NCBI RefSeq assembly: GCF_004322855.1
Contig: NZ_CP036402.1
Location: 4,496,001 to 4,560,000, forward strand
Reading direction: 5' to 3'
Source: Egibacter rhizosphaerae
Lineage (GTDB): Bacteria > Actinomycetota > Nitriliruptoria > Euzebyales > Egibacteraceae
DNA: 64,000 nucleotides
Positions 1 to 64,000 of this stretch are shown piece by piece. Position 1 is the first letter of the stretch, and every line of letters starts with the position of its first letter. A program made the translations under genes and the position numbers. The notes under the pieces were generated by a model, which saw nothing but the letters and a program-made list of their open reading frames with translations, did not search any database and was not told where the DNA came from.

Positions 1-336
1 TCCGACGATCATCGCCTGGTCCTTGGGGTAGACGACCTGGGCGCCGCGCTTCGCCTTGAGGGTCCAGTCGCCGGCGGTGGGTCGGAGCGCCAGGAGCGTC
101 GTGCCCTTCGCGCTGCGCACACGTGAGCCCTCGGCCGCGCCGAGCAAGTCGTCGTGCGCGACGGCGCCCCCGTGGTAGTGGAACGTGCCGCCGGTGGCGA
201 GGGTGACGAGGTAGCGCCGTTCCTTGCGGTCGACGAGCAGGGCGACCTCGCCGGGCCCGAACGGCTCGGGATGCCCGGCGTGCCGTGGCTCGCGACCCTC
301 GGCCGGCGTCGTGGGGGGATCCTCGGCGTCACGCAT
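1..336 (-). CDS. trmI: tRNA (adenine-58-N1)-methyltransferase, N-terminal part (runs off the window)
   Basis: Methylates N1 of A58 in the T-loop of tRNAs using S-adenosylmethionine; the enzyme is a cytosolic homotetramer. The 112 codons present read through the N-terminal beta-barrel typical of actinobacterial TrmI: a GPGEVALLVDRKERRYLV segment, a FHYHGGAVAHDDLLG segment and the conserved junction RGAQVVYPKDQAMIVG. The methyltransferase domain lies beyond position 1. I chose ATG 336 because a TAGGCT -10 box lies only 8 nt upstream, which fits a leaderless mRNA; in-frame ATGs at 375 and 387 are alternatives with weak ribosome-binding signals. An IS110 element sits directly upstream, so any older promoter beyond about position 390 may have been displaced. 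Confidence 0.85.
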   Translation of the reverse strand, partial: MRDAEDPPTTPAEGREPRHAGHPEPFGPGEVALLVDRKERRYLVTLATGGTFHYHGGAVAHDDLLGAAEGSRVRSAKGTTLLALRPTAGDWTLKAKRGAQVVYPKDQAMIVG

Positions 337-344
337 GACGCGCA

Positions 345-350
345 AGCCTA
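345..350 (-). promoter_or_regulatory. -10 box of trmI (leaderless)
   Basis: TAGGCT on the minus strand ends 8 nt before ATG 336. It matches the TANNNT consensus seen before several other genes here. I see no good -35 box. Confidence 0.4.
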
Positions 351-393
351 GCTGGCCGTAGGTCTTGTCAAGCATCGTGTACGACATCCTTGG

Positions 394-489
394 CAGCCCC
401 CGGTGTGCGCGGGGGCTGGCGGGATGCTTGTGTGGCGGTGGGGTGCGAGGTCGGCGGGGCCGTAGGCCCACGCTGATCTATGCGACCTC
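394..489. repeat. Nested inverted repeats in the 3' flank of the IS110 transposase
   Basis: CAGCCCCC (394-401) pairs with GGGGGCTG (411-418). Further in, GAGGTCG (447-453) pairs with CGACCTC (483-489) and encloses a GGGCC/GGCCC stem (457-461/465-469) with a 3-nt loop. The fold could be transcribed as RNA or be a recombination-end structure. IS1111-type members carry their guide RNA on this side of the transposase. Confidence 0.45.
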
Positions 490-666
490 CACTGAGGGTG
501 GGGTCAGCTGGCTTCGTTCGGGCTCTGAGACGGGTGGAAGGCCGGGCGTCAAGCTAGGAGCGGCGTGACCCGCGAACGAGTCCGCCATAGCCCGTACGAC
601 GTCTGATCCGGCCTTCCTGTCCGCGAGCCTCGCACGATCGACCGCGGATGGGAAGGGTCCGGTGTC

Positions 667-1932
667 CTACTCCTTGCTGGCCCAGCAGGCGGGGTCGTAC
701 AGCGTCTGGTCGCGGACCATCGCGAAGGCGATCTTGTTCGCCCGGCGGGCCAGGGCGGTGGCGATGATCGCGCCGGGCTTGCCGCGCTCGCGCAGCCCGG
801 CGGCGTAGCGGCGGGCGGCGGGATCTTGGTGCCACAGGCCTACGCCGAGGTCGAGGATCGCCCGGCGCAGCGGCACCGATCCCTCCCGGCTGATGCCGCT
901 GTCACGCCGGCGACCGGCGGACTCGTACTGGGCGGGGTTCAGCCCGGCGGCGCGGTACACCTGCCGGTGCGAGGGCCAGCGTGCCGGGTCGCCGACGCCG
1001 GCGGCGTAGCCGGCCGCGCGGACCGCCCCCCAGCCCGGCCCCGACGTCAGCACGCGGTAGCGGGTGGCGGGCACGAGCGCGTCGATGCGCGCGTCGACCT
1101 CGGCGAGTTGGCCGTCCAGGCCGTCGAGCAGCGCCAGATCGGCGGCCAGGACCTGACGGGCCACCGCCGCGTCGGGCGTGGGCAGCGCGTCGCGGGCCGC
1201 GGCCACGAGGCGCTCGGCCAGCGCCACGCTCACGCGCACGTCGCGGCGCGCCGCGAACGCCCGGAAGCGGGCCACGCCGAGCCGGGCGAGCCGATCGGGG
1301 TCTGAGAACTCGGCCGCGACAAGGCGGCCGACCTTGGTGCCCAGCACGCTCGACAGACTCGCGCCCAGCCCGGGAAAGCAGCGGTCCAGCTGACCGGTCA
1401 GCTGGTTCTTGACCGCCGAGCGGGCCTGCACCCGCCGGCGGCGATGCGCCGCCCACGCGCTCAGCTCGACCAGCAGCTCATCACCGACGGCCACCTCGTA
1501 GCCGCGGCCGGCCAGCAGCAGATCCGCGATCGCGGTCAAGTCGATCGGGTCGGTCTTGGTCCGACCCGTGCCGTTGACCCGCCGCTGGGCTGACACCCAC
1601 GCCGGGTTGTGCTCCACCAGCTGCCAGTGCCCGGGCAGCACCCTCGAGGCGACCAGCGGCCGGTGGTAGTGCCCGCACGCCTCCACCCCCACCCGCACCA
1701 ACGCCGTCTCCGCCGGCAGAACCCGCTCGACCCGAGCGACGAACCCCGCCACCCCCGACCGGTCGAGAGCGAACTCGAACGGCGCGGCCAGCCGCCGACC
1801 CGAGAAGTCGACCACCATCGCCATCGCCGCCGACTTGCCCACATCCACCGGCACCGCCACCAGCCGATCCAACCCCACGCCGACCGTCCGCGCCGAAAGT
1901 TGCTGCGCTCGAATACCATGCATGTGCATCAT
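667..1932 (-). CDS. IS110-family transposase (DEDD recombinase)
   Basis: Catalyses insertion and excision of the element. The 421-residue protein has both IS110 domains. The N-terminal RuvC-like DEDD domain shows the first Asp in VPVDVGKSA, the Glu in GVEACGHY and the Asp pair in KTDPIDLTAIADLL. The C-terminal Tnp domain shows LTSGPGWGAVRAAGYAAG and a conserved serine region around RRDSGISREGS, where the nucleophilic serine of the family lies. I chose ATG 1932 because a GGGAGG Shine-Dalgarno sequence (1941-1946) is 8 nt upstream; an in-frame GTG at 1941 overlaps that site. The gene looks intact. Members of this family act with a bridge RNA encoded in the flanking non-coding DNA. Confidence 0.92.
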   Translation of the reverse strand: MMHMHGIRAQQLSARTVGVGLDRLVAVPVDVGKSAAMAMVVDFSGRRLAAPFEFALDRSGVAGFVARVERVLPAETALVRVGVEACGHYHRPLVASRVLPGHWQLVEHNPAWVSAQRRVNGTGRTKTDPIDLTAIADLLLAGRGYEVAVGDELLVELSAWAAHRRRRVQARSAVKNQLTGQLDRCFPGLGASLSSVLGTKVGRLVAAEFSDPDRLARLGVARFRAFAARRDVRVSVALAERLVAAARDALPTPDAAVARQVLAADLALLDGLDGQLAEVDARIDALVPATRYRVLTSGPGWGAVRAAGYAAGVGDPARWPSHRQVYRAAGLNPAQYESAGRRRDSGISREGSVPLRRAILDLGVGLWHQDPAARRYAAGLRERGKPGAIIATALARRANKIAFAMVRDQTLYDPACWASKE

Positions 1933-1944
1933 CAAGCCCACCTC

Positions 1945-2020
1945 CCGGTGGTGTCAGGAGAACCAGGCGCGACAACGCCCGACCCTCGGAACCTGTGCGG
2001 GTCCCTTCTGACACCTCCGG
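1945..2020 (-). ncRNA. Structured 5' region of IS110: candidate bridge RNA segment
   Basis: Positions 1945-1960 and 2005-2020 form a 16-bp stem with a single mismatch (1949/2016) and one G-U pair. The enclosed 44 nt contain two smaller stems: GGCG/CGCC (1966-1969/1976-1979) and GACCC/GGGTC (1981-1985/1999-2003). It lies immediately upstream of the transposase on the same strand, where IS110-group elements encode their bridge RNA. The fold also covers the transposase Shine-Dalgarno sequence, so translational control is an alternative. The RNA ends and the guide loops cannot be assigned from one copy. Confidence 0.4.
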
Positions 2021-2118
2021 AGGCGAAACCCATGGAACCGCTACCGGCAGGTCATATCAGCCCGCTGCGTGTCGGCCCTCGTCGGCCGACCGGGGCGGGC
2101 AACCGTGTTCGGTCCGAT

Positions 2119-2135
2119 TCCCCGAGCGCCGGGGA
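2119..2135 (-). terminator. Hairpin after cvnD
   Basis: TCCCC (2119-2123) and GGGGA (2131-2135) form a short GC stem about 10 nt beyond the cvnD stop. There is no T-tract. It is a weak candidate for the end of the conservon transcript. Confidence 0.3.
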
Positions 2136-2145
2136 GCGGTGGGGG

Positions 2146-2733
2146 CTACCCGACGGTCTGGCGGGACTCGGCACGGACGATGGCCGACTCCAGGAGCGAG
2201 GACACCACCCGCTTGGTCGATTCGCGGTCACGCGCGTCGCAGTAGGTCATCGGTCGATGCTCCGAGATCGCGAGCGCCTCGCGGACCTCCTCGAGCCCGT
2301 GGAACGCCTGGCCGTGGAACCGGTTGACCGCCACGGTGAAGGGGATGTCGCGCTGCTCGAAGTAGTCGACGGCGGCGAAGCAGTCCTCGAGACGACGGGT
2401 GTCGACGAGAACCACCGCGCCGATGGCGCCCGCCGTGAGGTCGTCCCACAGGAACGCGAACCGTGGCTGACCGGGCGTGCCGAACAGGTAGAGCACGAGA
2501 TCGCTGGCAAGGTGGACCCGCCCGAAGTCCATGGTCACCGTCGTGGCGGTCTTGTCCGGGAGTGCCGAGGCATCGTCGACGCCGGCTCCGACGCTCGTCA
2601 TCGACTCCTCGGTGCGGACCGGCTCGATCTCGGAGATCGAGCCCACGAACGTGGTCTTGCCCACCCCGAAGCCGCCCGCGACGACGATCTTGACCGCGGT
2701 CGGGGCTGTCGGGCCGTTAGAGACGTTCGACAT
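2146..2733 (-). CDS. cvnD: Conservon GTP-binding protein (CvnD-type small GTPase)
   Basis: Ras/MglA-like GTPase that works with the roadblock and DUF742 partners as a signalling switch downstream of the membrane kinase. The 195 residues show the P-loop GGFGVGKTT near residues 20-28, a switch segment with the conserved TTVTMDFGR, the G3-like LFGTPGQ and a G4-like VNRF in place of the usual NKxD, all normal for the conservon family. Its start lies 17 bp inside the end of cvnC, so the genes are translationally coupled. It is the last gene of the operon; the cytochrome P450 gene that often follows in other actinobacteria is absent, and an IS110 element lies beyond. Confidence 0.9.
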   Translation of the reverse strand: MSNVSNGPTAPTAVKIVVAGGFGVGKTTFVGSISEIEPVRTEESMTSVGAGVDDASALPDKTATTVTMDFGRVHLASDLVLYLFGTPGQPRFAFLWDDLTAGAIGAVVLVDTRRLEDCFAAVDYFEQRDIPFTVAVNRFHGQAFHGLEEVREALAISEHRPMTYCDARDRESTKRVVSSLLESAIVRAESRQTVG

Positions 2734-3097
2734 CGGCGAGAACCCTCCGCAGCAGGTGCACGTCGTCCATCGGGCCCTCGCCCGTGGACGGGGTGGCGGC
2801 GGCCTCGAGGACGCCGTCCGCGACGAGGTCGCTCGCGAGCACTCGCACGACCCCTATGGGCATGCCGAGTGCGCCCGCGAGCTCCGCGACCGATCCGGCG
2901 CCGCCGAGGCACGCGTCGAGAACCCGGCGGGCCGAGGGGCTCTCGGCGCCGGCCGGCGACTTCAGCGTGGGCCGCAGCGGCGTCTCCAAGCGCAATTCGG
3001 GACCCCGCGCCCGGGTGCGGCCGCCAACGAACATGTACGGGCGCGCGAGGCGAGGCTCCTGCTCCGCGCCGTCCGGACGTTCCGGCTCGCCGTTCAT
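2717..3097 (-). CDS. cvnC: Conservon DUF742 protein (CvnC)
   Basis: Multi-gene signalling adaptor of the DUF742 family, 126 residues. The N-terminal LARPYMFVGGRTR motif is the family hallmark, followed by a winged-helix-like region in which VAELAGALGMPIGVVRVLASDLVADG resembles a helix-turn-helix. In the family it is thought to complex with the roadblock protein and the GTPase. Its ATG 3097 overlaps the TGA of cvnB (ATGA), and its end overlaps cvnD by 17 bp. The direct partner or output is not known from sequence. Confidence 0.88.
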   Translation of the reverse strand: MNGEPERPDGAEQEPRLARPYMFVGGRTRARGPELRLETPLRPTLKSPAGAESPSARRVLDACLGGAGSVAELAGALGMPIGVVRVLASDLVADGVLEAAATPSTGEGPMDDVHLLRRVLADVERL

Positions 3098-3594
3098 CAG
3101 CCCGCTGCTCCCCCGGGGGCGGGTTCGCTGGGCTCGTGCCCCCGGGAACCGACGCCGATGCCGCTGCGCAGCTGCGCGATGAGCGCCGGCGTCAGCACGC
3201 CGCCCAGCCGTTCGGCGACGAGGCCCATCTCGTGGGCGACGAGGCCGGCGTCCGCTTGCCGGCTCGCGACGACCGCGAGGCCCGACGCGTCACTGACCCG
3301 CGTGACGAACAGGTAGCCCTTGTCGAGCTGAACGATGATGTCGTTCAGGGTCCCGCCGTCGAAGGTGCGGGCCGCGCCGCGCCCGAGACTCAGCATGCCC
3401 GAGGCGATCGCGGAGAACTGGTCCGCGGTGTCGCGATCCAACCCCGGGGAGCGCGCGATGAGCAGGCCGTCGGCGCTCACCACGATCGCCTCGATGACTT
3501 CAGGGACGCGTTCCGCGAAGTTGGCGACGATCCAGTCCAGGTCGAGCCCGTTCCCACCCTGCGTCGCGTGGGTCCCGCCGGTCATTTCGGTCAC
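3097..3594 (-). CDS. cvnB: Conservon roadblock/LC7 protein (CvnB)
   Basis: 165-residue roadblock/LC7-domain protein; such proteins dimerise and regulate MglA-type GTPases. The start region LDLDWIVANFAERVPEVIEA, the VVVSADGLLIA-like strand and the closing YLFVTRVSDASGLAVVA strand are all typical. The GTG start at 3594 overlaps the cvnA stop (GTGA) and has a GGGAGGTGA Shine-Dalgarno sequence inside the cvnA end; ATG 3585 is a poorer alternative. The C-terminal 20 residues are a Gly/Pro-rich tail. Confidence 0.9.
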   Translation of the reverse strand: MTEMTGGTHATQGGNGLDLDWIVANFAERVPEVIEAIVVSADGLLIARSPGLDRDTADQFSAIASGMLSLGRGAARTFDGGTLNDIIVQLDKGYLFVTRVSDASGLAVVASRQADAGLVAHEMGLVAERLGGVLTPALIAQLRSGIGVGSRGHEPSEPAPGGAAG

Positions 3595-6500
3595 GGCCGG
3601 TCACCTCCCCCATCCTCCAGCTCTCCCTGTGCGCCGGCCTCGCCTTCCTCGCGGGCGCGGCGGATGCTGCTGATGTAGCGGGAGAGCACGTCGCGCGGAT
3701 CGTCTTCCTCGATGTCGGCGTCCGAGAGAAGGCCTCCCCGCCGCCCGCCCTCGGGTGCGGGTGCTGCCCGTCCTGGTTGACGCCGCGGCAGCTCACCCCC
3801 CGGTGGCGAGCTCGCCACCCCGGCGCGGGGGTCGGTCGGCTGGGTGGGGGGCATCGGTGCGGCGGCCGGTTGCGCGGGGGGCATCGGTGCGGCGGCCGGC
3901 TGCGCGGGGGGTTCGGTGGGTGGGCCGTCGTCCGCACCCGCAGCGGCGTCATGGTCGTCCCCGACGGGCTGGTCGCCACCATCGGCACTCGGTGCCCGGG
4001 GGCCGCGGTCCGGAGCAGACGTGTGCTCCGGTGCCTCCCGGGTGACGGACGGCAGCGGTGCGCCGGGGGCCTGAGCGAAGGGCGCCGGCCCTCCGATGTC
4101 CGGGTGGGCGATCGGCTCGGACACGCTGCTCTCCGGGTGAGGCGGGGCATCGGGGACGGCCGCCGACAGCGTGGGTCGGGCTGCCCCCGAAGCCGGGATC
4201 GACCAGCCGGTCCCCATCTGAGGGGCGGGCGCCGGCTTGGGGCGCCGGCCCAACACCCGCCTCCAGAACGGGCGCCGCGGCCCGGTGTCCACGGATTCCT
4301 CGGCGGTCGCGGCACGGCGGCCGGGAGCGTTGGGCATGGCCGCCTCCTCGTCGGCTGGTTCCGCCCACGGGTCGGGATCGGGTGGGGGCGTATCTGCGGC
4401 CGGCGGGGACGCGAGGTCCGTCGCACCGGCCGAGGAGTCGCTGTTCGGGTGACGGCGGGGCAGACCGCTGTGCGTCTCGGCCGCCTCCGCGTGGTTCGTG
4501 TCCTCCGGTCGGCTCGCGGTCGCGTGGGGGTGCTCAGCGTCCTCCGGTCGGCTCGCGGTCGCGTGGCGGTGCTCAGCGTCCTCCGCTCGGCTGACCGCGT
4601 CGGGCTGCCTCGCCGTGGGGTGCTGTCCAGCGGCGAACGGCTGGATCGGCGTCTCCGGCTCTCGCGGCTCGTTCACCTGGGGCTCGGGAGCGGCCGGATA
4701 CGGTGTGGGGTCCAGCGCCATACCTGGCAGCAACGCGCCGCCGCGTACCTGCATGGAGCCGAGAGGGCCGCGGTCCGGCTCCGGTGGCGCGGGCCCGGGG
4801 AGAGCCGCCGGCAGCTCCGGCACCGGCTCGTCGACCGCGAGGAGCGGGGGCGGGACGACGACGGCCGCGGTCGTGCCATCCTCTCCCCCGTCTACCTGCA
4901 CACGGATGTCGTGGCGCTGAGCGAGCAACCCCGCGACGACGAAGCCGAGGGAGCGGCCGACCCCGAAACCCGCCGTGGGCGGATCGTGCAGTCGCGCGTT
5001 AGCTCGCCGCAGCTCCTCCGGGCTCATTCCCACGCCTCGGTCGCGGATCTCGACGCGGACTCCCGCGTGCTCCGCGTCGTCGACCGCTGCGAGGTGCGCG
5101 ACGACCTCGACCTCGCTGGAGGGGTCCGAGTAGGTCGTCGCGTTCTCGACCAGCTCCGCGAGGAGGTGAGCGAGGTCGGCGGCGGCACGCCCGTGGATCT
5201 CGACCTCGGCGGTGGTGCGCACCTGTACGCGGCGGTAGTCCTCGACCTCGCCCGCGGCCGCTTGCAGCACCTCCTCCAGGGGCAGCGCCTTCGTCCATCG
5301 CCGGGGGGTCTCCGAGCCCGCCATGACGAGCAGGCTCTCCGCGTTGCGCCGCATGCGGGTCGCGAGATGGTCGATGGTGAACAGCCGCTCCAGCGCTTCG
5401 GGGTCCTCCTCGTGGCGTTCGAGGCGGTCGAGGACGCTGATCTGCCGGTCGACCAGCGACTGGTTACGGCGGGCGAGGTTGACGAACAGTTCGCTCACGC
5501 CTCGACGGGCGGTCTCGGCGAGGTCGGTGGCCGTGTCGGCGGCCACGGTGCGGACCCGTTCGAATGCCTGAGCGAGTCGGCCGATCTCGTCCTTCGCCTC
5601 GCCGCCTTCGATCGGCGTCGTTGCCTCGGGGGCGACCGGGCGGCCGGTGTGCAGCGCGGCGACGAGTTCGGGCAGCCGCCGGTCCGCGACGTCCTCCGCG
5701 GCCTCGACGAGCTGGGAGATGGGGCGCTCCATCTGTCGCGTGATGCTGATGGAGAGCAGCAACGCGATGCCCACGACCCCGAGGGCGGCGCCCGCTGCGG
5801 TCACGCCCTCCTGGGTCGCGTTCTCCGCGTGCTCCGTGGCGGCGTCGAGCGCCGACTCGGCGGTCCTCGACGTCGCGGTTCGCAGCGCGTCGGCCCGGGT
5901 CTCGAAGTCCTCGGCGGCGCCGGGGTCGACCACGTCGGGGTCGAGGCGCCCGCCGAGGAGCACGCGGTCGCGCAACGAGTCGCTGCGCGCGCCCGCGCGC
6001 GTGTCGAACAGCTCTTCCAGCTCGTTGCGCACGGACGGCCCGAGCGAGGCGAGGGCATCCTCTTCGGCGGTGCGCGCCGTGCCCGCGTGCGCCGCGTAGC
6101 CCACGAGGCTGGCGTCGTCGCCGTCGCGGGCGACGGCCTCCAGGGACAGCAGCTCGCGGGAGACGGACTCGCTGGCGACCGACAGGGCCACCAGCCCCTG
6201 CAGGTCCCGCGCGAGGCTGGCGTCCACGCGATCCAGGCCCTCCCCGGCGAGCTCGGAACCGACGAAGCGCTGGGTCGCGAGCACGCCGTCGACCATCTCC
6301 TGGTAGGCCTGCTCGCCCTCGGCCCGGCTCATGGGAGAACGCGTCACCGCCTCGCGGGTCTCCTCGAGCTCGCCAGCATTGCCCTCGAGGCGGTCCAGCA
6401 CCGCCGCATCGGTCGTGTCCGCGTCCCGGACGCGCTCGAAGGCCTCGTCGGTCTCGGTGCGGGCGTCCTCCAGGGCGACGTACGCGCCCGCGGTCACATC

Positions 6501-6719
6501 GACAGCCGCAGCCGCGCCGCTGGCGCGACGCTCCAGCTGCAGGGCGGCCAGCACGTCGTCGACGCCTTGCGCGGTTGCGGCGAGCTCCGCGGCGGTCTCG
6601 GATTGCTCGACCGCTTGCCAGCGCTCGAACACGTGCAGGCCCGCGAAGACGAGCAGGCCCACGAGGGGCGCGACGAGGAGCGCCACGAGCTTCCAGCGCA
6701 TCCGCAGGTTCTGGATCAT
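3591..6719 (-). CDS. cvnA: Conservon sensor histidine kinase (CvnA, nitrate-sensor type)
   Basis: Membrane sensor kinase at the head of the conservon, 1042 residues. TM1 is about 8-30 and TM2 about 305-327, enclosing a helical extracytoplasmic NIT-type sensor domain; a HAMP linker follows. The presumed phospho-acceptor is in FTIDHLATRMRRN (His451). The ATPase domain shows the N-box ELVENATT (Asn526), DRGVGM (560-565) and GFGVGRS (584-590). A disordered Pro/Ala/His-rich tail of about 410 residues follows, containing near-repeats of ATASRPEDAEH and of PAQPAAAPMPP, far longer than the kinase core needs. ATG 6719 was chosen because the first transmembrane helix starts just after it; GTG 6725 is an alternative. 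The frame is open further upstream into the ttuA region, but that part has no kinase features. Confidence 0.88.
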   Translation of the reverse strand: MIQNLRMRWKLVALLVAPLVGLLVFAGLHVFERWQAVEQSETAAELAATAQGVDDVLAALQLERRASGAAAAVDVTAGAYVALEDARTETDEAFERVRDADTTDAAVLDRLEGNAGELEETREAVTRSPMSRAEGEQAYQEMVDGVLATQRFVGSELAGEGLDRVDASLARDLQGLVALSVASESVSRELLSLEAVARDGDDASLVGYAAHAGTARTAEEDALASLGPSVRNELEELFDTRAGARSDSLRDRVLLGGRLDPDVVDPGAAEDFETRADALRTATSRTAESALDAATEHAENATQEGVTAAGAALGVVGIALLLSISITRQMERPISQLVEAAEDVADRRLPELVAALHTGRPVAPEATTPIEGGEAKDEIGRLAQAFERVRTVAADTATDLAETARRGVSELFVNLARRNQSLVDRQISVLDRLERHEEDPEALERLFTIDHLATRMRRNAESLLVMAGSETPRRWTKALPLEEVLQAAAGEVEDYRRVQVRTTAEVEIHGRAAADLAHLLAELVENATTYSDPSSEVEVVAHLAAVDDAEHAGVRVEIRDRGVGMSPEELRRANARLHDPPTAGFGVGRSLGFVVAGLLAQRHDIRVQVDGGEDGTTAAVVVPPPLLAVDEPVPELPAALPGPAPPEPDRGPLGSMQVRGGALLPGMALDPTPYPAAPEPQVNEPREPETPIQPFAAGQHPTARQPDAVSRAEDAEHRHATASRPEDAEHPHATASRPEDTNHAEAAETHSGLPRRHPNSDSSAGATDLASPPAADTPPPDPDPWAEPADEEAAMPNAPGRRAATAEESVDTGPRRPFWRRVLGRRPKPAPAPQMGTGWSIPASGAARPTLSAAVPDAPPHPESSVSEPIAHPDIGGPAPFAQAPGAPLPSVTREAPEHTSAPDRGPRAPSADGGDQPVGDDHDAAAGADDGPPTEPPAQPAAAPMPPAQPAAAPMPPTQPTDPRAGVASSPPGGELPRRQPGRAAPAPEGGRRGGLLSDADIEEDDPRDVLSRYISSIRRAREEGEAGAQGELEDGGGDRP

Positions 6720-6841
6720 CGACACACCCGCAGGGTCGGGACGTACGGTGATCTCCCACCGCTCACCGGAGGTATCGGCGAGATACGAGTGCGCTTGAGC
6801 CCCTTCGGCGGGCGCGTCGAGCGACGGGACGCGAGTCGGCG

Positions 6842-8005
6842 TTAGCGCACGGTGCTGACCACGCTGAGGACGCGCTGCTGGGTTCGGCAGAAGGCGCAGC
6901 GCACGGAGTCGCCGTTGTGTGCCGCCTTGCCCTTGGGGGGCGCGGTCGGCATCCCGCACTCGCCGCAGGCGACCACACCGTCGTCGTTGCCCTCGTCCGC
7001 CTCGGACGCGAAGTGCTGGTCGCGGACCTTGTCGAGGAAGCCGTAGAGGAACTGCGCCTTCGTACCCGGGAAGTGTCGCTCGAGCTCGTTCAGCGCGTCT
7101 TTGTAGTGATGCACCGTGTTGCCGCCCACGAGGGGGCACTCCTCGACGATGTAGTCGAGGCCCCGGACGATGCAGTACGCGGCCATCTCGCGCTCACCGA
7201 CGCGGTAGAGCGGCTTGACCTTCTTCGCGAGCCCCCCGGAGGCCGCCAGGGCGGGCGACTGGCGGGCCATGAAGGGCGTCTGCCAGCGCAGGACGTTGCC
7301 CAGGAGCTGCGCGGCCTCGTCGTCGAGGTTGTGACCGGTGGCCATCACGTCATAGCCGTGGTCCAGCGCGACCTTGTTGAACACGTAGCGCTTGGACAGG
7401 CCACAGACGCCGCACGCCGACCGGTCCTTGACCCCGGTGGCGTCGGGGATGCTGTAGCCGAACTCCGTCGCGAGGTCGATCGCGTGGAGGGTGACGCCGC
7501 GCCGTTCGGCGAAGTCGCTCACGACCTGCTCGCTGCGCTGGGAGTAGTCCCCGATGCCGAGGCCGAGGTAGAGGCCGTCGTGGTAGCCCATGTCGAGCAG
7601 GACGTCCCAGAGCGCGAGCGAGTCCTTGCCGCCGGACACCGCGACGAGGACGCGATCGTCGTAGGAGAGCATCCCGTGTCGGTCGATCGCGTGGCGGACC
7701 TGACCCCGGATGTGGTCCACGAGGTGCTCGGCGCAGAAGGCCGCGCGGTGACGCGGGATCTCGATCACGACCGCCCTGCCGCAGACCTGGCACTGTGGCG
7801 CGCGGGGACCGGCGCCCCCGGAGATCACGGAGCGGACCTCGATCTCGGCGTCGTCGGGCAGCTCGCGGTCCCGCGTCATCAGCTCGCCGTCCCGGATCAC
7901 GAGCACGGTCTCGGGGTTGATCCCGAGCTGTGCGAGCACGTCCGCGACCGTCGCGGGGCCCGCGACCTCGTGCGTCGCGTCGGGGTTCCGGCGCCGAACG
8001 ATCAT
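6842..8005 (-). CDS. Ubiquitin-like sulfur carrier fused to TtuA/Ncs6-type tRNA thiolase
   Basis: Predicted ATP-dependent tRNA 2-thiolation enzyme, 387 residues. Residues 1-64 form a MoaD/ThiS/SAMP-like beta-grasp domain (ATVADVLAQLGINPETVLV) ending in the sulfur-carrier signature SVISGG (Gly63-Gly64). A TtuA/CTU1-type enzyme follows: zinc knuckle Cys72/Cys75 with Cys91/His94, PP-loop SGGKDS (124-129), [4Fe-4S] cysteines Cys198, Cys201 and Cys290, ATGHNLDDEA (222-231), and a C-terminal zinc knuckle Cys347/Cys350 with Cys370/Cys373. In Thermus, TtuB donates sulfur to TtuA through a free C-terminal Gly-Gly; here that Gly-Gly is internal, so cleavage or a different transfer route is needed. ATG 8005 follows a TAGCCT -10 box by 7 nt (leaderless). 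No E1-like activase lies nearby. The tRNA position modified is inferred. Confidence 0.85.
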   Translation of the reverse strand: MIVRRRNPDATHEVAGPATVADVLAQLGINPETVLVIRDGELMTRDRELPDDAEIEVRSVISGGAGPRAPQCQVCGRAVVIEIPRHRAAFCAEHLVDHIRGQVRHAIDRHGMLSYDDRVLVAVSGGKDSLALWDVLLDMGYHDGLYLGLGIGDYSQRSEQVVSDFAERRGVTLHAIDLATEFGYSIPDATGVKDRSACGVCGLSKRYVFNKVALDHGYDVMATGHNLDDEAAQLLGNVLRWQTPFMARQSPALAASGGLAKKVKPLYRVGEREMAAYCIVRGLDYIVEECPLVGGNTVHHYKDALNELERHFPGTKAQFLYGFLDKVRDQHFASEADEGNDDGVVACGECGMPTAPPKGKAAHNGDSVRCAFCRTQQRVLSVVSTVR

Positions 8006-8012
8006 CACACGC

Positions 8013-8018
8013 AGGCTA
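8013..8018 (-). promoter_or_regulatory. -10 box (leaderless) of the sulfur-carrier/TtuA gene
   Basis: Minus-strand TGTTAGCCT is an extended -10 box (TGN-TANNNT) whose hexamer ends 7 nt before ATG 8005, with no Shine-Dalgarno sequence between. Confidence 0.45.
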
Positions 8019-8070
8019 ACAACCCCCGGTGCAGCCAACACCGCCTCGCGGCCCTGTGCGGCCGACGCGT

Positions 8071-8562
8071 TCAACCGACGAGCACCCATCCGATCCACAG
8101 GGCGACCATCACACTGCCCGCGGCGAGCTCGGCGAGTGCAGCGAGACCCATGCCGCGCAGCATCCCGATCACGACCCGCGTGGCCTCCTGCGCCTGGCCG
8201 GTAGCGAGCCGGGCCCGCAGCCACGCGCCGGCCAGCCCGCCGAGGGGGAGACCGAGCACGGGCAACACGATCGCGCCCACCACCGCGCCGAGGCCGGAGG
8301 CCAGCAACAGCCCGGATGGCGCCCCGGCCGCGATGCCCCCTCGGGCGGGCAGAAGGAACGAGGCCGCGAATCCGGCGAGGGCGCAGAGCGTGATCGCGGC
8401 GAACAGCCATCCGCCCGTCGTGCCGAACCCGACGGTGAGCCCGTACGCGGCGGCACCGAGCCAGACGATCAGCAGGCCCGGGATGACGGGCACCACGGTC
8501 ATCGCGAGACCGAGCGCCATCGCGATCGCGACGGCGATGGTGGCGAGCTGCTCCACGGGCAC
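8071..8562 (-). CDS. DUF456 family membrane protein
   Basis: 163-residue integral membrane protein of the DUF456 family; function unknown. It has about four to five hydrophobic helices (roughly 5-25, 27-47, 50-72, 82-108 and 135-160). Two Gly-rich helical hairpins, VVPVIPGLLIVWLGAAAYGL and VVGAIVLPVLGLPLGGLAGAWL, are the duplicated family motif. The start is GTG 8562 with GGACGGA close upstream. It is divergently transcribed from the DUF1802 gene across only 40 bp, so their promoters overlap. Confidence 0.8.
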   Translation of the reverse strand: MPVEQLATIAVAIAMALGLAMTVVPVIPGLLIVWLGAAAYGLTVGFGTTGGWLFAAITLCALAGFAASFLLPARGGIAAGAPSGLLLASGLGAVVGAIVLPVLGLPLGGLAGAWLRARLATGQAQEATRVVIGMLRGMGLAALAELAAGSVMVALWIGWVLVG

Positions 8563-8590
8563 TCCGTCCGATGGGTGGACCTGCTGCGCC

Positions 8591-8596
8591 TAAGAT
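8591..8596 (+). promoter_or_regulatory. -10 box (leaderless) of the DUF1802 gene
   Basis: TAAGAT lies 6 nt before ATG 8603, and there is no room for a Shine-Dalgarno sequence. Confidence 0.5.
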
Positions 8597-8602
8597 GGCG
8601 CC

Positions 8603-9187
8603 ATGACCTCGATTGCCACCACCACCCTCGCGCTCAAGGAGTGGGCGGCGGTCGCCCGTGCGCTGCTCGACGGACGGCAGACGCTGCTCCTCCGCAAGGG
8701 CGGGATCCACGAGAAGCGCTTTGAGGCCGCGGCCGCTGACGACGAGGGGGGCTTCCTGATCTTCCCCACGGTCGCCCACAGCCACGCGGAGCGTGTCCGA
8801 ACCGAGCACCGCGACGTCCTCGATCGGGGCGCGGAGGACGTCGACGGCGACGCGTCGGTGCTGGTGCGGTGCGGAGTTCGGCTGGTCGACGCCGTGCCCG
8901 TGCAACGGCCCGAACGCCTGCCGGAGGTCGCCGACCTGCACGTGTGGACGGACGAGAGCGTGCGCACCGACCGGTTGGAGTTCCGCCCGAAGCATCCCCT
9001 GCATGCCCTCGTGGTCCGCGCGTTCGCGCTACCCGAGCCCGTGCGGCTGGAGAAGACCGCCGAGCACCGCGGGTGTCGGTCCTGGCTGCAGCTGCCGCTG
9101 CACTGGGACGGGCGCTCGGGTACCCCGGTCCACGAGCCCGGCCGGCTCGTACAGAATGCGGCCCGCGTCCGGGACACGCTGGGCTAG
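8603..9187 (+). CDS. DUF1802 family protein
   Basis: 194-residue soluble protein of the DUF1802 family; function unknown. Family features are the opening LALKEWAAVARALLDGRQTLLLRKGGIHE, the FLIFPTVAHSHAERV segment with conserved His residues, and the central RPKHPLHALVVRAF. The mRNA is predicted to be leaderless. The next gene follows 3 bp after the stop, so the two probably form an operon. Confidence 0.8.
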   Translation: MTSIATTTLALKEWAAVARALLDGRQTLLLRKGGIHEKRFEAAAADDEGGFLIFPTVAHSHAERVRTEHRDVLDRGAEDVDGDASVLVRCGVRLVDAVPVQRPERLPEVADLHVWTDESVRTDRLEFRPKHPLHALVVRAFALPEPVRLEKTAEHRGCRSWLQLPLHWDGRSGTPVHEPGRLVQNAARVRDTLG

Positions 9188-9190
9188 CAC

Positions 9191-9517
9191 ATGGGTGGTG
9201 AGGCCTTCTCCGACGACGCGGCGGCCAGCGGGGGCACGGGCGACGGCGTCTCGTTCGTCGCGCTCGTCCGTGACCACCCGTGGCTGTTCATCGCCTGGCT
9301 CGCGCTCTTCGTCGCGGCCGCGGTGCTCGTGCAGACCGGTACGAACCTCGCTGCGCTGGCGGCGATGGCCGCAGGCATCGTCGTCGGGCTGCTCATGCCT
9401 CGGTGGCTCCCGACACCACGGTGGGTGCTGGTCGCCCTGTTCGCGATCTTCCCGCCGATCGCCCTGATCATGGTCCCGGTGTCCTTCATCTACTTCCACC
9501 GGCGCGCCCTGAAGTGA
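9191..9517 (+). CDS. Small membrane protein, unrecognised
   Basis: 108 residues with three hydrophobic segments at about 31-47, 50-70 and 77-102. I do not recognise a family. A short soluble N-terminus precedes the first helix and the C-terminus is basic (YFHRRALK). ATG 9191 lies 3 bp after the DUF1802 stop, which suggests translational coupling. Codon use matches its neighbours. Confidence 0.65.
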   Translation: MGGEAFSDDAAASGGTGDGVSFVALVRDHPWLFIAWLALFVAAAVLVQTGTNLAALAAMAAGIVVGLLMPRWLPTPRWVLVALFAIFPPIALIMVPVSFIYFHRRALK

Positions 9518-9554
9518 GTGGCTCGTGAGGCTGCGAGCCGTGCCGACCGTGGCA

Positions 9555-9560
9555 TACTCT
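9555..9560 (+). promoter_or_regulatory. -10 box of tRNA-Leu
   Basis: TACTCT lies 9 nt before the mature 5' end of the tRNA, the spacing expected for a tRNA with a very short leader. No clear -35 box is seen. Confidence 0.4.
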
Positions 9561-9569
9561 GGCCTCCAC

Positions 9570-9653
9570 GTCGGCGTGGCGGAATTGGTAGACGCGCATG
9601 GTTGAGGGCCATGTGGACTTCGGTCCATGAGGGTTCAAGTCCCTCCGCCGACA
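9570..9653 (+). tRNA. tRNA-Leu (anticodon GAG)
   Basis: 84 nt. The acceptor stem GTCGGCG (9570-9576) pairs with CGCCGAC (9646-9652), with discriminator A9653. The anticodon arm CATGG-TTGAGGG-CCATG places GAG at 34-36, reading CUC/CUU leucine codons. A long variable arm (GTGGACTTCGGTCCAT) and the T-arm GGGTTCAAGTCCC are those of a class II tRNA. CCA is not encoded. The gene borders a decayed signalling gene; tRNA-Leu genes often serve as integration sites, but I see no duplicated 3' end. Confidence 0.95.
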
Positions 9654-9839
9654 CGACACTGCGGGAGCAATCGGCGCGGCCGACCAGTTCGGCTACGCGC
9701 TGTAGCGGCCCTTCGATCTGTCGGCGGCCGGAGTGGCGGCCTTCATGCGGAGCTCGCGGTGGCTGCGGCCGGGACCGCGCCGTTTGCGGAGGTGACGTTC
9801 GCGGGACTCATGACGCCAGGGGCGTGCGCCCGAGGCCTG

Positions 9840-10901
9840 CCCTAGCAGCGAGCGGCCGAGGCAGGGCAGCGCTTCCAGGCCACCTTCTCGACGCGGTCGG
9901 TGAGGCGGTGATCGCCACCGACCTCGACGGCGTCGTGCGCCATGTCAACCCCGCCGCCGAGCGGCTCTGCGGCTGGGCGGTGAGGCAGGTACGAGGTACC
10001 GCGATCGTCGAGTTGAACGTCCTTGAACACTCGTCCGTGCAGGCCCATTCGATCATGGCGCAGGGTCCGAGCCCGGCAGAGCTGGTCCGGCAGGTTCGAG
10101 GTGCACCGATACGACGGCACGATCTTCCCTGCCCTGGTGACGACCTCCCCCTACTATGACGACGCCGGGCAGTTGGCCGGCCTCATCGGCGTTTCGACCG
10201 ATATCAGCGACCTTGAGCGGACCCAGCGACTCCTGTCCCGCCGTGCCCGCCAACAGACCGCGGTCGCCGAGCTGGGCCAGATCGCGATGGGGGCCGACGA
10301 CCCGCGGAAGGTGGAGAGCTCACCCGGTCCAGGGTCACGGAGCTGCTGGGACCCGACACCGTCATCGAGCGGGTCGCGGACTCCGGCGATGCGACGGGGC
10401 CGTCCGGGTGGAGCTCAGCAGCGGCAGGGCCCTCGTGGTCACGGGCGCGGCGACCGACGAGCTCCAGGATCACGACCGCGACTTCCTGCGCTCGTTGGCT
10501 CACATCGTCGACACCGCCTGGCAACGCCACGCTGCCGCTGCGCAGTTGGAGCACCTGGCGTCCCACGACCCGCTGCCGGGGGTTCCGAACCGCACGCTGT
10601 TCCTCGATCGGCTCGGGCAGGCTCGCGCGGCCTGCCAGCGCTCCGGTGCACGGTATGCCGTGCTGTTCCTCGACCTCGACGGCCTCAAGTCCGTGAACGA
10701 CGGGGCGGGTCACGAGGCCGGCGACGAGGTGCTCCGCCTCGCCGCCGATCGGCTACCGCCGAAGGAGTCGAAACCCCCGAACAGCTCGCCGAGCTCGTCA
10801 GCCTCGGCTGCGACCATGCCCAGGGGTTCCTGTGGAGCCGGCCGGTCGAAGCCCACGAGATCACCGACGCCCGCGCTCCGATCCCTGCGCCGTCTCGGTA
10901 G
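9840..10901 (+). pseudogene. Decayed PAS-GGDEF-EAL cyclic-di-GMP signalling gene
   Basis: Fragments of one multidomain protein occur in successive frames: the PAS start around LDAVGEAVIATDLDGVV (about 9885), the PAS end with SPYYDDAGQLAGLIGVSTDIS (about 10145-10205), a linker fragment near 10340, then DELQDHDRDFLRSLAHIVDTAW running into a diguanylate-cyclase start (LASHDPLPGVPNRTLFLDRL, then AVLFLDLDGLKSVND). After about 10755 the reading jumps to the very end of an EAL domain (TAEGVETPEQLAELVSLGCDHAQGF). At least four frameshifts and an internal deletion removed the GGDEF motif and nearly all of the EAL catalytic residues, so neither activity can remain. Confidence 0.8.
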
Positions 10902-11250
10902 CGACGACCCCCGGGGTCCCTCGGGCACGCCAGCCCACGAAGCCCGACACCGAGGTCGTTGGACAGGCGCACTCCCCAGTCGGACGCTGCGGCGTCGCCG
11001 CCCGAGTCACGGCATACAGCGTTCGGTGACTGGGCAGGTTCACTGGGACCCTGTAGGCGTCCCTCGGTGAGCTCATCCCACCCCTCCGAGCGGACATGCG
11101 CCCCGGCCTGGTGACAGGGTTCACGAAATTTGCGACGATTGCGTGGATCGTTGCGTTCGATCACGGGATCCAGGCACGGATCGTCGATGTGCCGTCGGAC
11201 GCGTCGGACAAGGGAGATCCACGACCGAGGCGCGGATCGGGAGCGGATAC
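10902..11250. other. Non-coding stretch between pseudogene and CBS gene
   Basis: No plausible gene is seen in either direction. The only structure noted is an imperfect dyad, GCGACGAT (11132-11139) with ATCGTTGC (11147-11154), about 100 bp before the CBS gene, which could be an operator. Confidence 0.4.
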
Positions 11251-11724
11251 ATGCGTGTGCACGAAGTCATGAATACCGAGCCCGTGACGGTTTCGCCCCG
11301 AAGCTCCGTGGCGGAGGCGCGCGAGGCCGCGGAGGCGGTCGGTGCTCGTCACGCACTCGTGATCGAACGCTCGACGGTCATGGGAGTCCTCGAAGAGGAT
11401 CGGCTCTGGCTGTCCGCCGAGGACGTCCTCCGCACCGCCGCTGGATTGCAGGACGCCCTCACTGATCGCGACCATCAGCCGGCGCGAGCGGCGATGCGGT
11501 CCGCACAGCCGAGCGTGACCCGGTCCGACAGTGTGCAGACCGCCGCCCGCCTCATGGTGTTGAAGGGTCGAGTAGCCATCCCGGTGATCGATCAGGGGCA
11601 TCTTCAGGGCATGCTCTCGGTGGACGAGTGTCGTCGTGCCCTGGGCACGCCCGTCCAGCCGGTGCCCTCCGAGGAACGGGACGAGCACGAGGACGGCGCC
11701 GCATCCGACGACGCGGTGGCGTAG
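11251..11724 (+). CDS. CBS-domain pair protein
   Basis: 157-residue soluble protein made of two CBS motifs. CBS1 is about 1-60 (VHEVMNTEPVTVSPRSSVAEA) and CBS2 about 75-135 (PSVTRSDSVQTAARLMVLKGRVAIPVID). CBS pairs sense adenosyl nucleotides; the ligand and partner are unknown here. ATG 11251 follows GGGAGCGG by 4 nt. The acidic tail (SEERDEHEDGAAS) fits the generally acidic proteome. The gene just downstream encodes an acidic anchored protein. Confidence 0.8.
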   Translation: MRVHEVMNTEPVTVSPRSSVAEAREAAEAVGARHALVIERSTVMGVLEEDRLWLSAEDVLRTAAGLQDALTDRDHQPARAAMRSAQPSVTRSDSVQTAARLMVLKGRVAIPVIDQGHLQGMLSVDECRRALGTPVQPVPSEERDEHEDGAASDDAVA

Positions 11725-11782
11725 CCTCGCGGGTAGTCCACCCGAACCGGCCGCTTCCACCCGCGTTCCGCAGGAGCCGACG

Positions 11783-12445
11783 ATGCAGGCCATCTTGATG
11801 CTCACGATCGTGCTCGTGATCGTCCTGCTCGTGGCGCTCTTCGTCTATGACGCGAAAAGGTCGCGCGGCGGGGAGCAGGAGCCGGCCGAGGAGGAGCCCG
11901 ACGCGCCGCCCCGTGGCTCCCCCACTCCTCCGCCGGCACCACCGGCCGAGGACCCGTCACCGGCGCCCGGGCGCGAGTCCGCGAGGTCGCCGGTCGACGC
12001 GGAGGCACTCGCCACGCACGTGCGCAAGCTCCGGCGGGCGGTCGATGCCGAGTTGGTCTCGCGTGACGAAGCCGTCGAGAGCATTCTGCGACAGTCGGGT
12101 GATCGCCTCTCACCGGAGGCCGCCACACGTCTCCTCGATGGTGGGCCCGACGACCCTCTCGCCCCCGAGGTCGGGCACGTTCCCGACGATGTCGAACCCT
12201 CGGACGAGCCGCGGTTCCCCGATGCCGCGGGGGAGGGTGCCGACGGGCTCGTCCCCGGAGGCGACGTCCCGGACACACCGGACGAGCTCTTGGGCGAGCC
12301 CCCCTCCCGGGAACCGGATCCGGACCCCCGTGAGCTGGATCCCGACGCCGGGGAGAGCGAGGCCGGGGAGAGCGAGGCCGGGGAGAACGAGGCCGGGGAC
12401 GAGGGCGAAGGTGGCGCCGACGGTGGCGAGCCCTCACGCGAATAG
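11783..12445 (+). CDS. Membrane-anchored acidic protein, unrecognised
   Basis: 220 residues. One N-terminal transmembrane helix (about 3-23, AILMLTIVLVIVLLVALFVY) is followed by a short basic stop (DAKRSRGG) and a long disordered tail rich in Pro, Asp and Glu, so the tail should be cytoplasmic. Around residues 80-120, LRRAVDAELVSRDEAVESILRQSGDRLSPEAATRL is the only predicted helical segment. The end has three tandem ESEAGE-type repeats (12354-12400). ATG 11783 has CAGGAG 6 nt upstream. I do not recognise a family. Confidence 0.6.
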   Translation: MQAILMLTIVLVIVLLVALFVYDAKRSRGGEQEPAEEEPDAPPRGSPTPPPAPPAEDPSPAPGRESARSPVDAEALATHVRKLRRAVDAELVSRDEAVESILRQSGDRLSPEAATRLLDGGPDDPLAPEVGHVPDDVEPSDEPRFPDAAGEGADGLVPGGDVPDTPDELLGEPPSREPDPDPRELDPDAGESEAGESEAGENEAGDEGEGGADGGEPSRE

Positions 12446-12489
12446 CGACCCGTCGGGATCGCGATTCGTCCGGGAGTACGTCGGTGAGC

Positions 12490-13857
12490 TCAACGACCGA
12501 GTGCCCGCTCGGCGGTCTCGGCGTCAGGAGCGAGGGCGAACCGGACCAGCTGATCCTCGCAGGCGAGGGCGAACGCGTCCCGGTCCCCCTCGAGCGTGAG
12601 CTCGCCCGACGCCACCTCGCGCTCGCTGGGCTCGTCCGCGTTCGCGACCTGCGCATACCAACTGGGGACGGCGTCGCACACGACGAGCGGAGCCTCCTCG
12701 GCATCGTCGAGCCACCATCCAGCGGCGACGACGAGCTCGCCGTCCTGCTCCCAGGCCTCGATCGCCCCACCCCGCCACCAGGGCCAAGCAGCCGGCGCCT
12801 GCGTGTCCTCGACCTCCCCGAACAGCACGAGCAACTCGAAGGCGCCGAAGCTGCCATCGACCAGCGGCTCCCAGTCGTCCCCTGGCGCCTGTCCCGGATC
12901 GACCTCCTCGGGCTCGAAGCCCTCGAGGTAGCGATCGGGGTCGAGGATCTCGAGCGTCGTGGTCGGCGGATCCTCGAGCGCCTCGTTGACCGCCGCGAAG
13001 CCACCCTGCTCCCGGAGGGCGGCCACGAACCGCTCCCCCGCCGTGTACGGGAAGAGGAACGACTCGACCACGTACTCGGGTAGCTCGGCCAGGACCTCCT
13101 GGACCTCGCCGACGGCCTCGAGCTCCTCGCGCTGGGCCTCCCCCTGCTCCTCCTCGGAGAGATGGCGTGCTTGCCACTCCTCCTCGATCAGTACGGCGTC
13201 GCCCTCGACGACGGAAAGGAAGGCGAGCACCGCGTCGTCGTCCTCGAGGTCATCGAGGCGCTCGAGGTCGAAGTGCTGATCCTGGAGCGCGTGCACGAGC
13301 TCGTGGGCCGTGGTCACCGTTGCCGACGGCCCGGGCGGGAGCTCCTCGCTGCCCACGTAGGCCACCTCGTCCTCGGGGTCGTAGAGGCCGGCGACCCCGG
13401 ACGCCTGCAGCTCGTCGTAGATCTCCTCGAGGTCGCCTCCCTCGGGGATGTGGCGCAGGCTCGCCAGCACGCGGCTCCAGTCCGCCAGCTCGTCGCGGTC
13501 GCCGGCGTCGAGGTCGCGATCGGTCGCGATCTCGGCCAGCTCGTCGCCCGACACGACCTCGGTCTCGACCTCGTCCTCCCACTCGAGCTCGCGCAGTTCA
13601 CCGACCTCGCTGGTCAGGCGTTCGATCAGCTCGTCGAGTTGCGCTTCCTCGTCCTCGGGATCGTCCGAGGGATCGTCGTCGTCGGGATCTTCGTCGTCCT
13701 CCTCGGGCCCAGGGTCGTCGCCCGGTGGGCCCTCGGCCTCGCCGTCGATCGCACCGTCCTCGTCCTCGATCTCCGGATCCGGCTCGGTCTCGGGCGAGCA
13801 CGCCGCGGCGACGAGCAGGAGCGCGACGAACGCCGCCACGATCCTCGCGGTGACCAT
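12490..13857 (-). CDS. Lipoprotein with HExxH metallopeptidase-like motif
   Basis: 455-residue exported lipoprotein: signal helix 3-19 and lipobox VAAAC (Cys20), then about 50 residues that are mostly Asp/Glu/Pro. The probable zinc site is HELVHALQDQHF (His185, Glu186, His189) with a downstream glutamate in FLSVVEGDA (Glu219), the arrangement of gluzincin-type peptidases. The remainder is acidic and contains Trp-rich segments (AAWPWWRGGAIEAW). ATG 13857 follows a GAGGAGGAGGGG run. It should act on the outer face of the membrane; substrate and activity are unknown. It converges with the acidic protein gene and is divergent from the PfkB kinase gene. Confidence 0.7.
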   Translation of the reverse strand: MVTARIVAAFVALLLVAAACSPETEPDPEIEDEDGAIDGEAEGPPGDDPGPEEDDEDPDDDDPSDDPEDEEAQLDELIERLTSEVGELRELEWEDEVETEVVSGDELAEIATDRDLDAGDRDELADWSRVLASLRHIPEGGDLEEIYDELQASGVAGLYDPEDEVAYVGSEELPPGPSATVTTAHELVHALQDQHFDLERLDDLEDDDAVLAFLSVVEGDAVLIEEEWQARHLSEEEQGEAQREELEAVGEVQEVLAELPEYVVESFLFPYTAGERFVAALREQGGFAAVNEALEDPPTTTLEILDPDRYLEGFEPEEVDPGQAPGDDWEPLVDGSFGAFELLVLFGEVEDTQAPAAWPWWRGGAIEAWEQDGELVVAAGWWLDDAEEAPLVVCDAVPSWYAQVANADEPSEREVASGELTLEGDRDAFALACEDQLVRFALAPDAETAERALGR

Positions 13858-14054
13858 CCCCTCCTCCTCTCGTCTCCCCGGCAGCTGCGATGTGGGGAGA
13901 CACGGGCCGGCAACCGGTCCCCGTGGCCGCCAGGATGGCGCGTGGCGGCTCCTGCATGTCCCGAGTGGCCGGCTCCGTCGATGCACGTGGGAACGTGGTG
14001 GTCGTCGAGACGATAGCACCCCTCTCGCACCCCTCGTCGGCCTGGGACCGGCGG

Positions 14055-14060
14055 TAGGCT
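14055..14060 (+). promoter_or_regulatory. -10 box upstream of the PfkB kinase gene
   Basis: TAGGCT lies 39 nt before GTG 14100. It is a TANNNT box with no clear -35. Confidence 0.3.
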
Positions 14061-14099
14061 GCGCTTCTCGCGGAGGCACGGTGTGCGCCGGAGGGCGCC

Positions 14100-15044
14100 G
14101 TGGACGTGAGCGAGGTGCGGATGGCCGAGATCCTGGTGTGCGGCGAGGCGCTCGTGGATCTCACGGCTGCGCGCTGCGAAGGTGAGCGGGGCTTCGTGCC
14201 GCGTCCGGGAGGGTCACCGTTCAACGTGGCCATCGGACTGGCGCGCCTGGGAACGGCCGCCGGCTTCTGCGGGCGGGTCTCGACCGACCCGTTCGGGCGC
14301 CTGCTGCGCCGCACACTCGAAGCCGACGGGGTCGGTACCGAGTGGCTCTCGATCGCGGACGAACCGAGCCCGCTCGCGTTCGTGCACCTCGACGCCGCCG
14401 GGCAGGCCGAGTACGCCTTCCACTTCGCAGGCAGCGCCGGCGCCAGCCTTCGGTCCAGCGACGTGCCGCAGCCCCTACCGGACGGCGTCACGGCCGTGCA
14501 CGTGGGCTCCATCGCCCTCGTGCTGGAGCCCGGTGCCGCCGTCGTCGCCGACCTCCTCGCGAAGGCGCACCGTCAGGGGCGCGTGACCTCCCTCGACCCG
14601 AACGTCCGGGGGCGGTTCATCGGCGATCGCGCGGCCTACGCGAGCTCGCTCGAGCAGTGGGTCGCGCAGTCCTCCGTGGTCAAGGCCAGCACCGAGGACC
14701 TCGCATGGGTGTGGCCCGACGAGGACCCCGCCGCCCTCGCCCGCCGATGGGCGGCGGGGGGACGCCTGGTCGTTCTCACCGATGGCGCACGCGGCGCGCT
14801 CGCGGTGCGCGGGGACGAGCGGCACGAGATCGCGGCCCGGGCGACGAGCGTCATCGACACGGTCGGAGCGGGTGACGCGTTCACCTCCGGCCTTCTCGCG
14901 GCTCTCGACGCGCAGGGGTGCCTCACTCCCGAGGGTCTCGAGCAGGCCGACGTCCGCGCCGCGGTCTCGTTCGCCGCGAGCGTCGCGGCGATGACCTGCA
15001 CGCGTGCCGGAGCGGACCCGCCGCACCGCGACGAGTTGCGCTGA
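14100..15044 (+). CDS. PfkB-family carbohydrate kinase (fructokinase-like)
   Basis: Phosphorylates a sugar with ATP; 314 residues. Family signatures are an N-terminal CGEALVDL, the substrate-binding PGGSPFNVAIGLARLG, and the C-terminal PfkB signature DTVGAGDAFTSGLLAAL with the catalytic Asp and anion-hole GAGD. The sequence is closest in style to fructokinases, but the sugar cannot be read from sequence. GTG 14100 has GGAGG exactly 5 nt upstream; ATG 14121 also has GAGG nearby. An ABC ATPase gene starts 5 bp after the stop, which suggests one transcript and a sugar-related role for both. Confidence 0.85.
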   Translation: MDVSEVRMAEILVCGEALVDLTAARCEGERGFVPRPGGSPFNVAIGLARLGTAAGFCGRVSTDPFGRLLRRTLEADGVGTEWLSIADEPSPLAFVHLDAAGQAEYAFHFAGSAGASLRSSDVPQPLPDGVTAVHVGSIALVLEPGAAVVADLLAKAHRQGRVTSLDPNVRGRFIGDRAAYASSLEQWVAQSSVVKASTEDLAWVWPDEDPAALARRWAAGGRLVVLTDGARGALAVRGDERHEIAARATSVIDTVGAGDAFTSGLLAALDAQGCLTPEGLEQADVRAAVSFAASVAAMTCTRAGADPPHRDELR

Positions 15045-15049
15045 CACCC

Positions 15050-16171
15050 ATGGTCACGCTCATCCTCGAGGGCGTGGGGGTCGAGGGCGACGAGGGAGGC
15101 CGCCGGCTCGACGGGCTCGATCTGACCTTCCCCTCCGGCTCGCTGACCGCCCTGATGGGACCGACCGGCGCCGGCGCGACCACCGTGTTGCGGGTGCTCG
15201 CGGGGACCCAGTACCCGGATCGCGGTCGCGTCTGGTTCGAGGACATGGACGTGACGGTCCAGCGACCCGACCAGCGGGACGTCGCGGTGGTCGACCAGAC
15301 AGCGACCGTCTTCCCTCACCGGACGGTGGCCGGCAACGTCGAGGCCGCCCTCGAGGCCAGCGGGTTGCCGGCCGACGAGATCGCCCTGCGGGCGGCGAGC
15401 GAGTTGCGTGCGGTCGGCCTCGAGTCCCGCGCCGACGCGCCTCCCGGCCGTCTGTCCGCGGGCGGGAGGCGGCGTCTGGCCATCGCTCGCGCCACGGTGC
15501 GTCGCCCGCGCGCGTTCCTGTTCGACGAGCCCTTCGGCGAGCTCGACCCGGGGGAGGCCGCGCGCCTGCGGAGCCAGTTGCGCGAACTGCACGATGCCCT
15601 CCGGACCACGACCGTGATCGCCACGCACGAACCGGAGCACGCGCTCGCGCTCGGGGACCAGCTGGTCGTCCTCGACGGGGGACGCGTCCTGCAGGTGGGC
15701 GACCCGTCCTCGTGCTACGCGCGGCCCGCGACGACGCTGGTGGCGGAACTGATGGCCCCCCGCGGGCTCGCGTTCATCGACGGGTTCGTGGAGGGAGACG
15801 GCCTCCGCCTCGGTGATGCTCCTCGAGCGCAGCTCCTGCCGTTGCGTCCGCACGCTCGGGGTGCCGTGGGGGCATCGAGGATGGTCACACTCGGCATCCG
15901 ACGTGAAGCGCTGTCCGTCGCGGTTTCCTCGCACCGGACCGAGGAACGGCCTACCGAAGAACGGCCTCGCCTGGTCGCGAGCGTCGTGTCCGTGCGCGGC
16001 ATGGGCGCCGGACGCGAGGGCATCGCGCGGCTGGAGCCGGGAGGCCCCGAGGTCGCCTTCAGCCCCGGGGCGGAGCAGCTGACGGGGGGCCAGGGCGTGC
16101 TCCTGTCGGTGGATCCCGACAAGCTGCTCTACTTCGACGTCGAAGGGCGGCTGTTGCACGCGGGCCGGTGA
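15050..16171 (+). CDS. ABC ATPase of sugar-importer (MalK/UgpC) type with defective Walker A
   Basis: 373 residues: nucleotide-binding domain about 1-235 and a TOBE-type C-terminal domain. The Walker A is GPTGAGATT (37-45): the invariant lysine is Ala43. The signature is LSAGG (135-139) rather than LSGGQ. Walker B FLFDE (156-160), the Q-loop Gln83 and the H-loop His193 are kept. AAG to GCG needs two base changes, so a single read error is unlikely. Without the lysine, ATP binding and hydrolysis should be poor, so it may be regulatory, structural or decaying. No permease or binding-protein gene adjoins it; it follows the PfkB kinase gene by 5 bp and has no Shine-Dalgarno sequence, so it depends on coupling. 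Confidence 0.85.
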   Translation: MVTLILEGVGVEGDEGGRRLDGLDLTFPSGSLTALMGPTGAGATTVLRVLAGTQYPDRGRVWFEDMDVTVQRPDQRDVAVVDQTATVFPHRTVAGNVEAALEASGLPADEIALRAASELRAVGLESRADAPPGRLSAGGRRRLAIARATVRRPRAFLFDEPFGELDPGEAARLRSQLRELHDALRTTTVIATHEPEHALALGDQLVVLDGGRVLQVGDPSSCYARPATTLVAELMAPRGLAFIDGFVEGDGLRLGDAPRAQLLPLRPHARGAVGASRMVTLGIRREALSVAVSSHRTEERPTEERPRLVASVVSVRGMGAGREGIARLEPGGPEVAFSPGAEQLTGGQGVLLSVDPDKLLYFDVEGRLLHAGR

Positions 16172-16187
16172 ACGAACCGGCGCGCGG

Positions 16188-17441
16188 TCAGCCGTGCGCG
16201 GGAGCCAGCGCGGTGGCGACGGGGTCGGTCGGCTCGTTCGCGAGTTGCTCGCGCAGTTCCATCCTGGCGATCTGCAGCCGGTGCACTTCGTCCGGGCCGT
16301 CGGCCAGGCGCAGCGTCCGCAGGTGCGCCCAGTGCTGCGCCATCGGGGTGTCCTGCGAGACACCGGCGCCGCCCCAGAGCTGGATGGCCCGGTCGAGGAC
16401 CCGCAGGGCCGTGTTCGGCGCGACCACCTTGATCATGCCGATCTCCTTGCGCGCCTCCTTGTTGCCGACCTCGTCCATCATCCATGCGGCCTTCAGGACG
16501 AGCAGGCGCGCCTGCTCCAGCTCACAGCGCGCGTCGGCGATCCACTCACGCACGACGCCCTGGCGGGCGAGCTCGGTGCCGAAGGCGTTGCGCCCGGCGG
16601 CGCGGCGGCACAACAACTCGAGGGCGCGCTCCGCCATGCCGATCGCCCGCATGCAGTGGTGGATGCGTCCCGGCCCCAAGCGGCCCTGGGCGATCGCGAA
16701 CCCGTCGCCCTCCCGCTGCAGGAGGTGATCGGCAGGCACCCGAACGCCGGTGAACTGGATCTCGGCGTGCCCCTCCCCTTCGTTGAAGCCGAACACTTGC
16801 AGGTTGCGCACGTGTTCGATGCCCGCCGTGTCGAGCGGCACCAGGATCATCGATTGCTGGCGGTACGTGTCGGCCTCGGGGTTGCTCTTGCCCATGAAGA
16901 TCGCGAGCCGGCAACGCTTGCGTGCCGCGCCGGTGGTCCACCACTTGCGCCCGTTGAGGACGTAGTCGTCGCCGTCCCGCTCGATCGAGGCCCGAATGTT
17001 CGTGGCGTCGCTCGAGGCGACGTCCGGCTCGGTCATCGCGAAACAGGAGCGGATCTCGCCGTCGAGCAGCGGTCGCAGCCACTGCTCCTGCTGCTCGCGC
17101 GTGCCGTACTGCGCCAGGACCTCCATGTTGCCGGTGTCGGGGGCGTTGCAGTTGAAGGGCTCGGAGCCGATCACGCTCCGACCCATCCACTCCGCCAGCG
17201 GTGCGTACTCGAGGTTCGACAGCCCCGCGCCCCACTCCTCGTCCGGCAGGAACAGGTTCCACAACCCCGCTGCGCGCGCCTTGGCCTTGAGCTCCTCCAT
17301 CACCGGCGGGTGATGGTGCGGGTCGCCGGACGCCTCGACCTGCTCGCGGTGGAGCGTCTCGGCGGGATAGATCTCCTGTTCGACGAACTCGCGCACCTGC
17401 GCGATCAGCTCGCGGGCACGTGCGCTGTGGGCGAAGTCCAT
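16188..17441 (-). CDS. Acyl-CoA dehydrogenase
   Basis: FAD-dependent alpha,beta-dehydrogenation of acyl-CoA, 417 residues, cytosolic. Conserved features are [17 protein letters not shown] (flavin/substrate loop), [13 protein letters not shown], the helical [20 protein letters not shown], and the C-terminal [18 protein letters not shown]. The style (long N-terminus with EIYPAE and a PDTGNME segment) resembles actinobacterial long-chain or ACAD10/11-like enzymes. ATG 17441 has GAGGAG upstream. A 12-bp palindrome beside the -10 box suggests repressor control. Confidence 0.9.
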
Positions 17442-17494
17442 CTCAGCACTCCTCTGCCGCCTCCCTGCGACGCGTCGAACGTCGTGCCAGCGGC

Positions 17495-17514
17495 AGGCTA
17501 CCTGACCATGGTCA
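17495..17514 (-). promoter_or_regulatory. Promoter and palindromic operator of the acyl-CoA dehydrogenase gene
   Basis: On the minus strand TAGCCT (17495-17500) is a -10 box. Two bases upstream of it lies a perfect 12-bp palindrome, TGACCATGGTCA (17503-17514), occupying the spacer where a TetR- or GntR-type repressor would block RNA polymerase. The leader would be about 45 nt. Confidence 0.45.
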
Positions 17515-17541
17515 CCCTCAGGGCGGCTGCCGGGTCGGGCG

Positions 17542-17617
17542 CCAGGGTCAGTGATCCGCGCCCGGGTCACTCATCCGTCCCGGGTCAGTAACCGGCGGCC
17601 GGGTCAGCGATCCGCGG
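17542..17617. repeat. Iteron-like array 1 (four units of 18-20 bp)
   Basis: Units start at 17542, 17562, 17580 and 17599, with consensus CCGGGTCAGYGATCCGCGG. They lie in the gene-free stretch 17442-17943 between the acyl-CoA dehydrogenase and the molybdenum enzyme. Function unknown. Confidence 0.6.
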
Positions 17618-17822
17618 CCGGCACGCCCTCCCCTGTCGTCCCGCCGCGGTGTGGACACGTTCGGGGGTGATCGCGGTCGCTGGTGTCCACACCGTGCGCC
17701 GCTCGGCCTCCGCCCGGTCACGTGTGGGCCTTTCCGTTGGTGTCGACCGCCACTCCCGCCCACACCGTGGCACTGCGACCGGCGATGCGTCCCGGCTGTG
17801 GACGAAACCGTGGGTGCAACGC

Positions 17823-17898
17823 GTGGTTGTGACCACACCGCTGGGTGTGACCACCGCGTGGTCGTGATCACACCGCTGGGTTGTGACCACACCGCTGG
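17823..17898. repeat. Iteron-like array 2 (four TGTGAYCACA dyads)
   Basis: Near-palindromic 10-mers occur at 17828, 17846, 17863 and 17882 (TGTGACCACA, TGTGACCACC, CGTGATCACA, TGTGACCACA), spaced 17-19 bp, each within a longer GTGGTTGTGACCACACCGCTGG-like unit. The regular spacing suggests cooperative protein binding. Nothing else codes in 17442-17943. Confidence 0.6.
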
Positions 17899-17943
17899 CT
17901 TCAGCAGGCGCCCGAGCCCGCAGCAGCCGGTCGCTCGCGCGGA

Positions 17944-19545
17944 CTAGGCCTCCTCCACGCGGACCGTGACGGTGTGACGTCCGGTCGCGCCGTCGGGGCG
18001 CGCGGGGCCCTCCTCCGCCGTCTGGACCTCCCCGGTGGCATCGGTCGCGCGCACGGTGAGTTCGTGGGTTCCCGCAGTGGCGTTCTCCCACTGCCACGTC
18101 CACTGGCGCCAGGCGGCCCCGCCGATCTCCGGTCCGAGGTCGGCGGGCTGCCAGTCCCCACCGTCGACGGAGACCTCGACACGCTCGATGCCGTCGAGCG
18201 GCGCCCAGGCCACGCCGCCCACGGGCACGGTGCCGGTCACGACGTTGGCTCGATCGTGCGGGGTGTCGATCCGCGACTGGATCCGCACCGGGCCCTCCTT
18301 CGCCCATCCCCGCGGCACCCAGAACCCGTCGAACTCGTTCCAGCCGGTGACGTGGATCCGCTCCAGCCACTTCGTCGCGCTCACGTAGCCGTAGAGGCCG
18401 GCCACCACCAGTCGCGCGGGGAAGCCGTGCGCACGGGGCAGGGGCTCACCGTTCATGCCGACCGCCACGAGCGCGTCACGCCCGTCGAGCGCGGCCTCCA
18501 CCGGGAAGCCGGCGGTGAACCCCTCCACGCTCTCGCCGACGATCTGCTCCGCGTCGCTGGCGAGGCCGGCGCGGTCCAGCAGCTCACCGAGGCGGACGCC
18601 CTGCCACCGGGCGGTGCCTGCCTCCCCGCCACCCACGGGGTTGGAGACGCAGGTGAGGAGGATGTCGGCCTCGGTACCGGCGAGGTCGAGCAGCTCGTCG
18701 TAGCTCAACTCGATCGGGTTGTCGACCCGCCCGTCGATGGTGAGCGACCAACCCCGCGGTTCGACGTGGGGCGTTCGCACGGCGGTGTCGACGATGTAGA
18801 ACTCGTCGTTCGGCGTCCATAGGTCGGACAGGCCTTCGTCGATCCGCGGCTGCTCGAACGTGGATGCCGCCGGCAGTGAGTGGTTCGGCTCGGGCAGCTC
18901 GGCGATCTCCCCGGGCTCCGCCCGAGCGCCGGCGGAGAGGCTCCGCACCGCCCCGGCTCCCACCACCGAGACGCCGAAGAAGGTCGCGGCCATCCGGACG
19001 AACCCACGACGGTCGATCCCGTGGGGGCTGGCTGCAGGGTCCACGGGGGGTGACGCCGGGGAGCGTGCCCGCGCCAGCAGCGCCCAAAGGGCTGCCATTC
19101 CCACCAAGGCGCCGGTCGCGGCGGGAAGGAGCGTCGCGAGCACCTCGGCAGCCGGAGCGGCGGCCGCGACCGCGCCCCCGGCGAGGGCGATGCCGACGAA
19201 CAGCAGCCGCGCGGCGAGTGCGCGTCGTGTGCCGAGCCGTCCCACGAGTGCTCCCAGTCCCAGCGCGACGAGCACGATCCCGATCTGCAGGGCCAGCACG
19301 TTGAACGGGCCGAGCACCGCGATGGCGGCATCGGTCAGCGGCGGCGGGGAGACGGCCACGACCGCGTCCCCGACTCCCTCGATCGGCGACACCAGCGCCG
19401 AGGTGGTGGCGGCCAGTACCTCGCCGACGGCGAAAGCAACCGTCACGGCCACCGCGCCGGCGATCGCGCCATCCCGCGGCCGTGGCGGTCTGGCCGCAGC
19501 CCGCGCCGGGTCAACAGCCTCTGCCGCATCATCGGGAACGGTCAT
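17944..19545 (-). CDS. Membrane-anchored sulfite-oxidase-like molybdenum enzyme
   Basis: 533 residues. The N-terminus holds about four transmembrane helices (28-50, 72-100, 113-130, 135-158). A twin-arginine-like motif follows (RRGFVRM, 179-185) with another hydrophobic stretch (186-200), then a molybdopterin domain (about 240-400) with the Mo-ligating Cys299 in LLTCVSNPVGGG and the pterin-binding segment LPRAHGFPARLVV, and a C-terminal Mo-co dimerisation domain (about 415-530). The catalytic part should face outside. It is a YedY/sulfite-oxidase relative; substrate unknown. No haem-binding motif is seen in the helices. ATG 19545 has AGGAG upstream. Confidence 0.85.
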   Translation of the reverse strand: MTVPDDAAEAVDPARAAARPPRPRDGAIAGAVAVTVAFAVGEVLAATTSALVSPIEGVGDAVVAVSPPPLTDAAIAVLGPFNVLALQIGIVLVALGLGALVGRLGTRRALAARLLFVGIALAGGAVAAAAPAAEVLATLLPAATGALVGMAALWALLARARSPASPPVDPAASPHGIDRRGFVRMAATFFGVSVVGAGAVRSLSAGARAEPGEIAELPEPNHSLPAASTFEQPRIDEGLSDLWTPNDEFYIVDTAVRTPHVEPRGWSLTIDGRVDNPIELSYDELLDLAGTEADILLTCVSNPVGGGEAGTARWQGVRLGELLDRAGLASDAEQIVGESVEGFTAGFPVEAALDGRDALVAVGMNGEPLPRAHGFPARLVVAGLYGYVSATKWLERIHVTGWNEFDGFWVPRGWAKEGPVRIQSRIDTPHDRANVVTGTVPVGGVAWAPLDGIERVEVSVDGGDWQPADLGPEIGGAAWRQWTWQWENATAGTHELTVRATDATGEVQTAEEGPARPDGATGRHTVTVRVEEA

Positions 19546-19626
19546 GCGGGGCTCCTGGTCCGGTCCTTCACCCAGCCCCGGTCTCGAGCGGCGGAGCGGT
19601 GGTGTGCCGGATGTCCCCAGGGTAGT

Positions 19627-20625
19627 TCATTTGGTCGGTGAGGGTCCGAGCCGGGTGCCCACCGCTTCGAGCGTGGCGCGCGCATCCCCTGGATCGGGCG
19701 ACGGGCACGCGATCGCGGCGGTGGTCACGCCCCCGTCGAGGTAGGCCCGGACACGCGCGGCGACCCGGTCGGCGTCCCCGACGGCCGCGATCGAGTCCAG
19801 CATGCGATCGGACACGGCGCGAGCCGCCGCCTCACGGTCGCGTGCGGCCATCGCCTCGCGGACGCCCGCGGCCTCCTCCTCGAACCCGAGCCACTCGAAG
19901 AACCGGTTGTACGCGTCGACCGCCGCGTACGGCGCGAAGGTCCGGCGCAACTGCTCGCGGGCCCCCTCGGGGTCGTCGGTCACCCAGCAGAACAGTCGAG
20001 CGACCACCGCGAGGTCGGCGGGCACCCGGCCGACGGCCCTGGCACCGGCGGCCACCTCGTCGAGGACGGCGGGGAGGTGCTCGGGGCCCAACTGGTTGAG
20101 GCACACGCCGTCCGCCAACCCACCCGCCTGCCGCAGGCTCCGAGGGTTGAGGGCGCCCAGGAGCAACGGCACGCGCGTCGGTGGCGGGGCGAAGATCCGC
20201 GCGCCACGCACGTGCACGAACCGCCCCTCGTAATCGACCTTCTCGCCGTCGAGCAACGGCCGTAGCGCCTCGACCGTCTCCCGGAGCCGGTCCAGCGGGT
20301 GGTCGAAATCGAGCCCCGACCACCGAGCGACGATGATCTCGCTCGAGGTCCCCACGCCGAGGCTGAAGCGTCCCTCCGACAAGTGCGAGAGGCTGGCGGC
20401 GGTCGCGGCGAGGAGCCACGGGGCCCGGGTCTGGGCCGGCGCGACGGCGACGCCGAGATCCACGTCGGACGCGATGGCGACCGCGCCGAGCAGGCTCGCG
20501 AAATCGGGTCCGGCGACCTCGCTGGCCCAGGCCGACCGGTAGCCCCATCGCGCCGCTGCCTGGACGAGCTCCGGGGTCTCCCGGGGCGGCAGGCCGGCGA
20601 CGGGCAGGCTGACCGCGAGGGTCAT
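19627..20625 (-). CDS. LLM-class F420-dependent oxidoreductase
   Basis: Luciferase-like TIM-barrel oxidoreductase, 332 residues, probably using coenzyme F420 as in many actinobacteria. Family segments are SLSHLSEGRFSLGVGTSSEI, the PPPTRVPLLLGALNPRSLRQAGGLADG region, and a C-terminal GDADRVAARVRAYLDGGVTTAAI typical of the F420 subgroup. The substrate cannot be read from sequence. ATG 20625 follows AGGGGG. It is divergent from ppk across 214 bp. Confidence 0.82.
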   Translation of the reverse strand: MTLAVSLPVAGLPPRETPELVQAAARWGYRSAWASEVAGPDFASLLGAVAIASDVDLGVAVAPAQTRAPWLLAATAASLSHLSEGRFSLGVGTSSEIIVARWSGLDFDHPLDRLRETVEALRPLLDGEKVDYEGRFVHVRGARIFAPPPTRVPLLLGALNPRSLRQAGGLADGVCLNQLGPEHLPAVLDEVAAGARAVGRVPADLAVVARLFCWVTDDPEGAREQLRRTFAPYAAVDAYNRFFEWLGFEEEAAGVREAMAARDREAAARAVSDRMLDSIAAVGDADRVAARVRAYLDGGVTTAAIACPSPDPGDARATLEAVGTRLGPSPTK

Positions 20626-20703
20626 GGCATCCCCCTGGAGTCTGCGAGAACAACGGATGGAGTGCGCAGCGTAGAGGTTTCGATTCCCCGCGGGCCAACA
20701 ACC

Positions 20704-20709
20704 GTTAGC
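20704..20709 (+). promoter_or_regulatory. -10 box upstream of ppk
   Basis: TTAGCATGG contains TAGCAT about 130 nt before the ppk start, in the divergent ppk/LLM region. No PhoB/PhoP-type direct repeats are seen. Confidence 0.25.
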
Positions 20710-20839
20710 ATGGTCCGGTCCGGTGGCCCGATGCTGCGCAGCGACGGACACAGGCGAACTGCGACGGTTGCGCGTGGCGGGCCGGTGGATCCATGGCTGC
20801 CGCAGGGCGACGGCTGCGTAGAGGGAAAGGAGGCCGCGA

Positions 20840-23206
20840 GTGAGCGACCTCGACCGCCGGTCGGACCCCGGTTCGCCGCCCTCGCCGGTGCCGCCGGACA
20901 TCGCTCGCGTGCGTCCCCTGCCCGCGCGGGACGAGGACGGGCGGTTCCGGTCCCCGGATCACGGGGACTCCGAACTGGACGATCCGGCGTACTACCTGAA
21001 CCGCGAGCTCTCGTGGCTCGAGTTCAACCGCCGGGTGCTCACGCTCGCCACCGACGCGTCGATCCCACTGCTGGAGCGGGCCCGCTTCCTGGGCATCTTC
21101 CACTCCAACCTCGACGAGTTCTTCATGGTCCGCGTCGCGGGTCTGAAGCAGCAGGTCGCGAGCGGCGTGACGCGCCGGACCGCCGACGGCCGGACTCCCA
21201 GCGAGCAGCTGGGCGCGATCGCCGAGCGCCTCCACCCGATGATCGAGACCGCGCAAGAGACCTTCCACGAGCAGCTGCTGCCGCTGCTGGAGCGCCAGGG
21301 CGTGCGGATCGTCTCCGCCGAGGAGCTGTCGAGCGCCGACCGCGGTGCGCTCGATCGCTACTTCGAGGACGAGGTCTTCCCGGTCCTGACCCCCCTCGCG
21401 GTCGATCCCGGCCACCCCTTCCCCTACATCTCGAACCTCTCGCTGTCACTGGCCGTGACCGTCAGCGACCGCAAGACGGGCGATCGGCGCTTCGCCCGAG
21501 TCAAGGTGCCCGGCGTCCTCCCGCGGTTCGTCCCGGTCGCCGACGGTCAGGCGCTGTTGCCGCTGGAGGAGCTCATCGAGAGCCGGCTCGGGCGCCTGTT
21601 CCCCGGCATGGACGTGCTCGAGGCCCACGCCTTCCGGGTCACGCGCAATGCGGACCTCGACATCGAGGAGGACGAGGCCGAGGACCTCCTGCTCGCCATC
21701 GAGAAGGAGTTGCGCCGGCGGCGGTTCGGGGCCGTCGTTCGCCTCGAGGTCGAGGACACCATGCCGGCGTGGCTGCTGCAGCTGCTGGCCGAGGAACTCG
21801 AGGTGGCCGACGAGGACGTCTACCGCCTGCCCGGCCTGCTGGGGCTGGGCGACGCGACCGAGCTGGCCGAGATCGACCGCCCCGACCTGCACTGGCAGCG
21901 ATGGACACCGGTCCCGCACCCGCGGCTGCGCTCGGGCAGCGGCGGTGAGCCCGCCGATGTGTTCGCGGCGATCCGCCGGGGCGACCTGCTGGTGCACCAC
22001 CCGTTCGACAGTTTCGAGCACACGGTCGAGCACCTGATCACCAGCGCGGCCCACGACCCGCAGGTGCTGGCGATCAAGCAGACCCTCTACCGGACCAGCG
22101 GCGACTCCCCGATCGTGCGGTCGCTCGTCCGCGCCGCCGAGCAAGGCAAACAGGTGGTGGCGATCGTCGAGCTGAAGGCGCGGTTCGACGAGGAGGCCAA
22201 CATCACGTGGGCGCGGGAGCTCGAGCGTGCAGGGGTCCACGTCGTCTACGGCCTCGTGGGCCTGAAGACCCACGCGAAGACCGCGCTGGTGGTGCGGCGC
22301 GACGAGGACGGCATCCGCCGCTACTGCCATGTCGGCACCGGCAACTACAACCCGCGCACGGCGAACTACTACACGGACCTCGGAATGCTGACCGCCGACC
22401 CCGCGATCGGCGCGGACCTGACCGACCTCTTCAACTTTCTCACCGGGTACGCGCGGCACGACAGCTACCGCAAACTGCTGGTCGCCCCGGTCTCCCTGCG
22501 CGAGCGGCTCACCCGCCTGATCGAACGGGAGGTGGAGGTCCATCGCTCCGGGGAGCGCCAAGGATTCATCCGCGCGAAGCTGAACAGCTTGCTCGACACG
22601 CGCATCACCCGGAGCCTCTACGAGGCCTCACAGGCCGGTGTGCAGATCGACCTCGTGGTCCGCGGCATCTGCTCGGTGCGCCCCGGAGTCCCCGGGGTGA
22701 GCGACCGGATCCGTGTGCTGTCGATCGTCGGCCGGTTCCTCGAGCACTCGCGGATCGTGCAGTTCGGCCCCGACGACGTGTGGATGGGCTCGCCCGACTG
22801 GATGCCGCGCAATCTCGACCGCCGGGTCGAGACGCTCGCGCCGATCGACGACCCGGAAATGGCGGCGGAGTTGCGAGCGACGCTGGACGTCTACCTCGCC
22901 GACAACTGCAACGCCTGGCACCTCGAGCCGGACGGCTCGTGGCGTCGCCGGATCCCCGAGGAGGGCGAGCCGCGGCGCGACAGCCAGCGCGAGCTGATGC
23001 TCGCCGCCGCCGAGCGGGCGCCCGACGCGGTGGAGCCACCGTACGAGCCACACCGGGTCGCCGGGGAGGCCTCCGGGCCCGACGCCGAGTCCGAGCCGGT
23101 TCCGGGGCTCGCGGAGCGCGTCGTGACCGCGCCGCCGGACGAGCTTGACCTGCGGGTGTGGCTCGACCCGAGCGAGCAGGGGGCAGGCACGGAGGCCGCG
23201 CGTTAG
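20840..23206 (+). CDS. ppk1: Polyphosphate kinase 1
   Basis: Polymerises the ATP gamma-phosphate into polyphosphate, 788 residues. Conserved features are YYLNRELSWLEFNRRVL, HSNLDEFFMVRVAGLK, VLAIKQTLYRTSGDSPIV, and the autophosphorylated His497 in RYCHVGTGNYNPRTA; a second catalytic His lies in the FLEHSRIVQFG region. An acidic tail of about 60 residues follows the core (DAESEPVPGL). GTG 20840 is preceded by GAAAGGAGG 6 nt upstream, so the start is secure. An ABC exporter pair follows, with a TAGGCT box overlapping the ppk stop (23204-23209). Confidence 0.95.
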   Translation: MSDLDRRSDPGSPPSPVPPDIARVRPLPARDEDGRFRSPDHGDSELDDPAYYLNRELSWLEFNRRVLTLATDASIPLLERARFLGIFHSNLDEFFMVRVAGLKQQVASGVTRRTADGRTPSEQLGAIAERLHPMIETAQETFHEQLLPLLERQGVRIVSAEELSSADRGALDRYFEDEVFPVLTPLAVDPGHPFPYISNLSLSLAVTVSDRKTGDRRFARVKVPGVLPRFVPVADGQALLPLEELIESRLGRLFPGMDVLEAHAFRVTRNADLDIEEDEAEDLLLAIEKELRRRRFGAVVRLEVEDTMPAWLLQLLAEELEVADEDVYRLPGLLGLGDATELAEIDRPDLHWQRWTPVPHPRLRSGSGGEPADVFAAIRRGDLLVHHPFDSFEHTVEHLITSAAHDPQVLAIKQTLYRTSGDSPIVRSLVRAAEQGKQVVAIVELKARFDEEANITWARELERAGVHVVYGLVGLKTHAKTALVVRRDEDGIRRYCHVGTGNYNPRTANYYTDLGMLTADPAIGADLTDLFNFLTGYARHDSYRKLLVAPVSLRERLTRLIEREVEVHRSGERQGFIRAKLNSLLDTRITRSLYEASQAGVQIDLVVRGICSVRPGVPGVSDRIRVLSIVGRFLEHSRIVQFGPDDVWMGSPDWMPRNLDRRVETLAPIDDPEMAAELRATLDVYLADNCNAWHLEPDGSWRRRIPEEGEPRRDSQRELMLAAAERAPDAVEPPYEPHRVAGEASGPDAESEPVPGLAERVVTAPPDELDLRVWLDPSEQGAGTEAAR

Positions 23207-23326
23207 GCTTGCCGGTCGGCCCGAACCCCCCGGCCCCATCCGCGTGCCCGACCGGTCCTCGACCCGGACCGCCGGGGGTCCACGGCCGGGGCCGACCCCG
23301 CCGCCCCGATCCGGAGTCCGCGAACC

Positions 23327-25483
23327 GTGCCGCCGCCCGAGCCCAGCCAGTCCACGTCGTCGGACGCGATGACCCCGTCCTCCCGCTCGCTCCACGCCTC
23401 CGGCCAGCCTGCCGATGCGTCGGCCGGTGCGGGGGCCGAGCCGGAGGGGGCTGAGACGGCCCACGGAACCGAACCCGCGACTGGCTCGAACGGCACGGGC
23501 GAGCCGGGGCGGCCCTCCGGCGGGCGTGCTGCGGAGAGGCGCCGGCGACGGGGGGCGGTGGCCGATCATCCCGCGGCCTCCGGTGAGGACGCCAGCCGGG
23601 CGCAGCTCGCTGCCGCCACCGACCCGCGGATCGTACGCCGCGGACTGCGGGTGCTCGGGATGGGAATCCGCGAGGAGCCGCGGTCGTTCGCCATCGCCGT
23701 CACCGGGTCGGCGGTCTACGGGCTCGCGACGGTCGGCTCCGCGATCGTCCTCGGCGCGGTCATCGATCGGGTGGTCGAGCCCGCGTTCATCCAGGACGAG
23801 ACGAGCACCCTGGCGCTCGCCGCCGCGGCGGCCGCGCTCGCGGGCGTCGCGTTCGCCAAGGCGGCCGGGATCGTCGTGCGCAAGGTCGCCGCGACCTGGA
23901 TGCAGGCGGCCCTGCACGCCCGCTACCGCAAGCGGATCACCCGCCAGTACACCCGACTGCCGCTCTCGTGGCACCGCCGGCACACCACCGGTGAGCTGCT
24001 GTCGAACGCGAACGCCGACGTCGAGGCGACGTTCTGGCCGATCGCCCCGCTCCCCCTGACCTGCGGCGTGGTGGTGATGCTCGTGGGCTCGGGCGTGGCG
24101 CTGGTGGCCACCGACCCGTGGATGGCGGCGGTCGGCATCGCGGTCGCCCCGATCATCAGCTTCGTCAACTGGCGGTTCAACACGGCCATGCGTGGACCGG
24201 CGACCCGTGCGCAGCAGAAGCGCGCCGACGTCGCCGAGGTGGCGCACGAGTCGTTCGACGGCGCGTTGGTCGTCAAGACCCTCGGCCGCGAGAGCGAGGA
24301 GACCCAGCGCTTCCGCGAGGAGGCCGATGAGCTGCGTGACGAGCTCATCCGCTTCGGGCGCATCAAGGCGGTGTTCGACCCCCTCATGGAAGCGCTGCCG
24401 GCGCTGACCATCCTCGGTCTCCTCGTGGTGGGCGGTCTGCGCTTGGAGCAGGGCGCCATCTCCACCGGCGACCTCGTGCTCGTGGGCTACCTGTTCACCC
24501 TCCTCGCGTTCCCACTGCGAGCGATCGGGATGATCCTCTCCGACCTGCCGCGGTCGGTCGTCGGCTGGAACCGTGTCGAGAGAGTGCTGAAGGCCGAGAG
24601 CGACGAACCCGACGGCGAGGCGGACCTGCCGCGCGCCGACGGCCGCCCGGCGGACCTCGCGCTCGACGAGGTCCGCTACGTCTACGAGGATCCCGGGGCT
24701 CGGGAGACGCTCGGCGGAGCGCCCGGTTCCCGGCCCCGTTCCGCGGAGGAGGATCCCCGCGCCGAGGCGGCGTTGCGGGACGTGACGTTCGATGTCCCCG
24801 CCGGGCGCACCGTCGCGCTCGTCGGCCCGACCGGTGCGGGCAAGTCGACGATCGCCTCGCTGCTGGTGCGCCTGGCCGACCCGGCGGGCGGGTCCGTCGC
24901 CGTCGACGGGGCCGACGTGCGCGAGCTCAGACGTGCCGCGCTCACGCGCGACGTCGCGGTGGTCCTGCAGCACGCGTTCCTGTTCGACGACACGATCCGC
25001 GAGAACGTGACCCTCGGAGCGGACGTCGACGACGACGAGGTGTGGCAGGCCCTCCGCGTCGCACAGGCCGAAGGGTTCGTCAGCGAGCTCGACCACGGCC
25101 TCGACACGGTCGTGGGCGAGCGCGGGACGACGCTGTCGGGCGGGCAGCGGCAGCGCGTCGCGCTCGCTCGCGCGCTCGTGCGGCGCCCGCGATTGCTCGT
25201 GCTCGACGACGCGACATCGAGCGTCGATCCCTCGGTGGAGGCGGCGATCCTCGCCGGCCTCCGGGAGGCCGAGCTGCCCGCGACGATCCTCGTGGTGGCC
25301 TATCGGCGCGCGACCATCGCCCTCGCGGACGAGATCGTGTACGTCGAGCGTGGCCGGGTCGTCGATCGCGGGAGCCACGACGACCTTTTCGCGCGAGTGC
25401 CCGGCTACCGGCACCTCGTGTCCGCCTACGATCGCGCCGAGCGCGCGGGCGGGAGCGACACCTCGCACGGGGGCCGCGGATGA
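23327..25483 (+). CDS. ABC exporter half-transporter A (degenerate ATP site)
   Basis: 718 residues: a disordered N-terminus (1-100), six transmembrane helices (about 120-410) and a nucleotide-binding domain (about 440-700). Walker A GPTGAGKST and LSGGQ are intact, but Walker B ends in VLDDATSSVD (Asp in place of the catalytic Glu) and the H-loop reads VAYRRAT (Tyr for His). These are the hallmarks of the inactive site in heterodimeric exporters. The partner gene starts inside its stop (ATGA). Start GTG 23327 is tentative; ATG 23369 is possible. The exported substrate is unknown. Confidence 0.85.
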   Translation: MPPPEPSQSTSSDAMTPSSRSLHASGQPADASAGAGAEPEGAETAHGTEPATGSNGTGEPGRPSGGRAAERRRRRGAVADHPAASGEDASRAQLAAATDPRIVRRGLRVLGMGIREEPRSFAIAVTGSAVYGLATVGSAIVLGAVIDRVVEPAFIQDETSTLALAAAAAALAGVAFAKAAGIVVRKVAATWMQAALHARYRKRITRQYTRLPLSWHRRHTTGELLSNANADVEATFWPIAPLPLTCGVVVMLVGSGVALVATDPWMAAVGIAVAPIISFVNWRFNTAMRGPATRAQQKRADVAEVAHESFDGALVVKTLGRESEETQRFREEADELRDELIRFGRIKAVFDPLMEALPALTILGLLVVGGLRLEQGAISTGDLVLVGYLFTLLAFPLRAIGMILSDLPRSVVGWNRVERVLKAESDEPDGEADLPRADGRPADLALDEVRYVYEDPGARETLGGAPGSRPRSAEEDPRAEAALRDVTFDVPAGRTVALVGPTGAGKSTIASLLVRLADPAGGSVAVDGADVRELRRAALTRDVAVVLQHAFLFDDTIRENVTLGADVDDDEVWQALRVAQAEGFVSELDHGLDTVVGERGTTLSGGQRQRVALARALVRRPRLLVLDDATSSVDPSVEAAILAGLREAELPATILVVAYRRATIALADEIVYVERGRVVDRGSHDDLFARVPGYRHLVSAYDRAERAGGSDTSHGGRG

Positions 25484-27393
25484 GCGCGGCACCCGGCACC
25501 GACCGGGCGGCCGAGGATCCCCGCCGCACAGGAGCGGGCATCGAGGCGCGCCGCACCGCGGGCGCCTGGCAGACGCTGCGGCGCGGCTTGGCCCTCGCGC
25601 CGCAGCTGCGACGCGGGCTCACCCTCACCCTGTTGCTCGCCGCGGTCGCCACCGCCGGCAAGCTCGTGGTGCCGATCGCGGTGCAGCAGACCATCGACGT
25701 CGGGCTCCTCGACCCCGACGGGCCGCGGCTCGGCTTCGTCGTCGCGGCGACGAGCGCGGCCGCGCTCACGCTCGCGGTGACCAGCAGCGCCCAGTACGCC
25801 ATGATCTCGCGCCTCGTGCGGGCGACCGAGACGGCGCTGGCTGCGCTGCGCGTGAAGGCCTTCCGGCACATCCACGACCTCTCGGTGCTGAGCCAGGCTG
25901 CCGAACAGCGGGGCTCGCTGGTCAGTCGGGTGACCAGCGACATCGACCAGATCAGCCGCTTCATGCAGTGGGGCGGGGTCATCATGCTGGTGAGCCTCGG
26001 TCAGCTGGTGCTCGCGACCGTGGCGATGCTCGTCTACTCCCCGCTGCTCGCGCTCGTCGTGCTCGCGTGCTTCGCGCCGCTGGCGCTCGTGTTGCGGTGG
26101 TTCCAGCGGCGCCTGTCCGCTGCCTACGATCGCGTTCGCCGCAAGGTCGGGGCCCTGCTGTCCGCGATCGCGGAGAGCGTGGTGGGCGCCTCCGTCGTCC
26201 GGGCGTACGGCATCGGCGACCGCACCACGCAGCGCATCGACCGTGCCGTCGAGGAGGAGTTCGACGCGACGTACCGCGCGGGGCGCTTCGCGGCGGGAAT
26301 GTTCGCCAGCGGCGAGGCGATCGCCGGTGTCGCGACCGGCCTCGTCATCGTCGTCGGGGTCCCCCTGGGGCTCGCCGGCGGTCTGGCGCCCGAGGGGGAG
26401 CCGTGGGTGGGCCGGCTCGCCGCGTTCACGTTCCTCGTGAACCTCTTCGTGCAGCCGATGCAGGTGGCAACGGAGGTCCTCGACCAGGCCCAGAAGGCGA
26501 TCAGTGGCTGGCGGCGGGTCATCGCCGTCCTCGACACCCCGCCCGACGTGGCCGATCCCGAGCGCCACCCGGTGACCGGCGATGCCTCCGGCGGAGGCGA
26601 CGCGCCGTCCGGGACGGCGGTCTCGGTCCCGCCCGGGCCGATCGCGGTGCGGTTCGATCACGTGTGGTTCCGCTACCCCACCGGCCCACCGGTGCTCCGC
26701 GACGTCGACCTGTCGATCGCGGCGCAGTCCCGGGTCGCGATCGTCGGGGAGACCGGATCGGGCAAGACCACCTTCGTGAAGCTGTTGACGCGGCTGATGG
26801 ACCCCACCGACGGCGAGGTGCGCGTCAACGGGGTCGCCCTGCCCGACGTCGGGTTCTCCAGCCTGCGGCGAAGGCTGGTCATGGTGCCTCAGGACGGGTT
26901 CCTGTTCGATGCCTCCATCGCGGACAACGTCCGGTACGGCCGCCCGAGCGCCACCGACGAGGACGTCGAGGTGGCCTTCACCGAGCTCGGCCTCGCCGAC
27001 TGGCTCGAGCGCCAGTCCGACGGGCCCGCGACCCCCGTGGGCGAGCGGGGCGAGGCGCTGTCGACCGGTGAGCGCCAACTGGTCGCGCTCGCGCGGGCGT
27101 ACGTCGCCGACCCCGACCTGCTCGTGCTCGACGAGGCAACGAGCGCGGTCGACCCGGGGACCGAGGTGCGGATCCAGCGCGCGCTCGAGAGCGTCACCAG
27201 GGGTCGGACGGCGCTGTCGATCGCCCATCGCCTGTCGACCGCCGAAGCCGCCGACGAGATCGTCGTGTTCGATGCCGGCCGGATCGTACAGCGCGGTTCC
27301 CACGACGCGCTGCTGGAGGACCCTGACGGCGTGTACGCCGGGCTGCACGCCAGCTGGGTCGCGGGCACCCGGGCCGCCGTCGACCCCCGTTGA
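25480..27393 (+). CDS. ABC exporter half-transporter B (catalytic partner)
   Basis: 637 residues with six transmembrane helices (about 45-345) and a nucleotide-binding domain (about 385-620). Walker A GETGSGKTT, Walker B VLDEATSAVD with the catalytic Glu, and H-loop SIAHRLST are intact, but the signature is LSTGE rather than LSGGQ. In a heterodimer this signature faces the Walker A/B of half A, so one composite site is degenerate and the other active. ATG 25480 overlaps the upstream stop, so the subunits are translated 1:1. Such pairs export lipids, peptides or drugs; the cargo is unknown. Confidence 0.85.
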   Translation: MSAAPGTDRAAEDPRRTGAGIEARRTAGAWQTLRRGLALAPQLRRGLTLTLLLAAVATAGKLVVPIAVQQTIDVGLLDPDGPRLGFVVAATSAAALTLAVTSSAQYAMISRLVRATETALAALRVKAFRHIHDLSVLSQAAEQRGSLVSRVTSDIDQISRFMQWGGVIMLVSLGQLVLATVAMLVYSPLLALVVLACFAPLALVLRWFQRRLSAAYDRVRRKVGALLSAIAESVVGASVVRAYGIGDRTTQRIDRAVEEEFDATYRAGRFAAGMFASGEAIAGVATGLVIVVGVPLGLAGGLAPEGEPWVGRLAAFTFLVNLFVQPMQVATEVLDQAQKAISGWRRVIAVLDTPPDVADPERHPVTGDASGGGDAPSGTAVSVPPGPIAVRFDHVWFRYPTGPPVLRDVDLSIAAQSRVAIVGETGSGKTTFVKLLTRLMDPTDGEVRVNGVALPDVGFSSLRRRLVMVPQDGFLFDASIADNVRYGRPSATDEDVEVAFTELGLADWLERQSDGPATPVGERGEALSTGERQLVALARAYVADPDLLVLDEATSAVDPGTEVRIQRALESVTRGRTALSIAHRLSTAEAADEIVVFDAGRIVQRGSHDALLEDPDGVYAGLHASWVAGTRAAVDPR

Positions 27394-27410
27394 GGCGCTC
27401 GCGTCCGGTG

Positions 27411-27430
27411 GGTCCGATCGTGATCGGACC
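27411..27430 (+). terminator. Hairpin after the ABC exporter pair
   Basis: GGTCCGATCG/TGATCGGACC forms a 9-bp GC-rich stem 18 nt after the stop. There is no T-tract, as is usual in high-GC genomes. Confidence 0.5.
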
Positions 27431-27460
27431 GCTGCCCACCCGGTTGTGTGCTGACACGTC

Positions 27461-27469
27461 TGCTAGCCT
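27461..27469 (+). promoter_or_regulatory. Extended -10 box of peptide importer operon 1
   Basis: TGCTAGCCT fits TGN-TANNNT and lies about 190 nt before the binding-protein gene. It is the only promoter-like element I see in 27431-27661. The long leader shows no plausible upstream ORF. Confidence 0.35.
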
Positions 27470-27661
27470 CCGAGCCATGTAGGGGGTTGTCGACCGACGG
27501 TGATCCCGCGCGTCGAGGGTGCCGTGGCCGGCGTTGCCGAGCCCTCACGAGCACCAGCTGCTCCTGCCGGACGGGCGTTGCCCGGTCCCTCACGGACTTC
27601 GGCCGGCCCCCCAGTAGCTCACAACGGACGGTCACCCCGTCTGAGGAAGGACGAATGCCCC

Positions 27662-29374
27662 ATGCAGTCACGTCTCAGTGGCCACCTGCGGTGGCTCCTG
27701 CTGGTTGCCGCCCTCGCCCTCGTCGTCGCCGCGTGCGCGCCCGAGGACGATCCCGAGGAGGACCCCGACGACGACGTCGAGGTCGACGACGATCCCGACG
27801 AGGACGAACCCGACGAGGACGAGCCCGACGAGGAGGAGGACCCTGACGAGGAGGAGGACCCCGACGACGAGGCCGAGGCGCCCGACGGCGGCGAGTTCTC
27901 CATGTACCTCTGCGAGCCGGAGCGCCTGCTCTCGCAGGAGTCGAGCGAGGTCTGCGGCTCGCAGGTCCTCGACGTGCTGTTCACCGGCCTCGTCGCGTAC
28001 GACCCCGAGACCTCCGAGGTCGTCGAGGGCGGTATGGCCTCGTCGATCGAGAGCGACGACAACGTCGACTGGACCATCGAGATCGAGGAGGGGTGGGAGT
28101 TCCACAACGGTGAGGAGGTCACCGCCGACAACTACGTCGACGCGTGGAACTGGATGGCCGATCCCGAGAACGAGATGGGCAACGCCTCGTTCCTCGCCAC
28201 CGCGGGCTTCGAGGGCTACCAGGAGGTCGCCGACGGTGAGGCCGACGAGATGGCCGGCGTCGAGGTCGTCGACGACTACACCATCGAGGTGAGCCTCGTC
28301 GAGCCGTTCGGACCGTTCGAGCTGCTCATCGGCTACACCGGCTTCCATCCCCTGCCGGACGAGTTCTACGACATGGAGGCCACGGAGTTCGAGGAGGCGC
28401 CCATCGGCAACGGGCCCTACATGATGGACGGTGAGTGGGAGCGCGGCCAGCGGATCATGCTGGAGCGCTTCGACGACTACGGCGGCGAGCCCGCCAACGC
28501 CCAGGCCGTCGAGATGCGGATCTACGACGACGTCGGGACCGCGTACCTCGACTTCGAGGCAGGCGAGCTCGACATCCACGACGGCGTGCCGCCGGAGAGC
28601 CGCACCCAGGCCCTCGAGGAGTACGGCGATCGTGCGTTCGACAACGAGGTCTCGTCGTACGACTACCTCGGCTTCCCGACCTTCGTGGAGCCGTTCGACG
28701 ATCCCGACCTGCGCAAGGCGATCTCGCTCGCGATCGACCGCGAGTCGATCATCGACGTGATCTTCGAGGGTGCCCGGACGCCCGCGACGAGCGCGCTCCC
28801 GCCGATCCTGCCGGCACACCGTGACGGCGCCTGCGACTACTGCGAACACGACCCGGAGCGTGCCCAGGAGCTGTACGAGGGGACCGATGGCATCGACGGG
28901 ACCCTGGAGCTCTACTTCAACTCCGGCGCCGGCCACGAGGAGTGGATGGAGTCGGTCTCGCTGCAGCTCGAGGACACCCTCGGCATCGACGACATCGAGT
29001 TCAACAGCCTCGAGTTCGCCGAGTACCTGGAGCTGCACGACGCGCAGGAGGTCGAGGGGCCCTACCGCCTCGGCTGGGTCACCGTGTACCCGAGCCCGCA
29101 GTACTCGATGGAGCTGTACCTCGAGGACTCGCCCTCGAACTACGCGGGCTACGACGACCCCGAGTTCAACGATCTCATGGCCGAGGCGAACGCCACCGAA
29201 CCCGAGGAGGCCGACGAGATCTACCAGGAGGCCGAGGACATCCTGCTGGAGGACCTGCCGATCGCGCCGCTCTGGTACGGCCTCGACACCGTCGTGCACT
29301 CGGAGCGGGTCGACAACGTGATCGCGAATACCCGCACCTTCATCGAGGTCGCGGACGTCGAGGTCGTCGAGTAG
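27662..29374 (+). CDS. Oligopeptide/dipeptide ABC importer, substrate-binding lipoprotein 1
   Basis: Captures substrate, probably peptides, outside the membrane for the importer encoded next. 570 residues: signal helix 9-23, lipobox VVAAC (Cys25), then about 40 residues of nearly pure Asp/Glu/Pro linker. The SBP_bac_5 fold follows: VLDVLFTGLVAYDPETSEV, GWEFHNGEEVTADNYVDAWNW, IGNGPYMM and DLRKAISLAIDRESIIDVIF. A CDYCEHDPERAQELY segment holds a likely disulfide pair. ATG 27662 follows AGGAAGGA by 11 nt. A terminator-like hairpin after the gene should raise its level over the permeases. Confidence 0.9.
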   Translation: MQSRLSGHLRWLLLVAALALVVAACAPEDDPEEDPDDDVEVDDDPDEDEPDEDEPDEEEDPDEEEDPDDEAEAPDGGEFSMYLCEPERLLSQESSEVCGSQVLDVLFTGLVAYDPETSEVVEGGMASSIESDDNVDWTIEIEEGWEFHNGEEVTADNYVDAWNWMADPENEMGNASFLATAGFEGYQEVADGEADEMAGVEVVDDYTIEVSLVEPFGPFELLIGYTGFHPLPDEFYDMEATEFEEAPIGNGPYMMDGEWERGQRIMLERFDDYGGEPANAQAVEMRIYDDVGTAYLDFEAGELDIHDGVPPESRTQALEEYGDRAFDNEVSSYDYLGFPTFVEPFDDPDLRKAISLAIDRESIIDVIFEGARTPATSALPPILPAHRDGACDYCEHDPERAQELYEGTDGIDGTLELYFNSGAGHEEWMESVSLQLEDTLGIDDIEFNSLEFAEYLELHDAQEVEGPYRLGWVTVYPSPQYSMELYLEDSPSNYAGYDDPEFNDLMAEANATEPEEADEIYQEAEDILLEDLPIAPLWYGLDTVVHSERVDNVIANTRTFIEVADVEVVE

Positions 29375-29392
29375 TCGGCGCACCTCGACTCC

Positions 29393-29424
29393 CAGGGGGC
29401 GGCTCCGTTTCGGACCGCCCCCTG
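29393..29424 (+). terminator. Intercistronic terminator after binding protein 1
   Basis: CAGGGGGCGG (29393-29402) pairs with CCGCCCCCTG (29415-29424). The loop itself adds a TCCG/CGGA stem with one bulge, giving about 14 bp in total. Partial termination here would keep the binding protein in excess of the permeases. Confidence 0.65.
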
Positions 29425-29541
29425 CTCGTGCCATGATGGAGCCGATCTGTTGCCAGCCTGCACCGTTGGTGACGTCCGGGCGGTCCGCTGCGTGCGGGCC
29501 GCCGAACGCGACGCCGGCGGATACCCGACGACGGGGGTGAC

Positions 29542-30474
29542 GTGGGGCGCTACATCCTGCGCCGCCTGCTTCAGATGATCCCGGTGGTCATCGGCGCGAC
29601 GTTCCTGATCTACGCGATGAACTTCGCGCTGCCCGGTGATCCCGTGGCGGCCCTCGGCGGTGAACGACCGCTGCCCGAGGAGCAGCAGCAGCAGATCCGG
29701 GATCGCTACAACCTGGACGACCCGTTGCCAATCCAGTACGCGAAGTACATGGGCAACGTCGTCCAGGGTGATCTCGGCGAGAGCCTCGCGGTGCGGCGCG
29801 GCTCCGACGTCAGCGACATCATCGCCGACACTTGGCCGGTCACCGCGCGCCTGGCGATCGTGGCGTTCGCCTTCGAGATCGTGATCGGCATCGGAGCGGG
29901 CGTCGTTGCCGCCCTGCGCCGAGGCTCGTTCCTCGACAACCTCGTGCGCGGGTCGACGATCCTGATCGTGTCGATCCCGATCTTCGTGATCGGTCTCGTC
30001 GCGCAGATCGTGTTCGGGGTCAGGCTGGGCTGGTTCCCCGTTGCGGGCACCGGCGACGGCTGGATCAGCTACATCATGCCCGGGTTCGTGCTCGCCGCGA
30101 TCTCCTTGGCCTACCTGTCACGCATCACGCGCAACAGCCTGATGGAGAACCTGCGCGCGGACTACGTGCGCACCGCCACGGCGAAGGGCATGACCCGTCG
30201 CCGTGTGGTGGGGCGGCACGCCCTGCGCAACTCGCTGATCCCGGTGGTGACGTTCCTCGCCTTCGACCTCGGCACGTTGCTGAGCGGAACCATCGTCACC
30301 GAGGGGATCTTCAACCTCAACGGCATCGGGGGCGTGGCGTTCGACGCGATCCGCCAGCAGGACGGCACGGTCGTCGTGGGGATCGTGACGATGTTCGTGC
30401 TGATCTACGTGTTCGCCAACCTCGCCGTCGACATCCTCTACGCTGCGCTCGACCCTCGGATCCGCTATGACTGA
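29542..30474 (+). CDS. Peptide ABC importer permease 1B (DppB/OppB type)
   Basis: 310-residue inner-membrane permease with about six helices. The N-terminal YILRRLLQMIPVVIGATFLIY is the DppB hallmark; the EAA loop reads DYVRTATAKGMTRRRVVGRHALRNSLIPV; the protein ends in AALDPRIRYD. GTG 29542 is preceded by GGGGGTGAC. Its end overlaps the next permease gene by 8 bp. Confidence 0.9.
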   Translation: MGRYILRRLLQMIPVVIGATFLIYAMNFALPGDPVAALGGERPLPEEQQQQIRDRYNLDDPLPIQYAKYMGNVVQGDLGESLAVRRGSDVSDIIADTWPVTARLAIVAFAFEIVIGIGAGVVAALRRGSFLDNLVRGSTILIVSIPIFVIGLVAQIVFGVRLGWFPVAGTGDGWISYIMPGFVLAAISLAYLSRITRNSLMENLRADYVRTATAKGMTRRRVVGRHALRNSLIPVVTFLAFDLGTLLSGTIVTEGIFNLNGIGGVAFDAIRQQDGTVVVGIVTMFVLIYVFANLAVDILYAALDPRIRYD

Positions 30475-31384
30475 CCCCAGCGCCACGGGCCACTCGGGGA
30501 CGCAGGCGACCGAGCCGACCGGCGAATCGGTCGCCGAGGGCGCCAGCCTGTGGGGCGAGGCCTGGCGCGACCTCCGCAAGAGCCCCGTCTTCGTCCTGCC
30601 GGTTGTGCTCATCGTCCTCTTCACGGTGATCGCCATCTGGCCGCAGTGGTTCACCGACATGGGACCGCGCACGTGCGACCTCGCCCGCTCGGCCGATCCC
30701 CCGGAGGCGGGCCACTGGTTCGGGTTCGACCGTCAGGGTTGCGACCTCTACACGCGGGTCATCTTCTCCACCCGAGCGTCGCTGCTGATCGGCCTCATGG
30801 TGACCCTCGGCGCGCTCGCGATCGCGATGGTGCTCGGTTCCCTGTCGGGCTACTTCGGCGGGTGGCTGGACGGCCTCCTCGGGCGCATCGCCGACATTTT
30901 CTTCGGCATCCCGCTCGTGATCGGCGCGATCGTGCTGCTCACAGCGGTCGTCGATCGGGGCGTACTCCAGGTCTCGGGGGTCCTGATCCTGCTGGCCTGG
31001 CCGCCCATGTTCCGCCTCATGCGGTCGACGGTGCTGAGCGTGCGCGAGACCGACTACGTGCAGGCTGCCAAGGCCCTCGGCGCGGGGCACGTTCGGACCA
31101 TCCTGCGCCACGTCGTGCCGAACGCGATCGCGCCGGTCATCGCGTACGCCACCGTCTTCATGGGGGTCATCATCGGTGCGGAGGCCACGCTCACGTTCCT
31201 GGGCGCGGGGCTGCAGCTGCCGGCGCTGTCGTGGGGCGTGCTGCTCAGCAGCCCACCGGCGCGCGAGCTCCTCAACACCCCCCACCTGCTGCTGTTCCCG
31301 AGCCTCTTCGTGTCGCTCACGGTCCTCAGCTTCGTCCTCGCCGGTGACACGCTCCGAGACGCCCTGGACCCGAAGCTGCGATGA
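30467..31384 (+). CDS. Peptide ABC importer permease 1C (DppC/OppC type)
   Basis: 305 residues, with a cytoplasmic N-terminal tail of about 40. The GFDRQGCDLYTRVIFSTR motif is the DppC GTDxxGRDxxSR equivalent, with an added Cys that may pair with the Cys in RTCDLARSAD. The EAA loop reads DYVQAAKALGAGHVRTILRHVVPN. Six helices are predicted. It overlaps the upstream permease by 8 bp and the downstream ATPase gene by 4 bp (ATGA), so all are coupled. Confidence 0.9.
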   Translation: MTDPSATGHSGTQATEPTGESVAEGASLWGEAWRDLRKSPVFVLPVVLIVLFTVIAIWPQWFTDMGPRTCDLARSADPPEAGHWFGFDRQGCDLYTRVIFSTRASLLIGLMVTLGALAIAMVLGSLSGYFGGWLDGLLGRIADIFFGIPLVIGAIVLLTAVVDRGVLQVSGVLILLAWPPMFRLMRSTVLSVRETDYVQAAKALGAGHVRTILRHVVPNAIAPVIAYATVFMGVIIGAEATLTFLGAGLQLPALSWGVLLSSPPARELLNTPHLLLFPSLFVSLTVLSFVLAGDTLRDALDPKLR

Positions 31385-32436
31385 GCCTGACCCCCCCTAC
31401 CCCCCGCGCCAGTCACGACCGCGGCCCCGCCCGCCCGGGCGAACCGGTCCTGGAGGTCGAGGACCTGCACGTCGAGTTCCGCACGCCGCGTGCTGTTCTC
31501 CACGCCGTGAACGGGGTGAGCTGGTCGGTCGGGGCCGGCGAGACCCTGGCGATCCTCGGCGAGTCCGGCTCCGGCAAGAGCGTCAGCGCCCAGGCGATCA
31601 TGGGCATCATCGACTCGCCGCCCGGCTTCGTGACGCAGGGCTCCGTGCGCTTCCGCGGCCAGGACCTGTTCGCGATGTCCGAGGAGGAGCGTCGGCGTCG
31701 GCGCGGCGATGGCGTCGCGATGATCTTCCAGGACGCCCTCACCGCACTGAACCCGGTGTTCACCGTGGGCTGGCAGATCGCCGAGACCTTCCGGGTGCAC
31801 CGCGGGACGTCGAAGCGCGACGCGTTCGCGCGCGCCGCCGAGCTACTCGAGCGGGTGGGTATCCCGTCCCCCCACGAGCGCCTGCGCAGCTTCCCCCACG
31901 AGTTCTCCGGCGGGATGCGGCAGCGCGCGATGATCGCGATGTCCCTCGCCCTCGAGCCGGACGTGTTGATCGCCGACGAGCCGACCACCGCACTCGACGT
32001 GACGGTGCAGGCGCAGATCATGGACCTGCTCGAGGACCTGCAGGCCGACCTCGGCATGGGCATGGTGCTGATCACGCACGATCTGGCGGTCGTCGCCGAC
32101 ACGGCTGACCACGTGGCGGTCATGTACGCCGGGCGCATCGTGGAACAGGGGCCGGTCGACGCCGTGTTCAAGAACCCGGCGCACCCGTACACGCTCGGGC
32201 TCATGCGTTCCATCCCGCCGCTGGAGCGTCGCGAGAGCGAGCTCGACCCCATCCCGGGCACCCCGCCGAGCCCGGCCGCCATCCCGCCGGGGTGCCCCTT
32301 CCATCCCCGGTGCGCCTTCGCGAGGGACCTGTGCCGCTCCGAAGAGCCTCCGCTCGAGCCCGTGGCCGACCACCGTGCGAGCGCGTGTCACTTCACCGAG
32401 GAAGTCCTCGCTGAGGAGGTCCTGCGTGACTCTTGA
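31381..32436 (+). CDS. Peptide ABC importer ATPase 1D (DppD/OppD type)
   Basis: 351 residues. Walker A GESGSGKS, signature FSGGM, Walker [12 protein letters not shown] and H-loop LITHDLAV are intact. The C-terminal oligopeptide_HPY domain has the zinc/Fe-S-type cysteine set ([15 protein letters not shown], then SACHF). It pairs with the DppF-type subunit encoded next, which starts 11 bp before this stop. Confidence 0.92.
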
Positions 32437-33457
32437 CCTCGGCGGCAGCCAGCCGCTCCTCTCCGTACGGGGGCTCACGAAGCACTTCCCGCTGACCCGT
32501 GGGATCGTGTTCCGGCGACAGGTGGGCACGGTCCGCGCGGTCGACGGGGTGAGCTTCGACCTCGCGCCGGGTGAAACGCTCGGGCTGGTCGGCGAGTCCG
32601 GCTGCGGCAAGTCCACCACGGCTCGGGTGCTGCTGCGCCTCATCGAGCCGACCTCGGGTGAGGCCCACTACCGGGGCACCGACATCTTCCGAATGTCGAC
32701 GCGCGAGCTGCGGCGTATGCGCCGCGACGTTCAGATCATCTTCCAGGACCCCTACGCGTCGCTCGATCCCCGCATGACGGTCGGCAAGATCATCGGTGAG
32801 GGATGGGAGATCCACCCCGACGTCGTGCCGCGCAACCGCCGGAAGCAGGAGATCGGCGATCTCCTGGAGCGGGTGGGACTCGAGCGCAGCCACGCGGATC
32901 GCTTTCCCCACCAGTTCTCCGGTGGCCAGCGTCAGCGCATCGGGATCGCCCGTGCCCTCGCCCTGCGCCCCGAGGTGCTCCTGCTTGACGAGCCGGTCTC
33001 GGCCCTCGACGTGTCCGTGCAGGCACAGGTCATCAACCTGCTCGAGGAACTGCAGGCCGACTACGGGTTCGCCGCGCTGTTCATCGCGCACGATCTCTCG
33101 GTGGTCCGCCACATCTCCGACCGCGTCGCGGTCATGTACCTCGGGCGGATCGTCGAGACGGGCGACAGCGACGAGATCTACGAGCGCCCGACCCATCCGT
33201 ACACTCAGGCGCTGTTGTCGGCGGTCCCGTCGCCGGATCCGACGGTGACCCGCCGCGAGCGGATCCGCCTCGAGGGCGACGTGCCGAGCCCCGCCAATCC
33301 GCCGAGCGGCTGCTCGTTCCGGACCCGGTGCTGGAAGGCCGATTCGCGCTGCGCCGAGGAGGATCCGGAGCTGATCGACCGCTTCGGGCACGGTCACCCC
33401 AGCGCCTGCCACTACGCGGAGCTCGCCGACGTTCTCGGCACCACCGACCGTCGCTGA
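32426..33457 (+). CDS. Peptide ABC importer ATPase 1F (DppF/OppF type)
   Basis: 343 residues with intact Walker [10 protein letters not shown], signature FSGGQ, Walker [12 protein letters not shown] and H-loop FIAHDLSV. The C-terminal HPY domain has [15 protein letters not shown] and SACHY. GTG 32426 is set by a GAGGAGGT Shine-Dalgarno sequence (32413-32420). It closes importer operon 1; no clear hairpin follows. Confidence 0.92.
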
Positions 33458-33509
33458 GGCGAACACGGGGCCGTCGATGGTCGCTCCCTAACCGTTCCGT
33501 GACTGATGC

Positions 33510-33541
33510 TTGACACGCTCCTGACGTCCGTCTGATACCCT
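33510..33541 (+). promoter_or_regulatory. Promoter of peptide importer operon 2
   Basis: A consensus -35 TTGACA (33510-33515) and an extended -10 TGATACCCT (33533-33541). The spacer to TACCCT is 20 nt, or 17 nt to TGATAC. A second CTGACG/TACTCA pair 17 nt apart overlaps downstream. The leader is about 150 nt. Confidence 0.45.
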
Positions 33542-33701
33542 CCTACTCATCTAGGAACCGCGCTGACGATCCCCCCGACCGTGTCGCGCTTCACCGTGAC
33601 GATTGCGGGTGTGCTCAGACGATTCGAGAGCTGCGCGCCCGGGGGTGGCTCGGTCCGGGGGCCGGCAGCGTTTGCCGTCAGGCCAACAGGAGGAGCGACA
33701 C

Positions 33702-35723
33702 ATGGTGCTGTCCGTGCGCCGCGCATTGCGCTGGCTCGTACCCCTGACCCTGCTCGCTCTCGTCATCGCCGCGTGTGAGGTCGATGACGACGTCGACGAG
33801 GCGATCGACGAGGAGGACGAGGCCGAGGAGGACGACGTCGACCCGGCCGACGAACCGGACGAGGAGGAGGAGGAGGAAGACGAGGAGGAGCCCGCCGAAG
33901 AGGACGAGCCCGACGATGTCGAGGTCGCCGACTTCACCTACGAGATGGGCATGTTCGAGGACATGGACGTCGACAGCTACTGGACGTATCTCGATGACAC
34001 CGATGTGTGGACCGCCTACGTCGTCAGTCACACCCCCTGCCAGCTCTACGCGCTCGAGCCGCCGAACTACACGGTGACGCCGGAGCTGGCGACCGAGGAC
34101 TGGCCGGAGCCCGAGGAGGACGGCGACGCCTGGGTCGTCGAGCTCGACATCCACGAGGGGATCGAGTGGAGCGACGGTGAGCCGATCACGGCGCACGACA
34201 TGGAGTTCACGTGGAACGCCGTGCTCGACATCCCCCTCGGAGGGCAGTGGGTCTCCTTCTACGAGCCCGAGCCGATGGAGGCGGGTATCACGACCGACAT
34301 CGAGGCGGTCGACGACACGACCGTGCGGATCGAGTTCGCCGAGGAGCCGGGGCTCGGCACGTGGCCGATGAACGTGGCCCTGGCGCCGATCATGCCCGAG
34401 CACCACTGGGGCGACCTCGTCGACGAGGCCGACGACCCCGAGGACTTCCTCGCCGAGTCCGGGCAGGGCTCGCCGGTCTGCGGCGCCTGGGAGTTCGCCG
34501 AGTGGGAGGAGGGCGCGTTCGCGGCCTCCGACGTGAACGAGAACTACTTCCTCGAGGGCACCCAGTACACCCACTACGAGGACGGCACCGTCGACATGGT
34601 CAACGAGGACCTGGGGATCGACGGCAACTTCGGAGAGGGCGAGGGCGAGGGCGACGTGCTCGCCGAGTACACCGTGGGTCCGTACGCCGAGGAGGTCCTC
34701 TACACGCTTTACGGTGACGCCAGCGTGGCCGTGTCGTCCCTGGTCGAGGGCGAGGTGCCGTTCCTGCTCACCGGCCCCGGCATCGAGGAGGCCGCGCAGG
34801 ACGAGATCATCGACGACGAGGACACCGAGGCCGTCGTCAACCCCGACTACGGCATGCAGTACCTCGGGTTCAACTTCGAGCGCGAGCCGATGAACGACCT
34901 CGCCTTCCGGCAGGCCGTCGCCACCGTGATCGACCGGGAGTTCATCACCGACACGGTGATGGGCGGGTCGGCGCTGCCGCTCTACACCTTCATCCCGTCG
35001 GGCAACGAGGCCTGGTTCGACGACGAGACCGGTGGTTCCTTCGAGGAGGACTGGCAGTACGAGGACATGGCCGAGCGGCTCGACGACGCCGTCGCCATCC
35101 TGGAGGAGGCCGGCTACAGCTGGGAGGGCGAGGAGCCCGGCTTCGACGAGGAGGCCGGCGACGTCGTCTTCGGTGAGGGGCTCACCAACCCCGATGGCGA
35201 GGTCATCGACGAGGTCGAGCTCATCCACCCGACCGCGGGCTACGACCCGCTGCGCAACACCGCCGGCCTGCACATCGCCGACTTCATCGAGCAGCTCGGG
35301 GTCGAGGTCAACGCCGAGGCGACCGAGTTCGGCCAGCTCCTCGAGCAGGTCGACGCGCCTGACAACCTCGACTACGACATGGTGATTCTCGGCTGGAGCC
35401 TCGGGAACGTCGCCTACCCGGACTACTACCACGCGTTCTGGAACTCCGAGAGCCCGGTGAACAACACCGCGTTCGCGCACGACGAGTTCGATGAGGCCTC
35501 GAACGCCTTCGTGGCGTCGAGCTCCATCGAGGAGGCCTACGACGTCCTCTGGGAGGACATGGAGCCGATCCTCCAGGAGCAGCTCCCGTACGTGCCGCTC
35601 TTCGACACACCGACCGTCGAGGGCTACCGCCCCGACGAGGTGCAGTTCCCGTACACCGAGGTGCTCAGCGGCGTCGAGAACGTGCTCGGGCAGCCGAGCC
35701 TGGTGCAGCCGGCGGCAGAGTAG
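33702..35723 (+). CDS. Oligopeptide/dipeptide ABC importer, substrate-binding lipoprotein 2
   Basis: 673 residues, long for the family. Signal helix 11-23 and lipobox VIAAC (Cys25) are followed by an extremely acidic linker of about 45 residues with runs of Glu. SBP_bac_5 features are EGIEWSDGEPITAHDMEFTW, PDYGMQYLGFNFEREPMND and DLAFRQAVATVIDREFIT. Several acidic insertions (for example GEGEGEGDVLAEY) explain the length. ATG 33702 has AGGAGGAG upstream. Sequence identity to binding protein 1 looks low, so the two operons probably take different substrates. Confidence 0.88.
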   Translation: MVLSVRRALRWLVPLTLLALVIAACEVDDDVDEAIDEEDEAEEDDVDPADEPDEEEEEEDEEEPAEEDEPDDVEVADFTYEMGMFEDMDVDSYWTYLDDTDVWTAYVVSHTPCQLYALEPPNYTVTPELATEDWPEPEEDGDAWVVELDIHEGIEWSDGEPITAHDMEFTWNAVLDIPLGGQWVSFYEPEPMEAGITTDIEAVDDTTVRIEFAEEPGLGTWPMNVALAPIMPEHHWGDLVDEADDPEDFLAESGQGSPVCGAWEFAEWEEGAFAASDVNENYFLEGTQYTHYEDGTVDMVNEDLGIDGNFGEGEGEGDVLAEYTVGPYAEEVLYTLYGDASVAVSSLVEGEVPFLLTGPGIEEAAQDEIIDDEDTEAVVNPDYGMQYLGFNFEREPMNDLAFRQAVATVIDREFITDTVMGGSALPLYTFIPSGNEAWFDDETGGSFEEDWQYEDMAERLDDAVAILEEAGYSWEGEEPGFDEEAGDVVFGEGLTNPDGEVIDEVELIHPTAGYDPLRNTAGLHIADFIEQLGVEVNAEATEFGQLLEQVDAPDNLDYDMVILGWSLGNVAYPDYYHAFWNSESPVNNTAFAHDEFDEASNAFVASSSIEEAYDVLWEDMEPILQEQLPYVPLFDTPTVEGYRPDEVQFPYTEVLSGVENVLGQPSLVQPAAE

Positions 35724-35760
35724 CGAGACCCGACCGGGCGCGGTGTGAGGCCGAGCCCGG

Positions 35761-35798
35761 CACGCGCGGGGTCGGGACACTCCCGGCCCCGCGCCGTG
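35761..35798 (+). terminator. Intercistronic terminator after binding protein 2
   Basis: Positions 35761-35777 and 35781-35798 form a 17-bp stem with one bulge and one G-U pair, closed by a CAC triloop. It is the strongest hairpin in the window and lies in the same place as the one in operon 1. Confidence 0.7.
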
Positions 35799-35827
35799 TC
35801 GGCGCCACGGCGACACGCCGCTGACGC

Positions 35828-35833
35828 TATCCT
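35828..35833 (+). promoter_or_regulatory. -10 box before permease 2B
   Basis: TATCCT lies 31 nt before ATG 35865 and 30 nt after the terminator. It could start a secondary transcript of the permease/ATPase genes. Confidence 0.3.
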
Positions 35834-35864
35834 GCCACCGACCTGACGTCCGCAGAGGCTGCCC

Positions 35865-37013
35865 ATGATCAAGGTCCTCGCGAGCCGGCTGGGGCAGATG
35901 CTGTTCGTGCTCTGGCTCCTCGTGACCGTCGTCTTCTTCGTCGTGAACGTCGCCGGCGACCCCACCGAGAACCTCGCGCTCGATCCGAACGTGCCCCCCG
36001 AGGCGCGACAGATGCAGATCGAGCGGCTCGGCCTCGACCGACCGCTCTGGGAGCAGTACGTGATCTTCCTGGGCAACCTGCTCCAAGCGGATCTCGGCTT
36101 CAGCTTCAGCCTCTACCCCCGCGAGGTCGGGGACATCCTGATCGAACGACTCCCCCGCACCGTGGGGCTGTTCCTCGGTGCCACCCTGCTCGGGTTCGGG
36201 TTCGGGTTCGTGATCGGCCGACGCCTCGCCTGGTGGCGGGGCACGTTGCGCGAGCACGGTGTCACGGTCATCGGGGTCTTCCTGCTCACGGTGTTCCCCA
36301 TCTGGGCCGCGCTCGTGATGATCTGGATCTTCTCGTTCGAGCTCGGCCTGTTCCCGTCCCGCGGGTTCCTCACGCCGGCCCTCTGGCGGGGCGCCCCGTT
36401 TCCGTCGAACCAGGTGTTCATGGTCCTGGTCGGCGGTTTGACCGTGCTCCTCGTGGGCGGGATCATGCTGCGACAAGCCGCGCAACGGCTCGACAACCCC
36501 CGCATGCGGACGTTCGTCAGCCTCGGGGGCATCGCGGGGCTCGCCGCCGTGGTGCTCGCCGCGATCGGTGCCTCACCCATGGGCCCGTACGCGGCGAACA
36601 TCGCGCATCACACGATCCTGCCAACCGGGACGCTCGTCCTGCTCAGCTTCGGGGGCACGATGCTGCTGACCCGCACCTCGATGCTGGAGACGATGCAGGA
36701 GGACTACGTCCTCACCGCCAGGGCCAAGGGGTTGCCGGAGTCGACAGTGCGGAACAAGCACGTCGCCCGGACGGCGCTCCTGCCCGTCGTGGCATCGCTC
36801 ATGCTGAGCCTCGTCGCGGTGCTCACCGGGAGCATCGTGTTCGAGCGCGTGTTCTCGTGGCCCGGCATCGGCCTCACGTTCATCGAGGCCTCCACGAGCG
36901 GCGACGTCCCGTTGACCATCGGAGTCCTCGTGAGCTACGGGGTCATCTTCATGATCACGCATTTCCTTCTTGACGTCGTATACACGTACCTGGATCCGCG
37001 GATCCGGTACTGA
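35865..37013 (+). CDS. Peptide ABC importer permease 2B with extra membrane segment
   Basis: 382 residues, about 70 longer than usual DppB proteins. The typical start (LASRLGQMLFVLWLLVTVVF), EAA loop (DYVLTARAKGLPESTVRNKHVARTALLPV) and end (YTYLDPRIRY) are present. An insertion at about 176-245 adds two hydrophobic helices (184-200 and 218-235) around a basic loop, just before the third conserved helix. This would give about eight helices. The partner permease 2C is also enlarged. Confidence 0.88.
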   Translation: MIKVLASRLGQMLFVLWLLVTVVFFVVNVAGDPTENLALDPNVPPEARQMQIERLGLDRPLWEQYVIFLGNLLQADLGFSFSLYPREVGDILIERLPRTVGLFLGATLLGFGFGFVIGRRLAWWRGTLREHGVTVIGVFLLTVFPIWAALVMIWIFSFELGLFPSRGFLTPALWRGAPFPSNQVFMVLVGGLTVLLVGGIMLRQAAQRLDNPRMRTFVSLGGIAGLAAVVLAAIGASPMGPYAANIAHHTILPTGTLVLLSFGGTMLLTRTSMLETMQEDYVLTARAKGLPESTVRNKHVARTALLPVVASLMLSLVAVLTGSIVFERVFSWPGIGLTFIEASTSGDVPLTIGVLVSYGVIFMITHFLLDVVYTYLDPRIRY

Positions 37014-37023
37014 GGGGGGGCGC

Positions 37024-38163
37024 ATGGCGACGTCCGCGGAGGATCAGCGCAACCGGGTCGAGGCACCGGCCGCCCGCACCGCCGAACCGTTCGGGGCCGG
37101 TCCACCGGCCGGACCGCTCGGGCGCCGCACTCGGCTGCGCAACCGGTGGCGCGTGTTCCGACAGACCTTCGGCGAGAACTGGCTGCGGTTCAAGAAGAAC
37201 CGCATCGGGGTCGTTGGCCTCGTGCTGATCGTCGTCTTCGCCCTGATGGCGGTCCTGCACCCGATCCTCATGACGACGGTGTGGGAGGACGACGTCTACG
37301 ACCCGGTCACGGGACACAGCGCCCAGGAGTACGAGGTCACCGTCGTCGAGGAGGCCGGGGACATCGAGGACGCGGCAACCCAGCTCGACCTCGAGCGCGT
37401 GCAGCTGCGTCACGATCCCACCGCCCAGGTCGGCGACACGGTCATGATCGACGAGCAACCCGCGCCGCCGTCGTTCGCGCACCCGCTCGGCACGGATCCC
37501 CTGGGCCGCGACGTGATGAGCCAACTCATGTTCGGCGCGCAGATCGCGTTCGCGATGGCGGCTGTGGCGGCGATCACCACGGTCGGGCTCGCCACCCTGG
37601 TCGGCGCGATCGCCGCCTACTACCGCGGCTGGACCGAGACCGTGTCGATGCGGATCGCCGATCTGTTCCTCCTGCTGCCCGCGGTCCCGTTCCTCGTGTT
37701 CATCAGCGCGATCTACGGGATCAACGTCGTGACGCTCGGGCTCATCTTCGGGATCGTGTCCGGGCTGGGACCGACCGCGATCCTGCTGAAGTCACAGGCC
37801 CTGGCCGTGAGCGTCAAACCGTTCATCGACGCCGCCAAGATCGCGGGTGCGAGCAGCCGGCAGGTGGTGTTCCGCCACGTGATCCCGAATGTGTTGCCGC
37901 TGTCGTTCCTCTCGATGATGTTCACCGTCTCGGGCGCGATCAGCGCGGAGGCCATCCTCTCAGCCTTCGGTCTCATCGACGTGCCCATGAGCTGGGGGAT
38001 CATGATCCAGACCGCCGACACGGCCGGCTACATCCTGCGGGGCTTCGACTTCTGGTGGTTGCTCTTCCCCGCCGGACTGGCCGTGACCCTGCTCGCCTTC
38101 GCCTTCTATCTGTTCGGACGTGGCCTGGACGAGGTCGTGAACCCGCGCCTGCGCCAGAACTGA
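37024..38163 (+). CDS. Peptide ABC importer permease 2C with extended external loop
   Basis: 379 residues. The first helix is about 61-78, followed by an enlarged, acidic external domain of about 70 residues (82-150) before the conserved HPLGTDPLGRDVMSQLMFG motif. The EAA-like loop reads PFIDAAKIAGASSRQVVFRHVIPN. The N-terminal 55 residues are cytoplasmic and Pro/Arg-rich. ATG 37024 follows a GAGGGGGGG run. The enlarged loop may dock the long acidic binding protein 2. Confidence 0.88.
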   Translation: MATSAEDQRNRVEAPAARTAEPFGAGPPAGPLGRRTRLRNRWRVFRQTFGENWLRFKKNRIGVVGLVLIVVFALMAVLHPILMTTVWEDDVYDPVTGHSAQEYEVTVVEEAGDIEDAATQLDLERVQLRHDPTAQVGDTVMIDEQPAPPSFAHPLGTDPLGRDVMSQLMFGAQIAFAMAAVAAITTVGLATLVGAIAAYYRGWTETVSMRIADLFLLLPAVPFLVFISAIYGINVVTLGLIFGIVSGLGPTAILLKSQALAVSVKPFIDAAKIAGASSRQVVFRHVIPNVLPLSFLSMMFTVSGAISAEAILSAFGLIDVPMSWGIMIQTADTAGYILRGFDFWWLLFPAGLAVTLLAFAFYLFGRGLDEVVNPRLRQN

Positions 38164-38195
38164 CGCCCGAGCCGTGATCGGTCCATGAGGAACCC

Positions 38196-39236
38196 ATGAC
38201 GACGACCACTCCGACGCCCGAACGCACGCGCTCGCGTCCGACCGAGCCCTTGCTCGAGGTCGACGGCCTCACCGTCCGCTACGAGACCCTGCACGGTGAC
38301 GTGCAGGCGATCAACGAGCTGAGCTTCTCGATCTCCCCCGGGGAGTCGCTCGGCCTCGTCGGTGAGTCCGGGTGCGGCAAGAGCTCGGTGGCGCTGGCGC
38401 TGTTGCGCCTCCTCCCGAAGAACGCTCGCATCGACGCCGGCAGCATCCGTCTCGAGGGCAAGGACCTGCTCTCGGTGTCGGATCGCGAGATGCGGGGGCA
38501 CCGCTGGAACGACATCTCGATGGTCTTCCAGGGAGCGATGAACTCGTGGAACCCCGTCTACACGGTCTTCTCGCAGATCGAGGAGGCGTTGCGGGTGCAC
38601 TGGCCGGCGACGACGCGCAGCGAGGCGCGCGGGCGCGTGGCTGAGCTGTTCGAGATGGTGGGGCTGCCACCGGACATGATGGACCGCTACCCGCATGAGT
38701 ACTCGGGCGGGATGCGCCAGCGAGCCATCATCGCGATGGCTCTCTCCTGCGACCCCAAGCTGATCATCGCCGACGAGCCCACGACGGCCCTGGACGTGAT
38801 CGTGCAGGACCGGATCCTTGGCCAGCTCAAGCGGATTCAGTCGGAGCTCGATCTCAGCATCATGTACATCTCCCACGACATCGCCGTCATCGCCGAGGTC
38901 GCGGACCGGCTGGGCGTCATGTACGCCGGCAAGATGGCCGAGCTCGGCGACACCGACGCGGTGTTCCGTCACCCCCGTCACCCCTACAGCTGGTCGCTGC
39001 TGACCTCCACGCCCAGCATCCGCGGGCCGCTGAGGACCCTCTCGCCGCTGGAGGGTGAGCCCCCCGACCTGCGCGAACCGCTGGTGGGCTGCCCGTTCGA
39101 GCCCCGCTGCGCGCTGTCGACCGAGCAGTGTGCGACGCACATGCCGCCACTCGAGCAGGTCACCGCGCACCAGTCCGCCGCCTGCTGGCACAGCGACCAG
39201 GTCCCGGACCCGGCCGAGAAGGAGACGCTCGCGTGA
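38196..39236 (+). CDS. Peptide ABC importer ATPase 2D (DppD/OppD type)
   Basis: 346 residues with intact Walker [10 protein letters not shown], signature YSGGM, Walker [12 protein letters not shown] and H-loop YISHDIAV. The HPY domain has GCPFEPRCALSTEQC. The next ATPase gene starts on its stop codon (GTGA overlap). Confidence 0.92.
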   Translation: MTTTTPTPERTRSRPTEPLLEVDGLTVRYETLHGDVQAINELSFSISPGESLGLVGESGCGKSSVALALLRLLPKNARIDAGSIRLEGKDLLSVSDREMRGHRWNDISMVFQGAMNSWNPVYTVFSQIEEALRVHWPATTRSEARGRVAELFEMVGLPPDMMDRYPHEYSGGMRQRAIIAMALSCDPKLIIADEPTTALDVIVQDRILGQLKRIQSELDLSIMYISHDIAVIAEVADRLGVMYAGKMAELGDTDAVFRHPRHPYSWSLLTSTPSIRGPLRTLSPLEGEPPDLREPLVGCPFEPRCALSTEQCATHMPPLEQVTAHQSAACWHSDQVPDPAEKETLA

Positions 39237-40228
39237 GCGCCCCGCTGCTCCACATCGAAGGCGCGAAGAAGCACTTCCCCGTCGACAACCGGCGATTTCG
39301 TCCCGCCCGGCACTTCCTGCACGCGGTGGACGGGATCGACCTCGAGATCGGCCAGGGTGAGAGCCTCGGGCTGGTCGGCGAGTCCGGGTGCGGGAAGACC
39401 ACGGTCGGGCGCATGCTCGTCCGCCTCGCCGACCCCACCGACGGACGCATCGTGCTGCGCTCCGATCGCTTCGACGCCGTCGATCTCGCGGACCTCGACG
39501 ACAAGGATCTGAAGGCCCTGCGCCGGGACACGCAGATGATCTTCCAGGATCCGTACGAGTCGATGAACCCCCGTCGAACGATCCTCGACACCGTGACGGA
39601 GCCGTTGCGGCTCCAGGGGCTCGGCGACGGCGACGAGCGGTCCGCGAAGGCCCTGGAGATGCTGCGCCTGGTCGGCCTCAGCCCACCGGAGATGTTCGGC
39701 TACCGCTTCCCGCACGAGCTCTCCGGGGGTCAGCGGCAGCGTGTCGCGATCGCGCGCGCCCTGGTCATCGAACCGAGCTTCGTGGTCTGTGACGAGCCCA
39801 CGTCGATGCTCGACGTCTCGATCCGGATCTCGATCATGAAGCTCATGCGGGATCTCGCGGACCGCCTGGGCGTGTCGTACCTCTACATCACCCACGATCT
39901 CGCGGTGGCTCGCTACATGTGCGACCGGGTCGCCGTCATGTACCTCGGGAAGATCGTCGAGATCGCGGAGACCGAAGAGCTGCTGAACAACCCCAAGCAC
40001 CCCTACACCCAGGCGCTCGTCTCCGCGGTGCCCGTGCCGGACCCGAACTACGAGCGACCCGAGCCGGACATCAAGGGCGGGGTCAGCAAGCCGATCGATC
40101 CAGAGCCCACCTGCCGGTTCCTGGCACGCTGCCCATGGGCCGACACGTACTGCGAGACGCACGAGCATCCGCCACTGGAGGAACTGGCCCCGCGCCACCG
40201 GGTGGCCTGCTACCACGCGGAGCGGTGA
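39233..40228 (+). CDS. Peptide ABC importer ATPase 2F (DppF/OppF type)
   Basis: 331 residues with intact Walker A GESGCGKTT, signature LSGGQ, Walker B VVCDEPTSMLD and H-loop YITHDLAV. The HPY domain has CRFLARCPWADTYC and VACYH. GTG 39233 has GAAGGAGACG upstream, inside the 2D gene. It ends operon 2; 27 bp separate it from the convergent lipoprotein gene. Confidence 0.92.
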   Translation: MSAPLLHIEGAKKHFPVDNRRFRPARHFLHAVDGIDLEIGQGESLGLVGESGCGKTTVGRMLVRLADPTDGRIVLRSDRFDAVDLADLDDKDLKALRRDTQMIFQDPYESMNPRRTILDTVTEPLRLQGLGDGDERSAKALEMLRLVGLSPPEMFGYRFPHELSGGQRQRVAIARALVIEPSFVVCDEPTSMLDVSIRISIMKLMRDLADRLGVSYLYITHDLAVARYMCDRVAVMYLGKIVEIAETEELLNNPKHPYTQALVSAVPVPDPNYERPEPDIKGGVSKPIDPEPTCRFLARCPWADTYCETHEHPPLEELAPRHRVACYHAER

Positions 40229-40255
40229 CCCGAACGTCGCGTCCGGTCGGGGCCA

Positions 40256-41950
40256 TCACGGCTGCAGGGACAGCTCGCGGAGGTCGACACGTCCGTCGGG
40301 CCCGGGGTCGAAGCCTCCCGCGACGCGCTCCCCCACCACGAGTCGCTGCAGCGGGGCCACGAGTGGCACGAATGCCATGTCCCGCCCGAGCGCCAGTCGC
40401 TCCGCACGACCGAACAGCTCCGCGCGTTCCTCGGGGTCGAGCGCGGCCATCGCGTCGTCCAGGAGCTCGTCGATCTCCTCGTCGCGATACCGTCCCGGGT
40501 TGCCGGTCGCCACGGCCCCGTCGGCGTTACGGCTGTGCAACATCGGGATCAGCGCGTCCGAGAGGAGGGGATGCTCGGCCTGCCACCCGCTGCGGAACAG
40601 GGTCGCGGTCCCGTCCTCGATGGCGGTGAGGAAGTCAGGGAACTCCAGGGTGCGGACCTCCAGGTTCACCCCCACCGCCGCGAGATCGTCGGCGAGCTGC
40701 TCGGCGATGGGCTCGTGCCCGCCGTCGCGATCGATCCACAGCGTGAGGTCCTCGAGGTCGGCTTGGTCGAACAGGCGCTCCGCGCTCTCGGGAGCGTGCA
40801 CGCACGATGGGCACGCGGACGACTGGGCGGTCGGGATCTCGCGGCTCGCCACCCCCCGAGCGAGATCGGCGTGGCCCTCGAACCCGATCTCGGCGATCCG
40901 CTCCCGATCGACCGCGAACGAGAGCGCCCGGCGGGCGCGGACATCGTCGAACGGCTCGGTCATCACGTTCATGCCCAGGGCGTAGACCTCGAGTCCCGCC
41001 GTCCGCGTCACGCCGGATCCCGACCCGTTCGGGGACAGCTCCCCGAAGACGTCGAGGGCGTCCCCGAGCGCGCTGCGCGGCACCGTCGCGACGTCGACCC
41101 GGCCCTGCTGGAAGGCGACGTAGCCGGTCACCGGATCCGTGACGCGGAAGACGAGCTCGGTGGGGCCGTCGCCGAGGAGCGCCGCGTCGGCCGCGCGAAG
41201 ACGCAGGAACTCGCCCGGCGACCACGGTTCGGCGAGCTCGAACGCGCCGTTGCCGAGGGGGTCACGCGCGAACGCCTCGGGCTCGTGCTCCCAGCGGTCG
41301 GCCGGGACGGGCGCCAGGGCGGGATGCGCCAGCAGCGCCGGGAAGTCCGCGCGCGGCCGGTCGAGCAGGACCTGAACCGTCCAGCGGTTGGGGGTGCTCA
41401 GGCCCTCGAGCGAGTCGGTCTCGCCGCGGGCGAACTCGTCGTAACCGATCACGTCGCCGAGATGGGGGGGTTGCTCACCGTCCCGGATGCCGGCCTGCCA
41501 GGAGGTCCGCACGTCCTCGGACGTCACCGGGGTGCCGTCATGGAATCGCGCGTTGCGATCGAGGAAGAAGGTCCACGCTAGGGCCTGCTCGTCGCTGCGC
41601 CAGGAATCGGCGACGAGCGGCTCGGGCCGACCCTCGTCGTCCAAGGCGATGAGGCCGTCGAAGAGCGCATCGACGACTCGGTGCCCGTCGGGGTCGCGCG
41701 CCAATGGGGGCACGATCGCGTCGGGTTCGCCGATCGCCCATCTGAGCGTGCTCGGTCCTTCGTCGGCCTCTCGCTCGGTGTCCGGCTCGAGCAGCGGCTC
41801 GGTGGGATCGCCCTCGGTGGCCGGTGGGTCGGCGTCCGCGCCCGAGCATGCCGCGGCGGTCACGAGGGCCATCAGCCCGACCGCGAGGACGGCGACCGCC
41901 GGGCGCAGCGCGCGACCGGGGCGGGTCGGGCGGCACCGCGCGGGTTGCAC
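40256..41950 (-). CDS. Peptide-type ABC substrate-binding lipoprotein 3 (orphan)
   Basis: 564 residues: a basic N-terminus, signal helix 18-34 and lipobox TAAAC (Cys35). The SBP_bac_5 domain shows RVVDALFDGLIALDDEGRP, NARFHDGTPVTSEDVRTSW, PLGNGAFELAEPWSPGE and RARRALSFAVDRERIAEIG. A SACPSCVHAPESAERLF segment matches the CxxC-x-H-x-P site of binding protein 1. The linker is less acidic than in the other two. It follows secG by 6 bp on the same strand, and no permease lies beside it, so it may feed one of the neighbouring importers. Start GTG 41950 has no obvious Shine-Dalgarno sequence. Confidence 0.85.
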   Translation of the reverse strand: MQPARCRPTRPGRALRPAVAVLAVGLMALVTAAACSGADADPPATEGDPTEPLLEPDTEREADEGPSTLRWAIGEPDAIVPPLARDPDGHRVVDALFDGLIALDDEGRPEPLVADSWRSDEQALAWTFFLDRNARFHDGTPVTSEDVRTSWQAGIRDGEQPPHLGDVIGYDEFARGETDSLEGLSTPNRWTVQVLLDRPRADFPALLAHPALAPVPADRWEHEPEAFARDPLGNGAFELAEPWSPGEFLRLRAADAALLGDGPTELVFRVTDPVTGYVAFQQGRVDVATVPRSALGDALDVFGELSPNGSGSGVTRTAGLEVYALGMNVMTEPFDDVRARRALSFAVDRERIAEIGFEGHADLARGVASREIPTAQSSACPSCVHAPESAERLFDQADLEDLTLWIDRDGGHEPIAEQLADDLAAVGVNLEVRTLEFPDFLTAIEDGTATLFRSGWQAEHPLLSDALIPMLHSRNADGAVATGNPGRYRDEEIDELLDDAMAALDPEERAELFGRAERLALGRDMAFVPLVAPLQRLVVGERVAGGFDPGPDGRVDLRELSLQP

Positions 41951-41956
41951 CGTGGG

Positions 41957-42190
41957 TCAGGCGAGTCGGAGGGCGAGCAGCACCGTCGTCGTGGCGAAGA
42001 GGATCGCCGTGATCACGGTCATGCGATCGAGGTTGCGCTCGACCACCGTGGAGCCCGTGATCGAGCCGCCCCCGCTGCCGCCGCCGAACATGTCCGCGAG
42101 CCCGCCGCCACGGCCACTCTTGAGCAGGATCAGCAGGAGCAGCAGCATCGAGATCAGCACGTGGAAGGTGATGATCACGCCGGTGAGCAC
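41957..42190 (-). CDS. secG: Preprotein translocase subunit SecG
   Basis: 77-residue membrane subunit of SecYEG. Two helices (about 3-22 and 56-75) flank the family motif LLILLKSGRGGGLADMFGGG. GTG 42190 has GGAGG upstream. The usual gap-pgk-tpi-secG order holds, except that a blaI/M56 pair lies between tpi and secG, so secG now has its own promoter-like box. Confidence 0.92.
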   Translation of the reverse strand: MLTGVIITFHVLISMLLLLLILLKSGRGGGLADMFGGGSGGGSITGSTVVERNLDRMTVITAILFATTTVLLALRLA

Positions 42191-42250
42191 AACGGGCCTC
42201 CGGATCGACGGTGTGACGGGACGCGGCCTCGCAGCCGGCGCCGACGGGTA

Positions 42251-42259
42251 AGGTTACCA
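42251..42259 (-). promoter_or_regulatory. Extended -10 box of secG
   Basis: Minus-strand TGGTAACCT fits TGN-TANNNT and predicts a leader of about 55 nt before GTG 42190. Confidence 0.4.
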
Positions 42260-42356
42260 GCGCCAGGGCAGCCGAGCAGGGCGCGGGTGGGCGACGGACC
42301 GTGGCCTCGGCTCGCGCCCCGGGGTCCTCGCTGTTCGGGTGCTCGTGCGTCCCCGA

Positions 42357-43916
42357 CTACCGTGTCGCGGCACCGAGCACGAACACGCCCACCTGTTGCT
42401 CCGTTTCGGTGACGGTCAGCAGGGGGCGCGTCTGACGGGCCGAGGATTGCTGGGGTGCGAGCGTGAGCTGCCAGGACTCGTCGGTGGCCCACACCATCTG
42501 CGTGGCCGTGGAACTCGCGCGTCGCTCCCTCTCTGCGAGTTCGACCCGCCCCTCGATGCAGGGGCACGCCGAGCTCGCACGCGATCGAGGCTCCGCGGCG
42601 AGGTCCCCACCGTCGGAGCCCGCCACGTCGGGCGCGTCGAACGGTCCGTCACCGGCAGGCGATGCTGCCGAGCTCCCGTCCTCGACCTGGCTCGCGACAC
42701 CCCAGGCCCCGCCGATGGGGGGACCGGCGTCGGCGATGGGTGGCGCGGTGATGGCGGGTGGACCCTCCCGCTGCTCGGGAGTCACCTCGCGGAAAGTGGC
42801 GAACGCGGGCGGATCGTCGGCCTGGGCTGCCTGCGGGGTCTGCACGTACCCCACGGCGAGCGCGGCAGCGTTGAGCTGACCGACGAGCCAGGCCGGCACC
42901 ACGACGGCGACCCCCAGGGCGAGCACACCGACGAACGCCGCGGCACCCAGCTCGCAGCGACGTCGTGTTCCACCGATCGTGCGCGGACGATCGACGAGCC
43001 GCTCGACCCGACCGGTGACCAGTCGGGCGGCCTCGCGGGGGCCGCCCCGCTTGCCGGTGCGGGCGGGAACCGCCGCGCACGCCACCGCGCGGTCCGCCGA
43101 GTGCGCCCGATCCCACACGGCCAGGATGCTCGAGGCGAGCGCACCCGGCTTGCCGGTCTGGGCGGCGGCGAGCTCGTCGGCGGACTCCTCCCGCTCGCGC
43201 CGCAGCCATCGGGCGGTGGTGTGGACCGGCGGGAGAAAGAACGTGAGGTCGCGGACGACTCCCGACATCAGCGCCGTCAGCGCGTCACGTCGACGGATGT
43301 GCGCCAGCTCGTGCGCCAGCAACCCCTCGACCTCGTGGTCGTCGAGCGCCGCGAGCACGTCGGGATCGGCAATGACGACCTGTCGACGGATGCCGGTGGC
43401 CACGGCGCCTCCCGGGCAACCGCGCAGCAGTCGGAGTTCGACGCGGGCCACCTCCATCTCGGCCGCCAGCCGAGCGAACCTGCGGGTGAGCTCGGCATGG
43501 CCGTCCGGGGGCCGGCCGGCCCGGACCAGGCGGGCGACCGTCAGGACGCCGAGGAGGCGGCGCCCGACCAGGACGCTCACGATCAACAGATAGGCGATCA
43601 GCAGGAGGTCGATCTCGCGCTGCGGGGTCAGGAACCACGGCTCCCCGAAGAACGCCATCAGCTGATCGGTCGGCCCGGACGCCGTGGTGGCCAGCCAGAG
43701 ACGCGGCAGGAACGCCTCCCCGATCGAGACGACCCCGGCCCCCGCGACGGCGATGACCGGGGTGAGGAGCAGCAATCGGCGCGCGTGCGCGCCGCGAACG
43801 AGGCGCAGGCGGACCAGCGCCCACGCGAGGATCCCCGCGGCGACGGACCCGAGCAGGGCCCTCACCGCGAAGGACTCGGTGAGCAGCAGGAAGAAGCCGC
43901 CCGAGCCGTCCGGCAC
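42357..43916 (-). CDS. M56 (BlaR1-type) membrane metallopeptidase
   Basis: 519 residues. About four N-terminal helices (8-38, 48-66, 102-128 and, after the protease domain, about 305-330) surround a cytoplasmic zinc-protease domain with HELAH (202-206) and the downstream Glu in EESADELAAA. The extracytoplasmic C-terminus (about 170 residues) is not a penicillin-binding domain; it is Pro/Ala-rich with a CPCIEGRVELAERER segment, so it should not sense beta-lactams the way BlaR1 does. The GTG 43916 start overlaps the blaI stop. In such pairs the protease cleaves the BlaI-type repressor on a signal. Confidence 0.88.
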   Translation of the reverse strand: MPDGSGGFFLLLTESFAVRALLGSVAAGILAWALVRLRLVRGAHARRLLLLTPVIAVAGAGVVSIGEAFLPRLWLATTASGPTDQLMAFFGEPWFLTPQREIDLLLIAYLLIVSVLVGRRLLGVLTVARLVRAGRPPDGHAELTRRFARLAAEMEVARVELRLLRGCPGGAVATGIRRQVVIADPDVLAALDDHEVEGLLAHELAHIRRRDALTALMSGVVRDLTFFLPPVHTTARWLRREREESADELAAAQTGKPGALASSILAVWDRAHSADRAVACAAVPARTGKRGGPREAARLVTGRVERLVDRPRTIGGTRRRCELGAAAFVGVLALGVAVVVPAWLVGQLNAAALAVGYVQTPQAAQADDPPAFATFREVTPEQREGPPAITAPPIADAGPPIGGAWGVASQVEDGSSAASPAGDGPFDAPDVAGSDGGDLAAEPRSRASSACPCIEGRVELAERERRASSTATQMVWATDESWQLTLAPQQSSARQTRPLLTVTETEQQVGVFVLGAATR

Positions 43917-44317
43917 TACCCCTCCTGTTGCCGCAATCGCTCCACGCGCGAACGTAGGTCCGCCGTGTCGGCCTCACCGTCCGCGTCCATCTTCTCCACG
44001 AAGTAGCTGAGGGCGGGCTCGGGGAACCGCTCGACGAGCCAGTCGACCACGCTCGTCACGGTGGTCCGAGCATACTCGTCACGGCTGATCGCGGGACGGT
44101 AGCGGTGCGCGAGCCCGCTCGTGTCACGCTCGAGCAGTCCCTTCGAGGCCAGCCGGGCCATCGTGGTCATCACCGTGGTGTAGGCGAGGTCGCGCGTCTC
44201 CCCCAGTGCTGCGTGCACCTCGCGCACGGTCGTGTCGCCCTGATCCCAGACGGTCTCCATGACCTCGGTCTCGAGCGGCCCAAGCAGCCCCTGCAGTTCG
44301 TCTCGTCTTCTGACCAT
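43916..44317 (-). CDS. BlaI/MecI-type repressor
   Basis: 133-residue winged-helix repressor: LGPLETEVMETVWDQGDTTVREVHAAL and the recognition region LAYTTVMTTMARLASKGLLERD are standard, followed by the dimerisation helices. The cleavable region should be in the C-terminal helices. ATG 44317 follows GAGGGA. It forms an operon with the M56 protease. I found no clear TACA-N-TGTA operator in the 163 bp upstream. Confidence 0.9.
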   Translation of the reverse strand: MVRRRDELQGLLGPLETEVMETVWDQGDTTVREVHAALGETRDLAYTTVMTTMARLASKGLLERDTSGLAHRYRPAISRDEYARTTVTSVVDWLVERFPEPALSYFVEKMDADGEADTADLRSRVERLRQQEG

Positions 44318-44480
44318 GTGTCCCTCGATTGTGTTCGCGCGCTTACGGCAGTGCCAGTCGCGGCTCCTGACGCCGAGTGCGTTGCGGGCTCCTCGTAGTC
44401 AGCGAGCTTCGCTGCGTACCGGGCTCATCGTACGAGTTCGGTGGGGGCCGGCGGAAGGCCGTACTCGGACGATGGGCCGC

Positions 44481-45260
44481 CTACGCCCCAACGGCGCCTT
44501 CCCGGCCGGCTCGGCAGATCGCCGCGAACCCGTCGGGATCGAGGCTGGCCCCGCCGACCAGGGCTCCGTCGATGTCGGGCCGTGCCAACAGGTCCCCGGC
44601 GTTCCCGGCCTTCACACTGCCGCCGTACTGCACCCGCACGGCCTGCGTGTCGCCCCCGATCTCGCCCACGATCCGCCGCACGGCGGCGCACATGTGATCG
44701 GCGTCATCGGGGGTGGCGGTACGTCCGGTCCCGATCGCCCACACGGGCTCGTAGGCGATCACGACCTCGTGGGGGCGGTCGAGCCCGGCGAGCGCCGCAC
44801 GCAGCTGTCGGTCGACGACCTCCTCGGCACGGCCCGCGTCCCGCTCCTCCAAGGTCTCCCCGACGCACAGGATCGGGATCATGCCGTGCCGCTGCACGGC
44901 GCCGAGCTTGCGGGCGACGACGTCGTCGTCGTCGCCGAACCGGCTCCGCCGCTCCGAGTGGCCGACGAGCACGTAATCGACGGCGAGCTTGGCCAGCATC
45001 GGCGGCGCCACCGCGCCGGTGTAGGCGCCGCTGTCCTCCCAGTGCGCGTCCTGCGCCCCGAGCCCCAGCTCGAGCTTGTCCCCCTCGATGAGGGTCTGGA
45101 TGCTGCGCAGCGCGGTGAACGGGGGGATCACCGCGATCTCCACCTCGGCGATGTCGCGCGGATTCAGCCGATAACTCAGCTGCTGGACGAGCTGGATCGC
45201 CTCGAGGTGATCGAGGTGCATCTTCCAGTTGCCCGCGATGAAGGGAGTGCGTGTGCTCAT
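44481..45260 (-). CDS. tpiA: Triosephosphate isomerase
   Basis: Interconverts dihydroxyacetone phosphate and glyceraldehyde 3-phosphate. The 259 residues have the catalytic Lys13 in NWKM, His in VGHSERR and Glu in AYEPVWAIGTG, plus the phosphate loop YGGSVKAGN. ATG 45260 overlaps the pgk stop by 4 bp. Last of the gap-pgk-tpi operon. Confidence 0.95.
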   Translation of the reverse strand: MSTRTPFIAGNWKMHLDHLEAIQLVQQLSYRLNPRDIAEVEIAVIPPFTALRSIQTLIEGDKLELGLGAQDAHWEDSGAYTGAVAPPMLAKLAVDYVLVGHSERRSRFGDDDDVVARKLGAVQRHGMIPILCVGETLEERDAGRAEEVVDRQLRAALAGLDRPHEVVIAYEPVWAIGTGRTATPDDADHMCAAVRRIVGEIGGDTQAVRVQYGGSVKAGNAGDLLARPDIDGALVGGASLDPDGFAAICRAGREGAVGA

Positions 45261-46474
45261 GCGGCGCCCTTTCGCAGGGCCGCGACACCGGGCAGGTCGA
45301 TGCCCTCGAGGAACTCGAGGCTCGCCCCGCCGCCGGTCGAGACGTGCGAGACCTGCTCCGCGAGGCCGAGCTGCCGCACCGCGGCCGCGCTGTCGCCGCC
45401 ACCGATCACCGTGAACCCGGTGCAGGCGGCGACCGAGCGGGCGATCCCCTCGGTCCCGGCGGCGAAGGCGTCCCACTCGAACACGCCCATGGGCCCGTTC
45501 CAGAGCAGCGTCTGGGCGTCGGCGATCGTGCTGGCGTACGACGCGACCGTTTCCGGGCCGATGTCGAGGCCCATCATCCCCTCGGGGATCTCGCTGACCG
45601 GGACGGTCCGGTGGTCGGCGTCCGAGGCGAACTCCGCCGCGGCCACGACGTCCACCGGCAGGCGCAGCTCGGTGCCGGCCCGATCGGCACGGGCGAGCAA
45701 TTCGCGGCAGGTGTCCAGCTGGTCGGTCTCGACCTTGCTCCCGGCCATGTCGTGGCCCTGCGCGGCGAGGAACGTGTAGCACATCGCCCCGCCGATCAGG
45801 AGCCGGTCGACGGCATCGAGCAGATTCTCGATCACGCCGATCTTGTCCGACACCTTCGCGCCGCCGAGGATCGCGATGAACGGGCCCGGCGGGTCCTCGA
45901 GCAAGCCCTGCAGGGTCCGCAGCTCGGCGGCCATGAGCTCGCCGGCGACCGCCGGCTGGACGCGATCCGGGACCCCCACGACGCTCGCGTGCGCGCGGTG
46001 GGCGGCCCCGAAGGCGTCGTTGACGTACGCGTCGCCGAACGCGGCCAGACGGTCCGCGAACTCCGGGTCGTTCTTGGTCTCGCCCGGATCGAATCGCAGG
46101 TTCTCGAGCAGGACGACCTGCCCGGGCTCGCACGCGGCCACCTTAGCCCGGGCGTCGTCGCCCACGATGTCCCGGGCCGCGGTGACGCTCTCGCCGAGCA
46201 GGTCTCGGAGCCGCTCGGCGACGGGTCCGAGGCGCAACTCCTCCGACGGCTCGCCCTTGGGTCGGCCGAGGTGGCTCATCAGGACGACACGCGCACCCTG
46301 GTCGAGCAGCGTCCGCAGGGTGGGCAACGACGCCTCGAGCCGCAGGTCGTCGGTCACCTCGCCCTCGTGCAACGGCACGTTGAGGTCGGCCCGGACGAGG
46401 ACGGTCCGACCGCTCGCGTCGAGGGAATCGAGCGCTGGGACGGGGGTCTCGGTGCGGGGTGGCTGTTCCGCCAT
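45257..46474 (-). CDS. pgk: Phosphoglycerate kinase
   Basis: ATP-forming glycolytic step, 405 residues. RADLNVPLHEGEVTDDLRL, SHLGRPKGE, the AILGGAKVSDKIGVIENLL core and the C-terminal GGGDSAAAVRQLGL with STGGGASLEFLEG are conserved. ATG 46474 is preceded directly by an in-frame GTG (46477), which abuts the gap stop; both fit GGTGATG coupling. Confidence 0.95.
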   Translation of the reverse strand: MAEQPPRTETPVPALDSLDASGRTVLVRADLNVPLHEGEVTDDLRLEASLPTLRTLLDQGARVVLMSHLGRPKGEPSEELRLGPVAERLRDLLGESVTAARDIVGDDARAKVAACEPGQVVLLENLRFDPGETKNDPEFADRLAAFGDAYVNDAFGAAHRAHASVVGVPDRVQPAVAGELMAAELRTLQGLLEDPPGPFIAILGGAKVSDKIGVIENLLDAVDRLLIGGAMCYTFLAAQGHDMAGSKVETDQLDTCRELLARADRAGTELRLPVDVVAAAEFASDADHRTVPVSEIPEGMMGLDIGPETVASYASTIADAQTLLWNGPMGVFEWDAFAAGTEGIARSVAACTGFTVIGGGDSAAAVRQLGLAEQVSHVSTGGGASLEFLEGIDLPGVAALRKGAA

Positions 46475-46477
46475 CAC

Positions 46478-48641
<2,164 letters not shown>

Positions 48642-48669
48642 CGTTCTCCCCGGATCGATGCCGCCCCGC

Positions 48670-49638
48670 TCACACCCGGACGATCGGCGGCACCGGGAGG
48701 GCGAGGGCCGCCGCCAACCCCTGGGCGAGTCGATCCGGATCGTGCCCGGCGCCGACCGATCCGTCGGCCTCCCGGGCTGCGAGATCCACGCGCTGGACGG
48801 TGCGGGCCAAGCCATCGGGCACCGGACCGGCCACGGGCGCGGGGTCCGGGTCGCCGTCCTCCTCGCGACGGATCGGCCCGTCGTGCGCGAGCACCGTGTC
48901 CAGCGGCCGCGGATGGATCGCTTGCGCGACCACCCGGACATGCGCTGCCAGGTCGAGCCCGGCCGTCTCACCCCGCTGGGTGCGGAGGTTGGCGACGTAG
49001 ATCACCGGGGCGCTCGCGCCGGCGACCGCGCGCGCGATCTCGGGCACGAGCAGTCCCGCGACGACGCTCGTGTAGAGGCTGCCCGGACCGAGGACGATCG
49101 CGTCGGCCCCGGTGAGCGCGCGGAGGGTCTCCGGGCACGCCGGCGCGTCCGAGGGCTCGAGGTGGACGGCGTCGATCCGGGCGTCCGAGCGCGTGATCCG
49201 TGCCTGCCCGCGCAGCTGTTCGCCGCCGGCGGTGGCGACCAGATCGACGGGCGTGTCGGTCGCCGGCAGGACGCGCCCCTGGCAGCCGAGCAGCTCGGCG
49301 AGGGTGTCGAGCGCGGCCACGAAGTCCCCGCCGTGCTGTTCCGCGAGCGCGACGAGCAGGAGGTTCCCCAGGGCGTGACCGGCCAGTTCCCCACGGTCGA
49401 AGCGGTGCGCGGTGACAGCGGCGAGCGGGCCGGGTTCGGCGAGCGCGAGCAGTGCCATCCGCAGGTCCCCGGGCGCGATGACGCCCAGATCGCGCCGGAG
49501 CCGACCGGTCGACCCCCCGTCGTCGGCGGTGGTGACGATCGCGGTCGGCGAGACGTCGAGACGGCGCAGCGCGTCGAGGCCGGCCGCCAGCCCGTGGCCG
49601 CCACCGATCGCCACGACCGCACGGTTGGCTGCGCTCAT
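48670..49638 (-). CDS. yvcK: YvcK-type gluconeogenesis factor (CofD-like)
   Basis: 322-residue protein of the CofD/UPF0052 family, which binds UDP-sugars and influences cell-wall precursor supply. The VVAIGGGHGLAAGLDALRRL start and the TADDGGSTGRLRRDLGVIAPGDLRMALLAL segment are diagnostic, with GPGSLYTSVVAGLLVPEIA near the middle. ATG 49638 overlaps the rapZ stop. Confidence 0.92.
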   Translation of the reverse strand: MSAANRAVVAIGGGHGLAAGLDALRRLDVSPTAIVTTADDGGSTGRLRRDLGVIAPGDLRMALLALAEPGPLAAVTAHRFDRGELAGHALGNLLLVALAEQHGGDFVAALDTLAELLGCQGRVLPATDTPVDLVATAGGEQLRGQARITRSDARIDAVHLEPSDAPACPETLRALTGADAIVLGPGSLYTSVVAGLLVPEIARAVAGASAPVIYVANLRTQRGETAGLDLAAHVRVVAQAIHPRPLDTVLAHDGPIRREEDGDPDPAPVAGPVPDGLARTVQRVDLAAREADGSVGAGHDPDRLAQGLAAALALPVPPIVRV

Positions 49639-50546
49639 GTCGACGGCCCCTCACGATCGCGATGGTCGACCTGTACGGCCACCTCGTCCTGATGGTGACG
49701 GGAGATGTAACCGGCCAGCTCCTCGGCCAGCACGACCGAGCGGTGGCGTCCGCCCGTGCAACCGATCGCGACCGTCAGGTAGTGCTTGCCCTCGCGGACG
49801 AACGCGGGAACCATCAGGTCGAAGAGTTCGTACAGCTTGGCGAGGAACGGCTCGGTGGCCTCCTGGCCCAGCACGTAGTCGCGCACGGGCGCGTCGAGAC
49901 CGGTGTACGGGCGCAGCTCCTCCACCCAGTGCGGGTTGGGGAGGAAGCGCACGTCGAGCACGATATCGGCGTCGCGCGGCGTGCCGTGCTTGAACCCGAA
50001 GCTGACCACGTTGACCGCCAGGCCGCCCCGACCGCGACCGAACGCATCGGTGAGCCGGTCGCGCAGGTCGTGCACGCTGGTCTGCGTCGTGTCGATCACG
50101 AGGTCGGCCTGGGCCCGCAGATCGGCGAGGACGTCGCGTTCCCGCGCGATGCCGTCGACGATCCGGTCGTTGCCGGAGAGCGGATGGGTGCGACGCTCCG
50201 CCTCGTACCGGCGCACCAGCACCTCGTCCGCGGCCTCCAGGAACACGACCATCGGGTCGAGCCCGCGCTCGGCGAGCGTGGCGAGGTTCCCCCGCAGGTC
50301 GCCGAAGAACTCCTGACCGCGGACGTCGACGACCAGCGCGATCCGGTCGACGCTGCTGCCTCGGGCGGTCGCGAGCTCCACGACCCGCTCGATGAGCGAG
50401 GGCGGCATGTTGTCGATGACGAAGAACCCGAGATCCTCGAGCACCTTCGCGGCGGTCGTCCGCCCGGCCCCCGACATGCCGGTGATGATGGCGAGCTCGG
50501 GGGCGTCGATGGCGGTCTCGGGGCCCGGCACCGGAGCCTGCGTCAT
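49635..50546 (-). CDS. rapZ: RapZ/YvcJ-type nucleotide-binding protein
   Basis: 303 residues. The P-loop GMSGAGRTTAA is followed by VLEDLGFFVIDNMPPSLI and the C-terminal VAIGCTGGRHRSVVLAEELA, both diagnostic. In enterobacteria RapZ controls GlmS through small RNAs; in actinobacteria the role is unknown. Its start overlaps the uvrC stop by 4 bp. Confidence 0.93.
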   Translation of the reverse strand: MTQAPVPGPETAIDAPELAIITGMSGAGRTTAAKVLEDLGFFVIDNMPPSLIERVVELATARGSSVDRIALVVDVRGQEFFGDLRGNLATLAERGLDPMVVFLEAADEVLVRRYEAERRTHPLSGNDRIVDGIARERDVLADLRAQADLVIDTTQTSVHDLRDRLTDAFGRGRGGLAVNVVSFGFKHGTPRDADIVLDVRFLPNPHWVEELRPYTGLDAPVRDYVLGQEATEPFLAKLYELFDLMVPAFVREGKHYLTVAIGCTGGRHRSVVLAEELAGYISRHHQDEVAVQVDHRDREGPST

Positions 50547-52465
50547 CCTCGGGCGCTCCTCTCGTCGCCGAGGTGCTCGGCCTCGGCCCCCTCCGCGGCC
50601 CCTCGCCCGTGGAGGTGATCGTAGATCGTTCGCGCCAGCGTCTCGCTGATTCCTTCGACGGCGGTGAGGTCCTCGACGCTGGCCTGCCGCACGGCCTTCA
50701 GCGAGCCGAAGCGGTCGAGCAGGGCCTTCCGCCGGGCCGGCCCGATGCCCGGAACCTCGTCGAAGACCGAGCGCGTCATCTCCTTGCCGCGCACGGTGCG
50801 GTGGTAGCGCACCGCGAACCGATGCGCCTCGTCGCGAACTCGCTGCAGCAGGTACAGCGCCTCGCTCGCCCGGGGCAGCCGCACGGGGTCATTGCGATCC
50901 GGCAGGTACACCTCCTCCAGGCGCTTCGCGAGCGCGGCGACGGCCACTCCCTCGATCCCCAGGTCCGCCAGGGCCTCCCGGGCGGCCGACAGCTGACCCT
51001 TGCCACCGTCGATCAGGACAAGGTTGGGCGGATACGCGAACTTGCGCTGCTTGGTGGGCCGGGAGGCCTCTTCGATGAAGCGTTTGAACCGCCGCGTGAT
51101 GACCTCGCGCATCATCGCGAAGTCGTCCTGCCCGGCCACACCTTGGATCTTGAAGCGGCGGTACTCGTTTGAGCGCGGCAGCCCGTCCTCCAGGACCACC
51201 ATCGACGCGACGGAGTTCGCGCCCTGCAGGGTCGAGATGTCGTAGCACTCGATGCGCAGCGGCGCCTCGTCGAGCCCGAGGTGCTCCTGGAGGTCGTGCA
51301 GCGCCTGGCTCCGGGACGTGAAGTCCTGCGCGCGCTTGAGCTTGTGCTGGGTGAAGGCCTCGTGCGCGTTCTCGGCGATCTGGTCGAGCAGTTGCACCTT
51401 CTCGCCCCGCTGCGGCACCCGCAGGTGCACCGGCCCGCCGCGCAGGTCCGCGAGGAAGGCCTTCACCGCGTCAGCGTCGTCGGGCTCCACCGGGACGAGG
51501 AGCTCGCGCGGCAGCTGGTCTTCGCGTTCCATGCCGAGGTCGAGCAGGAACCTGCGTACCAGCTGCGAGGTGTCGAGGTCCTCGACCTTGTCGACGGTCC
51601 AGCCCTTGCGGCCCACGACGCGGCCCCGCCGCACGAAGAACGCCTGGAACGCGGCCTCCAGCTCGTCCTCGTGGAGGTTGATGGCGTCGAAGTCCTCGGG
51701 CCGGCTGGTCACCATCTGCTGCTTCGCGAGCGCCTTGCGGGCCGCATCGAGCTGGTCGCGGATGCGCGCGGCCGCCTCGAAGTTCAGCTGCTCGGCCTCG
51801 GCGTGCATCCGCTCGGTCAGCTCGTCGAGCACCGGGTCGGTGTCACCCTCGAGGAACGCGATGAGATCGTCCACGAGCTCGCGGTGCTCCTCGGGTGTCG
51901 CGTGGCCGACGCAGGGCGCCACGCACCGGCCGATGTGGTAGAGCAGACACGGCCGCTCGATGCGCGCGCAGCGCTCGTACACCCCGTCGGAGCAGGTGCG
52001 CACGGGGAAGACGCGCTGCAGCAGGTCCAGCGTCTCGCGGATCGCGTAGGCGTGGGCGTAGGGGCCGAAGTAGCGGCTGCCGTCTTTGCGGGGGTTGCGC
52101 CGCACCATCGCGCGCGGCACCTCGTCCGCGTACGTGATCGTGAGGTACGGGTAGCTCTTGTCGTCGGTGTACCGGATGTTGTAGCGGGGGCGGTGCTCCT
52201 TGATGAGGTTGTACTCGAGGTGCAGCGCCTCCACCTCGCCGGAGCAGACGATCCACTCGACGCTGGCGGCCGCCTCGAGCATCGCGCGGGTGCGCTGCCC
52301 GAGCTGGCTGAGGCCCTGGAAGTAGCTCGACAGGCGGGACCGCAGCGACTTCGCTTTGCCGACGTAGACGACGCGCCCGTGGCGGTCGCGCCACAGGTAG
52401 CAGCCGGGGTCGGTCGGGATCGTCCCGGGTTCGGGCTTGAAGGCGAGCGCGGGGTTGGAGGCCAT
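50543..52465 (-). CDS. uvrC: Excinuclease ABC subunit C
   Basis: Makes the dual incisions of nucleotide excision repair. The 640 residues hold an N-terminal GIY-YIG nuclease (DPGCYLWRDRHGRVVYVGKAKSL), a cysteine-rich segment (YERCARIERPCLLYHIGRCVAPC), UVR motif (AEQLNFEAAARIRDQLDAAR), RNase H-like C-terminal nuclease (VLIDGGKGQLSAA) and two helix-hairpin-helix motifs (VPGIGPARRKALLDRFGS). ATG 52465 is supported by family length. No LexA-box is seen upstream. Confidence 0.96.
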   Translation of the reverse strand: MASNPALAFKPEPGTIPTDPGCYLWRDRHGRVVYVGKAKSLRSRLSSYFQGLSQLGQRTRAMLEAAASVEWIVCSGEVEALHLEYNLIKEHRPRYNIRYTDDKSYPYLTITYADEVPRAMVRRNPRKDGSRYFGPYAHAYAIRETLDLLQRVFPVRTCSDGVYERCARIERPCLLYHIGRCVAPCVGHATPEEHRELVDDLIAFLEGDTDPVLDELTERMHAEAEQLNFEAAARIRDQLDAARKALAKQQMVTSRPEDFDAINLHEDELEAAFQAFFVRRGRVVGRKGWTVDKVEDLDTSQLVRRFLLDLGMEREDQLPRELLVPVEPDDADAVKAFLADLRGGPVHLRVPQRGEKVQLLDQIAENAHEAFTQHKLKRAQDFTSRSQALHDLQEHLGLDEAPLRIECYDISTLQGANSVASMVVLEDGLPRSNEYRRFKIQGVAGQDDFAMMREVITRRFKRFIEEASRPTKQRKFAYPPNLVLIDGGKGQLSAAREALADLGIEGVAVAALAKRLEEVYLPDRNDPVRLPRASEALYLLQRVRDEAHRFAVRYHRTVRGKEMTRSVFDEVPGIGPARRKALLDRFGSLKAVRQASVEDLTAVEGISETLARTIYDHLHGRGAAEGAEAEHLGDERSARG

Positions 52466-52624
52466 CACCCGCGATTGTGGCACCGCTGCGCGCGATCGCC
52501 GTGCGCTCATCCGGGTGGAGTCCTGTGCCCATGTGCGCACGGTGCCGCTGCGGCGTTCTGCTCGCCGCGCGTGGGCGGATTCGTGTGCGGAGATAGAGCA
52601 CGAGCCCGCCCGGACACGGCCGGG

Positions 52625-52630
52625 TAGGGT
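52625..52630 (+). promoter_or_regulatory. -10 box (leaderless) of the 52639 gene
   Basis: TAGGGT lies 8 nt before ATG 52639, with no Shine-Dalgarno sequence. Confidence 0.4.
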
Positions 52631-52638
52631 GCGCGTCG

Positions 52639-53376
52639 ATGACGACGTTCGATCCCGAGGCGGGGGTCCTGCGCGTGCGCCACGCCGCGCTCGCGGTGCT
52701 CGCCCTGCTGGCGACCGAGCCGGCGAGCCAGCGGCTCCACGACCACGCGGTCGCCGAACCGCTCGCCGAGCTGCGGCGTGCCGGCCTCGTCGGCCGAGGC
52801 GGGCTGGAGCCCGCGGTCGCGCCGCTCGCGCATGCGGTCGGGGCCGCGCGCCTCGTCGCCGACCTCGTCGCCAGCGACCACGGCACGACGCACCGCGCGC
52901 GGTTGTGGCTGGGCCCGGAGGCCGAGGGCGCGGGGGAGCTCGCCGTCGTCGGCCTCGCACTGCCGGACGACCCGGACACGTACGCGCTCATGGCCGACGT
53001 GCCCGGGCAGGCACCGGCGCTGCTGGCCGAGCTCGTCGGGTTGGGCACGGTCTCCGACCCGCCGGTGGAGGGCTCGCGCCGGCTTCCGGCGGAGGCCTTC
53101 GTCGCGCTCGTGGCCGCCGACGAAGGGCTCGACCGGGACGAGGTCCTCACCGTGGCGGGCGACGACGAGTTCGGCAGGGCCCTCGCCGACGGCCTGAAGG
53201 GGGCCGGGCTGCGCTGGCGCCTGACGGTCGTCGACGGCCCCGAGCTGTGGGTGTTGGACGCGGGCGCGAGCGGACTGTGGCTCGCGCACCGTGAGGAGAC
53301 CGACGCCTCGGTGATCGTGCGACCAGTCAGCGGCGTCGCGGCCCGTGAGGCCATCGGGGAGCTCCTGCGCGGGTGA
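52639..53376 (+). CDS. Unrecognised protein between uvrC and uvrA
   Basis: 245 residues, soluble, rich in Ala/Leu/Glu, with no signal peptide or membrane helix. A predicted N-terminal helical half (VRHAALAVLALLATEPASQRL, then LAELRRAGLVGRGGLEPAVAP) resembles a winged-helix-like fold, and a C-terminal half of strands ends in DASVIVRPVSGVAAREAIGELL, somewhat like EspG-type proteins. I do not assign a function. It converges with uvrA and is divergent from uvrC. The mRNA looks leaderless. Confidence 0.65.
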   Translation: MTTFDPEAGVLRVRHAALAVLALLATEPASQRLHDHAVAEPLAELRRAGLVGRGGLEPAVAPLAHAVGAARLVADLVASDHGTTHRARLWLGPEAEGAGELAVVGLALPDDPDTYALMADVPGQAPALLAELVGLGTVSDPPVEGSRRLPAEAFVALVAADEGLDRDEVLTVAGDDEFGRALADGLKGAGLRWRLTVVDGPELWVLDAGASGLWLAHREETDASVIVRPVSGVAAREAIGELLRG

Positions 53377-53397
53377 GCGCGCAGCGCTCGCCTCGGG

Positions 53398-56367
<2,970 letters not shown>

Positions 56368-56561
56368 CAGGTCCTCTCGGATCACAGACGTCTGGCAGTG
56401 GCGGCCGGGGAAGGCGGCGCACACGCGGTGCGCTCGGCGGATCGGCGCGGCCGCGGACGACGCGGCCGGGGAGGCAGCCAACCGCCGCCAAGTCTAGCCC
56501 CCGCCGACGATGGGGATGCCTACGGATCGAGGCGTCCACGACCGACACGGAGGAGGCGCAC

Positions 56562-57239
56562 GTGACCGAACGCGATCCCGGCCATGTGGAACCCGGCGGT
56601 CCCCCGCTGACCCGGCGCATCACGCAGGACGGCACCCCGATCAGGGTCTCTAAACTGTCGGTCGGCCCCATGGACAACAACGCGTACCTGCTGGTCGACG
56701 AGACGTCCGGTCAGGGGCTGCTCATCGACGCGGCCAACGAGGCCGAGCGCATCCTCGACATGGTCGCCGACACCCGGCTCGAGGCGATCTTCACCACCCA
56801 CCGCCACTTCGACCACGTCCAGGCCCTACCGCAGGTGGCGGAGGCGACGGGGGCGCCCTCCCTCGCGCACGCGGATGATGTCGAGGAGATCCCGAAGGTC
56901 GATCGAGCCGTCGGCGGCGGCGAGGAGATCATGTTCGGCCGCGCCAGGGCGCGCCTGGTCCACACCCCCGGCCACACCCCCGGCTCGACGTGTGTGCTGC
57001 TCGAGGGCGACGGCGGTGACGGCGCACCCCGCCGCTATCTGTTCAGCGGCGACACGCTGTTCCCGGGCGGTCCAGGGCGGACAACATCCGTGGACGAGTT
57101 CGAACGGATCATGGACAGCCTCGAGCAGCGGCTGTTCGCCCTGCCCGACGACACCCAGGTCTGCCCGGGGCACGGCGACGACACGACCCTCGGCCACGAG
57201 CGGCCGACCGTCCCGGAGTGGCGCGCACGCGGATGGTGA
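56562..57239 (+). CDS. Metallo-beta-lactamase-fold hydrolase (glyoxalase II-like)
   Basis: 225 residues. The zinc motif THRHFDHVQ (HxHxDH), the His in HTPGHTPGS, the Asp in LFSGDTLF and the His in VCPGHGDDT complete a binuclear site. It resembles hydroxyacylglutathione-hydrolase-like proteins located beside uvrA/uvrB in actinobacteria. GTG 56562 has GGAGGAGG 5 nt upstream. The next gene starts on its stop codon. Confidence 0.88.
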   Translation: MTERDPGHVEPGGPPLTRRITQDGTPIRVSKLSVGPMDNNAYLLVDETSGQGLLIDAANEAERILDMVADTRLEAIFTTHRHFDHVQALPQVAEATGAPSLAHADDVEEIPKVDRAVGGGEEIMFGRARARLVHTPGHTPGSTCVLLEGDGGDGAPRRYLFSGDTLFPGGPGRTTSVDEFERIMDSLEQRLFALPDDTQVCPGHGDDTTLGHERPTVPEWRARGW

Positions 57240-57973
57240 AGTCCGTCCCGCCACGTTCAGACTCGGTCGCGATAGCCCGCGCCGTGCTCGCGGCGACCGC
57301 CTGGTTCCCGGGGCGTGCCGGCCCGGACCCGTCTCACCACATGCTGTGGACGGGAGCCTTCGCGGCCCGCTGCCGGCAGCTTCTCTCAGCCATGACGACG
57401 CTGGTGGAACACGGCGAGGACGACGGCGTTGGGGCCCTCTACCGCCCTCTGCTGGAGACCTACCTGAGCGGCGTCTTTGTCCTGCTCGGCGGAGACGAGG
57501 CTGTCGAAGTTCTGGGACGCGGCCTTCTCCACATCACGCATGAGATCGATGTCGCTCTCGGATTAGCTGAACGGGAGGACCGACCTGACGAGGCCAAACG
57601 ACTCGACGTCTCCGATTACAAGGGGAAGACCGGTCTCGTCCAGCGCGTCGACCAACTCCTGGCCGAACAGAACGACGAGTACCGAGGTTGGGCAACGGGC
57701 ATCCACAGGCACCACTATCGGGTGCTCAGCCTCTACGACGCCCACGGAGGGGCAGGTTGCCTTCACCGATATCTGGTCACGTCCCCCGACGGTCCGGTCG
57801 TCCAGAGCGCTCGCGGCACTCCTGAGATCGCGATCCTGTACCTCCAACACGCGATCGCTCTGGTGACCGGCCTCGCCGGCCTGTGGGGAGTTCGTGCGGG
57901 CCAGGAGGTCTCCGAGCTTGTCGACGTTGAGCAACGATGGCGGGAGATGCAACCCGAGGAGTGGGGCTGCTGA
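57233..57973 (+). CDS. Unrecognised protein, possibly DUF5677-like
   Basis: 246-residue, mainly helical soluble protein. The segment GALYRPLLETYLSGVFVLL recalls the R-x-L-x-E helix of DUF5677 proteins, but the match is by eye and weak. Cys and His residues cluster in HRHHYRVLSLYDAHGGAGCLHRYL. ATG 57233 overlaps the end of the hydrolase gene, so the two are coupled. Codon use is visibly less GC-biased than in the neighbours, and the gene opens an accessory stretch (57233-60822) ending in an IS630 element and a recombinase stub. Confidence 0.55.
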   Translation: MVKSVPPRSDSVAIARAVLAATAWFPGRAGPDPSHHMLWTGAFAARCRQLLSAMTTLVEHGEDDGVGALYRPLLETYLSGVFVLLGGDEAVEVLGRGLLHITHEIDVALGLAEREDRPDEAKRLDVSDYKGKTGLVQRVDQLLAEQNDEYRGWATGIHRHHYRVLSLYDAHGGAGCLHRYLVTSPDGPVVQSARGTPEIAILYLQHAIALVTGLAGLWGVRAGQEVSELVDVEQRWREMQPEEWGC

Positions 57974-58009
57974 GCCTCGGCTCCAGGCGCCCCTGTCGCA
58001 CTCCCCGCT

Positions 58010-58015
58010 TACGAT
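58010..58015 (+). promoter_or_regulatory. -10 box (leaderless) of the 58022 gene
   Basis: TACGAT lies 6 nt before ATG 58022, with no Shine-Dalgarno sequence. Confidence 0.45.
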
Positions 58016-58021
58016 GCTTGA

Positions 58022-59314
58022 ATGTTCGAGCTGGACAACCGCGACCTTGCGTCTCTCCTCCTCATGGGCGTCTTCCTACTGACGGCGTTCTCGCGACGCC
58101 GCGTCCGGGAGTCGTTCTCCGACGTGGCGAGAGCGTTCCTTCGGCCCATCATTCTTGTGCCGTTGGTGCTGCTGGTGGGGCACGTGGCGGGGCTCATCTA
58201 CCTAGGTTTTGCCCTTGGCATCTGGGATGCAGAACTGATGCGCCCCACGGTCGCGTGGTTCCTCACGGCCGTGGTCGCGTTCTTCTCCATCGACAAGGCG
58301 CAGCGGGACCCCAGGTTCGTCCGGAAGGTCGGGCTCAGGACCGTCGGGATCGCCGTTACGTTGGAGTTCATCGCCAACCTCTACGTATTGAGCCTGGGGT
58401 GGGAGATCGCCTTGGCGGTCGTTGGCGTGGTCCTGGTCCTGTTGGCGGCCGTGGCGAGCACCCGTCCGGAGCATCGTCCGGTGGCGACCGCTGCCGAGGC
58501 GCTACTCGGGCTCCTCGGGCTCGGGGTCATCGGATACTCAGTCCGGCAGCTGGTGATCAACTGGAGCGACGTGGATCGGGGCGGGCTAGCTCTGGAGTTC
58601 CTGCTGCCGATCTGGATGACCTTGGGGCTACTGCCCCTTCTGTACGTCTTCGCCTTGTATGCGGGGTATGAGGGTCCAGCTCGGGAGTTGCGCCGCGCAG
58701 ACGGCACGCGCCTTGCTCGACTGAAGGCCTTCATCGCGCTTCTCGCGAAGGTGCGCACCCGACGGTCGAGCCTTGGCCTCGTGAAGCTCTACTGGACTCG
58801 ACAGATGGTGCAGGCCGACTCGGTCCGGGGCGCCATGAGTGTCGTCCAGGAGATGATGGACGAGGCCGAGGCGAGACAATCTGCCGCCGAGGCCGAGAAC
58901 CAGAGACTAGTCGACTACGCCGGGGTTACCGGTGTGGACTCCGAGGGCCGCCAGCTGGACCGTCGCGAATTCAAGGAGACGACCAAGTCGCTTCGGTGGC
59001 TCGCGACTTGTCACATGGGCCATTACCGGCAGCTCGGTCGCTACCGGCCGGACATGCTGACCGTGATCGAGGACCCAAGGACCTTCCCGGGCCTGCCGGA
59101 GGATCACGGCATCCACATGCATGTCACCGCAGATGGCCAGTGCTGGTGGGCGTGGAGGCGCACGATCACAGGATGGTGCTTCGCCATCGGGGCAGCCGAG
59201 GAACCACCGGACCAGTGGCTCTACGACGGTCCCGAACCGCCTGAGGGGCCGCCAGGTCACGACCCCCAGTGGGGTGATGGTCCCTTCGACCTGGCCAATG
59301 AACCGAACTGGTAG
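58022..59314 (+). CDS. Polytopic membrane protein with cytoplasmic C-terminal domain, unrecognised
   Basis: 430 residues. About seven membrane helices (8-24, 42-68, 77-90, 108-125, 128-147, 158-180, 192-218) are followed by a soluble region of about 210 residues: a coiled-coil-like stretch (VVQEMMDEAEARQSAAEAENQRL) and then a compact Trp/His-rich domain (HMHVTADGQCWWAWRRTITGWCFAIG). I know no family with this layout. Codon use is less GC-biased than the core genes, like the 57233 gene 48 bp upstream, and the two may act together. A terminator hairpin follows. Confidence 0.6.
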   Translation: MFELDNRDLASLLLMGVFLLTAFSRRRVRESFSDVARAFLRPIILVPLVLLVGHVAGLIYLGFALGIWDAELMRPTVAWFLTAVVAFFSIDKAQRDPRFVRKVGLRTVGIAVTLEFIANLYVLSLGWEIALAVVGVVLVLLAAVASTRPEHRPVATAAEALLGLLGLGVIGYSVRQLVINWSDVDRGGLALEFLLPIWMTLGLLPLLYVFALYAGYEGPARELRRADGTRLARLKAFIALLAKVRTRRSSLGLVKLYWTRQMVQADSVRGAMSVVQEMMDEAEARQSAAEAENQRLVDYAGVTGVDSEGRQLDRREFKETTKSLRWLATCHMGHYRQLGRYRPDMLTVIEDPRTFPGLPEDHGIHMHVTADGQCWWAWRRTITGWCFAIGAAEEPPDQWLYDGPEPPEGPPGHDPQWGDGPFDLANEPNW

Positions 59315-59394
59315 GTGCGCCAACCAGCTTCGACACGAGAACCCTGTCGACCCCACCCGGCCCAAGAATTCGCCGGGCGAGAGCGGGAGCAAGT

Positions 59395-59431
59395 ACCCCC
59401 ACGCTCTCCCGCCCCCCTCATGCGTGGGGGT
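59395..59431 (+). terminator. Hairpin after the 58022 gene
   Basis: ACCCCCACGC (59395-59404) pairs perfectly with GCGTGGGGGT (59422-59431), 80 nt after the stop. The loop is 17 nt. Confidence 0.5.
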
Positions 59432-59515
59432 CCTCTCCCCGACCCCGCCGGCCGTGTGGCTGCAGACTCGGGGCGTCTACTGGCACACGCCTGCCCGATG
59501 TTGACCTTCGCCCTA

Positions 59516-59543
59516 GTGTCCTGAATCGTAAGTTCGTTGCATA
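59516..59543 (+). repeat. Left terminal inverted repeat of IS630
   Basis: GTGTCCTGAATCG and, after a gap, TTCGTTG; partner of 60642-60670. Confidence 0.8.
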
Positions 59544-59581
59544 ATGTGGTACGATCCCTTCCTCCGATGAGAGGATGGGCG

Positions 59582-60673
59582 ATGGCGGCTCGTGGCAGGC
59601 CAAAGGCCACGTTGGAGCTGTCCGATGAGGACCGGGCGACGCTCGAGCGGTGGGCGCGCCGTCCCAAGACGTCGCAGCGGTTGGCGCAGCGCTCGCGGAT
59701 CGTGCTGGCGTGCGCGAGGGGCGCGTCGAACCGGGAGGTCGCCGCCGAGCTGGGCGTCAGCGAGGCGACGGTGGGCAAGTGGCGGCGACGGTTCGTCGCT
59801 GGCGGTGTGGACGCGTTGGCGGATGCGCCGCGGCCGGGCGCGCCCCGCCAGATCACCGACGCCGACGTCGAGCGGGTGATCACCAAGACCTTGGAGGAGG
59901 CCCCGCCGGATGCCACGCACTGGTCGACGCGGTCGATGGCCGCCGCGGCGGGCATGTCGCAGACGGCAGTCAGCCGCATCTGGCGCGCGTTCGGCCTCAA
60001 GCCGCACCTGACCGAGACGTTCAAGGTCTCCACCGACCCCGACTTCATCGACAAGGTCAGAGACATCGTCGGGCTCTACCTCGACCCGCCCGAGCGCGCG
60101 GTCGTGCTGTGCGTGGACGAGAAGTCCCAGACCCAGGCGCTCGACCGCACCCAGCCGGTGTTCCCGCTGCTGCCGGGCACCCCCCAGCGGGCCACCCACG
60201 ACTACGTCCGCCACGGCACCACCAGCCTGTTCGCCGCCTTGGACCTGGCCACCGGCAAGGTCATCGGCCAGCACCGCCGCCGCCACCGCGCCGCCGAGTT
60301 CAAGACGTTCCTCAACCAGATCGACGCCGAGGTGCCCGACCACCTCGACGTGCACCTGGTGCTGGACAACTACGCCACCCACAAGACCCCAGAGATCCAA
60401 CGCTGGCTGCTGCGCCACCCGCGCTTCCACCTGCACTTCACGCCCACCGGCGCCAGCTGGCTCAACCTCGTCGAGCGCTGGTTCGCCGAGCTGACCACCA
60501 AACTGCTGCAGCGCAGCACCCACACCTCGGTGCAAGCCCTCGAATCCGACATCCGCGACTGGATCGCCACGTGGAACGAGAACCCCCGCCCGTACGCGTG
60601 GCACAAGACCGCCGACGAGATCCTCCACGCCCTCTCCGAATATTGCCAACGAATCTCCGACTCAGGACACTAG
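59582..60673 (+). CDS. IS630-family transposase (DDE)
   Basis: 363 residues. The N-terminal helix-turn-helix region ([23 protein letters not shown]) is followed by a winged-helix segment ([22 protein letters not shown]) and a DDE catalytic domain with Asp in [10 protein letters not shown], Asp in [12 protein letters not shown] and Glu in [17 protein letters not shown] 59582 has GAGAGGA upstream. The gene looks intact. Its TAG stop (60671-60673) uses the flanking TA of the target site, so termination depends on where the element lands. Confidence 0.95.
60642..60670 (-). repeat. Right terminal inverted repeat of IS630
   Basis: Read inward on the minus strand: GTGTCCTGAGTCG, then TTCGTTGG. Mirrors 59516-59543 with small differences. 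Confidence 0.8.
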
Positions 60674-60822
60674 GAACCGCTCACCCCTGCGTCCGTGACG
60701 TGCTCCACCGTCCAACCCCGACGAGTCGCCTCCGCGTCGATGGCCTCCCTCTGGGCGGCGAGCCCGAGCCCGGAGCCTGCCTGCTCCTCGGTGCTAACCC
60801 GGCTGTACCCGTAGACCGTCAC
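60670..60822 (-). pseudogene. N-terminal stub of a serine recombinase/resolvase
   Basis: About 50 residues from GTG 60822 match the start of a serine recombinase: VYGYSRVSTEEQ with the catalytic Ser, then GLAAQREAIDAEATRRGW and DAGVSGS. Reading then stops at the CTAG where the IS630 begins. Joining the two IS flanks in silico still gives the TAG stop and no recombinase sequence continues at 59440-59513, so the gene was either truncated before the insertion or rearranged since. It marks the island as formerly mobile. Confidence 0.7.
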
Positions 60823-61158
60823 GGCGGCGTCCGCTCGTCGCGTCGTGGAGCCACCGTACGGTGAACGGGTCCTTCTCTGTGTCGTCGCCCACCCTCGGCC
60901 GGTGCCGCGATGTCGGCCGTGGGTTCCCCCGGGGTCCACACGGCCTCGCGGATGGTGGCGACCCGACCCTGGCTCACCGACCACCCGAATTCACCTCGAC
61001 ACCCGGCGACCAGGCGGCTCGTGCTGGGGGCGGGCCGCCGTCGCCCGGGGTCCAGGGGCGGCTCGGTCACACGGGGGCCGAGCCGCCCGAATCAGCACCC
61101 GAGCAGCACACGGTGTGGACCCGTCCACCGGCCTGCGCTGCCACAGTGCTCCGCACGA
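60823..61158. other. Non-coding stretch with uvrB terminator
   Basis: No plausible gene is seen. An 83-codon reading on the minus strand (60819-61070) lacks a recognisable motif and overlaps the recombinase start. The clear structure is the hairpin at 61056-61088. Confidence 0.4.
61056..61088 (-). terminator. Hairpin after uvrB
   Basis: GGGCGGCTCGG (61056-61066) pairs perfectly with CCGAGCCGCCC (61078-61088), an 11-bp stem 70 nt beyond the uvrB stop. No T-tract. Confidence 0.55.
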
Positions 61159-63240
61159 TCAGCCGTGGACCTCCTGCAGCGCGCGCAGCTCGCGCTTGAG
61201 CTCGGAGATCTCGTCGCGCAAGCGGGCCGCGTACTCGAACCGTAGGTCGGCCGAGGCCTCGCTCATCTCGTCGCTCAGCGACCGGATGAGCTGCTCGAGG
61301 TCGTCGATCGGCATCTCCCCGACCTCGCCCTCGCGCTCGTCGGCTCCGGCGCGGCGGCGCTTCGGCTCGCGTCCCAGGTTCGGCGTCGACCCCTCGTAGG
61401 GCACGCCGGCCTCGGCCGCCCTGGCCCGCTCCACGATGTCGCTCACCGCCTTGCGGATGGTCTGCGGATCGATCCCGTGCTCCTCGTTGTACGCGAGCTG
61501 AAGCCGGCGGCGCCGCTGGGTCTCGTCGATCGCCCGCTGCATCGAGTCGGTCACTTGGTCCGCGTAGAGGATCACGTGCCCGTGGACGTTGCGTGCGGCA
61601 CGACCGACGGTCTGGATCAGGGACGTCTCGCTGCGCAGGAACCCCTCCTTGTCCGCGTCGAGGATCGCGACCAGTGACACCTCGGGCAGGTCGAGCCCCT
61701 CGCGTAGCAGGTTGATCCCCACGAGCGCGTCGAACTCCCCCAACCGCAGCTGGCGCAGGATCTCGATCCGCTCGACCGTGTCGATCTCCGAGTGCAGGTA
61801 GCGGACCTTGAGCCCCGACTCGAGGAGGTAGTCGGTCAGGTCCTCGGCCATCTTCTTCGTCAGGGTCGTCACGAGCACGCGCTCGTCGTTCTCGGCGCGG
61901 CCGTGGATCTCGCCGATCAGATCGTCGATTTGGCCCTTGGTGGGACGCACGACCATCTCGGGGTCGACCAGGCCGGTGGGCCGGATCACCTGCTCGGCCA
62001 CCGTGGACGCCACGCGCCGCTCGAAGGGCCCCGGCGTCGCCGACACGTGCAGTGTCTGGGGGGTGCGCGCGCGGAACTCCTCGAACGTGAGCGGGCGATT
62101 GTCGAGCGCCGACGGCAGCCGGAACCCGTGCTCCACGAGCACCTGCTTGCGGGATCGGTCGCCCTCGTACATACCGCCGATCTGGGGGTTCGTGACGTGC
62201 GACTCGTCGACCACGAGCAGGAAGTCGTCCGGGAAGTAGTCGAGCAGGGTGTAGGGCGCCTCGCCGGGGCGGCGCCCGTCGACGTGGCGGGAGTAGTTCT
62301 CGATGCCGGAGCAGAACCCGATCTCGCGAATCATCTCGAGGTCGTAGTTGGTCCGCATCCGCAGGCGCTGGGCCTCCAGGAGCTTGTCCTGCGCCTCGAG
62401 CTCCTTGAGCCGTTCGGAGAACTCGTCCTCGATGGTGCGGACCGCCCGCTCCATCCTCTCGGCCCCGGCCACGTAGTGTGAGTTCGGGAAGATCCAGGCC
62501 TCGGGCACCTGCGCGGTCAGCTCGCCGGTCACCGTGTCGACCTTCGAGATGCGGTCGACCTCGTCGCCGAAGAACTCCACCCGGTACGCGATCTCCGCGT
62601 CGGCCGGGTGAACCTCGAGCGTGTCACCGCGCATCCGGAAGGTGCCCCGCGTCAGGGTCATGTTGTTGCGCTCGTACAGCAGGTCCACGAGCTTGCGCAG
62701 CACCCCCTCCACGTCGACGGTGTCGCCCTCGGCGAGGCGCAGCACGTGCTGTGCGTACTCCTCGGGTGAACCGAGGCCGTAGATGCACGAGACACTCGCG
62801 ACGATCAGCACGTCGCTGCGGGTCAGCAGCGCCATGGTCGCCCGGTGCCGCAGCCGCTCGACCTCCTCGTTGATCGAGGTGTCCTTCTCGATGTACGTGT
62901 CGGTCTGCGGGACGTACGCCTCGGGCTGGTAGTAGTCGTAGTAGCTGACGAAGTACTCGACGGCGTTGTCGGGGAAGAACTCGCGGAACTCGTTGGCCAG
63001 CTGGGCCGCCAGGGTCTTGTTCGGGGCCATGACGAGCGTGGGCTTCTGGACCTGCTCGACGATCTTGGACACGGTGTACGTCTTGCCGGAGCCGGTGACG
63101 CCGAGGAGCACGACGTCGGACTCGCCGCGGCTGACCGCCGCGCTCGCCCCCTCGATCGCCCGGGGTTGGTCACCCGCGGGCTCGTACCCGCTCGCGACCT
63201 CGAACGGCCGGCTCTCCTGGCTCGCGCGCACCTCGGTCAT
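61159..63240 (-). CDS. uvrB: Excinuclease ABC subunit B
   Basis: Helicase-like damage-verification subunit, 693 residues. Walker [10 protein letters not shown], the beta-hairpin region [25 protein letters not shown] box, helicase motifs [16 protein letters not shown] and QTVGRAARN, and a C-terminal UVR domain ([20 protein letters not shown]) for UvrC contact are present. ATG 63240 is the usual family start and sits 5 nt after a TACCCT -10 box, so the mRNA is probably leaderless. No LexA-type box is seen. Confidence 0.96.
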
Positions 63241-63245
63241 GGCCC

Positions 63246-63251
63246 GAGGGT
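63246..63251 (-). promoter_or_regulatory. -10 box (leaderless) of uvrB
   Basis: Minus-strand TACCCT ends 5 nt before ATG 63240; no room for a Shine-Dalgarno sequence. Confidence 0.45.
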
Positions 63252-63332
63252 ACTGCCACCTCGGCGGTGGATCGGGGCTCCGGGCCGCGGACACCCGCAC
63301 CACCGGCCGAGCTGGGGCAGGATGGGCACGCG

Positions 63333-64000
63333 ATGCGTCCGCTCGTCGACCGCCTGCTGACCGCGCTCGCGATGCTCGCGCTGCGCGGGTTCTTTCGCGA
63401 TCTCGAGGTCGAGGACCGCGAGCGGGTGCCGCAGCAGCGTCCGACCATCGTGGTGGCGAACCACTTCAACGCGCTCGTCGATGCGGCGACGGTGGTCGCG
63501 GTCCTCGGTCGGCTCCCCCGGTTCGTCGCGAAGGCGACCCTGTGGGCGAAGGTCTACCGTCGGCCGTTCCTGTGGCTCGGCGGCCTCGTCCCCGTCGACC
63601 GTCCGAGCCATCGGAGTGAGACGCGAACACGTGGGGATCGCGGTACAGGCGGCGTGTCCGAACGGCTGCGGGCGGCGTTCGCCTCGTGCCGCGACGTCCT
63701 CGCGCGCGGCTCGTCGGTCGCGATCTTCCCCGAGGGAGCGGTGTCGCGACAGCCGCGCCTCGCACCGGTACGCACCGGCACCGCGCGCATCGCGCTCGGC
63801 ACTGCTGCGGAGGGCGTACGCGGCATCGTGATCCTGCCGATCGGCCTGACCTACGAGGACAAGATCGCGCTCCGCTCGCGTGCCCTCGCGGAGGTCGGGG
63901 AACCCCTCGACCTCGACGAGTGGCTCGCTGAACGAGAGGCCGAACCCGATCCGACCGATCGCCGCACGGTCCGCGCGCTGACCCGGGATATCGCCGCGCG
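63333..64000 (+). CDS. PlsC-type acyltransferase (3' end beyond the window)
   Basis: Predicted membrane-associated glycerol-phosphate or lyso-lipid acyltransferase; 222 codons are present. Motif I is NHFNALVD, in which His and Asp are separated by five residues, as in the NHxNALxD branch, rather than the four of classic PlsC. Motif III is [11 protein letters not shown] hydrophobic N-terminus ([14 protein letters not shown]) may associate with the membrane. ATG 63333 follows GGATGGG weakly. It is divergent from uvrB across 92 bp. Confidence 0.8.

Follow-up and report, generated by a model that had tools for sequence, protein, structure and literature searches.

A sulfur carrier fused through an internal Gly-Gly to a TtuA-type tRNA thiolase in Egibacter rhizosphaerae: a probable precursor of a TtuB/TtuA pair

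A single gene in the window, the 64,000-nucleotide stretch of Egibacter rhizosphaerae DNA analyzed here, encodes a TtuB-type sulfur carrier joined through an internal Gly-Gly to a complete TtuA-type tRNA 2-thiolase. We consider it probable (roughly 0.78) that this fusion is a precursor that is cut after Gly64 by a JAMM protease and then enters the ordinary TtuB/TtuA chemistry. Translation, Pfam and PDB matches, and AF2 models all agreed with the original prediction as to the position of the gene and the order of its domains, and the following features were assigned.

6842..8005, minus strand: ttuB-ttuA fusion gene, 387 amino acids plus stop
7814..8005, minus strand: ThiS/TtuB sulfur-carrier beta-grasp domain, residues 1-64
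7814..7819, minus strand: Gly63-Gly64, with the putative cleavage site after Gly64
7793..7813, minus strand: linker AGPRAPQ, residues 65-71, predicted to be disordered
6845..7792, minus strand: TtuA-type tRNA 2-thiolase domain, residues 72-387
7724..7792, minus strand: N-terminal zinc knuckle, C72, C75, C91 and H94 (Pfam TtuA_LIM_N at residues 71-95; C72, C75 and C91 invariant)
7619..7636, minus strand: PP-loop SGGKDS, residues 124-129
7136..7414, minus strand: Fe-S cysteines C198, C201 and C290 and catalytic Lys205, assigned by alignment with Thermus TtuA
6887..6967, minus strand: C-terminal zinc knuckle, C347, C350, C370 and C373

Residues 9-64 matched the Pfam ThiS profile to its last position (30.7 bits, cut-off 22.5), and residues 11-64 matched TtuB in the PDB (E 3e-7). 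The ubiquitin-like fold proposed for this domain was borne out by its AF2 model (pLDDT 84), whose best Foldseek match was TtuB 5ztb_E (TM 0.90-0.91, 1.5 A). In the AF2 prediction, the beta-grasp spans residues 1-59 and a disordered end begins at about residue 61 (pLDDT <50 at residues 61-67). Residues 72-355 matched TtuA of PDB 5gha (E 4e-81) and also PDB 5mko (E 8.5e-68), and the AF2 model of the fusion minus its carrier domain superposed on TtuA structures in Foldseek; the full-length AF2 model was only moderate (mean pLDDT 64). The NCBIfam TtuA model scored 250 bits against 104 bits for NcsA, each under its curated cut-off; the former, NF049949, is a narrow, Pyrococcus-named equivalog with a cut-off of 450 bits. 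The enzyme domain has the PP-loop, the three Fe-S cysteines, the equivalent of Lys137 and two zinc knuckles expected of a TtuA, and the residues of TtuA chemistry (PP-loop, C198/C201/C290, K205 and the zinc ligands) were invariant in 38 aligned fusions. The N-terminal domain likewise combines the beta-grasp fold of a ThiS/TtuB-type carrier with its terminal Gly-Gly (SGG at residues 62-64), and this Gly-Gly is joined directly to the partner enzyme, as MoaX-type fusions require. The stretch from Gly64 to the first zinc cysteine contains no ATG, GTG or TTG codon, so that a separate start of TtuA at its usual N-terminus is impossible. The neighboring genes encode a DUF456 membrane protein (8071-8562, minus strand) and a NIT-HAMP sensor histidine kinase (3591-6698, minus strand), with no obvious link to thiolation.

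The carrier-beside-ttuA loci of the class, of a phylum sample and of two Bacillota were each read individually. The same architecture recurred in this actinobacterial class and in a few relatives: 48 of the 88 loci were fused (one row being truncated by a contig end), and 40 were split, mostly into adjacent or overlapping ttuB and ttuA genes. Among the named loci, close fusions occurred in Nitriliruptorales and Egibacteraceae, class Nitriliruptoria. An assembly or start error was rejected, given a genome in one 4.6-Mb contig, 48 fused genomes and a linker free of start codons. The claim that the carrier ends at the internal Gly-Gly also held, since the ThiS match closes at residue 64 and SGG stands at the carrier end in all 88 loci, fused or split, where each of the four glycine codons is used. 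In 38 fusions, the linker was 4-8 residues long and variable in sequence, and of 47 fused rows, 46 had Ala or Ser as the first residue past the Gly-Gly.

On the TtuA tree, the fused/split state required no fewer than 8 changes, of which well-supported branches force at least 5; these repeated changes imply that the fused and split forms are functionally equivalent. Tails of 1-20 residues past the Gly-Gly were present on 33 of the 40 split carriers, and the remaining 7 ended exactly at it. In view of these tails, trimming at the Gly-Gly seems to be necessary even without a fusion. The fusion would have originated from overlapping ttuB and ttuA genes once the stop codon separating them was lost. 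In several split loci the carrier stop overlaps the ttuA start (e.g. CATGGGTAG), and in a close relative, G016, a TAG directly behind the Gly-Gly is soon followed by an in-frame ATG. A Met ahead of the first zinc cysteine was kept in three fused genomes, as expected if overlapping genes lost their stop codons. Genome G102 carries one fused and one split ttuB-ttuA (L089, L124), possibly through duplication or transfer, and a degenerate remnant of a fusion, apparently a pseudogene with the zinc cysteines partly lost, was seen in G005 (L065 near 6336-6506, minus strand). A divergent TtuA/NcsA-like group with about 33-36% identity was found in other families of the phylum sample (e.g. G284, G177 and G389), and no carrier match was found beside its members among those listed for this sample.

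These comparisons bear on whether the fusion could move sulfur in cis, uncut and with no free carboxylate. The linker is so short that the end of the carrier is kept close to the enzyme it is joined to, which suits such a route. However, in the known chemistry the carrier TtuB bears a thiocarboxylate at its C-terminal end, which TtuA desulfurizes (PMC7138817); an internal glycine could not form this group, and the tails of the free carriers and the exact splits behind the Gly-Gly suit release. Delivery in cis is therefore barely credible.

Six free carriers are encoded elsewhere in this genome, three of which, two CysO/SAMP1-like and one MoaD-like, have a Gly-Gly followed by a tail (HR, STDDGV and GFALFASSTGWAL).

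L005:1492-1773, minus strand: tailed free carrier
L007 near 1495-1779, plus strand: tailed free carrier
L009 near 1438-1770, plus strand: tailed free carrier

To expose the Gly-Gly of tailed carriers, a cell must have a protease that cleaves directly behind it, and to such a protease TtuA would be a very long tail. From these sequences, trimming past the Gly-Gly looks routine in these organisms, with the fusion as its extreme case; since residues past the Gly-Gly are already being removed from the carriers of the cell, the fusion would be tolerated.

The other carriers might instead supply the sulfur, while the N-terminal domain of an uncut fusion regulated the enzyme from within the chain, in imitation of the TtuB-TtuA conjugates of Thermus, where lysines of TtuA are covalently modified by TtuB (PMC3980101). 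None of the six, however, is a close TtuB, the best tblastn match being a ThiS-like carrier (E 4e-6, 40% identity). Moreover, a regulatory domain has no need of an invariant SGG, and fused and split forms interchanged repeatedly, so that we regard this regulatory role as quite improbable. More broadly, a fusion that is never cut, whether it delivers sulfur in cis without a free C-terminus or acts permanently as a built-in conjugate, with its invariant Gly-Gly in some other role, appears improbable.

The two kinds of enzyme that the original prediction had proposed to seek, a JAMM protease and a ThiF/MoeB-like E1, are both present in the genome. As E1, the genome has a MoeB-rhodanese protein of the MoeZ type. 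The one JAMM that was confidently identified scored 81 bits with Prok-JAB, had desampylase as its best NCBIfam match (Mec+/desampylase type) and retains the catalytic Glu (E31) and an intact HxHx7SxxD motif (H86-x-H88-x7-S96-x2-D99). Its gene adjoins those of CysO and CysM and is not linked to the fusion locus. This cluster resembles the mycobacterial Mec+/CysO/CysM cluster, whose Mec+ has a different known job, on CysO-cysteine (PMC3227635). A selenophosphate synthetase-like gene, recognized by eye, lies upstream of the cluster (L005:2487-3245, minus strand). Carrier release is well supported by the invariant SGG, the tails, the repeated fusion and splitting, and the occurrence of JAMM and E1 in the genome; of the two routes originally left side by side, release by a protease thus gained support and action in cis lost ground. 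Cleavage after Gly64 itself is suggested by comparative genomics.

The identity of the protease was examined among genomes at least 90% complete, where a JAMM was found in 22 of 24 with a fusion and in all 25 with a tailed carrier. Overall, 7 fused and 1 tailed genomes lacked a JAMM, for which incompleteness predicts 6.4 and 2.0, respectively. Nearly all genomes of the class have a JAMM (63 of 66), with or without ttuA, so its presence by itself proves little; its co-occurrence with the fusion lends support but does not decide the matter, and as proof it was set aside as uninformative. The prediction that genomes whose carriers end exactly at the Gly-Gly would lack a JAMM failed: 6 of 7 have one. 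Only G230, which is 100% complete and the sole JAMM-free genome at that completeness, fits, its carrier stopping exactly at the Gly-Gly, and it is one divergent genome. No confident JAMM was detected, even on a second search, in G045 (98%) or G074 (94%), both of them near-complete and fused. These two raise the possibility that another protease makes the cut after Gly64, or that JAMM shares this task with others, and the protease that cuts MoaX was left unidentified in PMC4326299. On the other hand, the 7 JAMM-less fused genomes scarcely exceed the number expected from incompleteness, and the known Gly-Gly-directed enzymes acting on such fusions are JAMMs. A different or additional protease is accordingly rather unlikely.

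If the fusion is a precursor cut by JAMM, the gene would give rise to one TtuB-TtuA chain, and a Gly-Gly-directed protease, most likely the single confident JAMM, would cut it behind Gly64. The released carrier, now bearing a C-terminal Gly-Gly, would be adenylated and thiocarboxylated by the MoeZ-type E1, and its sulfur would pass to the freed TtuA, which would 2-thiolate tRNA, most likely at U54. U34 is a less likely target, because MnmA is present in the genome and covers U34 thiolation. Although U54 2-thiolation has been described as specific to thermophiles (PMC6313347), TtuA is widespread across this class. TrmFO was rejected as a partner, being absent from the genomes of the class that were searched, and a TrmA-family match, at 31 bits, was both weak and partial. 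It may be that TtuA acts on unmethylated U54 here.

Paper searches found no report of a TtuB-TtuA fusion, nor any paper on a QbsE/QbsD precedent. Release of a carrier from its enzyme was originally expected to be new for tRNA thiolation. In the papers that could be searched, its use in tRNA thiolation does appear to be undescribed; the processing, by contrast, is already known, since MoaD-MoaE fusions have been shown to be cleaved behind an internal Gly-Gly (PMC4326299, PMC8832034). The processing of ubiquitin-like carrier precursors would thereby be extended to tRNA thiolation. Since actinobacterial TtuB-type carriers commonly bear a C-terminal tail or are fused, the maturation of carriers in these organisms may generally include cutting by a JAMM-type protease, and the natural fused and split variants form a ready set for probing the specificity of the protease. 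In addition, TtuA, linked to thermophiles in the literature, occurs across Actinomycetota, and this class lacks TrmFO.

Several known systems resemble the proposed one. The parts consulted of two surveys (Iyer et al. 2006, PMC1779556; Makarova and Koonin 2010, PMC2948915) describe ThiS-ThiG and MoaD-MoaE among the fusions of ubiquitin-like proteins, which likewise join a carrier to a functional partner, as well as an archaeal gene neighborhood of a carrier and a PP-loop ATPase; those parts contain no fusion of a carrier with a PP-loop thiolase. MoaX of M. tuberculosis and MoaD-MoaE of Deinococcus also connect a carrier via Gly-Gly to the enzyme that it serves. MoaX is cleaved between Gly82 and Ser83 and is active only once cut (PMC4326299), and DRJAMM cleaves Deinococcus MoaD-MoaE, whose activity depends on the cut behind the second Gly (PMC8832034). 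These are molybdopterin synthases with demonstrated cleavage, whereas TtuB-TtuA is a tRNA thiolase whose cleavage is proposed. In Caldiarchaeum, JAMM-type enzymes process ubiquitin-like precursors, CsRpn11 cutting precisely after the Gly-Gly (PMC6043591). The same removal of residues past the Gly-Gly by Rpn11/JAMM from ubiquitin/SAMP precursors is envisaged here, although the Caldiarchaeum tails are short (nine residues in the ubiquitin precursor) and that of the fusion is a whole enzyme. The closest counterpart is the pair TtuB and TtuA of Thermus thermophilus (tRNA U54 2-thiolation; 5gha, 5ztb), to which both domains are homologous, with all catalytic residues kept, and with which the fusion would share the E1-dependent carrier logic. 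In Thermus, a JAMM homologue affects both TtuB conjugates and the level of thiouridine (PMC3980101). Its TtuB and TtuA are separate proteins, whereas the fusion is a single chain with an internal Gly-Gly in a class without TrmFO.
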